A DNA stretch of 64,000 nt from Prochlorococcus sp. AG-409-M05 (GTDB lineage: Bacteria > Cyanobacteriota > Cyanobacteriia > PCC-6307 > Cyanobiaceae), in assembly GCA_003215435.1 (NCBI GenBank), contig QCKJ01000005.1, positions 1 to 64,000 of the forward strand. Direction: 5' to 3'. Positions 1 to 64,000 of this stretch are shown in pieces. Positions within the stretch are counted from its first letter, which is position 1, and the number at the start of each line of letters is the position of its first letter. The notes beneath the pieces were generated by a model. The model was not told the DNA's origin, searched no databases, and was given only the letters and a program-made list of their open reading frames with translations. The position numbers and the translations under genes were made by a program.

Positions 1-40
1 AAGAATATGATATCGAACTTTAAAATTCATATTTATCAAT

Positions 41-1288
41 CTATCCTTTCAATAGTGAGGTACCCTTAGAGACTATCTCTTTAACAAATTTACGGGACCA
101 AGCATCAACTGAAAGGACTTCTTCCAAGGTTGGGTTATCTTGAAAATCATTCTTATGTTTTTCACAAGATTCCTCAATTACTTTAGGAATATCTAGAAAA
201 TGAATTTTCTCATTTAAGAATTGAGCTACAGCCTCTTCGTTAGCAGCGTTTAAAACAGCAGGCATTGTTCCACCAACTTTACCTGCAGCATAAGCTAGTT
301 CCATACAAGGATACTTTTGATTATCTGGAGAAAGAAAAGTAAGTTTTCCAACCTCAGTTAGATCTAAACGCCTCCAAGGAGTTTCAAATCTACTTGGCCA
401 GCTCATACAGTAAAGGATAGGTAATTTCATATCTGGCCAACCAAGCTGTGCAAGAACAGATGAGTCAGCTAATTCAATCATTGAATGAATAATACTTTGG
501 GGGTGAATGATGATTTCAATTTGGTTGTAATCAAGCCCAAAAAGATAATGAGCTTCAATCACCTCCAGCCCTTTGTTCATAAGCGTGGCCGAATCAACAG
601 TTATTTTTTTACCCATACTCCAATTTGGGTGACTGGTCGCATCCGAAACTGTTGCCCTCTCTAGATCCTTAATTGACCAATCACGAAAAGCGCCGCCAGA
701 GGCAGTTAGTTGAATCCGTCTTAAGCCAGGAGTTGGGATTCCAGTTGAAAGTCTTGCATTCTCAGCCCATGGAGTTCCTTGTAGACACTGAAATATCGCT
801 GAGTGTTCAGAATCAGCAGGCAATAAACGACTACCACTACGCTTCAATTCAGGCAAGAAAACGGGAGCAGCAGCTATGAGAGTTTCTTTATTAGCTAGGG
901 CAAGATCTTTCCCTGCTCTAATTGCTGCTAAAGCAGGAAGCAATCCTGCACATCCGACAATGCCAGTGACTACAAGGTCAGCATGATCTAATGAGGCAAC
1001 ATGATTCAAGCCTTCAGCACCCCCAAATAATTCTGGGTACTTTTTTAAATTTCTTTCATTTGAAAGGGTATCTAGCCGTAACTTGAGATCTGGCAAAAGA
1101 TCCTCATCAGCTAAAGCGACAGCCTCTGGACAATGCTTTTGAATTTGATTGACGAGAAGGGTGAGATTCCTACTGGCTGTTAATCCGACAACTCTGAATT
1201 GCTGAGGGAATTCCTCAACTATTTCGAGGGTTTGGGTGCCTATTGAACCTGTTGAGCCCAAAACACTTATTGCCTTCACTATGGTCAA
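41..1288 (-). CDS. dxr: 1-deoxy-D-xylulose 5-phosphate reductoisomerase
   Basis: ORF 415 aa; N-term [44 protein letters not shown] and ASGGAFRD motifs of Dxr. Confidence 0.97.
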
Positions 1289-1362
1289 GCAACTAAAACT
1301 ATTTTCCCATTTGATGGTTTATTGGTACATGCTTAGTTCAATAAAGCGGAGAAAGAATTCCA

Positions 1363-2694
1363 ATGGGAAGGAAAGAAAGCTGGGGTTCAGGATTGGGCTT
1401 TGTCCTTGCATCAGCTGGGAGTGCCGTAGGACTAGGTAACTTATGGGGTTTTGCTTACCGAGCTTCACAGGGAGGGGGCGGAGCTTTTGTTTTGCTCTAT
1501 ATCTTCATCGTCTTACTTGTCTGTCTTCCGTTATTGATTGCAGAAATGGTTATAGGAAGAACTACTGGAAGCTCTCCTCTAACTGCTCCATTAAAGGCTG
1601 GTGGTAAATCGTGGGCACCACTTGGATGGCTTTTTCTAATCGTGTCGGTAGGAATACTCTCTTATTACGTAGTACTTATGGGTTATGCCGGAACAACGTT
1701 ACTTCATGCATTTCTTGGTGACCTCCCTTTAGACAAAGCCGCCGCAGGTGATTACTTCCCTTCGATAAGTAGTGGAGGAGTTTCTTTAAGAGGTCAACTA
1801 CTGAGCATTGTTTTAACTGGGGTCGTGGTAGGTGCTGGCATTCGGAGGGGGATAGAACGTTTAACCAAATGGGGAATGCCACTTTTATTTATCATGTTGA
1901 TTGGCCTTGCTATTTGGGCTTCATCACAACCAAATGCTCAAGAAGGCTATGCATTCTTATTTGGTTGGGACTGGAGCAAATTAACTGACCCTCAAACCAT
2001 AAGCAATGCTTTCAAACAAGCATTCTTTTCAGTAGGAACAGGAATTGGTGCCATTTTGGCTTACTCAATCTATTTAAATAGCAAAAGTCCAATTCCTGGA
2101 GAAGCTGCAGCCGTAGTCTCATTGGATACTGCTGTTGGATTACTTGCAGGATGTGTAACATTCCCTCTGGTTGCAATACTTGGCTTGGGTGACTTGGTTG
2201 GGGAAGGCTCAGTAGGCACTCTATTTTCGACGTTGCCACATGGACTTGCAATTACATCACTAGGATTGACTGGTTGGGTTGTTAGTGTTTGCTTCTTTGG
2301 TCTTGTCTTTATAGCAGCAATAACATCTGCCATCTCCTTACTCGAAGTACCTGTTAGTTCATTAATTGATCAAATTGGTTGGAGCAGACAAAAGTCAGTT
2401 TGGGTCTCTATCATCCTTATTGCATGCATTGGATTACCTTCAGCTCTAGACGTCGAATTCCTAGTAAAAATAGACTCTATAATGAACGCATTGTTGATCA
2501 CCTCTGGACTAATTTTAGCGCTGTTGGTTGGATGGTCAAAGCCTAAATTATTGATAGAAGACCTGACCAATGGAGGAACACCTAGAGAAAGAACCAACAC
2601 TTTTCTTTGGACATTAAGGTGGATTACTACCCCAGCAATTGCATTAGGTTTAGTAATAGTTCTCGAAGAGACATTACGAGGTTGGTCAGGTTAA
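1363..2694 (+). CDS. sodium-dependent transporter, neurotransmitter:sodium symporter (SNF) family
   Basis: ORF 443 aa, multiple TM helices; GFVLASAGSAVGLGNLWGFAYRASQGGGGAFVLLY signature of bacterial NSS transporters. Confidence 0.93.
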   Translation: MGRKESWGSGLGFVLASAGSAVGLGNLWGFAYRASQGGGGAFVLLYIFIVLLVCLPLLIAEMVIGRTTGSSPLTAPLKAGGKSWAPLGWLFLIVSVGILSYYVVLMGYAGTTLLHAFLGDLPLDKAAAGDYFPSISSGGVSLRGQLLSIVLTGVVVGAGIRRGIERLTKWGMPLLFIMLIGLAIWASSQPNAQEGYAFLFGWDWSKLTDPQTISNAFKQAFFSVGTGIGAILAYSIYLNSKSPIPGEAAAVVSLDTAVGLLAGCVTFPLVAILGLGDLVGEGSVGTLFSTLPHGLAITSLGLTGWVVSVCFFGLVFIAAITSAISLLEVPVSSLIDQIGWSRQKSVWVSIILIACIGLPSALDVEFLVKIDSIMNALLITSGLILALLVGWSKPKLLIEDLTNGGTPRERTNTFLWTLRWITTPAIALGLVIVLEETLRGWSG

Positions 2695-2719
2695 ATACTT
2701 GATCAAAGTAAAGATATAG

Positions 2720-4258
2720 TCAACAATTAATCCAATCAGTTTTACCACCAGGTCTATCAATTAGTTCTATTCCCAAGTCACGTAAGTCATTACGAATCTT
2801 ATCCGCTCTTTGATAATCTCGTTTAATCTTCGCTTCATTTCTTTCCGAAATAAACTCCTCTATCTTGCTTACATCAACATCATCCTTATACCCAACTGCA
2901 AGGTCTTCACCCTCTTCATGTGCAAGGCCAAGTACCGATGCTAAGTCTACTAAAGTTAGCCACCTTTGATACAAAACATCTCTCTTAAGATTCAGAGCCT
3001 CTAAAGTGCCTCCTCTTTTCAAGCTATTTGAAGCTGACCTTAATGGTCGGGCAATATCAAAAAGGACTGCAAGAGCAGATGAAGTGTTTAAATCATCATC
3101 CATTGCATTAATAAATCTTTTATATAGTAAGGAAAGATCTTTATCATTTTCTCTCTGATTAATTTTAGGTTTTAGTGCAATTTGTTGTCTCTGATTCTCA
3201 TCGATTCCTAAAGCAGAGGCATACTTTATACCAAAAGCTAAAGCTGAATCAAGGCCTTTCCAACCTTTAGATGCTGCACTTAATGCTTCCTCTGTGAAGT
3301 CAAGAGGTTTTCTATAATGAGCTTGTAAAACAAAAAGCTTTAAGGTCATTGCAGAAATACCACTATCTAGCAATGACCTTATTGTGGTGAAATTTCCTAG
3401 GGACTTGCTCATTTTTTGCCCACCAACATTTACCATTCCGTTATGTAACCAATAACGGGCTAGTTGTTTTTCATTGGCAACTTCAGATTGAGCAATTTCA
3501 TTCTCATGGTGAGGAAATATCAAATCAGACCCGCCCAAATGAATATCAATAGTTTCACCTAGTTCTTGACGAATCATTGCCGAGCACTCGATGTGCCAAC
3601 CAGGTCTGCCTTCACCCCATGGAGAAGGAAAGCTTGGTTCTCCAGTTTTGGCCTTCTTCCAAAGAGAAAAATCAAAAGCATTTCTTTTCCTGTCAACCTC
3701 TTCCTGGGTAATGCGTCCATCGGCATTCCTTAGTTGTGACTGGATCTCACGGCCGCTTAACTTTCCATAGTCACTATGCCTAATCACAGAAAAGTAGACA
3801 TCACCATCAACTGAATATGCAACACCCTTTGCCTCAAGTTCTTTAATAAGTAAACAAATTCCCTCTAACGATTTAGTAGCTCGAGGCATACGATCTGGTC
3901 GCATGATCCGCAAAGAGTCCATATCTCGATGAAAGGCACTTATGTTTTTTTCACTCACCTCTTTCATTGAAGACCCCTCTTTAACCGCTCTCGCTAAAAT
4001 CTTGTCATCAATGTCAGTAAAGTTTTGAACGAAAGTAACTGAGTAACCAAGCCAGATTAAATATCTACGTAGAGAATCCCATACGATGTAACTACGAGCA
4101 TGTCCCAAATGACATAAGTCATAAACGGTGACACCACAGCAATAAATACTTACTTGACCAGCCATTAATGGTCTAAACAACTCCAATTGATTAGTAAGAG
4201 TATTGGTCAACCTCAAAGAGGATGAAATTATGGGGCTAGCAATAGTTTCATTAATCAT
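2720..4258 (-). CDS. cysS: cysteinyl-tRNA synthetase
   Basis: ORF 512 aa; [23 protein letters not shown] (HIGH region), [17 protein letters not shown] (KMSKS). Confidence 0.97.
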
Positions 4259-7213
4259 TTATTTGGCTTCCATCCAGTTTTGTCCAACACCTGTTTCAAC
4301 GACAAGAGGTACGCTGAGAGAAACAGCATTTTCCATGGTTGTCTTAACTAGCTTTTCAACCTTATCAATTGCAGAAGGCTCTACTTCTAAAACCAACTCA
4401 TCATGTACTTGAAGCAGAAGATGAGCAGGCAGAGCATTTTTATAAAGTTGGGACTGAAGATTTACCATTGCAATCTTAATAATATCCGCACTTGATCCTT
4501 GAATAGGAGCATTAGCAGCAGCCCTAAGTTGCTGTGCTTCCAACCCTCCACGACGAGACAATGACAAGTCTATCTGGAGAGGATCTTTGCCTAAAAGTCT
4601 ACCCAGACCGTTGGGATCAAATTTAAATAACCGGCGTCGACCTAAAAGAGTTTCTACATAACCTCGACTAAGTGCTAGTCGCTCTTGAAGCTCAAGGAAT
4701 GAGAAAACCTTGGTATACCGTTCCTTATAAAGAGTAAGAAAATTTTTTGCTTCTGATTGAGTAACTCCTGTCGCGCGAGCAAAACGCTGGGCTCCCATCC
4801 CATAAATGACCCCAAAATTAATCGTTTTGCCAAGTCTCCTTTCCTCAGAGGTAATTGATTCTTTATCAAGCAACAAGCGAGCTGTAAGGGCATGTACATC
4901 ATCCCCCTTACGATAGGCTTCCTGAAGGACTTCTTCTCCGGAAAGGTGTGCAAGTATTCGTAACTCAATCTGAGAATAATCAGCACTCAGCAATAACCAG
5001 CCCTCTTTGGGAAGAAATGCTTTTCTAATACGTCTACTAAAATCAGTGCGGATTGGGATATTTTGCAAATTAGGGTTACTGCTACTCAATCGACCAGTTG
5101 CAGTAACTGCCTGATTGAAGTCAGTATGTACTCGTCCTGTCTCCTTCTCAACCAGCTGAGGCAAAGCATCAACATAAGTACTTAGAAGTTTACTAAGGCC
5201 TCTATGCTCAATCAAAAGAGGTATTAATGGGTGATCAGATTCAAGCCTTTCTAATACGTTTGCGTCTGTGCTCCAACCAGTTTTTGTTCTCCTGGACTTC
5301 TTTCTATCTAAACCGAGTTTCTCAAAAAGGATCTCACCAAGCTGTTTTGGGGAAGCTAAATTAAATTGAAGTCCAGCAACCTCGTAAGACTTCATCTCCA
5401 AATTATATAAATTATTTGCTAATTCAACAGAAATTTCTTTTAGATACGGAATATCAATACGAATACCAGTGGATTCCATAAGAGCAAGTACTGGTTCTAA
5501 TGGCTGTTCGACTTTCTCTAGTAAGTCAACAGTTGGGCGACCCATCTGATAAAGGTAATCTCTCAAAAGGAAAAATAGTTTCCTCGTTAAATGAACGTCC
5601 ATTCCACAATAAAAACTTGCCTTATCGATATCTACATCAGCAAAAGTCTGCCCCTTACTAACTAAATCGCTAAAAACGGTAGGCTTAAATCCAAATTCCC
5701 TTTGAGCAATACTATCTAGACTATGTTTAACATTAGGATCTCGTATATAGTCAGCCAATAATGTATCCATAACCACACCTTCGAGCAATATTCCATGTCG
5801 ATAGAGAACTAGTCGGTCATATTTAGCGTTCTGAAGGACTTTTGGATGTTCTTTACTTCCAAACCAGTCGGCAAGTGCATTCAGAACCTCATTGTATTGC
5901 AACTGGTCTTCGGCTTTGGTCTCTATTAAGTCTCCATTAATTTGGTGTCCAATTGGAATATAAGCCAAATCCGAAATTCCCTCGCCCCAGCAAAAGCCAA
6001 TTCCGACAAGCTCTGCTTTAAACGGGTTAAGATTAGTGGTTTCTGTATCAATAGCTATTGGATGGAGACGATCCTTAGAGGCCATAACTCGTTTAACTAA
6101 ATTCTCTAAAGCAATTTGAGAATTGATTATTTCTGGGTTTATGGCAGGTAGCTTGGAATCAAGAGGTTTATCATTGAATTCATTATTTGATTGATGTGCT
6201 AACTCATTTGAGTCAAGTTCTTTTTCTTTAATATTTTGATTAAATCCACCTTTTGAAAAGGTATCAACAAATGTTGGAATCTCTCTAATTAAACTTCTAA
6301 GCTCCAACTCTTCTAGAACATTTTTTAATCCAATATCGTCGACATTTCCTAGCTCTAGTCGTGGAGGCTTAGGAAGTGGAATATCGGTCAGTATTTCTGC
6401 AAGAAACTTTGATAAATAGGCGTTATCACGATCACAATTAAGTTTGGTTTTTAGAGCACCTTTTATTGAACCACGTTTTGAGTCTGGGCCTTCTGCCTGG
6501 ATCTCATGAAGAGCAGCATAAACTCCATCTAAACTCCCATTCTCTTTAAGAAGATTAACTGCTGTTTTCGGTCCAACTCCTTTGACCCCTGGGATATTGT
6601 CAGAGCTATCGCCAGTTAACGCTTTTAGCTCAACGACCATTTCAGGTAATACACCCAACTTTGATAGAACGCCAGCTTGATCAATTAATAAAGGTCCACT
6701 ACTTTTTGAGTATGGACCTCCACCCATATAAAGAACAGCAATATCACGATCATCATCAACAAGTTGAAAAAGATCACGATCACCCGAAAGAATTCGAACT
6801 CTCCATCCATCATCTACCGCTTGGTTGGCAATTGTTCCAAGTACATCATCAGCCTCAAAACCAGGTGCCATACACAAGGAGAGGTCTAAATTCTCTTCAA
6901 GAATCTTCTGAAGTTGCTCTAAATCCTGAAAAAAGATAGGAGGGGCTACATCACGATTAGCCTTGTAATTACGATCTTTTTTATGCCTGAAAGTAGGGGT
7001 AGCTGTATCAAAAGCAATCGCCACTCCTTGTGGAGATAATGTTTTGCAGTTATCAAGAAGTGACTTAAGGAAACCGTATGTAACACTTGTAGGCTTCCCT
7101 TCTTTTGTGGCAAGCCCACCAAGGCCTCCTTTACTGAAAGCATAAAAACTTCTAAAGGCGAGGGAATGACCATCAACCAAAAGTAGAGTTGGCTTTTCTG
7201 AAGCCTCAGGCAT
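4259..7213 (-). CDS. polA: DNA polymerase I (5'-3' exo, 3'-5' exo, polymerase domains)
   Basis: ORF 984 aa; LLVDGHSLAFRSFYAF, IAIDTETTNLNP (DxE exo motif), LSADYSQIELRILAHLSGE, VHDELVLEV. Confidence 0.97.
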   Translation of the reverse strand: MPEASEKPTLLLVDGHSLAFRSFYAFSKGGLGGLATKEGKPTSVTYGFLKSLLDNCKTLSPQGVAIAFDTATPTFRHKKDRNYKANRDVAPPIFFQDLEQLQKILEENLDLSLCMAPGFEADDVLGTIANQAVDDGWRVRILSGDRDLFQLVDDDRDIAVLYMGGGPYSKSSGPLLIDQAGVLSKLGVLPEMVVELKALTGDSSDNIPGVKGVGPKTAVNLLKENGSLDGVYAALHEIQAEGPDSKRGSIKGALKTKLNCDRDNAYLSKFLAEILTDIPLPKPPRLELGNVDDIGLKNVLEELELRSLIREIPTFVDTFSKGGFNQNIKEKELDSNELAHQSNNEFNDKPLDSKLPAINPEIINSQIALENLVKRVMASKDRLHPIAIDTETTNLNPFKAELVGIGFCWGEGISDLAYIPIGHQINGDLIETKAEDQLQYNEVLNALADWFGSKEHPKVLQNAKYDRLVLYRHGILLEGVVMDTLLADYIRDPNVKHSLDSIAQREFGFKPTVFSDLVSKGQTFADVDIDKASFYCGMDVHLTRKLFFLLRDYLYQMGRPTVDLLEKVEQPLEPVLALMESTGIRIDIPYLKEISVELANNLYNLEMKSYEVAGLQFNLASPKQLGEILFEKLGLDRKKSRRTKTGWSTDANVLERLESDHPLIPLLIEHRGLSKLLSTYVDALPQLVEKETGRVHTDFNQAVTATGRLSSSNPNLQNIPIRTDFSRRIRKAFLPKEGWLLLSADYSQIELRILAHLSGEEVLQEAYRKGDDVHALTARLLLDKESITSEERRLGKTINFGVIYGMGAQRFARATGVTQSEAKNFLTLYKERYTKVFSFLELQERLALSRGYVETLLGRRRLFKFDPNGLGRLLGKDPLQIDLSLSRRGGLEAQQLRAAANAPIQGSSADIIKIAMVNLQSQLYKNALPAHLLLQVHDELVLEVEPSAIDKVEKLVKTTMENAVSLSVPLVVETGVGQNWMEAK

Positions 7214-7245
7214 TGGATTTAAAGAAATATGTGTTGGTTAGTTGG

Positions 7246-8334
7246 TCAATCTCGTTTTCTTTTGGCCCATGGAGGCAAATCAATAAAGACTCTTGTTCCC
7301 GGATCAATGCCTTTAATAATGGCTGTCTTACTTCCACTACTCGCTCCTAATTCAACTTTCTGAAAAAGAGGTTGGTTATCCTGACCAATCAAAAGAAGTC
7401 CTGGTTGACCATTCTCAGTAACTATGGCCACTGTTGGAACCAAAGTACCGATGTCCGTCTTTCCGGTTTGAAAATCTACATCAACTGTCATTCCGATTCG
7501 TAATAATGATGTTTTTTCAATGAAATTCAATTTGACTTCAAAGGAAGTGACATTATCGGTTTTTATAGCTCTAGGGGCTATTTCAGTTACTTCCGCCTGA
7601 AAACGTTTCTCAGGGAAAGCATCTACTCGAACAGTAGATAGCTGCCCAATCCGAATACGTCCGATATCACTTTCTGGAACTTTGGCTGAGACTTCTAATC
7701 CCTGAGAAAGCTCAACTATTGAGGTACTAGTTGAGCCAGCGGAAGAAGAAGCTCTTGTAGTAGGAGTGACAAACGAGCCTGGCTCAGCATAAAGAGCTGT
7801 TATTTGACCAGAGAAAGGAGCTCTGATATTTAGTTCCTCCCCCTCTACTTCTCTTTGCTTAAGACGGGCTCTGCTTTTTAAGAACCGATTCTTATAATCA
7901 TCTCTTTCCTCAGCACTAATTGCTCCTTCTTTAAAGAGTTTTTCCCGACGTTGATAGGATCCCTCATTCGTTTCATAGTCAGCCGTAAGTTCATCTAATC
8001 GAAAGAGGTAGTCACCTGCCTCCATTTTTGCCAGTAGCTGACCCTTAACAACTTTTTCTCCTTCTGAAACCAAAACTACTTCTAATAGCCCCTGCTTGTC
8101 AGGGCTAACATTTACACTTCTTTTAGCCTCTAACTCACCACTTGCAGTAATCAAACCAGGCAAACTACCCCTCTCTGCCTGAACCGTAAATGAAATAACA
8201 TCACGGTCTGAGGGTGTAGAAGAGCTCACCCTCCAAAAGTACACACCTCCAATGAGCACAAATAAAACAACACCAAGATTTAACCAGCGATCACGCTGAA
8301 GCCTCTCAAAACTTAGTCTGCTTAGAAAAGTCAA
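7246..8334 (-). CDS. HlyD/MacA-like periplasmic adaptor (membrane fusion) subunit of an efflux system
   Basis: ORF 362 aa; N-terminal TM helix, biotinyl-lipoyl-like halves (GSLPGLITASGELEAKRSVNVSP, IRAPFSGQITALYAEPGSFV). Confidence 0.85.
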   Translation of the reverse strand: MTFLSRLSFERLQRDRWLNLGVVLFVLIGGVYFWRVSSSTPSDRDVISFTVQAERGSLPGLITASGELEAKRSVNVSPDKQGLLEVVLVSEGEKVVKGQLLAKMEAGDYLFRLDELTADYETNEGSYQRREKLFKEGAISAEERDDYKNRFLKSRARLKQREVEGEELNIRAPFSGQITALYAEPGSFVTPTTRASSSAGSTSTSIVELSQGLEVSAKVPESDIGRIRIGQLSTVRVDAFPEKRFQAEVTEIAPRAIKTDNVTSFEVKLNFIEKTSLLRIGMTVDVDFQTGKTDIGTLVPTVAIVTENGQPGLLLIGQDNQPLFQKVELGASSGSKTAIIKGIDPGTRVFIDLPPWAKRKRD

Positions 8335-8538
8335 TCTATTAAAGGGATTGTTGGTTCAGAAGGATAGTTTCTTATAAGGTATTGACCCACGGAAGGTCCA
8401 CCAAAGTCTTGTTGATAAGGGCAGCTGTCCAATTGAACACGTCTCTATTGATAGGGTGAATGGTATCCGGGTAATCTTATAAACGGATGAGAACATTTGA
8501 GCTATGCACTTTAGGGGTTCGCCGTTATATTATTTTTC

Positions 8539-9630
8539 ATGTTAAAAGCCGGAATAGTTGGTCTACCCAACGTAGGGAAATCTACTCTCTTCAATGCTCT
8601 TGTGGCTAATGCCCAGGCTCAAGCTGCAAATTTCCCTTTCTGCACAATTGAACCAAACATTGGAATAGTTTCTGTTCCTGACGTCAGACTGGAAAAACTT
8701 GGCAAAATTAGCCTTAGCAAAGAACTTATTCCCACACGCGTAGAGTTTGTAGATATTGCGGGACTAGTTAAAGGCGCAAGTAAGGGAGAAGGCCTAGGAA
8801 ATAAATTCCTAGCGAATATTCGTGAGGTCGATGCAATAGTTCATGTAGTGAGATGTTTTAAGGATGATGATGTGATTCACGTATCTGGATCTATTAGCCC
8901 AAAAAGAGATGCAGAAATTATAAACTTAGAGCTCTGTCTTGCTGACTTAACTCAGATACAAAAAAGAAGGGACCGTATAAAAAAACAAGCCAGAAGCAAC
9001 GATCAAACACTTATTGAAGACAAACTACTAGAACGTCTTGAGTCATCACTCGAAGCGGGTAATTCTATAAGACAGGTAAATCTTTCAAAAGAAGAAATAG
9101 ATATAATTAAGCCTTTAGGTCTACTAACTATCAAACCAATAATCTATGCTCAAAACCTAGGAGAAGAAGACCTCGCAAAAGGTAATTCATTTAGCGAAGA
9201 AATAAGCAAACTAGCGGTAGAGGAAGGTGCCCAAAGTGTTCATATCTCAGCACAAGTAGAGGCTGAGCTAATTGATCTCAGAGAAGAAGAGCAAATTGAT
9301 TACTTGAAAGGCCTGGGTGTAAAGGAAGGGGGCATGAAAAGTCTCATAAAAGCAACATATAAGCTCCTCGGTCTTCGGACTTACTTTACAAGCGGAGAGA
9401 AAGAAACAAGAGCTTGGACCATTAAAGAAGGGATGACGGCCCCACAAGCGGCAGGTGTTATACATTCCGACTTTGAGAAAGGTTTCATCAGAGCCCAAAC
9501 GATTCAATGCGAAAAGCTACTAGAAGCGGGTTCAATAGCAGAAGCCAGAAGTAAAGGTTGGTTAAGAAGTGAAGGTAAAGAATACATAGTTAACGAAGGG
9601 GACGTCATGGAATTTTTGTTTAATGTGTGA
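8539..9630 (+). CDS. ychF: redox-regulated ATPase/GTPase YchF
   Basis: ORF 363 aa; GIVGLPNVGKSTLFNAL, NFPFCTIEPNIG, DIAGLVKGASKGEGLGNKFLANIR. Confidence 0.97.
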   Translation: MLKAGIVGLPNVGKSTLFNALVANAQAQAANFPFCTIEPNIGIVSVPDVRLEKLGKISLSKELIPTRVEFVDIAGLVKGASKGEGLGNKFLANIREVDAIVHVVRCFKDDDVIHVSGSISPKRDAEIINLELCLADLTQIQKRRDRIKKQARSNDQTLIEDKLLERLESSLEAGNSIRQVNLSKEEIDIIKPLGLLTIKPIIYAQNLGEEDLAKGNSFSEEISKLAVEEGAQSVHISAQVEAELIDLREEEQIDYLKGLGVKEGGMKSLIKATYKLLGLRTYFTSGEKETRAWTIKEGMTAPQAAGVIHSDFEKGFIRAQTIQCEKLLEAGSIAEARSKGWLRSEGKEYIVNEGDVMEFLFNV

Positions 9631-9820
9631 TTAGATCCCTTTAGATTAGGTCCCTTTAAATGATCAACAATGATAAAAGATCAGAGACAAACTTACTTAT
9701 GGAAATTAGATAGTGCTAACTCTCATTAAACATTTGAACCCGTCCGTATTTGTGGATAACTTGTAAAGCAGCAAATACTTGATCAAACTAACAGAGATGA
9801 TCAAGAAATTTCTTGTACTT

Positions 9821-10033
9821 TTATCTCTGTAGGTAGAGCTTATTAACAAGATGATGATCTTCTTTGGCTTCCAAGTTAGCCCAAATGTAGCCTTCTTGAA
9901 CATGGTCAAACCATACAAGGAATGAGTCTAGGTCTTCTTTATTATTGAAATAGGAGTACTCAGAAGGGGAGAAGTGAATATCATCGTCAGTTCGATAGAA
10001 ATAACCAGTGCGATCTGAGGTATTTGGCATCAA
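9821..10033 (-). CDS. small hypothetical protein (start probably MPNTSDRT...)
   Basis: ORF 70 aa with plausible acidic/aromatic composition; no confident homolog recognised. Confidence 0.45.
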   Translation of the reverse strand: MMPNTSDRTGYFYRTDDDIHFSPSEYSYFNNKEDLDSFLVWFDHVQEGYIWANLEAKEDHHLVNKLYLQR

Positions 10034-10251
10034 TCAAGAAATTAGTCTCTAAATTGGTTGAGAAGAAAGAAATTTATTCATTACTAATGACCTTGAGTGC
10101 ACATAGAAAACATAAAATTTATGTGGCGGCAATAATGGGGTATGGGCTCGGCTCAGATGATCCAGAAGAGGTCGCTTTCTATAACAAAATCAAAGAAGAG
10201 ATGAAAGATCTCAAGAAAAACGCGCATAGAGGAATCGTTAGAGAAGATTGA
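10024..10251 (+). CDS. small hypothetical protein
   Basis: ORF up to 75 aa; the listed start is TTG and overlaps the divergent ORF, so the start is uncertain; protein-like C-terminal half (GYGLGSDDPEEVAFYNKIKEEMKDLKK). Confidence 0.5.
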   Translation: MASIKKLVSKLVEKKEIYSLLMTLSAHRKHKIYVAAIMGYGLGSDDPEEVAFYNKIKEEMKDLKKNAHRGIVRED

Positions 10252-10342
10252 TGCAGCAATGGCTATTTAGCAAATTTGTTCTGACCATTGTCGAAGTGGT
10301 CTAATTAGCAACTTAGAGGGATATTAAATAAAGCTTTTCAAC

Positions 10343-11230
10343 TTATTCTGATATTTTCAAGGGTACGGGACTTTTTATATTCACATTAGTACTATTACGA
10401 TAATCATCGACACAATCACTACGGTGTTGGAAAGAACCATCTAAGAAAGGTTTAGATAAAGCTGGAGTTGCACGAATATCACTCACTACATTTCTTTTAA
10501 GGCTCAAACTTCCAGGAGACCCCCCTAAAGAGCTCCCTACAAGTGCACCGGCAACCCCTCCTACTACCCCACCAGTAGCTATAGATGCTGATGATCCAAC
10601 TAAATCACCAACCAGGGCGCCAGTGCCTCCTCCTACTAAAGCACCCGTAGTGGTATTGCGAAGTCCCGATCCGGCAAAAAGACCGGTATCTTTTTCATAG
10701 ATAGCTGATCCGGACATAGCATCTTTTCCATACGCAAGACATTTAGTAGTTGCTCCTGCCTGATCATGATTGACACCAAGACCCGATAAAAGTTCTAACG
10801 TACTTAAAAAAGTTTGAGCAGTTTTGAAATTAAAAAAACCAATTTCACTTATTTTTCGGTCACCAGAACCACCAAAATGTTTAATCAAAAATCTATAATC
10901 TTCATTTTTGCTTAAAAACAATACTCCTCCTTTATTAGTTGCATTAGTAAGTGTCCACCCAATAATATTATCGGTATTTATACTAATTCCATTACTAGTC
11001 AGTATGTTTGTACCGTTAATTGCAATTTCACATAATCCTGCTCTACCACAAGTCCCTTCAAGCAACATACTAGATTCAGGGATCAAGATTTCTTTATTTA
11101 TTAAAGTTGCATGACGCTCATAGAGGTGCCTTGGGTAGATTTTGTTTGGGTCTTCTGCTAACCCCGGAGGAACTAAAGAAGCAGATGCTATCGCTGTTGC
11201 CAAAACAAAGGTCTTGCGGTCGATAAACAT
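10343..11230 (-). CDS. secreted/exported hypothetical protein with glycine-zipper segment
   Basis: ORF 295 aa; N-term signal-like ATAIASASLVPPGLAED, then ALVGGGTGALVGDLVGSSASIATGGVVGGVAGALVGSSLGG. Confidence 0.75.
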   Translation of the reverse strand: MFIDRKTFVLATAIASASLVPPGLAEDPNKIYPRHLYERHATLINKEILIPESSMLLEGTCGRAGLCEIAINGTNILTSNGISINTDNIIGWTLTNATNKGGVLFLSKNEDYRFLIKHFGGSGDRKISEIGFFNFKTAQTFLSTLELLSGLGVNHDQAGATTKCLAYGKDAMSGSAIYEKDTGLFAGSGLRNTTTGALVGGGTGALVGDLVGSSASIATGGVVGGVAGALVGSSLGGSPGSLSLKRNVVSDIRATPALSKPFLDGSFQHRSDCVDDYRNSTNVNIKSPVPLKISE

Positions 11231-11685
11231 CTTTTTTATTAAATGATTTTGTCAATATTAGCTAGATCTTCTAGATCATCAACTAAAAGCTCGATTTTGC
11301 AATAAATGGCCTGCTTACCGGGTACAGGCATGGAAAATTTGAGAGCGCTTAACCAAGCCAATCCCCTAATCAAAGAATTAGGTGTCCAAAGGGATTCAAA
11401 ACATTAGTTCCAATTGAGATCTCAGGGATGGCTTCGAGAAAAAACATGACAGATCCATATCAAAATATTTATAACCTGTGCCAAAGGATCATTTCTGCCT
11501 GTTATCAATTGGTATTAAACGAGACATCGTGAAAGGAAAGTTCACTATTTAAGTCAAATCTCTTCACTAGATCTCACTAAATCAAATTTGTTATAATGAA
11601 TATTTATAGTATTAAATGGCTAGCATGTTATAAAATTCTGTATTATTAATTTAGCTATCAGAATTGAAGCTCAAGGAGAATCAGA

Positions 11686-11820
11686 ATGAATGAAGAGCGT
11701 AAAGAAGAGTTTGATTATAATCCCCTTGAAGAAGCAGAAGAATATTTCATGGGTATAGACCCTTATGAAGAAGATTGTTCATATTTTCCTCTAAAAGAAT
11801 CAGAACCTCCACATTACTAA
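11686..11820 (+). CDS. small acidic hypothetical protein, 44 aa (not in ORF track)
   Basis: ATG..TAA reading MNEERKEEFDYNPLEEAEEYFMGIDPYEEDCSYFPLKESEPPHY; Shine-Dalgarno AAGGAGAA about 7 nt upstream. Confidence 0.55.
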   Translation: MNEERKEEFDYNPLEEAEEYFMGIDPYEEDCSYFPLKESEPPHY

Positions 11821-12210
11821 ATACGATTACTTCATATAGAAAGCACAAAATTTATTTTTAGAAATACTGTAATACGGACGTTATTAAATGTTCCAGAAGA
11901 AATTTCTCTGTAAAAAAATCAATTCTTTGACGAAATATCAAGGTCAATCTATAAGAATAGAAGTGCCTAGAAATAATTAGAAAGTAAGGTTCCTAATCTT
12001 TGCTATAAAAAGATCAACTTTAATCAGGATCAAAGCAGAAGTTATAATTTATAGATGAATTCGAAATACCATTTTCGGTAAGAAATCACATAATAGTCTT
12101 CTATAGAAACTTATTTACTGAAAGGATAGGTGATAAAGAGTCTTCTAAAATAGGTCTAATCGTCATTCAATAAAAATTTAGCTATAATGAGCGAATAATG
12201 TTTAGGAAAC

Positions 12211-12402
12211 ATGGTTGCAAAAAGGAAACAGCTAAATATTAACATCAGTCCTGAATTACTATTGAGGATAAAGAGAGAAGCAATTAAAAGCGGGAAAACG
12301 CTCACAACATATGTAATCGAAAAGCTTAAGAATTATCAATCCAACGATACAGTAGATTCCATAGCCATGCGAAAAGATTTGTCTCATAAGAATAAAGTAT
12401 AG
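12211..12402 (+). CDS. small ribbon-helix-helix (CopG/Arc-like) protein
   Basis: ORF 63 aa; KQLNINISPELLLRIKREAIKSGKTLTTYVIEKLKNY matches the RHH beta-alpha-alpha pattern; -10-like TATAAT at about 12183 and AGGA upstream. Confidence 0.65.
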   Translation: MVAKRKQLNINISPELLLRIKREAIKSGKTLTTYVIEKLKNYQSNDTVDSIAMRKDLSHKNKV

Positions 12403-12528
12403 AAGCTTTTAACTACTCGAATAAAAGCAAATTTAATTTTCTCTTCTTTCTGATTTAATAAAAATATGTAATATCTTATAAATTATATATTGATTAATAC
12501 CCTAGAGAATATACTCCGATGTGAAAGA

Positions 12529-12717
12529 TCAAAAACCTTTATTTTGACGCTCTTTAGTGTTATAGGACTTATTTCCTTTGCTTGACTTAGTTCGATTTAA
12601 TAAAGGTAGTATAAAGATAAAAATAAGCGCAAAAAGGAATATGGTCATAGACCATAAAACAATTGACGTAGTTGAATTTGCTGAATTCAGCTGAAGCGAG
12701 TTAGAGATTTCTTCCAT
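12529..12717 (-). CDS. small single-TM hypothetical protein
   Basis: ORF 62 aa; TM segment TTSIVLWSMTIFLFALIFIFILPLL followed by a basic tail. Confidence 0.5.
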   Translation of the reverse strand: MEEISNSLQLNSANSTTSIVLWSMTIFLFALIFIFILPLLNRTKSSKGNKSYNTKERQNKGF

Positions 12718-13222
12718 GGTTATATTTTATTGTTCTAAATGCATAAAAACAATAGCGAGATCTATTTATAATAATCATGGGATATATTGTTGGGAAATGC
12801 TATCTCCTTAATTATGAACAGAACAAAGCAGCAATTGTAAAAAGGAGAATATTTATCGAGGAATCGAGGAATGCTTATTGTCGTATATATAGGTTTTTTG
12901 AACAGTATAGTTATAAAATAAGATTATCTAACCAAGATTATTGCTTTATATAACTGGATTGATAGCTGAGTTCAAATCTTAGATTTGTTTAAAATTTCAG
13001 TCCTCATTGATTTATTAAATGCTTTAAATATTGATACTCCCTTAGATCAAAAATCAAAAGGCACGTAATAAAAAATAAGCATTTATTAATAGAGATCCAA
13101 ACAAACGCTCTCAAAAGCATATCAAGCCTTGACCTTCGTATACGAAAAAACTAAAACCCCTCATTTCAAAAACAGGTATTTATATCCATTACATACAAAT
13201 ATGGCATGACTATAAATAGAGA

Positions 13223-13297
13223 AGGAGTCAAAGCACGCTAGGTATCAAAACAAGTGCTCGACTCAAAGGGCGGGATCGAAATACCCCGCCCTTCTTT
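13223..13297 (+). ncRNA. candidate small RNA: two consecutive hairpins, the second an intrinsic terminator
   Basis: TATAAAT at 13211-13217; hairpin 1 GAGTC(AA)AGCAC/GTGCT(C)GACTC; hairpin 2 AAGGGCGGG/CCCGCCCTT followed by CTTT; no ORF spans it. Confidence 0.55.
13266..13297 (+). terminator. strong intrinsic terminator-like hairpin
   Basis: AAGGGCGGG-ATCGAAATAC-CCCGCCCTT (9-bp stem), then a short T-rich stretch (CTTTAT). Confidence 0.65.
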
Positions 13298-13962
13298 ATG
13301 GGAGCACTTAAATTTCCATAGCCCCCTGCTCAGTAGTATTTGCTAATAATTTAATTAGCCCATCGCCATTTTTTCTGTCACAACCTATAAAGTATAGGTC
13401 TGTCGGTCAGGTTAATTGTTGTCTGTAGTTAGGAATGAATAGTGCAAGCCGGGTGTTTAATTTGCACCATTGAGATTTTCAGAAAACCTACACCCATTAG
13501 ATATCTCACCAACAGCTAAAAGTCAGGTTTGAGAGATCTTACATTCATAATTTAAATTGACCCTATAGAGAGCATCTCAGACTCTAACTATGATGATGTC
13601 CTAGGGACTTCAGCGAAAAACAAGGTCAGGGAAGGGATCTTCGGTCGCTTTCTAAAAGTAGTGAAAATCACGAAACGATACCAACTACATCTTTTGTGAT
13701 GTTAAATATTAACGAAAAAATGAACGAGTTTGGTTCAATTTTGCAAAGAACTAAACTCATACATAGTCATGAGAGAACCCTGTCATACCAGTATTGTAGG
13801 GGAAATTAAATTATAGCCACTTTGCTTAATGAAAAAAGATCCTGAGCACGCAGCGTAGAACCCTTATGCCGCAGTGTTTTACGGATACTTAATTGTCTTC
13901 GCTCTTAAGCCAAATTGAGTGTAGTGTGCACAGGTGTTTTTTAGCCTTGCACTCTTAAAATT

Positions 13963-15054
13963 ATGCAGAGTTATGGAAATCCAAACCCCAATTATGGTTG
14001 GTGGGTTGGTAATTCTGTGGTCACCAGCAAGTCCGGCCGATTTATTGGCTCTCATGTTGCACATACAGGATTGATATGCTTCGCGGCTGGTGCAAGCACC
14101 CTTTGGGATCTAAGCCGGTTTGACGCATCGCTACCAATGGGGCACCAGGGTTTGGTTAGCATCCCCCATCTCGCCTCCATCGGCATTGGATTCGACGAAG
14201 CTGGTGTATGGACTGGAGTTGGTGTTGCCAACATAGCTATTTTTCACCTGATCTTCTCTATGGTTTATGCGAGTGCAGGGCTATTGCACTCACTTATCTT
14301 CAGCGAGGACACACAAAATAGTTCTGGACTTTTTGCACCTGATAGACCAGAACATCGTCAAGCGAAAAGATTCAAGCTTGAGTGGGACAACCCAGACAAC
14401 CAGACCTTTATTCTTGGTCATCATTTGGTCTTCTTGGGTGTAGCCAACATCTGGTTTGTTGAATGGGCACGAGTACATGGGATCTATGACCCTGCCATCG
14501 ATGCTATCCGTCAGGTTAATTACAACGTCGATCTAACACAGATTTGGAATCATCAATTCGATTTCCTAGCTATCGACAGCCTTGAGGATGTAATGGGTGG
14601 CCATGCTTTCTTGGCTTTCTTCCAAATCGGTGGTGGTGCTTTCCATATTGCTACTAAGCAAATTGGTGAGTACACAGAATTCAAAGGATCTAACGTTCTT
14701 TCAGCTGAAGCTATTCTCTCTTGGTCACTTGCAGGAATCGGTTGGATGGCAATTGTTGCAGCCTTCTGGTGTGCAACCAACACAACCGTTTATCCAGAGG
14801 CCTGGTACGGTGAAACCTTGTCACTTAAATTTGGGATCTCTCCTTATTGGGTAGATACTGTTCCATCTATTGATGGAGCCCCATTAGGTCATACAACACG
14901 TGCGTGGTTAACTAACGTTCACTACTATCTAGGTTTCTTCTTTATACAGGGACATTTATGGCATGCTGTACGTGCTCTTGGCTTCGACTTTAAGAGCATT
15001 GTTAATGCTGTACAGAACCTAGATTCAACAGCCGTCAACCAAAAGAGCTCTTAA
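13963..15054 (+). CDS. pcb: Pcb chlorophyll-binding light-harvesting antenna protein (CP43/IsiA-like)
   Basis: ORF 363 aa; MQSYGNPNPNYGWWVGNS start, multiple TM segments with His ligands, GHTTRAWLTNVHYYLGFFFIQGHLWHAVRALGFDF. Confidence 0.96.
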   Translation: MQSYGNPNPNYGWWVGNSVVTSKSGRFIGSHVAHTGLICFAAGASTLWDLSRFDASLPMGHQGLVSIPHLASIGIGFDEAGVWTGVGVANIAIFHLIFSMVYASAGLLHSLIFSEDTQNSSGLFAPDRPEHRQAKRFKLEWDNPDNQTFILGHHLVFLGVANIWFVEWARVHGIYDPAIDAIRQVNYNVDLTQIWNHQFDFLAIDSLEDVMGGHAFLAFFQIGGGAFHIATKQIGEYTEFKGSNVLSAEAILSWSLAGIGWMAIVAAFWCATNTTVYPEAWYGETLSLKFGISPYWVDTVPSIDGAPLGHTTRAWLTNVHYYLGFFFIQGHLWHAVRALGFDFKSIVNAVQNLDSTAVNQKSS

Positions 15055-15100
15055 GAAAAACTTTTTAAGCAAAAAAGGAAAGTTTTACTTCTAAATAAAA

Positions 15101-15128
15101 GCCTCGTTTTCCAACGAGGCTTTTTTTT
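15101..15128 (+). terminator. intrinsic terminator downstream of pcb
   Basis: GCCTCGTTTTCCAACGAGGC followed by TTTTTTTT. Confidence 0.9.
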
Positions 15129-15177
15129 GTATATTCAAAAAGTTTTATATAATCAGGTTAACTAAACTCCTGAGGGA

Positions 15178-16053
15178 TCAATAAGTAAAAACCAGCCAAA
15201 TACCTATTACAGCAAAAGAAGAGGCAAAAAGGCTGGAAATTTTGAAAACATCACCTTCTCGCAAAAACAATGCAAATAATGGAGAAAGACTTAGCAGAGT
15301 AATACCTATCCCTAATGAAAGGTTCTTAAATACAACTTGCTGAAGAGCAATACCAAGATTTGTTCCAATAAAAGTAGCTATAACAATTTTAATCCAATCG
15401 TATTTTTTAAATTCAGGAAGAAGAAGATGCTTCCTTTTACTCCAAAAAAGTATAATTAGGGTAAAGACCCCTCCTATTAAGCGAAATGTAGAACTCTCAA
15501 GCGGAGTAATCTCACTTGAGACAAGAACAAGTCTAGACAAGAAGGCTCCAAAAACACCACATAAAACTCCTAAAAAAGCAAATAGGAATCCGGTTTTTTG
15601 AGTTGAAAGATTTCTCCGTGCTAATTGGGCGGCATATGGGGGGCTCTGAAAAGCAATAATAATTAAAGAAGAACCAACCAATAATGCTCCAACAAAAACA
15701 CTAAGTGGGATATGTTTCCCCATCAAAGACACATCCGTAAGAAATGCAATTAAAGGAGCTAAGGATTCCACTGTCAAAGTTCTTCTCGTACCCAGCCGGC
15801 GAAGTGCTGCAATATAAAGACTGTCCCCAATAGCAATTCCGATAGCTCCACTTAACAGAAGAAATAAAACACCATTCAATTCAGTACCTAATGGGAAGCC
15901 AACAATAAAAGGGAGAAAAAAGAACAGAGCAATTGTGTTTTTCAGACAATTTATTTGCAAAGCCGATAAAGGGGTGGAAAGAGTGGACCAAAAGCTGCAA
16001 CTGATAGTCCAAAATGAAGAAGCCAGGAGAGCTGATAAAATCCCTATAAGCAT
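15178..16053 (-). CDS. EamA/DMT family transporter
   Basis: ORF 291 aa, about 10 TM segments, duplicated EamA-like architecture. Confidence 0.85.
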   Translation of the reverse strand: MLIGILSALLASSFWTISCSFWSTLSTPLSALQINCLKNTIALFFFLPFIVGFPLGTELNGVLFLLLSGAIGIAIGDSLYIAALRRLGTRRTLTVESLAPLIAFLTDVSLMGKHIPLSVFVGALLVGSSLIIIAFQSPPYAAQLARRNLSTQKTGFLFAFLGVLCGVFGAFLSRLVLVSSEITPLESSTFRLIGGVFTLIILFWSKRKHLLLPEFKKYDWIKIVIATFIGTNLGIALQQVVFKNLSLGIGITLLSLSPLFALFLREGDVFKISSLFASSFAVIGIWLVFTY

Positions 16054-16284
16054 TGATGTAAAAAGATTAAGTTCGTTTAAACCCCAAAAAGATAGCTAAT
16101 CCCCCCTTAGGAGAATATGTTTGTGCGTAATAGTAAAGGCAAGCTTATTTATAAATAAAAGTATATTGAGCTAAAAGTGTAATAAAAGAAAAGGGCTTGG
16201 AAAATCTATAAATGATACGTATCGAGATAAGAATTAGATAATGTAGATAAAAATCGTCTATTAATCTGAAGTTTATTAGAAGGG

Positions 16285-16386
16285 TTAGAGTGTTTTAAGG
16301 ACAGCGAATAATACAACGGAAACAATCACTGCCATAGCAGCTCTGCCATGGATCAACTCGGCTTTACATAGATTACTGAAGCTCAT
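16285..16386 (-). CDS. HLIP-like micro-ORF, 33 aa (not in ORF track)
   Basis: MSFSNLCKAELIHGRAAMAVIVSVVLFAVLKTL; E-L-I-H-G-R-A-A-M resembles the chlorophyll-binding ExxxGRxAM motif of Hli/Cab proteins followed by a hydrophobic helix. Confidence 0.5.
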   Translation of the reverse strand: MSFSNLCKAELIHGRAAMAVIVSVVLFAVLKTL

Positions 16387-16875
16387 AATGAAAAGCTTAG
16401 AGAATCAATTTATTTATAACGTAAATGAGAACAAAGTAAGTAGTGATAAATGCCCAAATTCATCTAGGTTGTTTTTGGAGTAATAAAATGGACTAACACA
16501 AGTAATCTGATTTTGGATTTGGAAGTGAATTTCTTCTATCCGAGTCGGATTGCCAAACATTGCGCCAAGATATAGAGCATAATTATGTTAAAAGCGTTTC
16601 TCTTACAAATGACATTCTGCTGTAAATATCATTCAGGCATATACCCTCTGAGAATGCAGGACTCTTTGATTGGCTTGTAAAAATATGGCTGGCAATCTAA
16701 AATAGATTTAAAAAGAATCTTAATATAAGTAAAACAGTTCATGTTTGCTTAAAGATAATCTAATAAAAGAATTTGCATCTACAATGTAGATGATATTTAT
16801 TAAATCTTGAATAGAACTATACTAAGACTTGATCTTTTAGATCTGTTATCATATATTCACTATTAGAGATTATCG

Positions 16876-17514
16876 ATGGATATATTTAACATTTGTCTTG
16901 GCATAGACAAAGCAAGTAATATCAGCCTCTATGAAATCTCAAATAATCTTGATCTTTATGCAGAAAAAAAAGGTTGTTTTCTACATACATCTATTTTCCA
17001 AGGTATAACTCATTCAAAAAGTGAGCTAATAAGTTGGGCAAAAAGTTCCGAAAGCCTATTCACAAAAATATCAACAGTAAACTTGATAAAGCTTTGGGAT
17101 CAGAAAGTCAAAAGAGCAGGAGATGTCTATCATGTTAATTATAATGTGGATCTTACTGCACTATGCTTAGAATACAAACAATCCATCTACATAAGACATG
17201 TGGCTACACTTATCTGTAATAATTTAAAGAAAAATGGACTAATAATTGGAATTAGAGAATATCCACCAGAAAAATTTGTTAACTCAAATATTAGTTATGC
17301 TTTAAATTATCAATATAGGGCGGGATTTGGTACTATAAGACCTCATACTACATTAGGGTTTTGCAAAGACTTTATGTTGTCTTCAAAGACTCTAAAATCT
17401 ATCTCATTGAAACTAAATGATTTATTCATAAAGCATTCGGGAATATATATCACAACTATGAATGAATATTGTATGACCCATTTATTAAATCGTGAGACGG
17501 TTGCAACTCTTTAG
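16876..17514 (+). CDS. hypothetical protein, possible divergent 2H phosphoesterase (LigT/2'-5' RNA ligase-like)
   Basis: ORF 212 aa; two HxS/Tx motifs, FLHTSI (H37) and PHTTLGF (H157), each in a predicted hydrophobic strand context. Confidence 0.55.
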   Translation: MDIFNICLGIDKASNISLYEISNNLDLYAEKKGCFLHTSIFQGITHSKSELISWAKSSESLFTKISTVNLIKLWDQKVKRAGDVYHVNYNVDLTALCLEYKQSIYIRHVATLICNNLKKNGLIIGIREYPPEKFVNSNISYALNYQYRAGFGTIRPHTTLGFCKDFMLSSKTLKSISLKLNDLFIKHSGIYITTMNEYCMTHLLNRETVATL

Positions 17515-17529
17515 AGGCTTGAGAGAAAT

Positions 17530-17661
17530 CTAGTCCTGGCTAACAGTCTTAACAAAGATAAAGAGTGAAAATACAAAAACAATAATTAGAAGAATACTAA
17601 TTGGGTCAGAGTTGAGTTGTGATAAAGCTACTCCGAAGAAATTAAGATAATGTATAAACAT
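17530..17661 (-). CDS. small single-TM hypothetical protein, 43 aa (not in ORF track)
   Basis: MFIHYLNFFGVALSQLNSDPISILLIIVFVFSLFIFVKTVSQD*. Confidence 0.4.
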   Translation of the reverse strand: MFIHYLNFFGVALSQLNSDPISILLIIVFVFSLFIFVKTVSQD

Positions 17662-17823
17662 AATCAGTTAAATGCCTTTAAGATCTTAATTGCAAGGTGA
17701 CAACATTAAAATATTTAGTTCTTAAAATGTATAAATATTAACGGTTAAGTTGAAAACTTATTACGTTAGCACAAGCAAGGTGACGGTAGAAAAGATTATT
17801 AAGCAAGCCTATATTAGAAATGC

Positions 17824-18036
17824 TTAATCTCCTCCTCCATTACAGCTCCATACTTTACTTGGCACACCTGCTTTATTTTTGCCGTCAATTCTAAAGGTCC
17901 TTTCGATACAATCATTCTGCGATCTAGCCCATCTAGCTATTGGTAAGAGCGAGACAGCAACAACAACTAGACTAATTGTGCTAATACCTGCAAGTACTGG
18001 GTAAGCATGAGCCCTGATCATTTCTCTAGGATTCAT
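17824..18036 (-). CDS. small membrane hypothetical protein
   Basis: ORF 70 aa; TM segment VLAGISTISLVVVAVSLLPIARW and Cys-containing C-terminal domain. Confidence 0.6.
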   Translation of the reverse strand: MNPREMIRAHAYPVLAGISTISLVVVAVSLLPIARWARSQNDCIERTFRIDGKNKAGVPSKVWSCNGGGD

Positions 18037-18201
18037 GGATGTAATTTAATGTTATTGAACTGAGTATATACTATATTGTCATTAAAGATCTAACATGATA
18101 TTAACACATGTAGACCTAGCTATTGATAACAACTAGAGAGTACTGTTATTCTAATAAATTTCTCAATAGATTTATCTTGAAAAAGAAGCGATAGGTTAAG
18201 A

Positions 18202-18414
18202 CTAAAAGATGCCAGGGATAATATTTCCAGTGGTGGCATATGCACCTATTGCTGCAACAAAACCAATCATTGCCCATCTTCCATTCTGAAGTTCGCTGGA
18301 TTTAGCAGCGTCAAGAGGTGCTTGGGGGTCAATATAAGTGCGAGGTTCATTTGCAAACATATTCTGGCGCCCACCAGATTCATTAATAACTGCGGAGTCT
18401 GAGGAAGAAGTCAT
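18202..18414 (-). CDS. hli: high-light inducible protein (HLIP/SCP)
   Basis: ORF 70 aa; ELQNGRWAMIGFVAAIGAYATTGNIIPGIF. Confidence 0.92.
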   Translation of the reverse strand: MTSSSDSAVINESGGRQNMFANEPRTYIDPQAPLDAAKSSELQNGRWAMIGFVAAIGAYATTGNIIPGIF

Positions 18415-18491
18415 TGTGAAAATGTAGAAGTTTCAAGTCCGAATAATGGGTCAGGTTGGCAAATCAGTGTAGAAAAGTAGTTGCAAATTAA

Positions 18492-18728
18492 TTAACTTGA
18501 CAAATAAATTTCCTGCATACACACGTAGTGCGAGCAGTATTTAATACCAACCGGAAATTTCGGCAAGAGCGAAATTAAAGGAGTAGCCTTAGCTTCAAAT
18601 ACCTTAACACATAAGATTAAGAACTGTAAACCAAGTGATAGGTAGCTAGTCTTGTATTGAGTAGCTTGTTCTGACTTAACCACTTTTGCAGTTTGACATT
18701 GAGTGTTTTGATAAGTTTTAAGAGACAA
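18492..18728 (-). CDS. questionable small hypothetical protein
   Basis: ORF 78 aa in otherwise unassigned DNA; weak support. Confidence 0.25.
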   Translation of the reverse strand: MSLKTYQNTQCQTAKVVKSEQATQYKTSYLSLGLQFLILCVKVFEAKATPLISLLPKFPVGIKYCSHYVCMQEIYLSS

Positions 18729-19082
18729 GAGTTTCGTTTAGAAATTAGAGCCAAAGACGGTTGTCGAGATTTTCTCCAAAAAAAATTTCTAAGAATTCTA
18801 ATTAAAAATCATATGATATAAAAAATATATATTTAATTGAAGTTAATCTCTCAATATAAGAGCACATAAAAAAATATGTTATGGATATTATATGTGGTCT
18901 TATCTATACTAATTAATATCAACTATCCTTTTCGAAGAATGGTTTGAATATTTTGATTTTTCTGGTCCGGCTAAAATTATTGGAACCAAGCCCATATCAT
19001 CCATAAAGGAATCTTGGTAATTTAGCAATCCTCTTTTCAGTATTCCAAGGAAGAGTAATCGTAGCATTTACTTTATGTATCT

Positions 19083-19208
19083 ATGATCATCAAAGCAGTT
19101 CCAACGCAACAACGCGATAAGCGTGATTACTTAATTTCGTCAGGGCTGTACCATTCAGATGAGGGTGTTTCAGCTGATTTGCCATCGTTTTGTTCACCTG
19201 GCTTATAG
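19083..19208 (+). CDS. small hypothetical protein, 41 aa (not in ORF track)
   Basis: MIIKAVPTQQRDKRDYLISSGLYHSDEGVSADLPSFCSPGL*; protein-like composition in a non-coding gap. Confidence 0.35.
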   Translation: MIIKAVPTQQRDKRDYLISSGLYHSDEGVSADLPSFCSPGL

Positions 19209-19604
19209 CTTATGGCTTATAGCCAGATAAAATTGAGATAACTATGGTGAAGTAGTAGTTATTCATGCGAACTCTTCAGAAAGAGTTCCTAGATCTATTC
19301 AGGGAGAATTTATTCTAACTGAGAATTTTAATTCTTGTCTCTAAGGTTAAAGGTGTGCTTATCTATGTCCTTAATCTTACTACCTTCAATCCAAGATGAG
19401 AAAAGGAGTAAAACTCTTCCAAAAATGGGGACCCATAACTCCTCATACATTGTTTTGAGGGGGTTACTTCTGGTATCAGCTAGAGGATTCTTCATTCTGC
19501 GAAGCTACCTGAACAAAGGAATATTTAATGATTCTATAGGGTTATAGACTCTTAATAAACACCTCTTTAAGCGGACATCAAGCTATTTATAGTGTAACCA
19601 GCTA

Positions 19605-19772
19605 ATGAAAATGGAATTACCTGCAGACGCCCCAAGTCAAGTCTTATATATCCTCAGGGGATGTAAGCCATTTATTGAAGCCCTTGGCTATTTATTTGCC
19701 ATAGCAATAATTGCCAGGTGGAGATTTCCCGAATCAACAAAAGCTCTAATAAACAAACTGAAGAAGTCCTAA
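19605..19772 (+). CDS. small hypothetical protein, 55 aa (not in ORF track)
   Basis: MKMELPADAPSQVLYILRGCKPFIEALGYLFAIAIIARWRFPESTKALINKLKKS*; amphipathic/TM segment with basic C-terminus. Confidence 0.4.
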   Translation: MKMELPADAPSQVLYILRGCKPFIEALGYLFAIAIIARWRFPESTKALINKLKKS

Positions 19773-19879
19773 TTCCAGAAATAGCTTTTCTACCTATTGG
19801 TTTAATCTTTGATATTCTTCTGAAGAGCCTAATATTTACTTTTATTAATTCAGCATAGTAGAATCCAGGTTTATTAATT

Positions 19880-20251
19880 ATGTATTTAATGCCTTCAAAA
19901 CATCTGCTCAGCTATGTTTACATAATCCTTGCAATTTTAGGAGGAGTTTTGCCTACATTAGCCAACATTGATTTTGTAAATCAATATGGCCAATCCTTCG
20001 ATATTGCTCTTTTCATAGAATTAGCGAATTCAAACCCAGCATCTGAATCTCTGAGTAGGGACCTATTAATTGGTGCAAGTGCAATAATGATATGGATATT
20101 TACGGAGTCTAAGCGGTTAAAAATGAAGAATATGTGGATAGTTTATCTTACTACGTTTACAATAGCATTTGCATTTGCTGCCCCATTATTTTTATTCTTG
20201 CGTGAAAGACGTATGTTAGAAATCGAGAAATCTGCTCTAGATAAAACATAG
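19880..20251 (+). CDS. DUF2834-like small membrane protein
   Basis: ORF 123 aa; ILAILGGVLPTLANIDFVNQYG... LLIGASAIMIWIFTESKRLKMKNMW... AFAAPLFLFLRER. Confidence 0.75.
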   Translation: MYLMPSKHLLSYVYIILAILGGVLPTLANIDFVNQYGQSFDIALFIELANSNPASESLSRDLLIGASAIMIWIFTESKRLKMKNMWIVYLTTFTIAFAFAAPLFLFLRERRMLEIEKSALDKT

Positions 20252-20307
20252 CAATCTTCATTATCTAATATTACTATGTTGTTTATAAATTGTATTTATA
20301 AGAAGTA

Positions 20308-21567
20308 CTAATAGCTAGTAATAGTAGACTTGTTTAAAGCCAACATAAAAATACAAGCTAACGACATTATACTCCAAAGTATAAATCCATTTCCGTATAG
20401 ATCTAATAAGTATCCGGCTAAGACAGGCGCAATAACAGCACTAAGAGCAAAACATTGAGAAAAGAATGCAAGCGCGATCCCCTTTCTATATTTAGGAGAA
20501 ACTTTAATTATGGCTTCTGTTGCCGTAGGAAGAAATGCTGCAATCGAAAGAGACAATGGAACCTGTGCAAGAGCAACAAGAAAAACACCATATTTCAAGA
20601 ATGTCGATATGCAAAGCAGCAAAGAGCCTACAGAAAATCCAAGCATGCTCAGGCCAAGACCAAAGCTAACATCATGATCTGTTAGCCACCGACCAACAGG
20701 CCATTGAAAAACAACTAAGAGAACAAGTTGTATGGCAATTAATGCACTACACCATGTTTCAGTAACTGGTGGCCTAAAAATACCACCTTGAACTAAGTCA
20801 AGGGATAGTGAACTCTGTAATAAAGCGAACATAGCAGTCGCTATAAAACTAATTACTAACAAAGGTAATATTTTTAAGATCCAATTAGATGACACAGTCT
20901 CAGTTTCAATAACAGTCTGTTTACTAATAAATTTTTGGTTAGTAAAGTTAATTCTGCGATCAGTTATTGGACTTACAATCAACCACGCCAATACAAAGAG
21001 CATCCAAATGATATCTAATATATAAACCATCTTGATAACGCCTACTAACGCAGAGATGGTTCCAAAAAGAGCTCCAAGGCTCATGCCTAACGCATCGGCA
21101 CTTCGTACAAGTGAGAAACCACGCATAGATGGATAATTACCACAACTTAAGGGGACTGCTAATTCCACAGCAGGCCAATAAAATCCAGCTGCAAGGCCTA
21201 ACAATATTTGGGCCTGAAGGTACTCCTGGAAATTCCCTGCCTGTATGAAACAAAGGTCTGCCAAAATTGCCAAAACCACTGTCCAACGCACTGGCCATGA
21301 ACATTTGAGACCTATGTCAAGAAATCTCCCACTAATCAACCTTGCAATTGTCCCCACAAAAGCAGCGAGTGCAATCCCTTTGCCTATCTGGGTGGAGGAG
21401 AAGTTCATCCCATAAAAAGCAAGTGGAGTTAGGTAAATAACCCCACCAGCGCCTAATGAAGCAAAAAAGCGAATACGTGTAATTAGCTTTAGTTCTGAGG
21501 GAAACTGGTTCCACCACTTCAATGGATTTAAATTTGTTCTCAAGAAAGTCAAGTAGAAAAACGGCAA
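20308..21567 (-). CDS. MFS transporter
   Basis: ORF 419 aa, about 12 TM; start may be internal because of overlap with the divergent gene. Confidence 0.85.
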   Translation of the reverse strand: MPFFYLTFLRTNLNPLKWWNQFPSELKLITRIRFFASLGAGGVIYLTPLAFYGMNFSSTQIGKGIALAAFVGTIARLISGRFLDIGLKCSWPVRWTVVLAILADLCFIQAGNFQEYLQAQILLGLAAGFYWPAVELAVPLSCGNYPSMRGFSLVRSADALGMSLGALFGTISALVGVIKMVYILDIIWMLFVLAWLIVSPITDRRINFTNQKFISKQTVIETETVSSNWILKILPLLVISFIATAMFALLQSSLSLDLVQGGIFRPPVTETWCSALIAIQLVLLVVFQWPVGRWLTDHDVSFGLGLSMLGFSVGSLLLCISTFLKYGVFLVALAQVPLSLSIAAFLPTATEAIIKVSPKYRKGIALAFFSQCFALSAVIAPVLAGYLLDLYGNGFILWSIMSLACIFMLALNKSTITSY

Positions 21568-23126
21568 TAGCTGGAATAATTTTTAGTCTGTGTTTTTTTC
21601 AGGCTGGGAATCTGCCTGGAAGGAGTGCTGATCAACTAGAAGTTCAGATTGAGGAGATGGTGATACCTCTTTCCATAAAAGAATTGTCCAATTGGGGTCG
21701 GTCAAAAGAAACGAGTTCAAGATCAGAATTAGGGTCATGGCTAAGTCTTCTTGAGCCAGAGAGCAGGGAGGGTCTCCTTCAGCTATTACATGCGCCTCTT
21801 CTAAAAGATCTAAGCATGGGCAGACAAATCATTAGGAGCTGGGCAGGGAGGCAATTGCTCGATGAAATAAGTGATTTAATACAAGTAAATGATGATAAAA
21901 CAGGAAAAACAGTTTTATTAACCCTAGAAAAGCTTCTGCAAAAGCAGCCAGAAGTTTCTACATTAGATCTTCTAGAGGCTTTACCTTCAGGCAAGATACG
22001 CCTTGATTTAGATGGCTTGTTACAAGTAGCGGTTCAATGGAGGAGCCAACTTCAAAGCCAAAAAAGGCTTGTTTCATCACTAACCAAATTTCCAGCAGAA
22101 GTTTTATCTAAAGAAATTTATAGCCAAACAATTATCCAGCAATCTAGCAAGCCTAAATCTATTTCATTGAGTACAACGCACAGATTTAAGCCCATCAAAT
22201 TGGAGCTATGGCGCCCCGTTTATGAATCGCAAGAGAGAAAGAATATTGTGATCTTCATGCCAGGTCTTGGAGGTAGTCCAAAACATTTTCATTGGTTGGC
22301 TCACTATTTAAGTTCAAAAGGCTGGCCAGTAATTATGCTCGAGCACCCTGGGAGCGATCCCAAAGCCGTTCAGGCTCTTCTTGAAGGCAGAAGTCCACCT
22401 CCTGGAGCAGAAGTACTTCCAGGAAGACTTGCTGATCTTGAAGCAGTTTTAAATCTTGGTCACATTGATGGCCTTTCATTTCACAAGAAAGGAGTTGTCC
22501 TTATTGGGCATTCTCTTGGAGCATTAACTGCCTTTCTTGCATCCGGTGCATACCCTCTAGCAGGACTTACAGAACGTTGTAGGAAGGACTTAAATGCTCT
22601 ATCCCTTAGTAACCCTTCAAGTCTTTTACAGTGTCAATTAGTGGATGTAAAGTTAAAAAGAAGAGCACCAATATCACAATTAAAAGCAATTGTTGGACTT
22701 AATAGCTTCGGGAGTTTGCTCTGGCCAAATTCTTTCGATGCGAGAGTTCCTGTTCCAGTATTACTTTCTGGGGGAACCTTAGATTTAATTACACCACCAA
22801 AGAGTGAACAACTAAAATTGATGCTTTCCACACCTGCTCACAAAGGTAGTCGGGTGGTATTAATAAAAGGTGCTAGTCATTTCTCCGCTGTGAGAATTGA
22901 AACTAGCCGAGAATCAAATTCTGATGATTTATTTAAATTAGGGAAAGAGCTAGTTGGAAGTGAACCATTGTTAGTTCAAAAAGCTCTTATTATGGAGATA
23001 ATAACCTTCTTAAGAGACATTGAGAATGATAAGGGTATTAAAAGTTCATCTCATAAACAACTGGGTGACTTACAGGTCCATACTTTAAATAGAAGCTCTA
23101 TTGAAAATCTAGTTAACCTTCAATAG
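21522..23126 (+). CDS. alpha/beta hydrolase with N-terminal DUF1400-like domain
   Basis: ORF 534 aa; signal-like N-terminus, GHSLGALTAF nucleophile elbow, IVIFMPGLGGSPKHFHWLAHYLSSKGWPVIMLEHPGSD. Confidence 0.82.
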   Translation: MDLNLFSRKSSRKTAIAGIIFSLCFFQAGNLPGRSADQLEVQIEEMVIPLSIKELSNWGRSKETSSRSELGSWLSLLEPESREGLLQLLHAPLLKDLSMGRQIIRSWAGRQLLDEISDLIQVNDDKTGKTVLLTLEKLLQKQPEVSTLDLLEALPSGKIRLDLDGLLQVAVQWRSQLQSQKRLVSSLTKFPAEVLSKEIYSQTIIQQSSKPKSISLSTTHRFKPIKLELWRPVYESQERKNIVIFMPGLGGSPKHFHWLAHYLSSKGWPVIMLEHPGSDPKAVQALLEGRSPPPGAEVLPGRLADLEAVLNLGHIDGLSFHKKGVVLIGHSLGALTAFLASGAYPLAGLTERCRKDLNALSLSNPSSLLQCQLVDVKLKRRAPISQLKAIVGLNSFGSLLWPNSFDARVPVPVLLSGGTLDLITPPKSEQLKLMLSTPAHKGSRVVLIKGASHFSAVRIETSRESNSDDLFKLGKELVGSEPLLVQKALIMEIITFLRDIENDKGIKSSSHKQLGDLQVHTLNRSSIENLVNLQ

Positions 23127-24139
23127 GTTACCCGGGGATCTAAGGCTGCAACTAATAAATCAACAACTACACTTATGAAAACAACTAACGCAGCAACTAC
23201 AACAACAATACCCTGCACAACTGGATAGTCTCTTTGATTTATAGCCTCTTGAAGTCTTAAAGCAATTCCTGGCCAAGAGAAGGTTACTTCTATAAGGAGT
23301 GCACCACCAATCAGTGAAGCAACAGTTATACCCGCAATGGTTAAAACAGGTAGTAAAGAATTTGGTAGTGCATGATTAACGATTACATCCTTCTCTCTTA
23401 AACCTCTACTTCTTGCAGCCTCTACATAATCGGATCGAAGGGTTCTAGAAAGATTTAATTGAAGCGATCGACTAAAAATGCCACTAAGAAGGAATCCAAG
23501 GGTAGATGCAGGCAAAAGCAAATGTCGAAGAGCCCCATTTAAAGCTGACCAGTTTCCTTCGAGAATGCTGTCTAAAAGTAAGAAACCAGTTCCATCTGGT
23601 GGAACCTCCCCAGGAGGAAATCTACCTCCAACAGGTAGCCACCCAAGAATGACCGCAAAAAGCAATTGAACCAGCATTGCTGCCCAAAAAGGTGGGAGAG
23701 CGTAGGTACCAATCCCATAGATGCGACCAAGTAAATCTAATTTCCCTTCAGGCCTGAAAATTCCCAAAAATCCCACCATCAAGCCTAAGAGTGAAGCGAT
23801 TAGGAGGGCACTAATACCAAGTTCCATGCTCGCTGGGAGGGTCCTGGCGATAATTCCGCTCACAGGCTCCTGATTACTCAATGCATTCCCAAGGTCACCA
23901 TGGAAAAGGCCATTAACAAAATCAAAATACTGATTAAGTAGAGGTTGATCTAAACCAAGTCTTGCTCGCATTGCTTCTCTAGCTGCAGGAGAGGCACGAG
24001 TTCCAAGGACTGCATCTACAGGATCTCCTGGTGCAACACGAACAAGTAGAAATACAAGACTGGATATCAGCCAAAGCATTAAGGGGGCCATCAAAAGGCG
24101 AGTAAGGCTGTATCTAAATAGTGCGATTCCCCTAGTCAT
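23120..24139 (-). CDS. ABC transporter permease, peptide/nickel (DppB/OppB-like)
   Basis: ORF 339 aa; EAARSRGLREKDVIVNHALPNSLLPVLT EAA motif, RVAPGDPVDAVLGTRAS. Confidence 0.93.
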   Translation of the reverse strand: MTRGIALFRYSLTRLLMAPLMLWLISSLVFLLVRVAPGDPVDAVLGTRASPAAREAMRARLGLDQPLLNQYFDFVNGLFHGDLGNALSNQEPVSGIIARTLPASMELGISALLIASLLGLMVGFLGIFRPEGKLDLLGRIYGIGTYALPPFWAAMLVQLLFAVILGWLPVGGRFPPGEVPPDGTGFLLLDSILEGNWSALNGALRHLLLPASTLGFLLSGIFSRSLQLNLSRTLRSDYVEAARSRGLREKDVIVNHALPNSLLPVLTIAGITVASLIGGALLIEVTFSWPGIALRLQEAINQRDYPVVQGIVVVVAALVVFISVVVDLLVAALDPRVTY

Positions 24140-25733
24140 TTGTCTGGGGACTTAAAAGCTGAAGCATCAGGTGACCACTTCCATCAAAGACAGGGGGTTC
24201 CAAATAGGGTTGAAGCCAAACCTTTGGCTTTACGAGCCATACAGGAACATAAGGCAAGCCATCTGCAGCGATTTGTTCAATTTCCCTTAATTGATCAAAT
24301 CGATCTTCTCCAAAAAGCTGATCACTGCTTAAAAGCAATTGTTCTAAGCCAGGAGAAGTCCAAAAACTTCCACTTACAACAGCTTCGCCATCTAAACAAA
24401 CAAACCCTTTTGACTTAGTACAACTAAGCAATGGAGCAAGATAAGCCTCTGGATCTGGATAAGCACCACGCCAATCGAGCATAACAACTTGAAAAGCTCC
24501 TTTACCAAGTTGACGATAAACAGTTGTAGCCTCTACTCCATCAAGCAATAAAACAAGACAATCTGAAAGGTCTTTTTCAATCTGTGCCTTCCAGGTAAGT
24601 GCTAACAACTTATCTGCTGGAACATTAGAGCGAAAAGTAAGAGGCAACTTTAATCTTTCTCCAGAGCAATAGCCAGATTGCTGAAAGATCTTCCGTGCAG
24701 TATTTGGGGAATATTCTGGCCAAAAAGTATCCTTACCTCTACTAAGAGTGGGTGGAATTAATGAACGCAAAGGAGTTCTCTGTCCATAACTAACACGTTG
24801 AGTAATTAAATTACGATCTAAACTCATAGAGAGTGCTTTTCGCAGAGTTAACTTATCTAAAGGGGGCGTATTAGTTAAAAATGTAATATATCCAACTTCA
24901 AGAGCTGGTCCCACACCCTCAATAAGCTTTCGATCTTTTGACATGTTACTTAATGCGAGTCTATGGTCAGCATCAATAGCATTCGAAATCAATACATCAA
25001 TTTCACCAGTTTTTATAGCGCCAAACAAAGATATAGAATTAGTAAGCTTAATAAAGTCAATACCTCTATTTCTTGCTTGATCACCCCAATAAGAGTCGAA
25101 AGGAACTAGCCTTTGTTGTTGCTCATGAAAACTTTTTAACTTGTAAGGACCTGTTCCAACAAATTTATTATTCAGAAAATTGCTTTCAAAGCCCTTATAG
25201 GCTGTTGGGGAAACAGGAGTTAAGCTAATGGATGTCAGAAGCCCATTCAAAGAGGTTGAAGGTCTCTTTAAATTGAACTTTAGAAGGTGTTTATCAACAG
25301 CTTCAACAGATGAGATCTTATCCCCTAAGACATAGTTTAGTGTACCTATTCGCATAAATCTTTTAATACTGAAAACCATTGATTCAGCATTAAAAGGTGT
25401 TCCATCATGAAACAAAATCTGTTTTCGTAAAGGAATAAGTATCGACAACTTATCTTCACTGATCTGAGGAAGTCCCTCCGCTAGACGAGGTTCCAAGTTG
25501 CCATTTCGGTCGAGCCTATATAAAGGGTCTCCTAATGCACTTAGAAGTTGAAGTGCATCAAACGTACTTGCTTGCGCAGGGTCAAGAGAGATTATTTTCC
25601 CAGCGCTTGCTACTATTAAGGGCCCTTTACTTCTATCTCTGCTTCTACTGCAAGAAAGTTGACCTAGTGTTAAAAACAAACATAAAAAAGTTATAAGAGC
25701 GTTTACTGGATATTTATAACCTTTGAGTCTCAA
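24132..25733 (-). CDS. ABC transporter substrate-binding protein, family 5 (peptide/nickel)
   Basis: ORF 533 aa; lipoprotein-like N-terminus (LTLGQLSCSRS), FHDGTPFNAESMVFSIKR. Confidence 0.92.
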   Translation of the reverse strand: MRLKGYKYPVNALITFLCLFLTLGQLSCSRSRDRSKGPLIVASAGKIISLDPAQASTFDALQLLSALGDPLYRLDRNGNLEPRLAEGLPQISEDKLSILIPLRKQILFHDGTPFNAESMVFSIKRFMRIGTLNYVLGDKISSVEAVDKHLLKFNLKRPSTSLNGLLTSISLTPVSPTAYKGFESNFLNNKFVGTGPYKLKSFHEQQQRLVPFDSYWGDQARNRGIDFIKLTNSISLFGAIKTGEIDVLISNAIDADHRLALSNMSKDRKLIEGVGPALEVGYITFLTNTPPLDKLTLRKALSMSLDRNLITQRVSYGQRTPLRSLIPPTLSRGKDTFWPEYSPNTARKIFQQSGYCSGERLKLPLTFRSNVPADKLLALTWKAQIEKDLSDCLVLLLDGVEATTVYRQLGKGAFQVVMLDWRGAYPDPEAYLAPLLSCTKSKGFVCLDGEAVVSGSFWTSPGLEQLLLSSDQLFGEDRFDQLREIEQIAADGLPYVPVWLVKPKVWLQPYLEPPVFDGSGHLMLQLLSPQTND

Positions 25734-25775
25734 AACAATTAGAGGAGAGTTAAATATATAGGCTAGAAAGTTAAT

Positions 25776-25967
25776 TCAAGTCGTTTTTACTGAATGAATA
25801 ACTTGCTTTATAGGAACTTCAAAGACAGGAGAACCATGTGGGAGAAGTGGCCAACGCCTTACCCAACATTTACTGTGATCACCATCCACTCCGATCACTT
25901 GAAAAGTCTCGTCTCCATTCATCAATCGGACACAATCACCTTGGTATAGGTCCATAAAAACCTGCAC
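25776..25967 (-). CDS. small conserved-type hypothetical protein
   Basis: ORF 63 aa; likely start MDLYQGDCVRLMNGDETFQVIGVDGDHSKCWVRRWPL. Confidence 0.65.
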   Translation of the reverse strand: MQVFMDLYQGDCVRLMNGDETFQVIGVDGDHSKCWVRRWPLLPHGSPVFEVPIKQVIHSVKTT

Positions 25968-26112
25968 GAGAAAGATAGTCTTCTATCCTCCTATCGAAGC
26001 GCCCTTACAAGGGAATTAAAGCCGAAAGTCAGCGTCTTAAGACCAACTATGGGGAATGATCCTTTCACCTTGATCAGTTAGAAAGTGTAGGAAGTAAAAG
26101 CTGGGAATTGAT

Positions 26113-27429
26113 TTACAAGCAACCCAAATGCTCAACCACTTCTACAACTTCCTGAAGGGACTTGATTTCTTGCAAAGAATTCTTCATCTGGCCTTGAGTA
26201 ACTTCATGAGTTATCACAACTATTTCAGCACCTAATTCTGAGGACTCAAATTGAACAATTGATTGAATCGAAACACCGTATTTGCCAAAACAACTTCCTA
26301 CGCAACCAATAACCCCAGGAGTGTCTTTAGTAAGTAGTCGAACATAATTTTTCTGTGTTATCGAATTTGAATCAACAAGATGACAAGGCCTCCATGGACC
26401 TGCTGCTAATAAAGGATCTAGACCACTAGTAGCACTTCCAAGTTTGCGAACACCTGCAATATTTAGAATGTCAGCAACAACAGCAGATGCTGTAGGACCC
26501 GATCCAGCTCCAGGACCATAGAACATAACTTTTCCTACTGGATCCCCCTCTATCAAAATTGCGTTGTTAACTCCATTTACACCGGCCAAAGGATGGTCAA
26601 AGGGAAGAAGCATAGGTTGAACCCTTACTGCTAAAGGGAAGGATCCATCTTCTAGCTCACCCAGATCCTTTTGTTCGGCTATTGCTAAAAGCTTTATCCA
26701 ATAACCAAGTTTTTTTGCATAATCAATATCTCTGTTTTGAAGAGTACTAATTCCCTTAGTAGGAATTGACGATCTATCAACTTGACCACCAAAAGCCAAT
26801 CCACTAAGAATGGCTATCTTATCGGCAGCATCAAAACCTTCCACATCAGCTTCTGGGTTTGCTTCTGCATAACCAAGTTCTTGGGCTTCTTTCAGGACTA
26901 AGCCGTATGGGATTCCCTCATCACTTATACGACTAAGAATATAATTCGTTGTTCCATTAATAATTCCAGTAATTCTCTGAATTCTGTTCCCCCCGAGGGA
27001 TTGCTTGAGAGGTTCAATAATAGGAATACCTCCACCTACAGCAGCTTCTATCAAGACATAAACACCTTCAGCTGCTGCAGCTTTTGCAATCTCTACTCCA
27101 TGGCGAGCGATAACCGCTTTGTTAGCTGTTACAACGGACTTCCCTGCTTTAATAGCCCTAAGGATCAAGCTCCTAGCCGGCTCAATACCGCCAATAACCT
27201 CAACAACTAGATCTACAGATGGATCATCAACAACTAATTGAGGATCTGTTGTGAGAATTGATTCATCGACTTTTATTGATCGAACTCGCTTTGGATTTCT
27301 TACAGCAATCCGAATAAGCTCCAAGTCTGAAACAAGAGGATGGCGTCCTTGTGGGTTCTGAAGAATTTCAGCCACCCCTTCCCCCACAGTTCCAAGACCT
27401 AAAAGTCCTATACCAATCTTTGTGCCCAT
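26113..27429 (-). CDS. hom: homoserine dehydrogenase
   Basis: ORF 438 aa; GIGLLGLGTVGEGVAEIL, INGTTNYILSRI, EADVEGFDAADKIAILS, C-terminal ACT domain. Confidence 0.97.
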   Translation of the reverse strand: MGTKIGIGLLGLGTVGEGVAEILQNPQGRHPLVSDLELIRIAVRNPKRVRSIKVDESILTTDPQLVVDDPSVDLVVEVIGGIEPARSLILRAIKAGKSVVTANKAVIARHGVEIAKAAAAEGVYVLIEAAVGGGIPIIEPLKQSLGGNRIQRITGIINGTTNYILSRISDEGIPYGLVLKEAQELGYAEANPEADVEGFDAADKIAILSGLAFGGQVDRSSIPTKGISTLQNRDIDYAKKLGYWIKLLAIAEQKDLGELEDGSFPLAVRVQPMLLPFDHPLAGVNGVNNAILIEGDPVGKVMFYGPGAGSGPTASAVVADILNIAGVRKLGSATSGLDPLLAAGPWRPCHLVDSNSITQKNYVRLLTKDTPGVIGCVGSCFGKYGVSIQSIVQFESSELGAEIVVITHEVTQGQMKNSLQEIKSLQEVVEVVEHLGCL

Positions 27430-27461
27430 TTTAAAAGTTGCTACTCAAAGGACTGGAAACT

Positions 27462-27914
27462 CTATTGAGGCTTGTATGAGACAGATTTAGCTAGTCCCCT
27501 AGCTTGTGCCTGCATATTCAAGAAGATGTTAAGGAATCCATTAGCTCTTGAGGGTGTAAGGCTTCCTTGAAGACCAGTCGCTTCAATAAAAACAGGGTCA
27601 ATAGCCATTACTTGCGCAGGGGTTAACTGATTTAAACCTTGAATCAATAGAGACAACAAGCCCCTTGTAATAAGTGCATCGGAATATCCCTGCCAAGAAA
27701 GTTTTCCATCAACTAACTGACCAAGTACATAAACTTCAGAGACGCATCCCTTAACTTTTAGCTCATCTACTAGTAAATGAGTTGGCATGGGAGGCAACTT
27801 TTTAGCTAGCCAAAGTACGTACTCATATCTTCTACGCGGGTCAGAAGTGCTAGTTAATCTCTTGACAATATTATCAAGAGATTCACTTCCAAATTTTGTT
27901 GGGGATTGAACCAT
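27462..27914 (-). CDS. sufE: SufE family protein
   Basis: ORF 150 aa; RRYEYVLWLAKKLPPMP, VKGCVSEVYVLGQ. Confidence 0.92.
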   Translation of the reverse strand: MVQSPTKFGSESLDNIVKRLTSTSDPRRRYEYVLWLAKKLPPMPTHLLVDELKVKGCVSEVYVLGQLVDGKLSWQGYSDALITRGLLSLLIQGLNQLTPAQVMAIDPVFIEATGLQGSLTPSRANGFLNIFLNMQAQARGLAKSVSYKPQ

Positions 27915-27916
27915 AT

Positions 27917-28396
27917 CTAATTAATTAGCAAAGAGTTTCCTTTAATTCCGAAAAACTTACTCACAACAACTACAAAGTCAAGAGCCAATCTCATAGGGAA
28001 GCTCTTTTCATCCGTAAGCATGGGGATGTTAAATACAATTTGATCAATCTGAACTACTCCTGAGCGAATTGGTAAAAGGAGATAGTCCTTATGACCAGGG
28101 CCTCCATCAACCAAAAGCTCAATTTCCCCATTATAAATATCTGGTAAGTCAAAAATCAACTTTCCTTGTTGATTCAAATTGCCAATTTCATCTCCAGGCG
28201 TGCCATTATTTTGCATATACCTAACTAGAGCGCCCTGAACAGCAGTTCCAGTAGAAAATTCGCTTATTAATTCAAGTTTGCCGTTATGATTCTTAATTTC
28301 AGTTTGAATGGAATGAGCTCTTAAAGGGCACAAATTAAACAATTCAAGTCCTCCTGCAAAAGCAAAGATTAAAGAGGTTTTTCTGAAAGAATTCAT
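27917..28396 (-). CDS. exported hypothetical protein
   Basis: ORF 159 aa, hydrophobic N-terminus and C-terminus, 3 bp from sufE. Confidence 0.7.
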   Translation of the reverse strand: MNSFRKTSLIFAFAGGLELFNLCPLRAHSIQTEIKNHNGKLELISEFSTGTAVQGALVRYMQNNGTPGDEIGNLNQQGKLIFDLPDIYNGEIELLVDGGPGHKDYLLLPIRSGVVQIDQIVFNIPMLTDEKSFPMRLALDFVVVVSKFFGIKGNSLLIN

Positions 28397-28434
28397 TTAG
28401 AATAGAGAGAGTTGGAAAAGGCTTTTTTCAAGGG

Positions 28435-29010
28435 TTAATTGTCTAAAAAGCTAGTCAGTCCACATTCAGAAATCCAACCGTCAAAAGGTATATCCCATAC
28501 ATCACTCGGTAATAACTCATCTGATACGCAAGCCTCAGGAAGGATTGCAAAGCAAGGGACTGAACGCCATTGATTATTACTACGTAGGCGATCATAAAAG
28601 CCACCCCCATAGCCAAGACGAAGCCCCCTACGATCAATTGCCAAAGCTGGAACTAACAACAAACTCATAGAAGACGCCTCAAGAGGTGGCTCTTTAAGAG
28701 AAGAAGGAATATTAGAAGCATCTTTCAATAAGGGTTGATTTGTCCACTGGTGATATGACAAACCACCAGAACTATTAGTCGCAGGAAGAGCTACCTGGAA
28801 ACTCATAAGACTTTTCAAAGGCCTTAGGTCTACTTCGTTTGGCAGGGGCCAGTAAATACCTAAATACTTACGAGGAGGGCAAACTTCAAACCATGACTTC
28901 AAAAAAATTGAAACCTCTGAAAAAATCTCAGCGTGGACTAAAGGAAATTTCTCTTGTAAAAGTTGACGAAAATAAATACGTTTCTTCTTTTTTGCACCTT
29001 GTTGAGTCAT
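28435..29010 (-). CDS. 5-formyltetrahydrofolate cyclo-ligase
   Basis: ORF 191 aa; LLVPALAIDRRGLRLGYGGGFYDRLR. Confidence 0.93.
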   Translation of the reverse strand: MTQQGAKKKKRIYFRQLLQEKFPLVHAEIFSEVSIFLKSWFEVCPPRKYLGIYWPLPNEVDLRPLKSLMSFQVALPATNSSGGLSYHQWTNQPLLKDASNIPSSLKEPPLEASSMSLLLVPALAIDRRGLRLGYGGGFYDRLRSNNQWRSVPCFAILPEACVSDELLPSDVWDIPFDGWISECGLTSFLDN

Positions 29011-29042
29011 TTAAAGGATAAACATAAATTTTTTTTTGCCGA

Positions 29043-29510
29043 TTAATGCTTATGGAACCAAGCTGTCAAAGCTATTGCGAGAGCATCAGAAGCATCATCT
29101 GGTCGTGGAGGCTTAGATAAATTCAATTCGCGCATAACTGCCTCTAAAACTTCATTTTTTTCAGCATGACCTGACCCAGCAACAGCAAGCTTAATCTGAT
29201 TTGGAGGAAACTCCACTAGAGGCACTCGGAATCTTGCCAGGGTCATAATGACTACCCCTCTAGCTTGAACAACATTGATGGTGTTACTAGAGCGATAAAA
29301 GAAAAATTTCTCAACTGCAGCAAGTTCTGGCTTCCAAATACGAATCAACTTTCGCAGATCTGAAGCAATCTCCACCATTCTCATTCCATCTTCAAGAGAA
29401 GACTCAGTTCTAATGATCCCGCAGTCAAGCATCGTTTGTTGCTGCTGAGAAAAGTCAACAATTCCATAGCCGACCCTGGCTAAGCCAGGGTCAATGCCAA
29501 GAATACGCAT
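29043..29510 (-). CDS. ruvC: Holliday junction resolvase RuvC
   Basis: ORF 155 aa; MRILGIDPGLARVGYGIVD, AVEKFFFYRSSNTINVVQARGV, DASDALAIALTAW. Confidence 0.97.
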   Translation of the reverse strand: MRILGIDPGLARVGYGIVDFSQQQQTMLDCGIIRTESSLEDGMRMVEIASDLRKLIRIWKPELAAVEKFFFYRSSNTINVVQARGVVIMTLARFRVPLVEFPPNQIKLAVAGSGHAEKNEVLEAVMRELNLSKPPRPDDASDALAIALTAWFHKH

Positions 29511-29513
29511 GGT

Positions 29514-30602
29514 TTAACCAGCTAATGACAACTCAAACTCTGCTTGATCTGAATTCTCATTAATTTCAAAAACCTTACAAAATACTTTTACCACCCGATC
29601 TCCTGAATCAATCTGCTCAAGAGGATCTTTTCTTAAGCGATGTCTAAGCGAGCAGCAAACAACCCTTGAGACATCCTCATCAGAGACTTCTGTACGCCCC
29701 TCAAAAGCGGCAAGAGCCCTCGCAGCCCTGTTGGTGACTATATCTCCACGTAATCCATCTACATCCAATTCTCCACACACTGCTGATATCCGAAGGCGAA
29801 GTTCCTCGTCAATAGTGACTGATTCAAGTCTCTGCTGAGCTTCAACTACCTTTTTCTGAAGTAGAGATTGATTCTCCTCAACAGAAGAAGAGAAACCATC
29901 TGGATCACTATCAAATGCAGTCCTTTGATCAACAACCTGAACCCTTAGGTTTGCATCTCGAACTGTACGAACCTCAACACTCATTCCAAACCTATCAAGC
30001 AACTGTGGGCGTAATTCTCCTTCCTCAGGGTTACCTGAACCTATAAGAACAAAACGTGCAGGATGACGAACTGAGATCCCCTCTCTTTCAACAGTATTCC
30101 AACCAGAAGCTGCTGAATCAAGTAAAACATCAACCAAATGATCATCAAGCAAATTCACCTCGTCCACGTAAAGGAGTCCTCGATTTGCTTTAGCTAATAA
30201 CCCTGGTTCAAAAGCTCTTACACCTTCACTGAGAGCCTTCTCAATATCGATAGTTCCACATAAACGGTCCTCTGTGGCCCCGAGTGGGAGATCGACCATA
30301 GGAACCTGCCTTGACTCAGTACCCAAGCTTTCGCCCCTTTCGATCCTTTCAAGGACGTCAGTGCTTTGAAGATCTGGATCTATTGGAGAACTGTTGTAAG
30401 GGTCGCCAGAAACAACATCAATTCCTGGCAAAAGGTCAGCAAGGGCTCTGATAGTGGTGGACTTTCCCGTACCTCTATCACCCATGATCATGACACCGCC
30501 AATTCGTGGGTCAATGACATTGAGCAGAAGAGCTAATTTCATCTCCTCTTGGCCTATTACGGCTGTAAAAGGGAAGACCCTTCTCTTCCTAGTTGAACTC
30601 AC
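29514..30602 (-). CDS. chlI: magnesium chelatase ATPase subunit I
   Basis: ORF 362 aa; GGVMIMGDRGTGKSTTIRALADLLP, LLYVDEVNLLDDHLVDVLLDSAASGWNTVEREG. Confidence 0.97.
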   Translation of the reverse strand: MSSTRKRRVFPFTAVIGQEEMKLALLLNVIDPRIGGVMIMGDRGTGKSTTIRALADLLPGIDVVSGDPYNSSPIDPDLQSTDVLERIERGESLGTESRQVPMVDLPLGATEDRLCGTIDIEKALSEGVRAFEPGLLAKANRGLLYVDEVNLLDDHLVDVLLDSAASGWNTVEREGISVRHPARFVLIGSGNPEEGELRPQLLDRFGMSVEVRTVRDANLRVQVVDQRTAFDSDPDGFSSSVEENQSLLQKKVVEAQQRLESVTIDEELRLRISAVCGELDVDGLRGDIVTNRAARALAAFEGRTEVSDEDVSRVVCCSLRHRLRKDPLEQIDSGDRVVKVFCKVFEINENSDQAEFELSLAG

Positions 30603-30644
30603 AGTTTGATTGTCGTATTAACTTGGATTGTTTCACAAGCTTGG

Positions 30645-31742
30645 CTAAAAATTGGTGTTAGTCAATTTTGATAATTCGGCTTTTGGCCTCAAAACTGGTG
30701 CCATAGCTTCAGCCATATCCCTTATAAGCTGTGTTGAACGAGGATCATTGAATGGTCCTGTAACAATAAATGCGGCAATTGCGCGGGTGTTATTAGGCAT
30801 TTCAATTAAACCAACATCAACATAAGCAGTTCCAATATCTCCGGTTTTGTTAAAAACCTTGTACCCCTTCAACAAAAGTCCATCATCAGGGTTGAGCTGA
30901 GATCCCCCTAAGCCTTTTAACAATCCGCCAGGGATAAGGCGGTTGCTAACAGAAGTGCTCATGACCTCACGGAACAAATCCCTTGATCGAATACTTAAGG
31001 CTTCTCCAGAGTCAACTAAAGCAATAGCTAAAACCAAATCCCGAGCACTAGTGGTATTTGTTCCAGTTAAATCTGGCAAATAGTTTTTGATTTCTGTAGA
31101 ACTCAACCCTAGTTTCATAAAAGTTCTATTTAGGACCTCCTTTCCTCCTATTCGACTGATAAGGAGATTTGTTCCCGTGTTATCACTCACTCGTATCATT
31201 TCTGTAGCAACTTCATGAACAGGAAAAGTACTGCCCAATGGCTCAAAAGCCATCCATCCAGCTCCACCTCCTATGAGATCTTTTTTTAACTGAAGAGGTT
31301 CATTCCATTTCAATTCGCCACTATCAAGCATCTGTAAGGCCACAAGCAAAATAGGCGCCTTAATAGAGCTAGCAGCTGGGAGTTGTGCATTTGCATCAAC
31401 AGATGCAAAACTACCATCATCAAGATTAATTATTAGGGCACTCGCTTTTAAGTCAGGTTGTCTTGAAACCAATTCTCTCCAACGAACACTTAAACCCTTT
31501 AGTTCTTTTTGAGGAATAAAAGTATTAGTTTTTAAACGTCTAGTCACATCACTAATAGTTAGATTCAATTTCTTTTTTCTACTTCTCTCTCCAAATAGAA
31601 TATTTAATGGTTTGAATTGTCGAGAAGATAAGCCTCCTTGAATAGGAGCGCTATCTAAAAACTTCAACCCAGTTCCAGCCAAGACACCAATACCTAGTCC
31701 ATATAAGCAAAGTCTTAAAAGTGTTCTTAGTGGTTTAGACAA
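30645..31742 (-). CDS. class A beta-lactamase-like serine hydrolase
   Basis: ORF 365 aa; SSIK (SxxK), SDN in RVSDNTGTN, KTG in VFNKTGDIG. Confidence 0.88.
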   Translation of the reverse strand: MSKPLRTLLRLCLYGLGIGVLAGTGLKFLDSAPIQGGLSSRQFKPLNILFGERSRKKKLNLTISDVTRRLKTNTFIPQKELKGLSVRWRELVSRQPDLKASALIINLDDGSFASVDANAQLPAASSIKAPILLVALQMLDSGELKWNEPLQLKKDLIGGGAGWMAFEPLGSTFPVHEVATEMIRVSDNTGTNLLISRIGGKEVLNRTFMKLGLSSTEIKNYLPDLTGTNTTSARDLVLAIALVDSGEALSIRSRDLFREVMSTSVSNRLIPGGLLKGLGGSQLNPDDGLLLKGYKVFNKTGDIGTAYVDVGLIEMPNNTRAIAAFIVTGPFNDPRSTQLIRDMAEAMAPVLRPKAELSKLTNTNF

Positions 31743-31801
31743 AATTTCTAGCTTGAAAAAGAGGAATCATTAGAGGTAACTTGTTACTCAATCAAACGAA
31801 C

Positions 31802-32548
31802 CTAAGAAGCTCTTGAGAAAATAGCCCATCTAATTTGTCGTATCATTCCACGTATAAGAGAAATCTCTTCTGACCTTATAACAGCTCTATTTAATAAGGC
31901 GCGGACTTTGGCCATTCGCGCATGAGCTGAATGATCCAGTAGGAAGCCGATCTCCAAAAGGAGCTCTTGGGCATCAGACATACATTCTTCGAGTTCTAAA
32001 GGGTAAGCAGGCTCAGTCTCTATGGATGAATTTCCCTTGGTCGAGTGATTTAGTTGATCAGTTAGACGGTGAAGCTCATAGAGCACAACAGCCACAGCAT
32101 GTGAAAGATTTAAAGAGGGATATGAAGGAGAACTTTTCAAGGTCAGAACTTTCTGAGCGAGTCGGAGCTCATCGTTTGTCAGGCCTCTGTCCTCTCTACC
32201 AAATACCAACGCAGTGAGAACATCTTCTGAACGCTTTAACAACCAAGGCAGTGCCACTTCTGGAGAATAGAGAGGGATAGTGCCATGGTGAACCCTTCCA
32301 CAGGTAGCAACTACCCTTCGACAATCAACTAATGCATCAAGAAGAGTAGGGAAAATCTTTGCTTCTCTAAGAAATTTCTCTCCTTTTGTAGCCAAAAGCT
32401 GGGCATCCTTATCCATTGGATTACAGCGTGGAGAGACCAGTCTTAATTCTTTAATTCCAAAATTCTCACAAAGCCTTGCAACACTGCCTACATTCAAAGG
32501 CCCTGAAGGTTCAACAAGAATAACTACAGTATTAGAGAGGCCTAACAA
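31802..32548 (-). CDS. TrmH/SpoU family RNA 2'-O-methyltransferase (TrmJ-like)
   Basis: ORF 248 aa; VEPSGPLNVGSVARLCENFG, ALVFGREDRGLTNDEL, PSYPSLNLSHAVAVVLYE. Confidence 0.93.
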   Translation of the reverse strand: MLGLSNTVVILVEPSGPLNVGSVARLCENFGIKELRLVSPRCNPMDKDAQLLATKGEKFLREAKIFPTLLDALVDCRRVVATCGRVHHGTIPLYSPEVALPWLLKRSEDVLTALVFGREDRGLTNDELRLAQKVLTLKSSPSYPSLNLSHAVAVVLYELHRLTDQLNHSTKGNSSIETEPAYPLELEECMSDAQELLLEIGFLLDHSAHARMAKVRALLNRAVIRSEEISLIRGMIRQIRWAIFSRAS

Positions 32549-32553
32549 ATGGG

Positions 32554-32943
32554 TTAAGCAAGAGCATGTAAGTAGGCCAATAAATCGGCCATTTTCTGTG
32601 GATCTAACTCAAAACTTGGCATTGGAGGTGTACTACCACTTAGAACCTGTTTAATAAGCTTAGTGTCACTCCTCCTAAAGGTTATCTGGCGAAGATCTGG
32701 ACCAACTAAACCTTGAGCAGATATTCCATGACAACCCACACAATTCATTCTAAATAAATCTGTTCCGCGGTCTCTTGAACCTTGAAGATTCAGAGTAGCT
32801 CTGACATATGGGTCACTAAATGGAGTCCCTGGGAAAAAGAAAAGAAAAGACAGGCAAGAACTTGCAGCTAAGACAATCAGGCCTGTAATTAGACCAAGAT
32901 TTCTTTGGTTCGTTCTTGAGAAAATTGATGACGGGCCTGTCAC
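32554..32943 (-). CDS. cytM: cytochrome cM-like c-type cytochrome
   Basis: ORF 129 aa; N-terminal membrane segment, CVGCH haem motif, PPMPSFELDPQKMADLLAYLHAL. Confidence 0.85.
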   Translation of the reverse strand: MTGPSSIFSRTNQRNLGLITGLIVLAASSCLSFLFFFPGTPFSDPYVRATLNLQGSRDRGTDLFRMNCVGCHGISAQGLVGPDLRQITFRRSDTKLIKQVLSGSTPPMPSFELDPQKMADLLAYLHALA

Positions 32944-32999
32944 GAGTATCTTGAAGGCATGAAAGAATTGTGGAGGATCTTTCCTCTTATCGCGAAGTC

Positions 33000-33113
33000 A
33001 TGATCGAACCTCTCCTCTGTGGAATTGTTCTAGGTTTAATACCAATCACACTTTTGGGCCTATTTGTTGATGCTTGGAACCAGTATCGCAGGAGTAATTC
33101 TCTGGGAGGTTAA
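33000..33113 (+). CDS. petG: cytochrome b6-f complex subunit V (not in ORF track)
   Basis: 37 aa [37 protein letters not shown] matches the PetG pattern ([30 protein letters not shown]). Confidence 0.93.
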
Positions 33114-33735
33114 TTATCAGCAAAGCTGTATTGCCATAAATCCGTCGATCTATCTCCTGCCATGGACTAGGTGGGACTAAAGGTAAGTGAGCTGCGTATT
33201 CACAAATGACTAAACCTCCTTTTGCAATCCAATTGCCTTCTAACAAGCTTCTAATAACCGGTTCATAAAGGCCTGAATCGTAAGGAGGGTCTAAGTAAAC
33301 CGCATCAAAAGTAAGTCCTTTCTTTTGTGGACTGGACAATCCATAAAGCATTTCTTGATCAGGTCCTGCTTTTAAAAAAGAGAGAACTTCTCTGCGAAAT
33401 ACTCTCACTTCAGATTTTTGAAGCAGCCCTTGAGAGGCTAATACTAGGTTTGTTTTGCAAATCTCCGCAGTTTTGGCGTGACGCTCAACAGCTACAACTA
33501 GACCAGCGCCTCTTTGCAAAGCTTCACAGCCAATCACTCCACTACCACTACAAAGGTCTAACCAATATGACCCTTTTATGTTGTGACCAAGAAGGTTTAA
33601 AAGAGCTTCTCTAACTCGGCTAGGAGTAGGCCTAGTTCCTTTTCCTAAAGGGCTTAAAAGCCTTCTTCCAGTAAGGAGTTTTAAATTCCCGCTCACTGTA
33701 AAGGTTGAGCTCCTTCCTCCAACCATGACAGCCAA
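33046..33735 (-). CDS. rsmD: 16S rRNA (guanine966-N2)-methyltransferase RsmD
   Basis: ORF 229 aa; [51 protein letters not shown]; start probably internal to the listed ORF. Confidence 0.92.
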
Positions 33736-34334
33736 CGCTTAAGCATTCTCTGCCCTGCAATAGATGATTTCTCAGGGTGAAACTGGCATGCGCCAATTCT
33801 TCCTTTCCAGACAACTGCTGTGACTCCCAACTTTCCAAAAGGTGCTGTAGCTGCCAAATCCTGAGTATCTTCTGGGATTGCTGCATAAGAATGAACGAAA
33901 TACATCCAATTAGACGCATCGTTATCAGCAAGCAAAGGGCAGGCTTTTCTTTGCTTAAGAGGCGCCCAACCCATATGAGGGATTCTCTCCTCCTCGTTAC
34001 TGGGCAACCTACGAACAATGCCCTTAAGGAGACCTAGCCCTTTTGATTTACCTTCATCACTAGCTTCAAAAAGCAACTGAAGACCTAAACAGATCCCTAG
34101 CAAAGGCTTCCCTTGTTCAGCCCAATCCTTTAGAGAAGACACCATTCCGATCTTTTCAAGGCATTCCATAGCTGGATCAAATGCGCCTACTCCAGGGAGT
34201 ATCAAACCTGAACAGTTGGCAAGGTCTTCAGGGCTGTTAACAATTAATAGTTCCTTATCTAGTCGAGAAAAGGCCTTTCGCACAGAATGCAAATTGCCCA
34301 TGCCGTAATCAATCAGACCAAGGCTGCGTGACAC
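33693..34334 (-). CDS. hisH: imidazole glycerol phosphate synthase, glutamine amidotransferase subunit
   Basis: ORF 213 aa; IDYGMGNLHSVRKAF, PLLGICLGLQLLFEASDEG, GACQFHPEKSS. Confidence 0.97.
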   Translation of the reverse strand: MSRSLGLIDYGMGNLHSVRKAFSRLDKELLIVNSPEDLANCSGLILPGVGAFDPAMECLEKIGMVSSLKDWAEQGKPLLGICLGLQLLFEASDEGKSKGLGLLKGIVRRLPSNEEERIPHMGWAPLKQRKACPLLADNDASNWMYFVHSYAAIPEDTQDLAATAPFGKLGVTAVVWKGRIGACQFHPEKSSIAGQRMLKRWLSWLEEGAQPLQ

Positions 34335-34352
34335 AGAAATCTGGAAATGAAT

Positions 34353-34709
34353 TTATAAATACTTGGAGATAGTCCCGGCCAATGTTGCCTTAGGAACCGC
34401 CCCTACAACAGTATCTACCTTCTGGCCACCTTTAAAGACCATCAAGGTTGGAATACTACGAATCCCATATTGGCTAGCAACATTTGGGTTCTCATCTGTA
34501 TTGAGTTTGAAGACTTTGATCTTGCCTTCAAATTCCTTTGCAATCTCATCAACGATGGGTGCAACCATGCGGCAAGGGCCACACCATGGAGCCCAGAAGT
34601 CAACAAGAACAGGGACGCTACTTTGTAGAACATCCTGTTCAAAAGAGCTATCGGTGACGGCAGTGGCGCTTGACATTCTTACTGGTTCTATTCTGGGGAA
34701 ACTTAGCAA
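34353..34709 (-). CDS. trxA: thioredoxin
   Basis: ORF 118 aa; [24 protein letters not shown]. Confidence 0.97.
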
Positions 34710-34780
34710 CCGTTATCAGTGAATTGAGAATTTAAAGCCCTCAGCCTTGGAAACTGTGACGGTTGCGTATAAGAGAAGAC

Positions 34781-34836
34781 AAAAAGCCCGAGCTTGTCGG
34801 GCAAGGGTGTGAGGAGTGTGTGGGCCGAAGCCCTCA
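34781..34836 (-). ncRNA. yfr1: Yfr1 cyanobacterial small RNA
   Basis: Reverse strand: TAATAT -10 box, GGGC-TTCG-GCCC hairpin, single-stranded ACTCCTCACAC motif, terminator GCCCGAcaagcTCGGGC + TTTTT; location between guaB and trxA is the established Yfr1 context. Confidence 0.9.
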
Positions 34837-34897
34837 CAAAAGAATATTAACTCCTGTCTAGGGAGTGGGCCAAGAAGTTGTCGGAATGAATAAGGAA

Positions 34898-36061
34898 CTA
34901 TTTACCCATTCCAAGTTGCTGTGCCTTTTGATAAACCTTTCCTTCCGTTAGGAGAGAAGGTGCAACAACCACTTCAACTTCCTGCATTTCTTTAAGTGTT
35001 TTTGCCCCTAAAGTCCCCATAGAGGTCTTCAAAGCACCTAGAAGGTTATGAGTTCCATCATCTAAAGAAGCAGGGCCTCTAAGGATTTGTTCAAGTGTTC
35101 CTGTTGAGCCAACCTTGATTCTTGTTCCTCTTGGCAACAAAGGGCTAGGAGTTGCCATACCCCAATGGAAACCACCCCCTGGAGCCTCATTAGAACGAGC
35201 AATTGGTGACCCAATCATTACTGCATCGGCCCCGCAGGCAATGCATTTACTTATATCCCCACCAGTAACAATTCCGCCATCAGCAATAACAGGTACATAT
35301 CGTCCACTCTCATTCTCATAATCGATCCTGGCTGAGGCACAATCAGCAACAGCCGTGGCTTGAGGAACACCAACACCTAATACACCTCTAGAAGTACATG
35401 CTGCTCCAGGGCCAATGCCCACCATTACACCAGCAGCTCCTGCCCTCATCAGATCAATTGCAATTTCATAAGTGACACAATTGCCAATTACAACAGGGAT
35501 GGGCATATCTCTACATAGTGACTGAAGATCTAGCTTCTTCCTATCTTCAGGGCCAATATGGTTAGTTGAAACAACAGTTGCCTGTACAAAAAACAAATCA
35601 GCTTCTGACTGGCTGATGACTTCTCCAAATCGTAATGCCGCTGATGGGGTTCCACTAACAGCGGCAATGCCTCCTAGTTCTTTAATCTCTTTTATTCGTT
35701 GGCTAATAAGCTTGGCTTGAACGGGTTGACTATAAATTTCCTGCATCAAAGGGACAAAAGAATCATTCCCTACTGAAGTGATGCGTTCAAGTATCGGTGA
35801 TGGGCTCTCATAACGAGTTTGTATCCCCTCTAGGTTCAAAACGCCAAGAGATCCAAGACGGGAAAGATTTACGGCCATATTTACGTCAACAACCCCATCC
35901 ATTGCGCTTGCAATAATTGGGATCTCTCGCTCAATGCCACCGAGAGTCCAACTCGTGTTTACCACCTCTGGGTCAATGGTGGTCCCTCCTGGGACAAGGG
36001 CTATTTCGTCGATGCCATAAGCTCGGCGAACAACCTTAGAGCGACCGAGCTGAATATTCAC
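34898..36061 (-). CDS. guaB: IMP dehydrogenase/GuaB3-type protein
   Basis: ORF 387 aa; VGIGPGAACTSRGVLGVGVPQATAVADCA, ADAVMIGSPIARSNEAPG. Confidence 0.93.
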   Translation of the reverse strand: MNIQLGRSKVVRRAYGIDEIALVPGGTTIDPEVVNTSWTLGGIEREIPIIASAMDGVVDVNMAVNLSRLGSLGVLNLEGIQTRYESPSPILERITSVGNDSFVPLMQEIYSQPVQAKLISQRIKEIKELGGIAAVSGTPSAALRFGEVISQSEADLFFVQATVVSTNHIGPEDRKKLDLQSLCRDMPIPVVIGNCVTYEIAIDLMRAGAAGVMVGIGPGAACTSRGVLGVGVPQATAVADCASARIDYENESGRYVPVIADGGIVTGGDISKCIACGADAVMIGSPIARSNEAPGGGFHWGMATPSPLLPRGTRIKVGSTGTLEQILRGPASLDDGTHNLLGALKTSMGTLGAKTLKEMQEVEVVVAPSLLTEGKVYQKAQQLGMGK

Positions 36062-36140
36062 TGGGATCTAAAGAGTTATGCCAAATTAACAACTAGTGAG
36101 AGAAAAAACGCTTCATCTAGAAACCAAGACAAGAAGAAGC

Positions 36141-36749
36141 TCAATTTTTTTCATCTCCACTAAAAGTCTTCCATCGATCTACAAGGCTAGTAAAGACTTC
36201 TTGCCGATCATCACTACGAACCAAACGGGTTACAGCAAAATAAACCACCCAAAACAAACCAATTAATTGGAAGAGCCTAGGAGCGGCAGGAACATGTGAA
36301 ACCGCCTGTAAAACACTGCCGTAAACCTGCAAGACCAAGAAAACCACAATCACAGCAGCCAGAATTAAAAGTGGTTGTCGAAGGCCTTTGAGTTGAAAAT
36401 TATTTTCCTTCAACCAATTAGAAAACTTTCCTGATAAAAGGGCCCATTCTTCACTTTGATCAGTTTCCTCAGGATTAGGTTCTGAGGCTGAAGAGTTAGT
36501 CCCAGGGATAGTTACAGTTTCAGAACTTGGTGTTTCCTCAAATTGAGCAGAGGACTTTTCTAATGTTTTGTCAAAAGGAGAGTTCTGTTGAGATTTATCT
36601 TCAGAAGCAAAAGGAGAACTGGTCCCAAAATAATCGGTTGACTCTGTTTGTTTATCTCCATCTATCCCTTCCCCTACTGAGTTTTCAGGTGCATCAGTTG
36701 GATTAATCTCCTCAGTAGAACTCATGGCTATGTCTATTCTTCGAGACAA
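36141..36749 (-). CDS. CAAD-like domain membrane protein with acidic/disordered N-terminal half
   Basis: ORF 202 aa; low-complexity S/E/T-rich N-terminus, then two TM helices with FQLIGLFWVVYFAVTRLVRSDDRQEVFTSL. Confidence 0.72.
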   Translation of the reverse strand: MSRRIDIAMSSTEEINPTDAPENSVGEGIDGDKQTESTDYFGTSSPFASEDKSQQNSPFDKTLEKSSAQFEETPSSETVTIPGTNSSASEPNPEETDQSEEWALLSGKFSNWLKENNFQLKGLRQPLLILAAVIVVFLVLQVYGSVLQAVSHVPAAPRLFQLIGLFWVVYFAVTRLVRSDDRQEVFTSLVDRWKTFSGDEKN

Positions 36750-36865
36750 AGCATATAAGCTCTTTTGATGACCTGCCAGTAGTAAAAACCCACAATAACT
36801 TGGATTGACGTCGCTCTTGTTAATGATGATCGCTCAAAAACGAACCATCCGAGATAACCTAGTGG

Positions 36866-39514
36866 TTGACAACCAGCTCTTATATGGCTGATCCAGTAGG
36901 ACCCGAGAGTGGCGGGCCTGAAGAATCTGATGGTCGGATAATCCAGACAGATCTTCGTAATGAGATGTCGCGCTCTTATTTGGAGTATGCGATGAGTGTG
37001 ATCGTCGGACGTGCATTACCTGATGCACGAGACGGTCTAAAGCCAGTACATAGAAGAATTCTCTATGCCATGTATGAATTAGGGCTCACAAGTGATCGGC
37101 CCTATAGAAAATGTGCACGTGTTGTAGGGGAAGTGCTTGGTAAATATCACCCTCACGGGGATACAGCTGTCTACGACGCGCTGGTTCGAATGGCGCAGGA
37201 TTTCTCAATGCAAATGCCATTGATTGATGGGCATGGAAATTTTGGGTCAATTGACAATGACCCTCCTGCTGCAATGAGATATACAGAGTCACGTCTTCAG
37301 GCTCTCACCACAGACAGTCTCCTTGAAGACATCGAATCAGAAACTGTTGATTTTGCGGATAATTTTGACGGCTCACAACAAGAGCCAACTGTATTACCGG
37401 CACGTATTCCACAACTGTTACTTAACGGGTCATCAGGAATTGCTGTTGGGATGGCAACAAACATCCCACCCCATAATCTCAATGAAATAATAAATGGCTT
37501 GCAATCTTTAATAGACAACCCTGAAATCAGTGATCAGGAATTAATGGAGATAATTCCTGGACCTGATTTCCCTACTGGAGGTCAGATACTTGGCCGTAGT
37601 GGAATTCGCGAGACTTACCTCTCAGGGAGAGGTTCAGTAACAATGCGTGGTGTTGCAAATATTGAGACTATTGAAGCTTCTGGAAGGCCGGATAGGGATG
37701 CTGTGATTATCACAGAGCTGCCATATCAAACAAACAAAGCAGCTTTAATAGAACGTATCGCAGACATGGTTAACGATAAAAAGCTGGAAGGAATTTCAGA
37801 TATTCGTGATGAGAGTGATCGTGACGGCATGAGAGTTGTTGTCGAACTAAGACGTGATGCCTACCCACAAGTAGTCCTTAACAACTTATTTAAGTTAACT
37901 CCATTACAAAGCAATTTTAGTGCGAATCTATTGGCCCTCGTTAACGACGAACCTGTAATTCTTAATTTGCGAAAGATGTTACAGGTGTTTCTTGACTTTA
38001 GGATAGAAACAGTTGAAAGACGAACTAAATACCTACTGAAAAAAGCTGAAGACAGAGATCATCTCCTATTAGGATTATTACTAGCATTAAAGGAACTTGA
38101 TCCAATAATTGCACTGATCCGAAGCGCCTCAGATACAGCAACTGCGAAACAACAATTACAGGACCGACATGGTCTTACAGGCATTCAGGCAGATGCCATT
38201 CTGCAGATGCAATTAAGACGACTAACAGCCCTAGAAGCAGACAAAATTCGTCTTGAGCATGAAGATCTAATAAAAAGAATTGCTGACTACAAAGACATCC
38301 TAGAGACGAAGGAACGCGTACTGAACATCATCAAAGATGAATTAGTTCAACTCAGTGAGCGCTATGCCACACCAAGAAGAACAGAGATTCTGGATTTAGG
38401 TGCTGGCCTAGAGGATATTGACCTCATCGCCAATGAACGTTCAGTAGTTCTCCTTACTGAAACTGGTTATTTAAAAAGAATGCCAGTCAGTGAATTTGAA
38501 GCAACCAGTCGTGGAACAAGAGGAAAAGCCGGGACAAGAAGTCAGGGGGAAGAAGCAGTAAAACTATTTATTAGTTGTAATGACCATGACAGTCTTCTTC
38601 TATTTAGTGACAGAGGTGTTTCATATGCGCTACCTGCATATCGTGTGCCGCAATGCAGCAGAACAGCAAAAGGAACGCCAGTAGTTCAACTTCTTCCCAT
38701 CCCTAGGGAAGAAGCCATAACCTCCTTGCTTTCTGTAAGTTCGTTCGATGACCAATCACATTTACTAATGCTCACTCAAGGGGGTTTTATTAAAAGAACA
38801 TCTTTATCTTCATTCAGCAAAATACGTTCAAACGGGCTTATCGCAATTGGCCTAGAAGAAGGCGATGCCTTGAAATGGGTGAGGCTAGCTCTCCCCGGAG
38901 ACAGCGTGTTAATTGGGTCAAAGTCTGGAATGACAATTCATTTCAGACTGCATGATGAGCTGCGCCCCTTAGGAAGAAGTGCCAGAGGTGTACGAGCAAT
39001 GAATCTTCGTTCAGGCGACTCTTTAGTAAGTATGGATGTACTTCCAACTGAACTAGCTGATCAGGTAGCAAAAAGCGTTGAAGAAGATTCTAATAACAAT
39101 TTAGAGAACACGTCTAACAGTGATGGTCCATGGGTACTTGTTGCCTCTGCGAGTGGACTAGGTAAGCGTGTACCAGTTACTCAGTTCAGACTTCAAAAAC
39201 GTGCAGGCATGGGACTTCGCGCCATGAAGTTTCGAATAAAAGATGATGTTTTAGTAGGTCTAAAAGTATTAGGAAAAGGGGAAGAACTTCTCCTAGTGAG
39301 CGAGCGAGGTGTAATTGTTCGCACTAGCGCAGACAAAATCTCGCAGCAATCAAGGGCTGCAACAGGTGTAAGACTACAAAAGCTTGATAGTGGGGACCAT
39401 CTATCAGAAGTTGTTTTAGTTCCACCTGAAGCTGAAGAAGAAACACAAAAAGAACTCGACTCTGAGACAAGTAAAGAGACCAAAGTCGAGAAGGCCCCCC
39501 CTGAGTCAAATTGA
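36866..39514 (+). CDS. gyrA: DNA gyrase subunit A (ATG at 36884 is the likelier start)
   Basis: ORF 882 aa; [56 protein letters not shown]. Confidence 0.97.
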
Positions 39515-40746
39515 GAAAGCATTCCGATGTACTAGTTATGGGAGCAGGGCCAGCAGCTCTGTGCATAGTTGCAGAATTAGTGCAACAAGGTTTAGATGTC
39601 ACGGCTATTGCCTCCCACACACCCGACAAGCCATGGCCTAATACCTACGGAATATGGGCAGAAGAACTCGAACTTCTTGGGATGGCTGATCTACTAGGTC
39701 ATCGATGGGAAAATACCGTTAGCTATTTTGGTAACGGTATTACTGTTGAGGGAAGGGAGGCAGTAGAACATAATTTCGACTATGGACTTTTTGATCAAGA
39801 GGCCCTTCAGAAGGCCCTTCTTAAACGGTGCAATGATTTGGATTGGAATCTTGATACGGTTAAAGAAATTCAAGTCCTAGGAGATGAAACCGAAGTAATT
39901 TGCATTTCAGGTAATCGCTATAAAGCTCGCCTTGCAATAGATGCAAGTGGACATCGTAGTCATTTTATTAAGCGCCCGTACCATGGTCCAGTTGCTCAAC
40001 AAGCTGCCTATGGGGTAGTAGGGCGCTTTAGTTGCCCACCCGTAAACAAAGGACAATTTGTTCTAATGGATTTTCGACCAGACCATCTAAATGAGTCTGA
40101 GCGAAAGCAGCCTCCCTCCTTTTTATACGCAATGGATTTTGGTGAAGATATTTATTTTGTTGAGGAAACATCACTCGCTTGCTCCCCACCTATGACCTTT
40201 GACCAGTTAAAGGAACGCCTAAATGCACGACTATCAAAAAGAGGCGTCGAGATAAACGAAATAATTCATGAAGAGCATTGTCTATTCCCGATGAACCTTC
40301 CTCTTCCATACAGAAACCAACCAGTTCTAGCATTTGGTGGGGCCGCAAGTATGGTTCATCCTGCCTCAGGGTATATGGTTGGAGCTTTATTAAGAAGGGC
40401 TCCAACTTTAGCAAAGCAATTAGCAATTGCTTTAGCAAAAGAACCGTCTTTAGATTCTGAGTCATTAGCAAGGGAAGGTTGGAATGTTCTCTGGTCACCA
40501 GAGTTAGTGCAAAGGCATAGGCTTTACCAATTTGGGTTAAGAAGACTAATGAGTTTTGATGAAAAGCGTCTACGTGCATTCTTTGCTACCTTCTTTTGTC
40601 TGCCTAGAAAAGATTGGTCGGGTTTTCTAGCCAATACACTCCCTTTGCATAAACTCATTGTTGTGATGATGAAGCTTTTTTGGATATCCCCATGGGAAAT
40701 TCGTATGGGGATGATTTTCGGAATGACTACTTCTACTCAGGAATAG
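39511..40746 (+). CDS. crtL: lycopene cyclase
   Basis: ORF 411 aa; [25 protein letters not shown] (Rossmann), [29 protein letters not shown] start overlaps gyrA stop (TTGA). Confidence 0.93.
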
Positions 40747-42307
40747 GGGCCCAATCACTTATCTGAATCTCTGGGAAAAGGCAGTCCTCCTCTTCTAGCA
40801 AAAGCAAGTTTGATTCAGTTAAATCTACCTGTCCGTCAATAGCTCTAATTAAAGACCAAAATCTGTCTAAATGTCTATGAATTCGAGTCTTTGCTAATTC
40901 GGTTGTAGTCCCTGCACGAAGAATAAAGCTCCAATCAGATGATTGAGACAGAAGCAGTTCTCTAGCCGCTTGTTTTAAAACTCTTAGTTGAAATTCATTT
41001 TCAATCCCAGTACTACATCGATCAACCATTGCCTTACCCGCACTACTCCATTCAGGAACGATCCAAGAATTAGTTTCATTCAACCAATAGTCATGAAAAC
41101 CTCCCTTTCCCCAACTTGAAGGAGAAGGATCGCAAAGCTGTAAACGGGTTCTAGATATCAAAACATCTTTGAGCGTTGTAAAGGATATATCGCCCTCGCC
41201 TCCTTGCCTAAAAAGCTCCGCTAAAAATTCTGGCCCTTCATACCACCAATGACCAAAGAGCTCTGCATCAAAAGGAGCAACTAAAAGGGGAGGTACTTCC
41301 ATCTCCAAAGATTTAGAGAGTTGTTCAAATTGAGCTCGCCTACCCTTTAAGTACTCAGATGCATGTTCTTTAACACGCTGTGAAGCAAGCAAATGGTCAT
41401 AAACCTCTTTTGAATCAAGATCTGAAGCATGATCCGTCACTCGAAATAACTTTAAGCAAAGAGGCCTACTCTCATTAATGCCTAAGTGTCTTAACTCCTC
41501 CTCAGACAGGACCCAACCTAGGTCCTTATGGAATTCTCTATAAGCAGGATCGCCTGGGTAACCATCCCTAGCTGACCAAACAGGAAGGGTTGAACCACTG
41601 TCCCTACCAAAGAAGGCCACACCATTTCTTGTAGCTATAGGTGCATATATCCCATAACGTGGTCTTGGAGAAGCGTGTAATAGTCCATGGCCATCTAGAA
41701 CCGCATAACGAAGCCCTGCTTCAAAGATACAGCGATCTAATCCTTCGTAATAAGCACATTCAGGCAGCCATATTCCAAGAGGAGGGGCACCAATTATTCT
41801 CGTATGTTCACGAACAGCGGTTAAAAGCTGTCCGCGAACAGATTGAGGATTCTCTCTAAGAATCGGCAGATAACCATGGGTAGCCGCACAAGTAAGCAAG
41901 TCAACGACACCTTCCCTCTGAAGATTGGCAAAACGAGCAATAAGGTCACCGTTGACTAGGTTCCATTGATCCAACTGATGAGAAAGCCTTTCAGCAAGTT
42001 CATAAGCTACAGAACGAAAACGCACAGGCACTTTCCCAAGTAAATCAACCCTTAAAGAAAGCCATGAAGGAAATTTCTGCTGAAGTTCTTTATCACTAAG
42101 TAGAGAAAGAAGTGTTGGAGAAACTCCGATGGTTATTTTTGGATTTTGACAGGGAGCTTTATGAGATCGCTCCAAAAGCTCTAGAAGAGGTAAATAGCAC
42201 TCCATCAAAGCCTGGAAGAACCAATCTTCCTCTAGAGATCCAGCCTCAAGCGATCTCACATAGGGGAGATGGGCATGAAGAACAATGGCAAGTTCGCCTT
42301 TAGCCAA
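40733..42307 (-). CDS. glycoside hydrolase family 57 / DUF1957 protein (putative 1,4-alpha-glucan branching enzyme)
   Basis: ORF 524 aa; LAIVLHAHLPYVR, GIWLPECAYYEGLD, PFDAELFGHWWYEGPEFL. Confidence 0.93.
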   Translation of the reverse strand: MAKGELAIVLHAHLPYVRSLEAGSLEEDWFFQALMECYLPLLELLERSHKAPCQNPKITIGVSPTLLSLLSDKELQQKFPSWLSLRVDLLGKVPVRFRSVAYELAERLSHQLDQWNLVNGDLIARFANLQREGVVDLLTCAATHGYLPILRENPQSVRGQLLTAVREHTRIIGAPPLGIWLPECAYYEGLDRCIFEAGLRYAVLDGHGLLHASPRPRYGIYAPIATRNGVAFFGRDSGSTLPVWSARDGYPGDPAYREFHKDLGWVLSEEELRHLGINESRPLCLKLFRVTDHASDLDSKEVYDHLLASQRVKEHASEYLKGRRAQFEQLSKSLEMEVPPLLVAPFDAELFGHWWYEGPEFLAELFRQGGEGDISFTTLKDVLISRTRLQLCDPSPSSWGKGGFHDYWLNETNSWIVPEWSSAGKAMVDRCSTGIENEFQLRVLKQAARELLLSQSSDWSFILRAGTTTELAKTRIHRHLDRFWSLIRAIDGQVDLTESNLLLLEEEDCLFPEIQISDWAPIPE

Positions 42308-42508
42308 ATTGCTTAGTCTGGGGAGACAAATCTAAACTGAGTAAAACATAATTCAGAGGCTTTCTAATATCACTGTATTTACAAGGGATCTCAAAGTTTA
42401 CTTAACTTCTTTCTTCCCGAGTCCAAATTAAAAGCAATTAACCATCTAGATTCTCCCTTAGAATTGGCATTATTAGTCAATGCGACTTGATTTAATGAGG
42501 ATGCCTTA

Positions 42509-44134
42509 ATGGCAAAAGATCCAGGCCGAGTTCTTATCTTTGATACAACTCTGAGAGATGGAGAGCAATCACCTGGTGCAAGTTTGAATCTAGAAGAGAA
42601 GCTTGCTATAGCTCATCAACTAGCAAGACTAGGTGTAGACATAATTGAAGCCGGTTTTCCTTTCGCTAGTCAAGGAGATTTTGCTGCTGTTCAAAGAATT
42701 GCCGAAAGTGTTGGAACAAATGGTCAAGGTCCTATTATTTGCGGCCTAGCAAGAGCATCTGAAGCAGACATAAAAGCCTGCGCTGAAGCAATCAACCCAG
42801 CACATAGAAAGAGAATTCACACATTTATCGCTACAAGTGATATTCACTTGGAGCACAAATTACGTAAATCTCGCGCCGAAGTTCTCGCAATAGTTCCAGA
42901 GATGGTTAGTTATGCCAAAAGTTTTGTAGATGATGTGGAGTTTTCTTGTGAAGATGCGGGAAGAAGCGACCCCGATTTCCTTTTTGAAATCATAGAAGCT
43001 GCTATCTCTGCTGGAGCAAACACAATCAATATTCCTGACACAGTTGGCTATACGACTCCGACAGAGTTTGGAGAATTAATTGAATCGATCAACAATAATG
43101 TCCAAAATATAGACGATGCGATCATCTCTGTTCACGGCCACAATGATTTAGGACTGGCAGTAGCAAACTTCCTAGAGGCTGTAAAGAAAGGTGCTCGTCA
43201 ACTTGAATGCACCATTAATGGGATAGGTGAACGAGCAGGCAATGCTGCTCTTGAAGAATTGGTAATGGGTTTACACGTAAGGAGAAGTTACTACAACCCA
43301 TTTTTTGGTAGAGAGCCAATCAATCCAACGCCATTGACTGCAATACGAACTGAAGAGCTCACAAAAACATCCAGACTTGTATCCAATCTGACAGGGATGG
43401 TTGTACAACCAAACAAAGCAATCGTCGGAGCTAATGCCTTTGCCCACGAATCAGGGATCCACCAAGATGGTGTACTTAAAAATAGGCTTACTTATGAAAT
43501 CGTTGACGCTAAGACTGTTGGTCTAACAGATAATCGAATCTCTCTAGGAAAATTAAGCGGTAGAAGTGCTGTTAGAGCCAGACTTGAGGAACTTGGTTAT
43601 GACCTAAGCAGAGAAGATCTCAACGATGCTTTTACCCGCTTTAAAGATCTCGCAGATCGTAAACGTGACATCACTGACAGAGACCTTGAGGCAATTGTTA
43701 GTGAGCAAGTACAACAGCCAGAAGGGCGTTTCCAGCTAAAACTCGTTCAAGTGAGTTGTGGTAGCAAGTTAAAACCCACTGCAACGGTAGTTCTTAATGA
43801 CCAAGAAGGGAACGAACAAAGCACCGCAGCTATTGGGACTGGTCCAGTCGATGCTGTATGTCGTGCATTAAATGCTCTCGCTGGTGAGCCCAACGAACTT
43901 GTTGAGTTCTCTGTGAAGTCAGTTACTGAAGGCATTGATGCTATGGGTGAAGTCACAATTCGCCTGCGTAAAGACGGCAAGCTTTATTCAGGTCATTCAG
44001 CCGATACAGATGTGGTTGTTGCTGCAGCTCAGGCCTTTGTTAATGCTCTAAATAGACTTGTATCTAGACAGAAACTCGGATCACTTCACCCTCAAAAAGA
44101 CGATGTAATCGAAATCGCTCGAAGAAGCATTTAG
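42509..44134 (+). CDS. leuA: 2-isopropylmalate synthase
   Basis: ORF 541 aa; [62 protein letters not shown]. Confidence 0.97.
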
Positions 44135-44301
44135 GCACCAACTCACCCAGAGATGCTTATGCCTTTAAAAGACTAAGAATTGAAACGTTTCTTCGACTTA
44201 CAAAGCCATAGAAGTCTTGCTATTACTAAAAAAAACCATTAAAGACAAAACTTAAACCCAAAAACCTCGCCAAGGACTAACCTGAAGAGATAAGGTGACA
44301 G

Positions 44302-44547
44302 TTGGGAAAGAGACTACATATGGAACTCCAACAAAAGCTATACCGGCTTGCAGGACTTGATGGCAGGCCTCATCCAGTATTAGATACGCCTTACGAATCA
44401 ATGGAAGCAGCTCTGGACGCTGCGCAAGACTGGTGCAAAGGCCAAGGCCTTAACTGCTCCATTAGAGAAAAGGGAATAGGAATTGAAGTAATGACCACTA
44501 GCGGTGCATGGAGAACAATTAGATATCCAAAAAAATGCCTAGGCTAA
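44302..44547 (+). CDS. conserved-type hypothetical protein
   Basis: ORF 81 aa; MELQQKLYRLAGLDGRPHPVLDTPYESMEAALDAAQDWCKGQG... Confidence 0.65.
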   Translation: MGKRLHMELQQKLYRLAGLDGRPHPVLDTPYESMEAALDAAQDWCKGQGLNCSIREKGIGIEVMTTSGAWRTIRYPKKCLG

Positions 44548-44583
44548 TTATAATTAATTGAATTTTATTTATGCAAAAGGTAG

Positions 44584-44889
44584 ATGCAAGTAAGTGTTGA
44601 CCTATGCATCATCCCAATTGGAGTGGGAGTATCACTTTCACCATTTATAGCAGTCTGTCAAAAAGAAATAGAGAAGGCAGGTCTTGAATATCAGCTAGGG
44701 CCTAATGGGACGGCAATTGAGGGGGAATGGGAGAAGGTTTTTGATTGTATTAAGTGCTGTCATCAAAGAGTGCATGCTCTAGGGGCTCAACGAATACATA
44801 CCTCTATAAAAGTAAACACTCGCACGGACAGGGAAGAGATATTTAGAGAGAAAGTTCAAAGAGTAGACGCGGCTAAAGAGCTAAGTTAA
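44584..44889 (+). CDS. MTH1187/YkoF-like thiamine-binding family protein (DUF77)
   Basis: ORF 101 aa; VDLCIIPIGVGVSLSPFIAVCQKEIEKAGLEYQLGPNGTAIEGEWEKVFDCIKCCHQRVHALGAQRIHTSIKVNTRTDR. Confidence 0.88.
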   Translation: MQVSVDLCIIPIGVGVSLSPFIAVCQKEIEKAGLEYQLGPNGTAIEGEWEKVFDCIKCCHQRVHALGAQRIHTSIKVNTRTDREEIFREKVQRVDAAKELS

Positions 44890-45005
44890 TCTCTAGTAGA
44901 GAATGGCAAGAGAAGGCGGTGGTTAACTTTTATCAGCGGGTAATCAACACCAAAAGCAATTAATGAGAGTAATCTTAATAGCAAAGTTAGCAATGGTTCT
45001 CCCTA

Positions 45006-45398
45006 ATGATTAAAATGGCTAAGGGATATTGGGTTATGACTTGGGTAGGCCTAATAGCAAATGTAACTGCTATTCCCCTAATAGGAGTAATAGCTTTTGC
45101 TGGTCCACCTTTACAAACAGCAAATATTAGTTTGGCGATCAGTCTGGCCTGGCCTGCCTCAATAGTAGGAATAGTTGCTTCTGCAGGTCTACTTGCTGAA
45201 AGGCGCTGGGGTGTAATTCTTGCAATAGTTGCAACTTCAATGGCTATTTCTGCATCTTTACCATATGGAATAGTCAGGATAGCTTTAATAAGAGATTCAC
45301 ATGAACTAAGTACATTAACTATATCTTTAGCTGTATTAAACTTATTGTCATTAATTTACTGGTGCAGACCAATCCATAGAAAGACAAGAAGACTGTGA
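45006..45398 (+). CDS. four-TM hypothetical membrane protein
   Basis: ORF 130 aa, about four hydrophobic segments. Confidence 0.7.
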   Translation: MIKMAKGYWVMTWVGLIANVTAIPLIGVIAFAGPPLQTANISLAISLAWPASIVGIVASAGLLAERRWGVILAIVATSMAISASLPYGIVRIALIRDSHELSTLTISLAVLNLLSLIYWCRPIHRKTRRL

Positions 45399-45490
45399 TG
45401 ATCAATATAGGTGATTATTATGCTTCCAAACTAAAATAAGACTTTCTGACTGATACAAACATATAGCTCTATATCCTTTTTGCTAAATAA

Positions 45491-47605
45491 TTAGGCTGGG
45501 TAAGCTTTCCTTGTATTTATTGGATAAGCAATCCTTCTATGGCGCATTCTTTTCCAAACCCGTGCAAATGCTCTAACTACTAATTCAACTTCTGCCCTAC
45601 TTAAACTGCTTTCTCTAAGCTGACCATCCAGCTGTCTAGACTCAACAATATTTCTTACTGTTTGGCGAGCTTCTTTTTCAGTGGCATCAGGTTTCATTGA
45701 ACGCAAAGCCGCCTCACATCCGTCCGCAAGCATAAGAATCGCCGTTTCTCTAGACCTTGGGACAGGACCTCTATATCGAAAACGACTTTCAGGAATATTT
45801 GGATCTAATTCTCTAGCTTTATAGAAGAAGTATCCCATTTTTAAAGTTCCTTGATGTTCTGGGATGAAATCAGCCACTGGAAGAGGTAAGCGATATCTCT
45901 TTGCGAGTTTTATCCCCTCGTCTACGTGAGCCTGTAAAACATTTGCACTTGCATATGGATCATCAAGCTGATCATGTGGATTAACTCCATCAGTCTGATT
46001 CTCAATAAACCAGCCTGGTGCGTGCAACTTTCCAACATCGTGATAGAGGGAACCAGCGCGGATAAGGTCTACATCAGCACCTATTGTTCTTGCACCTTCC
46101 TCCGCAAGTCCACAAAGCATCAAGGTGTGTTCGAATGTTCCGGGAGCCTCAATTGAAAGTCGCCTTAACAAAGGCCTTTCCTGATCAGCTAATTCCATTA
46201 ATCGAGCCCTGGTAATAAGGCCAAATAGGCTTTCAATAATAGGTATTAAAAGAACTGCAAGCATTAACATCGCACCCATAAGAAAAGCCTCTGAGATCAA
46301 TTCATCAGAATTAGGTGCTAACGGTCCCAATGAAGAGTCAACCGAAGAAAGCTTTGTGCTGTAGTAAATCAATTCACAGAAAAGTGCACCTAAAGGCAAG
46401 AGAACAGCCAATTGAAGCAACTGCGCTCGACTTCTTAGTCGACCAGCCTGGATAGCAACAATTCCAGAAACGATGCAAGCAACAAGTACTCTCCCTTGAC
46501 CAATGTCATTTATAGGGAATGGCCAAAGAAGACTGCATATGGCCATCCAAACCAACCCACATGTTGTTCCTAGCCCCTGGGAAATTAATAACGTTGGAGG
46601 GACGAGTACTGCAAGAGGGCTCACCGCTGCCCCAAGCCAAACTTTACTAATCTGAGCAATGGCCAATAAAGTCAAGGAAAGCAAAGCTTGTCGAGCTTGA
46701 AGACAAGGTCGTTCTCGTCTCATTATTAAAATTAAAATCCAGCAACTTGCTAACGCCTCAAAAAACTTTCCAAACCAAGAAAGTGGACGAGAACTCCTCG
46801 TAACCATTCCAAAATAATCAAGTACGTCATAAGCCTGGGGACTAATTGGCTCTCCTTTTCGAGTAATCAAGTCTCCTTTACTAACTTCGATTATTGGAAT
46901 ACCTTGCTTTGTAATTAGTTCCTCTATTAATCGCTGAGTAAGAGCCGGATCAGTTTTTAAATTACTTCTTCCATAAAACGTATTTGATAACAACTTGCTG
47001 CCAAGAGTTCTGGCAGGATCACTAACATCACCAAGATCTATTAATTGAACGGAGGCTGCATTATTTAAAAAGTTACGAGCCAAAGTACTTATTATCCCTT
47101 GACTAAGCATTCGGTCAGCAGCAAGAAGTACTGTCCTATCCCAGTTCTCCCGAAGAGGGCCAGTCCGCTGAGATAGCCATTTTCCTTCTTGTGTAGAAAG
47201 ATTGACAGGGCCAATACGATCAGCATCATTACTTCTAGCTACAAGTTCAAGTTCTCCAAGTTGTCTCTCTAACTTTTGTTTTAAGCGTATTGTCTCTTTC
47301 TCATCTACAACTTGTACCAAGGTACTTGGTACTAAATCAGATCTCTTCTGCTTTAGGGCTTCACTGTCTTCAACAAGGGCATTGTTAGGTGCAATCGCAT
47401 CGAAAGGCGCAACCACACCAGGATGCAAATCAGGCTCTACCAACCAATTCCAACTAGAGACAATTGCTATTGCCAAACAAAGAAGAAGCAGAGAAGTCTT
47501 GTAAGGAGCAGGCCAACAGAAAACCTGCCGCCGTGGCGACTCACTTCGCAACCAACCTCTCCAAAGGTTTCTTAATTTCGACAGAATGACCAAAGCAATT
47601 GGCAC
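45491..47605 (-). CDS. 7TM-HD (PgpH-like) HD-domain phosphohydrolase
   Basis: ORF 704 aa; EAPGTFEHTLMLCGLAEEGARTIGADVDLIRAGSLYHDVGKLHAPGWFIENQ preceded by a multi-TM region. Confidence 0.93.
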   Translation of the reverse strand: MPIALVILSKLRNLWRGWLRSESPRRQVFCWPAPYKTSLLLLCLAIAIVSSWNWLVEPDLHPGVVAPFDAIAPNNALVEDSEALKQKRSDLVPSTLVQVVDEKETIRLKQKLERQLGELELVARSNDADRIGPVNLSTQEGKWLSQRTGPLRENWDRTVLLAADRMLSQGIISTLARNFLNNAASVQLIDLGDVSDPARTLGSKLLSNTFYGRSNLKTDPALTQRLIEELITKQGIPIIEVSKGDLITRKGEPISPQAYDVLDYFGMVTRSSRPLSWFGKFFEALASCWILILIMRRERPCLQARQALLSLTLLAIAQISKVWLGAAVSPLAVLVPPTLLISQGLGTTCGLVWMAICSLLWPFPINDIGQGRVLVACIVSGIVAIQAGRLRSRAQLLQLAVLLPLGALFCELIYYSTKLSSVDSSLGPLAPNSDELISEAFLMGAMLMLAVLLIPIIESLFGLITRARLMELADQERPLLRRLSIEAPGTFEHTLMLCGLAEEGARTIGADVDLIRAGSLYHDVGKLHAPGWFIENQTDGVNPHDQLDDPYASANVLQAHVDEGIKLAKRYRLPLPVADFIPEHQGTLKMGYFFYKARELDPNIPESRFRYRGPVPRSRETAILMLADGCEAALRSMKPDATEKEARQTVRNIVESRQLDGQLRESSLSRAEVELVVRAFARVWKRMRHRRIAYPINTRKAYPA

Positions 47606-47656
47606 CTAAAAACAACACTAGCTATCCCAGCAAGGCATGCTTAATACGAAAATCAA

Positions 47657-48538
47657 TTGGAAAAGAAAATGACATTGATCCTTGATGGGAAAAAACTCTC
47701 GAGAGAGGTAGAAGAGCAGTTAAAAGCAACCATAGACAAGAACCTTGGCTTGGTTGGCAGGCCTCCTGGACTGGCGGTTATAAGAGTTGGGGAAGACCCA
47801 GCGAGTGCCGTTTATGTATCAAACAAAGAAAAAGCCTGCAAGCGAACTGGCATTCTTACCTTTGGAGAACATCTTGAAAAAAATATTTCTGAAGATGCCC
47901 TAATTAAAAAGATAAATGAGTTAAATCAGAATATTAACGTTGATGGGATTCTTCTACAGCTTCCTCTTCCTGAGGGGCTCAAAGTAGGGCCATTATTGGC
48001 TTCCATTCATCCCGACAAAGATGCTGATGGTCTCCATACCTTCAACTTAGGGAGGCTGCTAAAAGGCGAGGGTGGTCCCAGATCCTGCACTCCTGCAGGA
48101 ATAATGAAATTGCTGAAACATCACAATATTGAACTAAAAGGGAAAAGAGCAGTTGTTATAGGCCGCAGCATTCTTGTGGGTAAACCTATGGCCTTAATGC
48201 TTGAAGCTGCAAATGCAACCGTTACTGTTGCTCATTCCCATACCAAAGACATTTGTTCTTTAACTAAGCAAGCCGATATTCTTGTAGTGGCTGCAGGTAA
48301 ACCCAAAATGATCGGGGCTGAACATATCAAAACTGGAGCTGTAGTAATCGATGTAGGAATTCATCGTCTACAAGACAATCAAGAAAAACCCAGGTTATGC
48401 GGGGATGTAAAAACTGAAGAGATAACAGAAATAGCCCATGCAATAACCCCTGTTCCTGGTGGAGTTGGACCTATGACAGTATCAATGCTTCTTGTAAATA
48501 CTGTAAACAGTTGGAAGCAGCATTGCGGTTTGTCCTAA
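47657..48538 (+). CDS. folD: methylenetetrahydrofolate dehydrogenase/cyclohydrolase
   Basis: ORF 293 aa; [54 protein letters not shown]. Confidence 0.97.
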
Positions 48539-48602
48539 AGGACAACATTTATGCTCCCATAGGACTCCTCAACCTGGGAGAATCCCGCAAATAGAAATTT
48601 TT

Positions 48603-49505
48603 ATGGTGGCAGTGGTCAACTCATCATTCGACATAACTAGCTACCTAGCTGAATCAAAGGCTCGCATAGAAGTTGCACTAGACAATTCCCTTGGTCCCGA
48701 GCGTCCAGAGGAGTTACGAGAAGCAATGCGATATTCCTTGTTGGCAGGTGGAAAGCGACTCAGACCAATCTTGTGTATTGCTGCATGTGAACTTGCAGGA
48801 GGGAAAGTTAACGAGGTCCTCCCTACTGCTGTGGCGGTAGAAATGATTCACACCATGTCATTGATTCATGACGATTTGCCCGCAATGGATAACGATGATC
48901 TTCGAAGAGGGCGTCCAACTAATCACAAAGTATATGGGGATGCGATAGCAATCCTTGCTGGGGATGCACTACTAACTAGGGCCTTTGAGATGGTCTCAAT
49001 ACGTACCAAAAATGTTCCTTCAGAAAGGCTTTTAAAAGTCATAGGGGAACTATCTTTAGTAGCTGGTGCTCCTGGACTTGTAGGGGGACAAGTTGAAGAC
49101 CTCAAATGCGAAAGGAAAGAAGTAGACCTTTCAACCCTTGAATTCATCCATCTTCATAAAACAGGGTCTCTCCTTAAAGCCTCTGTTATTTGCGGAGCTT
49201 TGATTGCAGGTGCCGATGAAAAACTTTTAGAAGCTCTTAAAACCTACGCAAAAGGGATAGGACTAGCATTTCAAATAATTGATGACATCCTTGACGTAAC
49301 ATCAAGTAGTGATGTCTTAGGAAAGACAGCTGGCAAAGATCTTATTGCCGATAAAACAACATATCCAAAACTGCTAGGAATCGATGAATCAAGAAAACGT
49401 GCTGATGAACTTATAAAACAAGCAAAGGATGCGCTTAATCCCTGGGCATCAAATTCTGCACCACTTATTGCTCTTGCAGACTACATAACAAGCAGAGATA
49501 GGTAA
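48603..49505 (+). CDS. crtE: geranylgeranyl/farnesyl diphosphate synthase
   Basis: ORF 300 aa; [44 protein letters not shown]. Confidence 0.95.
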
Positions 49506-49507
49506 CT

Positions 49508-50014
49508 ATGGGTGAATCATCTCCAGAATCAGTTTTGGCACTACTAAACAACAATTTTCTTACTTGGGGGCTTATTGCTTGTGGCATTGCTCAACTTTCA
49601 AAAGTTTTTATAGAGTTAGCTATTAACAAAAAATGGCGGCCTGAAGTACTTATAGAAACAGGGGGGATGCCATCAAGCCATTCTGCTCTTGTTACTGGTA
49701 TTGCGGCATGTGTTGGCTGGCAGCATGGTTTTGGCTCTTCAGAATTTGCTTTAGCCGCCACATTCGCATTAGTTGTTATGTATGACGCTAGTGGAATTAG
49801 AAGAGCAGCAGGTTATACAGCAGAACGGGTTAATAAGATCCCTGAAAAAGTTTGGGTGGACGCCCCAAAGAAACCACTTAAAGAGAGCCTGGGACATACC
49901 AAACTTCAGGTCTTTATAGGTAGCATTTTTGGACCTGCAATAGCTCTACCGGGCTTTATATTTTTAGGTTCTCCTTTACATATTGCCCAACAGTTAGGGT
50001 TCATAACTGGGTGA
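49508..50014 (+). CDS. divergent PAP2 (DUF212) family protein
   Basis: ORF 168 aa; TGGMPSSHSALVTGIA, VVMYDASGIRRAAG. Confidence 0.93.
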   Translation: MGESSPESVLALLNNNFLTWGLIACGIAQLSKVFIELAINKKWRPEVLIETGGMPSSHSALVTGIAACVGWQHGFGSSEFALAATFALVVMYDASGIRRAAGYTAERVNKIPEKVWVDAPKKPLKESLGHTKLQVFIGSIFGPAIALPGFIFLGSPLHIAQQLGFITG

Positions 50015-51474
50015 AAGACAATTCATTAAAAGCAAATGATCATGATTTAACATCTGATCAAATTAAGGCAAAAAAATTATTCGATACATGGCTAAAGCAA
50101 CGCAATAATTTAGAGCCATTTATCCTGCAGGGATATGCAGGAACAGGTAAGACTTTCTTATCAACAAAATTACTCCGGGAAGTCGATCGCCAAGAGCTCT
50201 GTTGGACAGTAGTAGCACCTACTCATAAAGCTGTTGGAGTAATCCGTGATGTATTAAGGATTGAAGGGTTAAGTCCAACCTGGTTTCCCTCCACAATTCA
50301 TAGACTCCTACGTTTAAAACTTAAGAGGAAAGGTGAAAAAGAACTTTGCGAAAGAACTGAACAAACTTCAGCATCATTAGAACAACTTGATGTTGTTTTA
50401 ATTGACGAAGCCTCAATGATTGATATGAATTTGCTTCAGATCACTCTCGAATGTGCTCACCCATTTAAAACCCGATTGATCTTTGTAGGCGACCCTGCTC
50501 AGCTTCCACCTGTAGGAGAAACTAAAAGTCCAATATTTGAAATGCAAAGAGCTGTTAAAGCAACTCTTCATCAAGTAGTTCGGCACCAAGGATCTGTTTT
50601 AAGACTTGCAAGTTTGATACGTGATGGTGGTTTCGGGTATAGAGCTCCTCCCTGTTTCAAGCCAGTAAGAGACGGGGAAAGTCTTGTTGGAAGCATTGAT
50701 AAAGAGAGCTGGATGAAGCATGCTCAATCACGTTTAAAAGCAGCAGCCCAAGATGGAAATCCAGATGCAGCAAGAATTCTTTGTTTTACAAATAAGAGCC
50801 TGGAGAGGCTAGTTCCCCATGCAAGAAGAGCAATTCATGGAAAGATGGCAGACCAATTACCTGTTCTGCCTGGCGAGGTTCTAATTAGCCGAACTGCAGT
50901 CATGGCACCTGCTTCTCTTAATGGCTGTATAGATGGAGAGGAACCTGACATGGTGCTTGGTTCAAATAGAGAGTTGGTAGTTAATGATGTAAGACCAGAA
51001 GTTTGTGATCTTTCTGAATTTGGGATGAGTTCAACAAGCAATTTCTCTGTTCCTTTAATAGATACCCTTTTGGCAGATATTCGAGCAGGTGAATTAGATT
51101 TAACACTTAGATTACTACCTCCAATAGGTTCTTCCGCAAGAGAACTTCTAGACAAGTCCCTACAACAACTAAGGTCACATGCTAATGAGATAGGAAAAAA
51201 AAATGCAAAGCATATTTGGAAGCAATTCTTTTTAATAAGAGATGCATTTGCCTCCCTTGGTCCTGCAGCTGTACTTACAATACATCGCAGCCAAGGGAGT
51301 ACATTTGAAGAAGTATTTGTAGACTCAGATGTCTTCTGGGCAAAAGACAAGACATTACAAAGACAACTAATTTACGTGGCTGTTAGCCGTGCAAAAAAAG
51401 CAGTTTGGCTTGTAGGGAACCCAAGTGCAGGAGTTCAATCTAGTCCTTTAGAAAATAGACTAAATGGTGATTAG
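50011..51474 (+). CDS. SF1 (Dda/RecD-like) DNA helicase
   Basis: ORF 487 aa; LQGYAGTGKTFLSTKLLRE, VLIDEASMID, FVGDPAQLPPVGE, TIHRSQGSTFEEVFVD, YVAVSRAKKAVWLVG. Confidence 0.9.
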   Translation: MKDNSLKANDHDLTSDQIKAKKLFDTWLKQRNNLEPFILQGYAGTGKTFLSTKLLREVDRQELCWTVVAPTHKAVGVIRDVLRIEGLSPTWFPSTIHRLLRLKLKRKGEKELCERTEQTSASLEQLDVVLIDEASMIDMNLLQITLECAHPFKTRLIFVGDPAQLPPVGETKSPIFEMQRAVKATLHQVVRHQGSVLRLASLIRDGGFGYRAPPCFKPVRDGESLVGSIDKESWMKHAQSRLKAAAQDGNPDAARILCFTNKSLERLVPHARRAIHGKMADQLPVLPGEVLISRTAVMAPASLNGCIDGEEPDMVLGSNRELVVNDVRPEVCDLSEFGMSSTSNFSVPLIDTLLADIRAGELDLTLRLLPPIGSSARELLDKSLQQLRSHANEIGKKNAKHIWKQFFLIRDAFASLGPAAVLTIHRSQGSTFEEVFVDSDVFWAKDKTLQRQLIYVAVSRAKKAVWLVGNPSAGVQSSPLENRLNGD

Positions 51475-51502
51475 AGAAGTTATTAAATCAATGATATTTC
51501 TT

Positions 51503-52897
51503 TTAAGTTTTAAGCCTTGATCTTAAACGAAGAGCAATCATTGGGTAACTTGCCCAATGCAAATGAATCCAACTTGCATGAAATAAATCATTACTCCACC
51601 CTTCTTCAACTCTCTCAATTTTCCAACCTGATACCATCCAAGTCTTCTTTGAATGCTCCTCAAACTCATAATCGTGTTTGGCTTTTTGTGATTTTTTTTT
51701 AATAGATGTATTTAATTGCCACCGGTGAAACTCATGTCCCATAAGAACCTCACCTTTTTTTATCACAAGGCTATCCTTTATGCCCTCCAATTTTCTATAG
51801 CCAACATGAAGAGATCCTCTATCTGCAGTGAATGGAAGAATTCCTGACATTGAGTGTGCTCTTCCATCTAAATCAAATAGGGTTTCCCCAAATAGAAGCA
51901 TCCCGCCGCATTCTGCATAAATAGGTATTCTTCCAAATGATGCTCTAAGGGTACTCATCGTCTTTAGACATTTGCTAAGTCGCTCAGCATGTTGCTCGGG
52001 GAATCCACCAGGGATAATTATCCCCTTAGCCTCTTTAGGTATAGGTTCATCATCAATAGGTCTCCATAAGATCACTGGCATTCCAAGAGCTTCAAGACAA
52101 TCTTTTGTTTCCGGATAATGAAAATGAAAAGCTTCATCATGAGCAACTGCTACAGGCAGCTCTTTGGCGAATGACATATCTCGATAGTCCTTGAAAGCAT
52201 CAATTGGATTTCTAAACTCTCCATCAGGTGATTGAAGTAATGCTCTAAAGGCCAGAAGATCTAGATTCTGTTCTGCAAAAGCACACAACCTATCAAGTCG
52301 AGATTCAACTTTTTGTTCATGAGCAGGTGATAAACCCAAATGCCTAGAGGACATTGTCAAAGAAGGGTCTGTCGGGAGGCAACCCAATACCTTGACCTCA
52401 ATTTTTTGAAGTACTTCGATCAACAATTCCTTATGTCGGGAAGTATTTATTCGATTTAAAACAACTCCAGCAAATGAAATTTTTGGGTCTTGCTCAATAA
52501 ATCCCCTAACAAGGGCTGCTATTGAATTTGCCTGACCACTTGCATCAACAACTAAAACAACAGGGAGCTGGAGATGGGTCGCAACTGAAGCAGTACTGCC
52601 TTCCATGGAAGGTCCTACTCCATCAAAAAGGCCCATGACACCTTCTACAAGTGCCAAATCTGCTTTCCCTCCAAAAGAGAGAAAGCAATCCCTTACCCAA
52701 TCAGAGCCACAAAGTAAAAGGTCCAGATTTCTGCATTGCATCCCAGATGCAGCAGTTAGTTGTTGAGAATCCAAATAATCTGGGCCAACTTTGAAGGGTT
52801 GAAGGCGAAGGCCCCTCTTCCTAGCCCAAGCAGCCAACGCAACACTCAACAATGTTTTTCCACTGCCACTAGAAGGCGCTGCAATGACACATCCCAT
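51503..52897 (-). CDS. cobB: cobyrinate a,c-diamide synthase
   Basis: ORF 464 aa; IAAPSSGSGKTLLSVAL, EGVMGLFDGVGPSMEGSTA, AECGGMLLFGETL. Confidence 0.93.
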   Translation of the reverse strand: MGCVIAAPSSGSGKTLLSVALAAWARKRGLRLQPFKVGPDYLDSQQLTAASGMQCRNLDLLLCGSDWVRDCFLSFGGKADLALVEGVMGLFDGVGPSMEGSTASVATHLQLPVVLVVDASGQANSIAALVRGFIEQDPKISFAGVVLNRINTSRHKELLIEVLQKIEVKVLGCLPTDPSLTMSSRHLGLSPAHEQKVESRLDRLCAFAEQNLDLLAFRALLQSPDGEFRNPIDAFKDYRDMSFAKELPVAVAHDEAFHFHYPETKDCLEALGMPVILWRPIDDEPIPKEAKGIIIPGGFPEQHAERLSKCLKTMSTLRASFGRIPIYAECGGMLLFGETLFDLDGRAHSMSGILPFTADRGSLHVGYRKLEGIKDSLVIKKGEVLMGHEFHRWQLNTSIKKKSQKAKHDYEFEEHSKKTWMVSGWKIERVEEGWSNDLFHASWIHLHWASYPMIALRLRSRLKT

Positions 52898-52939
52898 AAA
52901 AATCAGCTGTTTGAGAATCAGCTAGAAACGGTGAGACAA

Positions 52940-54229
52940 CTAAAAAAGCATCTGTACAGCTATAGGGGCTGCTGCTTCAAGTAAAGGACTTGTAGTACCC
53001 CGACTGGTACTTAGAAGTCTGGCTACATCCATCTCGACGGGGCCTCCTTGATCAGGGACCAATTCTTCAATTAAATCCATACTGGCCATCCCCCCAGCTT
53101 CAAGACGCATACACTCGCCAGATTCTGAACCAAGTATCACGCAAACTCCCTTTTTCTGATCTCCTTGATTTTTGCTAATCAATCTGAGTCCTGTTATTTG
53201 ACCAGGGTGAACGCTCGGTCTTCCTACAGGCAAAGGGATTAAATGGAAAACAACTTTTTCGCCATCAGGCCTTAAAAATTCGGCGAATATTTGGCCCGAT
53301 TGATTTTTCGTTGAAACATTGTGTTTCCAAGAAAGCCGGTCTGCAAGCCACGCTGCAAGAAGTAGTCCTTGAACTGGATGAGAACCCTCTATATCAATAT
53401 CTAGTTGGACAATGTGGTCAAGACACTCTCTCCTCTCGGGAGGGTCAAAAACCATAGCTAATGTTTCTCTCCATGCACGTAAACGAAGCCAATTAAGGTC
53501 ATTAACAGCCTGTTCCGTATTTATCTTTGTAAGAAGCAAATCAAGACATCGAGAAGGGTTCCCGATAGCACTATCAATAATCAACCTCCGAGGAGACCTC
53601 GCTAGATGGTCGAAAAGTTCTGTTGCCTCGTCCAAAGAACCGTTCCACCAGACCCAAGAAGGCAGATCATCAGGAACTAAAGATTTAACTATTCCCAGAC
53701 CATCGTTAATTGAACTCGGATTTCCGCGCAAAACAACAACATCCCCACACGCATTCTGGCCTCCCCCTTCCTCTGGCAAAGGGCAATATGCCGCCACTAA
53801 AGTCTCCAAAGGATGATCTCGGTTCAAAGTAGGGGCAAGGGTAATTAAACGTCTGGGTTGTAAATTACTAATGGCAGAATGTACATGCTGACCTCGAAAG
53901 TCTTCACCTTTTTCATTCCCATCTTTAGCTGATAAAAAAGACTGGACAGCTTCATCAAATGGTGGAGTGCAATGTGGCAAATCCCCTTCAACAACAATAT
54001 TCCTAGCCGCCTCTAGGACCTCAGCTCTTTGTGAACCTAAAATTGGGCTAGAGAGTTTTCCAGTTCTTACTAGCTCTTGTTCTATCCAAGAAGGCTGCCA
54101 TACCAATAAGCAAAAAGTATTGGAACCCAAATTACCTGGACGATCATCCGACCAAAGTTGTTCTAAGTAACTACTTATCTCTTCAGGCGGTAATTTCAGA
54201 GGGGTCTGGAGAGTTAATTGCGGTGACAT
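52940..54229 (-). CDS. opcA: glucose-6-phosphate dehydrogenase assembly protein OpcA
   Basis: ORF 429 aa directly downstream of zwf; CRLLIDSAIGNPSRCLDL-like and DLNWLRLRAWRETLAMVFDPP. Confidence 0.93.
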   Translation of the reverse strand: MSPQLTLQTPLKLPPEEISSYLEQLWSDDRPGNLGSNTFCLLVWQPSWIEQELVRTGKLSSPILGSQRAEVLEAARNIVVEGDLPHCTPPFDEAVQSFLSAKDGNEKGEDFRGQHVHSAISNLQPRRLITLAPTLNRDHPLETLVAAYCPLPEEGGGQNACGDVVVLRGNPSSINDGLGIVKSLVPDDLPSWVWWNGSLDEATELFDHLARSPRRLIIDSAIGNPSRCLDLLLTKINTEQAVNDLNWLRLRAWRETLAMVFDPPERRECLDHIVQLDIDIEGSHPVQGLLLAAWLADRLSWKHNVSTKNQSGQIFAEFLRPDGEKVVFHLIPLPVGRPSVHPGQITGLRLISKNQGDQKKGVCVILGSESGECMRLEAGGMASMDLIEELVPDQGGPVEMDVARLLSTSRGTTSPLLEAAAPIAVQMLF

Positions 54230-54273
54230 TAAAAGAAAATAGAAAAGAGTTATTTAGAGATACAGGACGCTTC

Positions 54274-55797
54274 TCAAGGGCGTCGCCAAAGCAATCCGTC
54301 CCTAGACAAGAGGGCATCAGAAGCAGCTGGTCCCCATGTCCTTGATTCATATTGATGAATTGGCAAAAACCACGGTTTGTCCTGAATCAATTCAAGTAAG
54401 GGTGTGTATAAACGCCATGCCGCCTCAACTTCATCACTCCTCGTAAAAAGTGTCGGGTCGCCTAGCATTACATCTGCCAGCAATCGGACATAACCTTCAT
54501 CAGAAGGTTCACCAAAAGACTCGTCATAGGAAAACTCCATCTCAACTGGTCGGCTTCGCATACCTGAACCTGGTGACTTAACCTCAAAACGAAATTCAGC
54601 TCCTTCATCAGGTTGAATACGCAAAACAAGCTGATTCGAAGTAGCGCTTCCCCCAGCAGCATCAAAGAGATGCACAGGGGCTTCTCGGAAAGTTAAAACG
54701 ACCTCACTTAAACGTTTCGCAAGCCTTTTCCCGGTCCTTACATAAAAAGGGACACCCTGCCAGCGCCAATTGTCTATAAACAACTTCATCGAAACATATG
54801 TCTCTGTAGTGCTTTTAGGAGCCACACCTTCTTCTTCTCTATAACCAAGCAAAGGTGCCTCTTTAGATCCTCCTCTCTCATATTGACCACGAATACAACA
54901 ATTCCAGGGCTCTAGCTCATCAGAGAGTCGAGCGGCTTGAAGAACTTTTGCTTTCTCATTACGAATAGCTTCTGGGTCAAAATGACCAGGGGGTTCCATT
55001 GCTGTTATTGCAAGCATTTGAGTCAAGTGATTCTGCACCATATCTCTCAAAGCCCCTGAGGATTCGTAATAGTCAGCTCGATCCTCGACTCCAACAGTTT
55101 CTGCAGCAGTAATTTGAACACTAGATATGTAATTCCTATTCCAAATAGGTTCAAAGATGGTATTAGCGAATCTCAGTACAAGAATGTTCTGAACTGTTTC
55201 TTTCCCTAAGTAATGATCAATGCGGAAAATCTGACTCTCGTGTGCACAACTTTGAATAACCTTGTTAAGTATTTGTGCACTACTGTAATCACGTCCAAAA
55301 GGTTTCTCTATAACAACTCTGCTCCTTTTTTGGTCATTCAGAAGACCTGCTGCAGCAAGGCCTCTACAACCACTTGCATAAAATCTTGGTGAAACTGAAA
55401 GATAAAAAGTCCTATTGCTATGAGTTGCACGCAATCGGTCAATATCTTCTAGACGATCTACGAGTCTTCCGATGTCATCAGACTTTTGAAGATCAACAGA
55501 CTCATAAAACAACCCAGCAGAAAATTGTTCCCAAGCCAGTGGATCTTCTGCAATCTTTTCTCTTAAACCAGTAGCCATTTTTTTTCGAAACTCTTCGTCA
55601 GTCCACGGTCTTCGAGCACACCCGAGCACTGCGAACTCACTAGGCAGTCGCCTTTGTTTAAAGAGCTCAAATAGAGCAGGAACCAACTTCCTGTGAGTGA
55701 GATCTCCACTAGCCCCAAAAATAACTAGGCATTGAGGCGCAACAACACGCTCTTGACGAAGACCAACTCTCAGTGGATTTGTGGCCGCCACACTCAT
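54274..55797 (-). CDS. zwf: glucose-6-phosphate 1-dehydrogenase
   Basis: ORF 507 aa; VIFGASGDLTHRKLVPALF, RIDHYLGKETVQNILVLRFAN. Confidence 0.97.
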   Translation of the reverse strand: MSVAATNPLRVGLRQERVVAPQCLVIFGASGDLTHRKLVPALFELFKQRRLPSEFAVLGCARRPWTDEEFRKKMATGLREKIAEDPLAWEQFSAGLFYESVDLQKSDDIGRLVDRLEDIDRLRATHSNRTFYLSVSPRFYASGCRGLAAAGLLNDQKRSRVVIEKPFGRDYSSAQILNKVIQSCAHESQIFRIDHYLGKETVQNILVLRFANTIFEPIWNRNYISSVQITAAETVGVEDRADYYESSGALRDMVQNHLTQMLAITAMEPPGHFDPEAIRNEKAKVLQAARLSDELEPWNCCIRGQYERGGSKEAPLLGYREEEGVAPKSTTETYVSMKLFIDNWRWQGVPFYVRTGKRLAKRLSEVVLTFREAPVHLFDAAGGSATSNQLVLRIQPDEGAEFRFEVKSPGSGMRSRPVEMEFSYDESFGEPSDEGYVRLLADVMLGDPTLFTRSDEVEAAWRLYTPLLELIQDKPWFLPIHQYESRTWGPAASDALLSRDGLLWRRP

Positions 55798-55950
55798 TAC
55801 TTTCTTACCCCTGCAAATGATTTAAACAACTAATGCTTAAATTCAAGGGCCTAGATCGGCTTACGCCATCATTTGTAGGCGGATGCCCAAAAAAGTAAAA
55901 GACCTAAATTCAGTTTTTTCTATCTGAAGTTTGTGCTTTAACAAGGCTAT

Positions 55951-55988
55951 GGCTTGAATGATTAAAGATTTACTCTTTCATTCAAGCC
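55951..55988. terminator. perfect 11-bp hairpin 3' of petH
   Basis: GGCTTGAATGA-(16 nt)-TCATTCAAGCC in the intergenic region between petH 3' end and zwf 5' end; no clear T-run. Confidence 0.4.
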
Positions 55989-56000
55989 TGATAGGAAGAA

Positions 56001-57149
<1,149 letters not shown>

Positions 57150-57242
57150 CTAGTCGTTTTAGAAGATTACTAAGGTCACTTTTAATGATTGTCACAAGTC
57201 AATTAATTGGGATTTCATGACCTTTTTTGAGCCTGGTTAGGT

Positions 57243-57842
57243 ATGGTCATGGCTATTCAAATGAAAACACCGTTGGTTTCTCTCGAAGGCCTAGAGAGTC
57301 ATTTTGATTCTGACCTTGCTTCAGACCGAGGGCAATCTCTGGTGGCGCGACAAACGATAGAGCAGACAATGGAGCGCCTCCCTAAAGGGACTCGGCGTCT
57401 AGCGGCTCAGTTGAGAACAACTGTTTCGAGCAGCATGCTTTGGGATGTGCTTACTGACTATGAAAAATTAAGCACATTCATTCCAAATCTTGCAAGAAGT
57501 TCACTTCTCTCAAGATCTAAAAACAAAGTTCGCTTGAACCAAGTTGGTTCACAAAAGATAATGGGCCTGAATTTTTCTGCTCAAGTAGAAATTGAATTAA
57601 TAGAGGATCCAGAAAAGAAAACCTTACTATTCAAATTGATCAAGGGAGATTTCAGACGGTTTGAAGGGGCCTGGAGAATCACCTCTAGCCCGGAAAAGGC
57701 AACCAGCCTTCTTTATGAACTAACAGTTCAGGGGTGCGTAGGGATGCCCGTTGGACTTATTGAGCAAAGGCTCAGAGATGATCTCACTACAAATCTTCTT
57801 TCAGTAGAACAGGAAGCGAACCGAAGGCAAAAGCTTCTGTGA
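57243..57842 (+). CDS. SRPBCC/START-like (cyclase/dehydrase) family protein
   Basis: ORF 199 aa; MLWDVLTDYEKLSTFIPNLARSSLLSR... QVGSQKIMGLNFSAQVEIELIE. Confidence 0.85.
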   Translation: MVMAIQMKTPLVSLEGLESHFDSDLASDRGQSLVARQTIEQTMERLPKGTRRLAAQLRTTVSSSMLWDVLTDYEKLSTFIPNLARSSLLSRSKNKVRLNQVGSQKIMGLNFSAQVEIELIEDPEKKTLLFKLIKGDFRRFEGAWRITSSPEKATSLLYELTVQGCVGMPVGLIEQRLRDDLTTNLLSVEQEANRRQKLL

Positions 57843-57938
57843 AAATTCGAAATCGACAAAGCTTCAGCCGAAATATAAATATCTCCAAAAACTAACAAGC
57901 TGGATTACCTGCTTGAAATAAAGATCCAACGATTTTTA

Positions 57939-58011
57939 TACCCCCAAGGGGATTCGAACCCCTGTCGCCTCCGTGAAAGGGAGGTGTCCTAGGCCTCTAG
58001 ACGATGGGGGC
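57939..58011 (-). tRNA. tRNA-Glu (TTC)
   Basis: Reverse strand GCCCCCATCGTCTAGAGGCCTAGGACACCTCCCTTTCACGGAGGCGACAGGGGTTCGAATCCCCTTGGGGGTA; anticodon loop CCTTTCACG with TTC anticodon, intact acceptor and T stems. Confidence 0.96.
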
Positions 58012-58097
58012 GAGGCCGCGAACCAAAATCATATGACCTTGGCCACAAAGGAAAACTACGGGCCAGACTCTCCCTACGTCAAGAAGACTTACATCTC

Positions 58098-59210
58098 CTA
58101 TACCTGTCCTTGTCCTTGCCAGATTGGAACCTTGAAGTAAAAACAGGCTCCTTTACCGGGTTCAGAAACCACCCAAATCCGCCCACCATGAACCTCAACA
58201 ATCCTTCTACAAACTGATAAACCCACCCCAAAACCTATTGTCTGATTAGATGTTTCTGGAAGCCGTACACGATCAAGAAAAATTCGCTGTTGCTCTTCCT
58301 CTGGTATCCCTGGGCCGCTATCACAAACGCTAACTTCAACCCACTGACTAGTTCTGTGCAGCATTGTTAAAGAAATATTGCTGCCATCTTGTGTAAATTT
58401 AAGAGCATTCTCCATAAGGTTTAACAAAACTTGCCGCATGCGTCGTTGATCAGCAAAAACTTTGGGAAGGTCCGAGGGGATATCGGTATGAATATCAATA
58501 TTTCTTCTTCTCCACAGTTTCTCCAATTCAAGGATCACCTCAGCCGACACGCTAGCCAAGTCAAGTTTCATAGGGTTAAAGAATGATTCCCAACGAGTAG
58601 GGCCTACCTCTAGAAGTTCTTTTGAAAGGATGTCGATCTCATCCAATCTTCGTTTAATTACACTCTGAAACTTTTCAAAGTCAATTTGCCCCAAACGCTG
58701 ACTTTGCAAAGCCAACGCTGCTGCAGTTAGAGGTGTTCGAATCTCATGGGCAACCATCCGTAAAAGACGCTCTTGAGCTTCTATTCTGTTTATCAACTCC
58801 TCGTTCTCTTGTCGCAATACAAGTAATTCATCTTCAAGCCTTAGTTCTTTTTGAGTCCTACTTCCATCTAATTCAGTGGGCCTTAAGCTAAGGCCTAAAT
58901 CCTTTACGACATCATCTTGCTGCCATCGCGGCATCCAGACTTCTATTGATTTAAGGATTCCAGACCCTGCAAAGATCTGCTTGGGCAATGGAGCAATTTT
59001 AATTAGGGCAGGGACAGCAATTAACCGATGAAGTTCAAGTAACTCAGGTTGCTCTCCAGGGTCAGCTACTTGTAGGCTTACATTAAAGCCTGTGTCTCCT
59101 CTCTCAAGGAAAGAGACCAAGGCTCGTACGTCACCTCTAGAAAGGTGATGTCTAGATGCGACAAGCAAAAGCTTTAGCTCTTGCTTCTCTATAAGCGTGA
59201 CCGCATTCAC
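58098..59210 (-). CDS. sasA: circadian clock-associated sensor histidine kinase SasA
   Basis: ORF 370 aa; N-terminal KaiB-like thioredoxin-fold domain, H-box [19 protein letters not shown]-box [28 protein letters not shown]. Confidence 0.93.
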
Positions 59211-59279
59211 AAAGGCTGGCGCCCTACGAAGTTAATGATGTTATAAGGCAATATATTAAGTCCCTTTGAAACACAACCT

Positions 59280-59723
59280 TTGAGCAACATCCTAAGAAAA
59301 CTAAAAACGCTAGGAGCCAGCACTCTATTGCTAGCCCCATTGGTGCTAATCAGTACCCAGGCAATATCACAAGAAACAAAAACGAGACCTGCCACTCAGC
59401 AAGATATATATCTATATCGAGGCATTGGGTCTTCTTACGTTTGCAATGCAAGAACTGCTGGTGTCGAATTTCCTAAAGCGATCGGAATTGCAGCAGCTAC
59501 TTATACACAATTACTTAATGGAAAGCATGGTGGAAAAATTGAGCAGACAGGTGACAAGCAACTTACTAATAAACAACTTTTTGCAGGGGCAGAATTTCAA
59601 GTTTTAACAGGAGCAATTCAATATTGTCCTGATTCAGTGCCTGAGGATATCAAGAAAAAAGTAAAGGAAGCAATTGAAAAAGAAAATGCAAAAAACAATA
59701 AGAAGAAGAAAAAGAAGAGGTAA
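59280..59723 (+). CDS. exported hypothetical protein with poly-Lys tail
   Basis: ORF 147 aa; signal-peptide-like N-terminus STLLLAPLVLISTQAISQ, C-term ENAKNNKKKKKKR. Confidence 0.72.
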   Translation: MSNILRKLKTLGASTLLLAPLVLISTQAISQETKTRPATQQDIYLYRGIGSSYVCNARTAGVEFPKAIGIAAATYTQLLNGKHGGKIEQTGDKQLTNKQLFAGAEFQVLTGAIQYCPDSVPEDIKKKVKEAIEKENAKNNKKKKKKR

Positions 59724-59828
59724 CAATGAAATAAAACCCGAAAAATATAACAAATAAAAATTCTTCATTTATCCAACTGCCATTACGCCAGTAAATTAAT
59801 ATCTCTTATGTATGCCAACTAGCAGAAA

Positions 59829-62450
59829 ATGGAAACCAATAAAGCTGTATTTCTTAAGGATTACAAACCCTACCCCTTTAATATTCCATCAATAGAGCTT
59901 GATGTAGATATCAATCTCAATTGTGTAATCATCAAGAGCAAGTTGTATATTGAACCGAAGGATTCTCACCCAGGAGCTCTGAAGTTAAAAGGTGAAGACC
60001 TAGAGCTAAAACATATAGAGATTGATAGTTGCGAGCTGTCTAGTGAAAGCTACGAGCTTACAAATAAAGAATTAATTATTCTTGATCCCCCTGCTAAAAA
60101 ATTCTGCCTAACGACTATATGCAGAATCAACCCCAAAGAAAATACATCTTTAGAAGGAATGTACATGAGTGGGGATTTCATAACGACCCAATGTGAAGCT
60201 GAGGGTTTCCGAAAAATAACTTTTCATCCTGACAGGCCAGATGTATTAAGTGTTTACACGGTTAAATTAACTGCGAGCATCGAACAATACCCGATACTTC
60301 TTTCTAATGGAAATGAGTATTTATCATCAGTTAATAAAGATAGTCCAGAGAAACATAGCATTATATGGGAAGACCCCATACCTAAACCATCTTATTTATT
60401 TGCTATAGTTGCAGGAGATTTAGACAAGTCTGAAGATAACTTTATAACAGCATCTGGAAAGAGAGTTAAGCTAAGAGTATTTGTAGAGAGAGGTTCAACA
60501 AAATACACATCTCATGCAATTCGCTCATTAAAAAGAGCGATGAAATGGGAAGAGGAAAGATACAATCTAGAGTATGATCTTGATGAGTACAACATAGTTG
60601 CAATAAGACACTTTAACATGGGTGCCATGGAGAATAAAGGTCTAAATATATTCAACTCAAAGCTTATTTTAGCGGATAAAGAGACAGCCACTGATAACGA
60701 TTTAGACAGAATAGAAAGTGTAATTTCACATGAGTATTTCCACAATTGGACTGGAAACAGAATAACCTGTAGGGACTGGTTTCAACTATCCTTAAAAGAA
60801 GGACTAACTGTATATAGAGATCAATGCTTCTCGGCCGAACAACACTCTAAATCAGTAAATAGGATTGAGAATGTTTTGTATTTAAGAAACACTCAATTCA
60901 GAGAAGACCAAGGCCCAACCTCTCATTCGGTAAAACCAATCTCATACAAATCTATAGACAATTTTTATACAACTACAATATACGAGAAAGGTTCTGAAAT
61001 TATAAGGATGCTTAATACAATACTTGGTGAAGAAAGATTCATGACTGGAATAGAAACGTATATTAAAAGATATGATGGATGTGCTGCAACAACAGAAGAA
61101 TTTCTAGATGCGGTTTTAGATGGTGCTTCACAATTAGGTGGTCTAAATAAAGAATTTGATCTGAAAGTATTCAATAATTGGTACTACCAAGCTGGAACAC
61201 CATGTATACATATACATAAGGAATGGGACCCTGAGCAGGGTAAGCTAATACTGAAACTTGTTCAAGAAAATGTTGGCAAGGAAAGCGATAAAGGAACAGA
61301 TGCTATGTTAATTCCGATTAAAATGGCCATTTTTAATGAAAAAGAGAAAATAAAGCCTGAAGAAACTATTATTCTTAAGTCTAAAGAGAAAACTTTGACT
61401 ATAACTGGTCTACCAAATTCGGCTACCTGCCCCTACTTATCCATTTTCAGGGGATTTTCTGCTCCTGTTAAATGGAAAACAAGCTTAGATACAAATGACT
61501 ACATAAGATCTATAGAATTAGATGACGACCCCTTCTTAATTTGGGATGCATCTCAAAACATAAAGACAAAATTTATTCTGCAGAGAGCAAGTAAAAATCC
61601 TGAAATTGAAAATGAAAAAGCGTATATATCTTCTATTAAAAAAGTAATCAAAAAATATAGAGATTTGGACCCTTGTTTTCTAGCAAAGTTGTTAGCATCA
61701 CCTACTTTGACTGAATTAGAGGTGGCGCAAGGTATTGCTGATCCGGTGAGCTTAAACAACTCTCTAATTTTATTCCAAAAAGATTTTGGAGTCAGCTTAG
61801 AGGAAGAACTCAAGGAAATACTTTCGAGGTGCTCGTCTAAGGTAAATTATAATTGGCCAATTGGAAAAGGTGAAAGGCAGCTAACTGGTATCGCGTGGAG
61901 CTTATTACTGCTTAGTGGAAATATTTATCAGAGAGAGATTGTTTTAAAAGAGGTGAATGGAACCTCAATGACACTGGCACAATATGCGTTAAAAGCTTTG
62001 CAACCGATTAATTGTATAGAAAGAAAGCTTGGCATGAAAATATTTTTCACTCGTTGGAAGGATCGTCCCGTAATCCTTGATTCATGGTTTGGATTACAAG
62101 CCTCTACCCCGTGGGAAGAAGGAATTAAACCCATCAAAGGACTAATTAAGCATCCGTTATTTGACCCACTAACACCAAACACAATAAGAGCAATTCTGGG
62201 CGGTTTAGCATCTAATACACCAATTTTCCATGCAGAAGATGGTAGTGGGTATGAATTCATGGTTAATCAAATTGTAAATCTCGACAAATTAAATCCAATT
62301 ACAGCCTCAAGAGCTTCAAAAGTATTTAGCCAATGGAAAAGATATGAAAGTCGGTACAAAAATAGAATGAGTGAAGCTATACAAAAACTCGCATCAGCAG
62401 ATCTCTCATTAAACACAAGAGAAGTAGTTGATCTGCTTATCAATGGCTGA
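59829..62450 (+). CDS. pepN: aminopeptidase N (M1 family)
   Basis: ORF 873 aa; GAMENKGLNIFN (GAMEN), HEYFHNWTGNRITCRDWFQLSLKEGLTV (HExxH-x18-E). Confidence 0.97.
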   Translation: METNKAVFLKDYKPYPFNIPSIELDVDINLNCVIIKSKLYIEPKDSHPGALKLKGEDLELKHIEIDSCELSSESYELTNKELIILDPPAKKFCLTTICRINPKENTSLEGMYMSGDFITTQCEAEGFRKITFHPDRPDVLSVYTVKLTASIEQYPILLSNGNEYLSSVNKDSPEKHSIIWEDPIPKPSYLFAIVAGDLDKSEDNFITASGKRVKLRVFVERGSTKYTSHAIRSLKRAMKWEEERYNLEYDLDEYNIVAIRHFNMGAMENKGLNIFNSKLILADKETATDNDLDRIESVISHEYFHNWTGNRITCRDWFQLSLKEGLTVYRDQCFSAEQHSKSVNRIENVLYLRNTQFREDQGPTSHSVKPISYKSIDNFYTTTIYEKGSEIIRMLNTILGEERFMTGIETYIKRYDGCAATTEEFLDAVLDGASQLGGLNKEFDLKVFNNWYYQAGTPCIHIHKEWDPEQGKLILKLVQENVGKESDKGTDAMLIPIKMAIFNEKEKIKPEETIILKSKEKTLTITGLPNSATCPYLSIFRGFSAPVKWKTSLDTNDYIRSIELDDDPFLIWDASQNIKTKFILQRASKNPEIENEKAYISSIKKVIKKYRDLDPCFLAKLLASPTLTELEVAQGIADPVSLNNSLILFQKDFGVSLEEELKEILSRCSSKVNYNWPIGKGERQLTGIAWSLLLLSGNIYQREIVLKEVNGTSMTLAQYALKALQPINCIERKLGMKIFFTRWKDRPVILDSWFGLQASTPWEEGIKPIKGLIKHPLFDPLTPNTIRAILGGLASNTPIFHAEDGSGYEFMVNQIVNLDKLNPITASRASKVFSQWKRYESRYKNRMSEAIQKLASADLSLNTREVVDLLING

Positions 62451-62551
62451 TCAGTTATTAGATATAAAAATCACATAAGAAAATAATTTAATCGATTGAT
62501 AGAGATTGGATTTCATCTATAAATAAAAAGGTGAAAAGTTTGTAGTCTTAT

Positions 62552-63547
62552 TTAGCGAAACATAGAGCTTACTGAGCTCTCCTCATGAATCCTCCAGATA
62601 GCCTCTCCTAGCATGTTGGCAACAGAAAGAACTTTCAATTGAGGGAAAGATCTCTCAGCCGGAATTGGAATGCTATTAGTTACAACTACCTGTTCAAAAA
62701 GATTTTCCTCTGAAAGCTGCTTGAAGGCAGGCGGTGAAAAGACAGCATGTGACGCGCATGCAATAACTCTTTTGGCACCCTGACGTCGTAACAATTTGGC
62801 ACCAGCACAAATAGTGCCACCAGTATCAATCATGTCATCTATGAGAATTGCAGTCTTATTTGTCACATCCCCAATAACGGTAAGGCTTTCGGCGACATTA
62901 TGAGCTGCCCTTCTTTTATCTATGATTGCCAAAGGAGAGTCTTTCATCTGCTTAGCAAATGCTCTTGCTCTTGCCACTCCTCCAACATCTGGAGAGACAA
63001 CAACAACTTCTCCGAGTTCTTGATCAGATAAATAATCTACTAATACAGGGGAGCCATAAATGTGATCACAAGGAATATCAAAATAGCCTTGTATTTGAGC
63101 GGAGTGCAAATCCATAGCAAGAACTCGATCAACTCCTGACTGAACAAGTAAATTGGCAGTTAGTTTCGCTGTGATCGACTCGCGACCAGCAGTTTTGCGA
63201 TCAGCTCTTGCGTATCCATAATAAGGAATAACTGCTGTAACCTGCCTTGCAGAAGCTCTCTTACAGGCATCCACCATAATCATTAGCTCCATAAGGCTGT
63301 CATTAACAGGAGCGCAAGTTGGTTGGATCAAAAAGACATCACAACCTCTTATTGATTGTTGAATCTGCACATATAACTCCCCATCAGCAAAGCGCTTGCA
63401 AACTAACGGACCATCAGTTACCCCTAAATAACTGGCTATCTCCTTGGCCAGGGAAGGGTTAGATGTACCGCTAAACAACCTAAGTCGTTGAGTGTCGAGG
63501 TTAATGTTCGAGCCATCAGTGCGAACTGCAGTCAAAAAGCTGTTCAC
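62552..63547 (-). CDS. prs: ribose-phosphate pyrophosphokinase
   Basis: ORF 331 aa; CKRFADGELYVQIQQSIRGCDVFLIQPT, VVSPDVGGVARARAFA, LIDDMIDTGGTI. Confidence 0.97.
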   Translation of the reverse strand: MNSFLTAVRTDGSNINLDTQRLRLFSGTSNPSLAKEIASYLGVTDGPLVCKRFADGELYVQIQQSIRGCDVFLIQPTCAPVNDSLMELMIMVDACKRASARQVTAVIPYYGYARADRKTAGRESITAKLTANLLVQSGVDRVLAMDLHSAQIQGYFDIPCDHIYGSPVLVDYLSDQELGEVVVVSPDVGGVARARAFAKQMKDSPLAIIDKRRAAHNVAESLTVIGDVTNKTAILIDDMIDTGGTICAGAKLLRRQGAKRVIACASHAVFSPPAFKQLSEENLFEQVVVTNSIPIPAERSFPQLKVLSVANMLGEAIWRIHEESSVSSMFR

Positions 63548-63631
63548 GGCGGCCGTAGAAAATTCTTATCCATCTGATGCTAATGCTGAGATGGTAACTA
63601 AGACACCCTCTTCCTCTGCATAATTTCAAAA

Positions 63632-64000
63632 ATGAAAAATCTCAACCTATTTTTAGTAGGTGCTGGCTTGATACCACTAACAAAATTGAAAGCAGGTGGT
63701 GATGCCCTAACAAAGGCATGGGGATGCGAATTAATCCATCGCAACTGCGATATGAACCCCAGAAAAGTCCTAGAAGAGATTTCCTTTGGGTCTGATTTAG
63801 TCCTTCTAGAAGGTGATGCGGCAGTAACTAGAGGAACGAACTCATCATGGTTAGAAGCCCTTGGAGCATGGAAGCAACCAATAGTCTTATTAGCATCACC
63901 ATTAAGTTCTGGGGAGATTCCTGGCAACGTGAGAGCATACGGAGCTCTCTGCAAAGAACTCTGTGTCCCATTAATAGGGGTAGTACAGATTGGGGAACCC
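63632..64000 (+). CDS. hypothetical protein, truncated by window end
   Basis: Open frame from ATG at 63632 to the window edge (MKNLNLFLVGAGLIPLTKLKAGGDALTKAWGCELIHRNCDMNPRKVLEEISFGSDLVLLEGDAAVTRG...). Confidence 0.6.
   Translation, partial: MKNLNLFLVGAGLIPLTKLKAGGDALTKAWGCELIHRNCDMNPRKVLEEISFGSDLVLLEGDAAVTRGTNSSWLEALGAWKQPIVLLASPLSSGEIPGNVRAYGALCKELCVPLIGVVQIGEP

Follow-up and report, generated by a model that had tools for sequence, protein, structure and literature searches.

The sequence analysed here, referred to as the window, is the 64,000-nucleotide stretch at positions 1 to 64,000 of contig QCKJ01000005.1 from Prochlorococcus sp. AG-409-M05. On its plus strand, near a pcb gene, lies a compact element of two hairpins preceded by promoter-like sequence. 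The original prediction, made from the letters alone, read this element as an independent small RNA (sRNA) gene, possibly acting on pcb. We recognize the following features:

13167 to 13222, plus strand: predicted promoter region of the sRNA gene (promoter model R2 match at 13167-13220; leave-one-out position weight matrix)
13172 to 13192, plus strand: operator-like box ACAGGTATTTATATCCATTAC, family consensus ACAGGTGTTTAT(A/C)(C)C..TTG, centred at about -42 (per-position conservation in 90 distinct copies)
13211 to 13217, plus strand: -10 element TATAAAT, family consensus TAGAAAT (sequence; conservation in 90 copies)
13223 to 13297, plus strand: two-hairpin sRNA body (covariance model R1 match at 13223-13296, 90.6 bits, E = 1.3e-16; fold z = -4.84)
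13225 to 13264, plus strand: 5' hairpin GAGTC-AA-AGCAC / GTGCT-C-GACTC with a variable loop at 13237-13253 (97.5% of cells paired in 48 sequences)
13266 to 13297, plus strand: 3' terminator-type hairpin AAGGGCGGG/CCCGCCCTT with the conserved loop ATCGAAATAC and the tail CTTT (99.3% of cells paired)

The -10 box, both hairpins and the CTTT tail are present where they had been predicted. The left arm of the first stem consists of GAGTC (13225-13229) and AGCAC (13232-13236) and the right arm of GTGCT (13254-13258), C13259 and GACTC (13260-13264), enclosing the apical loop GCTAGGTATCAAAACAA. The second stem pairs AAGGGCGGG (13266-13274) with CCCGCCCTT (13285-13293) around the loop ATCGAAATAC (13275-13284), and the tail occupies 13294-13297. 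If this stem is taken as 9 bp, a single nucleotide (A13265) separates the hairpins, rather than the 3-nt spacer first described. The minimum free energy of the 78-nt stretch is -29.7 kcal/mol, as compared with a mean of -15.7 (sd 2.9) for dinucleotide shuffles (z = -4.84), and none of 200 such shuffles folds as well. Based on the spacing from the -10 box, the 5' end of the sRNA is predicted to be A13223. The U-tract of this copy is weak, and generic scanners called no sigma-70 promoter and no terminator at this site. The case for a gene therefore depends on conservation and not on what consensus scans detect.

The nearest plausible plus-strand gene (12211-12402) ends 820 nt before the sRNA. 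It encodes a small ribbon-helix-helix type protein with weak ParD-, HicB- and NikA-like matches under the Pfam cut-off, and relatives of this protein occur near eight other family loci. The original prediction had placed no plus-strand open reading frame (ORF) within several hundred base pairs. This holds for plausible genes but not for ORFs in general, as a mechanical ORF (58 aa) has its end at 12953, 270 nt upstream; having no relatives among the family loci, it probably does not represent a gene. A coding reading within the RNA itself (GTG CTC GAC TCA AAG ...) was rejected by inspection, because a second subgroup of the family is without a start codon there and the base changes are compensatory, not codon-conserving.

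A DNA search of 149 relatives returned strong matches beyond the source genome (best E = 1.7e-26), with up to 6 in one genome. We also scanned 84,980 species genomes with an exact pattern and recovered 54 stretches, all titled Prochlorococcus except for one sister single-cell genome titled Synechococcaceae. A covariance search over relatives had been suggested as a check; with model R1, built on 48 non-redundant copies, it detected members at E <= 0.01 in 99 of the 400 genomes of the bacterial family, with up to 7 per genome. More closely searched genomes carry 2 to 8 copies when weak matches are counted, the maximum of 8 being found in MIT9313, and the same kind of search detected one copy in the source genome. 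Two carriers (G010 and G070) are the cultured strains SS120 and MIT9313, in which matches to RF01701 at 556643-556707 and 1667332-1667396 agree with the published yfr2 coordinates (PMC1242208). The sRNA starts predicted in MIT9313 are 334137, 1043524 and 1667850 on the plus strand and 1005214, 1010043 and 1062714 on the minus strand; those predicted in SS120 are 147300, 612190 and 1418604, all on the minus strand. The cultured carriers identified so far are low-light strains. Two genomes that we take to be of high-light type (G016 and G066) yielded no family member in the covariance model search. Forms of 109-120 nt occur in a genus (g56) that we presume to be the NATL-type group. Rfam gave no match at 13223-13297 at either gathering or relaxed thresholds. 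A phage or viral origin was considered and rejected, as no match was found in phage records or viral contigs.

The alignment of the 48 sequences (mean pairwise identity 79%, minimum 61%) supports the two stems. Standard pairs occupy 98.3% of the alignment cells across 20 base pairs, and RNAalifold independently predicted the identical 20 pairs. Changes on both sides occur at 7 of the 20 pairs (three in the 5' hairpin and four in the 3' hairpin), amounting to 104 cells, as compared with 43 on average in shuffles; none of 500 shuffles reached this count and slid controls gave 0-5 cells. In the first stem, for example, AGCAC/GTGCT is replaced by AGCTC/GAGCT, and in the second GGGCGGG/CCCGCCC by GGGGGAC/GTCCCCC, GGGAGGG/CCCTCCC or TGGCGGG/CCCGCCA. 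The pair formed by columns 54 and 67 occurs as GC, AU, GU, UA and CG; several distinct types at a single position point to more than one event, though relatedness inflates the cell counts. Compensatory conservation of the stems in relatives, on which the original prediction had staked its refutation, is therefore clearly present. Judged from these alignments, the window feature is a real member of an sRNA gene family with a defined two-hairpin structure.

Conservation is uneven along the body. The base of the 5' hairpin is GGAGTC/GACTC across the family, and the 5' AGGAGU is almost invariant in 90 copies, including its two unpaired leading bases. The apical loop of the 5' hairpin varies in both length and sequence. 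This 17-nt loop had been proposed as the target-binding site, a role that fits poorly with its variability, among the highest in the family. Within the two main subgroups, hardly any change is seen in the terminator loop ATCGAAATAC, even though its stem varies; such constancy is more than a pure terminator would need, and the loop is possibly a seed or a protein site. A TTCTT(A/C)ATG tail is conserved 3' of the terminator hairpin.

Aligning 90 distinct copies at the start of the body revealed TAGAAAT at -12 to -6, with T in 99% and A in 93% of copies at its first two positions, as well as conservation of a box that spans -54 to -29. In many copies this box is near-palindromic (for example, GGTGTTTATCACC), centred at about -42 and adjoining a TTGA-like -35 element; another set carries GAG(C/T)NNNTTTTACCTAATGAC, in roughly the reverse arrangement. 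The match of promoter model R2 to 13167-13220 has an E value of 2.5e-8 when the window is searched and of 6.4e-7 for the whole genome. A position weight matrix trained without the window copy ranks 13165 as the top site in the window (31.6 bits), the next site reaching 11.3. At the sequence level, the copies thus share a conserved promoter of their own at fixed spacing. Together with the covariation of the stems, this supports the predicted independent sRNA gene of about 75 nt. By established promoter rules, the position of the box would correspond to class II activator geometry, and the box itself is a putative protein binding site.

The approximately 95 distinct copies have diverse gene neighbours, including DUF3764 genes, P450-like genes and unknown small ORFs (by Pfam), as well as OsmC-like and TPR-like genes (by eye). 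The window copy alone is near a pcb gene: when the window's Pcb was compared by tblastn with every family locus, only its own genome matched. The suggested relation to pcb therefore finds no support, and the position beside that gene looks incidental. Serine recombinase-like genes, recognized by eye, recur near these sRNA genes, at L246:771-1397 (minus strand) and at several family loci (cluster c14), and also near the Yfr10-like gene of the source genome.

Some copies lie in clusters with other sRNA genes. Across ten genomes, 9 of 34 copies (four of the 34 being weak model matches) have a Yfr2 gene or a Yfr1/10 motif no further than 1.5 kb away, as compared with 0.25 expected by random rotation (two genome lengths being rounded). 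None of 20,000 rotations reached the observed count, which comes from four of the ten genomes, with over half of the signal from a single sRNA-rich genome (G055). An array of about 6 kb in that genome (L198:1754-7092; G055:C1:1375753-1381091) contains at least five family members, in both long (109-120 nt) and short forms, interleaved with two Yfr2 genes, which were confirmed, and several Yfr10-like sRNAs. The window copy is outside any such cluster, 21.5 kb from Yfr1.

The genomic contexts bear on whether these elements are separate genes. In 65 of 86 contexts the nearest ORF upstream runs in the direction of the element, and the second hairpin has the shape of a terminator, as would be anticipated if upstream genes carried it as a conserved intrinsic terminator or as part of their 3'-UTR. 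However, a promoter at fixed spacing directly precedes the body in about 90 copies and is recovered leave-one-out, and the upstream genes vary widely, the plausible plus-strand gene here being 820 nt away. We therefore regard this explanation as quite unlikely, although the co-directional ORFs suggest that longer transcripts could also end in some of the copies. In our view, it is very improbable that the element is a cis-acting leader or attenuator of the downstream gene. In 46 of 86 contexts the ORF that follows lies on the opposite strand, which argues against such a role, the downstream genes differ, and the pcb start is about 665 nt from the window sRNA; these points outweigh the small ORF that begins about a dozen bases past the terminator in a subset of copies (cluster c7) and the ATG that is often conserved after the U-tract. 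The multiple, scattered copies in variable contexts, several with serine recombinase genes nearby, might also be taken for a dispersed repeat of the MITE or REP type that lacks any regulatory function. We give this little credence, because both stems covary while the promoter spacing is kept, and some copies, such as those next to gene cluster c1 (OsmC-like, judged by eye), are retained at one site across many strains.

Alternatively, the RNA may be a sponge or partner that pairs with Yfr1 or Yfr10 through the conserved AGGAGU, the complement of their ACUCCU core. Its near-invariance, even in the unpaired first two bases, would be consistent with this, as would the clustering of copies with Yfr2 and Yfr10-like genes and the presence of a similar GUGAGGAGU stretch in Yfr2. 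However, AGGAGU is mostly locked in the stem, and co-folding with the Yfr1, Yfr10-like and Yfr2 RNAs of the source genome produced no gain over shuffled partners, whereas the Yfr2-Yfr10 control did gain. Such pairing thus appears unlikely. We favour a stand-alone sRNA gene family.

Comparison with described cyanobacterial sRNAs suggests that this family is distinct from the best known of them. The window RNA resembles Yfr1 (RF01116) in being a short cyanobacterial sRNA, but the Yfr1 core, single-stranded between two hairpins, is absent from it: ACUCCUCACAC does not occur at 13223-13297, and Rfam places Yfr1 only at 34783-34837. The Yfr1 gene at that position of the window (minus strand, RF01116, 57.9 bits) carries the core ACTCCTCACAC. 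Like the family, Yfr2-5 (Cyano-1, RF01701) is multicopy, combines a hairpin with a terminator and, in several genomes, sits in sRNA clusters that also hold family members; unlike the family, it has GGAAACA repeats in the 5' loop and promoters without the family operator. No RF01701 match was found at 13223-13297 at the gathering or relaxed threshold, and the Yfr2 copies of the source genome lie elsewhere. The original prediction was thus correct that both the Yfr1 core and GGAAACA are absent from the element. The Yfr10-like sRNAs (Yfr10, and Yfr104 of MIT9313) come closest in architecture, having a 5' hairpin and a terminator in 70-85 nt, multiple copies and variable positions; the window RNA has the same two hairpins, length range and terminator. 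In the source genome, the Yfr10-like gene also has an operator and -10 box of the family kind. The body sequences are unrelated, however, and Yfr10-like RNAs carry ACUCCUCACAC in the apical loop, whereas the first-stem loop of the window RNA (GCTAGGTATCAAAACAA) is without this Yfr1 motif. By these defining sequence features, the family is not Yfr1, Yfr2 (Cyano-1) or Yfr10.

Other named sRNAs were compared by description. Yfr13 is a 101-nt sRNA of high-light strains and NATL1A/2A; the search of the presumed high-light genomes G016 and G066 found no family member. Yfr106, Yfr107 and Yfr108 of NATL2A are low-light-clade sRNAs validated by Northern blot (PMC7368042), and family forms of 109-120 nt occur in the presumably NATL-type genus (g56). 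The Synechococcus paralogues of Yfr103 are 290-328 nt long, as opposed to about 75 nt for the family unit from promoter to terminator. Furthermore, Yfr103 occurs in Synechococcus, whereas the family operator model matches none of 11 relatives with larger genomes that we take to be Synechococcus-type. Yfr103, described in MIT9313 and marine Synechococcus, nevertheless resembles the family in being multicopy in Synechococcus, in its presence in low-light Prochlorococcus, and in a conserved imperfect palindrome that is reported between -58 and -29 relative to its start site, about where the family operator lies (PMC5069720). The family may coincide with a named RNA of NATL2A (Yfr106-108) or MIT9313 (Yfr101-105), as far as comparison by description goes.

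The promoter is not confined to the family. Model R2 holds no RNA-body sequence, and its matches in relatives include units (at L192, L193 and the minus strand of L202) in which a 5' hairpin and terminator of different sequence follow. A search of 21 genomes for TNCCTRMTGAC-N17-19-TAGA gave 20 matches, 12 of which precede a two-hairpin RNA (folds inspected): family members, three RNAs of the Yfr10-like type (loop CTCCTCACAC) and a third kind of body, GTCAGG(G/A)C. The remaining 8 look random, and a reversed control pattern also gave 8 matches in the same genomes; a single site is therefore credible only with a downstream RNA. The Yfr10-like sRNA of the source genome (G000:C1:268254) has the same kind of operator and -10 box, with an E value of 0.19 for R2 alone. 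The third body (GTCAGG(G/A)C...GTCCTG followed by a AAAGGCAC terminator) lies behind the same operator at G037:C1:51983 (L148) and G051:C1:833574 (L209); in G037 it is directly upstream of a family copy. The R2 operator model found no match in the 11 presumed Synechococcus-type relatives. The Yfr2 promoter motif was rejected as the source of the operator, since Yfr2 promoters recur with TGTGACAGTT instead and gave no R2 match. Sequence comparison thus indicates that the family shares its promoter with other predicted sRNAs.

Given this sharing, we tentatively suggest, with some doubt, an sRNA regulon of low-light Prochlorococcus in which one putative class II activator would act through a shared operator on interchangeable two-hairpin sRNAs (the family, Yfr10-like sRNAs and at least one further body). 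By duplicating, moving and swapping RNA bodies under a single promoter module, a genome with few protein regulators might thus vary its regulation. Expression of the family should track that of Yfr10 if the two truly have the operator in common. In MED4, Yfr10 is up in darkness and down in high light, and its regulator is stated to be unknown (PMC6778093). An operator common to Yfr10-like sRNAs would therefore be a concrete handle on which regulator controls Yfr10.

Overall, the element at 13223-13297 most probably belongs to a family of stand-alone sRNAs that act in trans and occur in multiple copies in Prochlorococcus, mainly in low-light lineages, and it forms a complete unit under a putative activator. 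A typical copy would be a full transcription unit, with a sigma-70 type promoter, TAGAAAT, an operator-like box near -42 and two hairpins. Under some light or nutrient condition, the putative activator may co-induce the family and other two-hairpin sRNAs, the Yfr10-like ones among them, and the sRNA would then base-pair with target mRNAs in trans. Copies in SS120 and MIT9313 make this proposal testable in cultured strains and against existing start-site maps. Protein regulators are very scarce in Prochlorococcus, a shortage for which sRNAs are believed to compensate. As a multicopy group that has its own operator and no Rfam entry, the family would represent a sizeable set of candidate regulators for the low-light clades.
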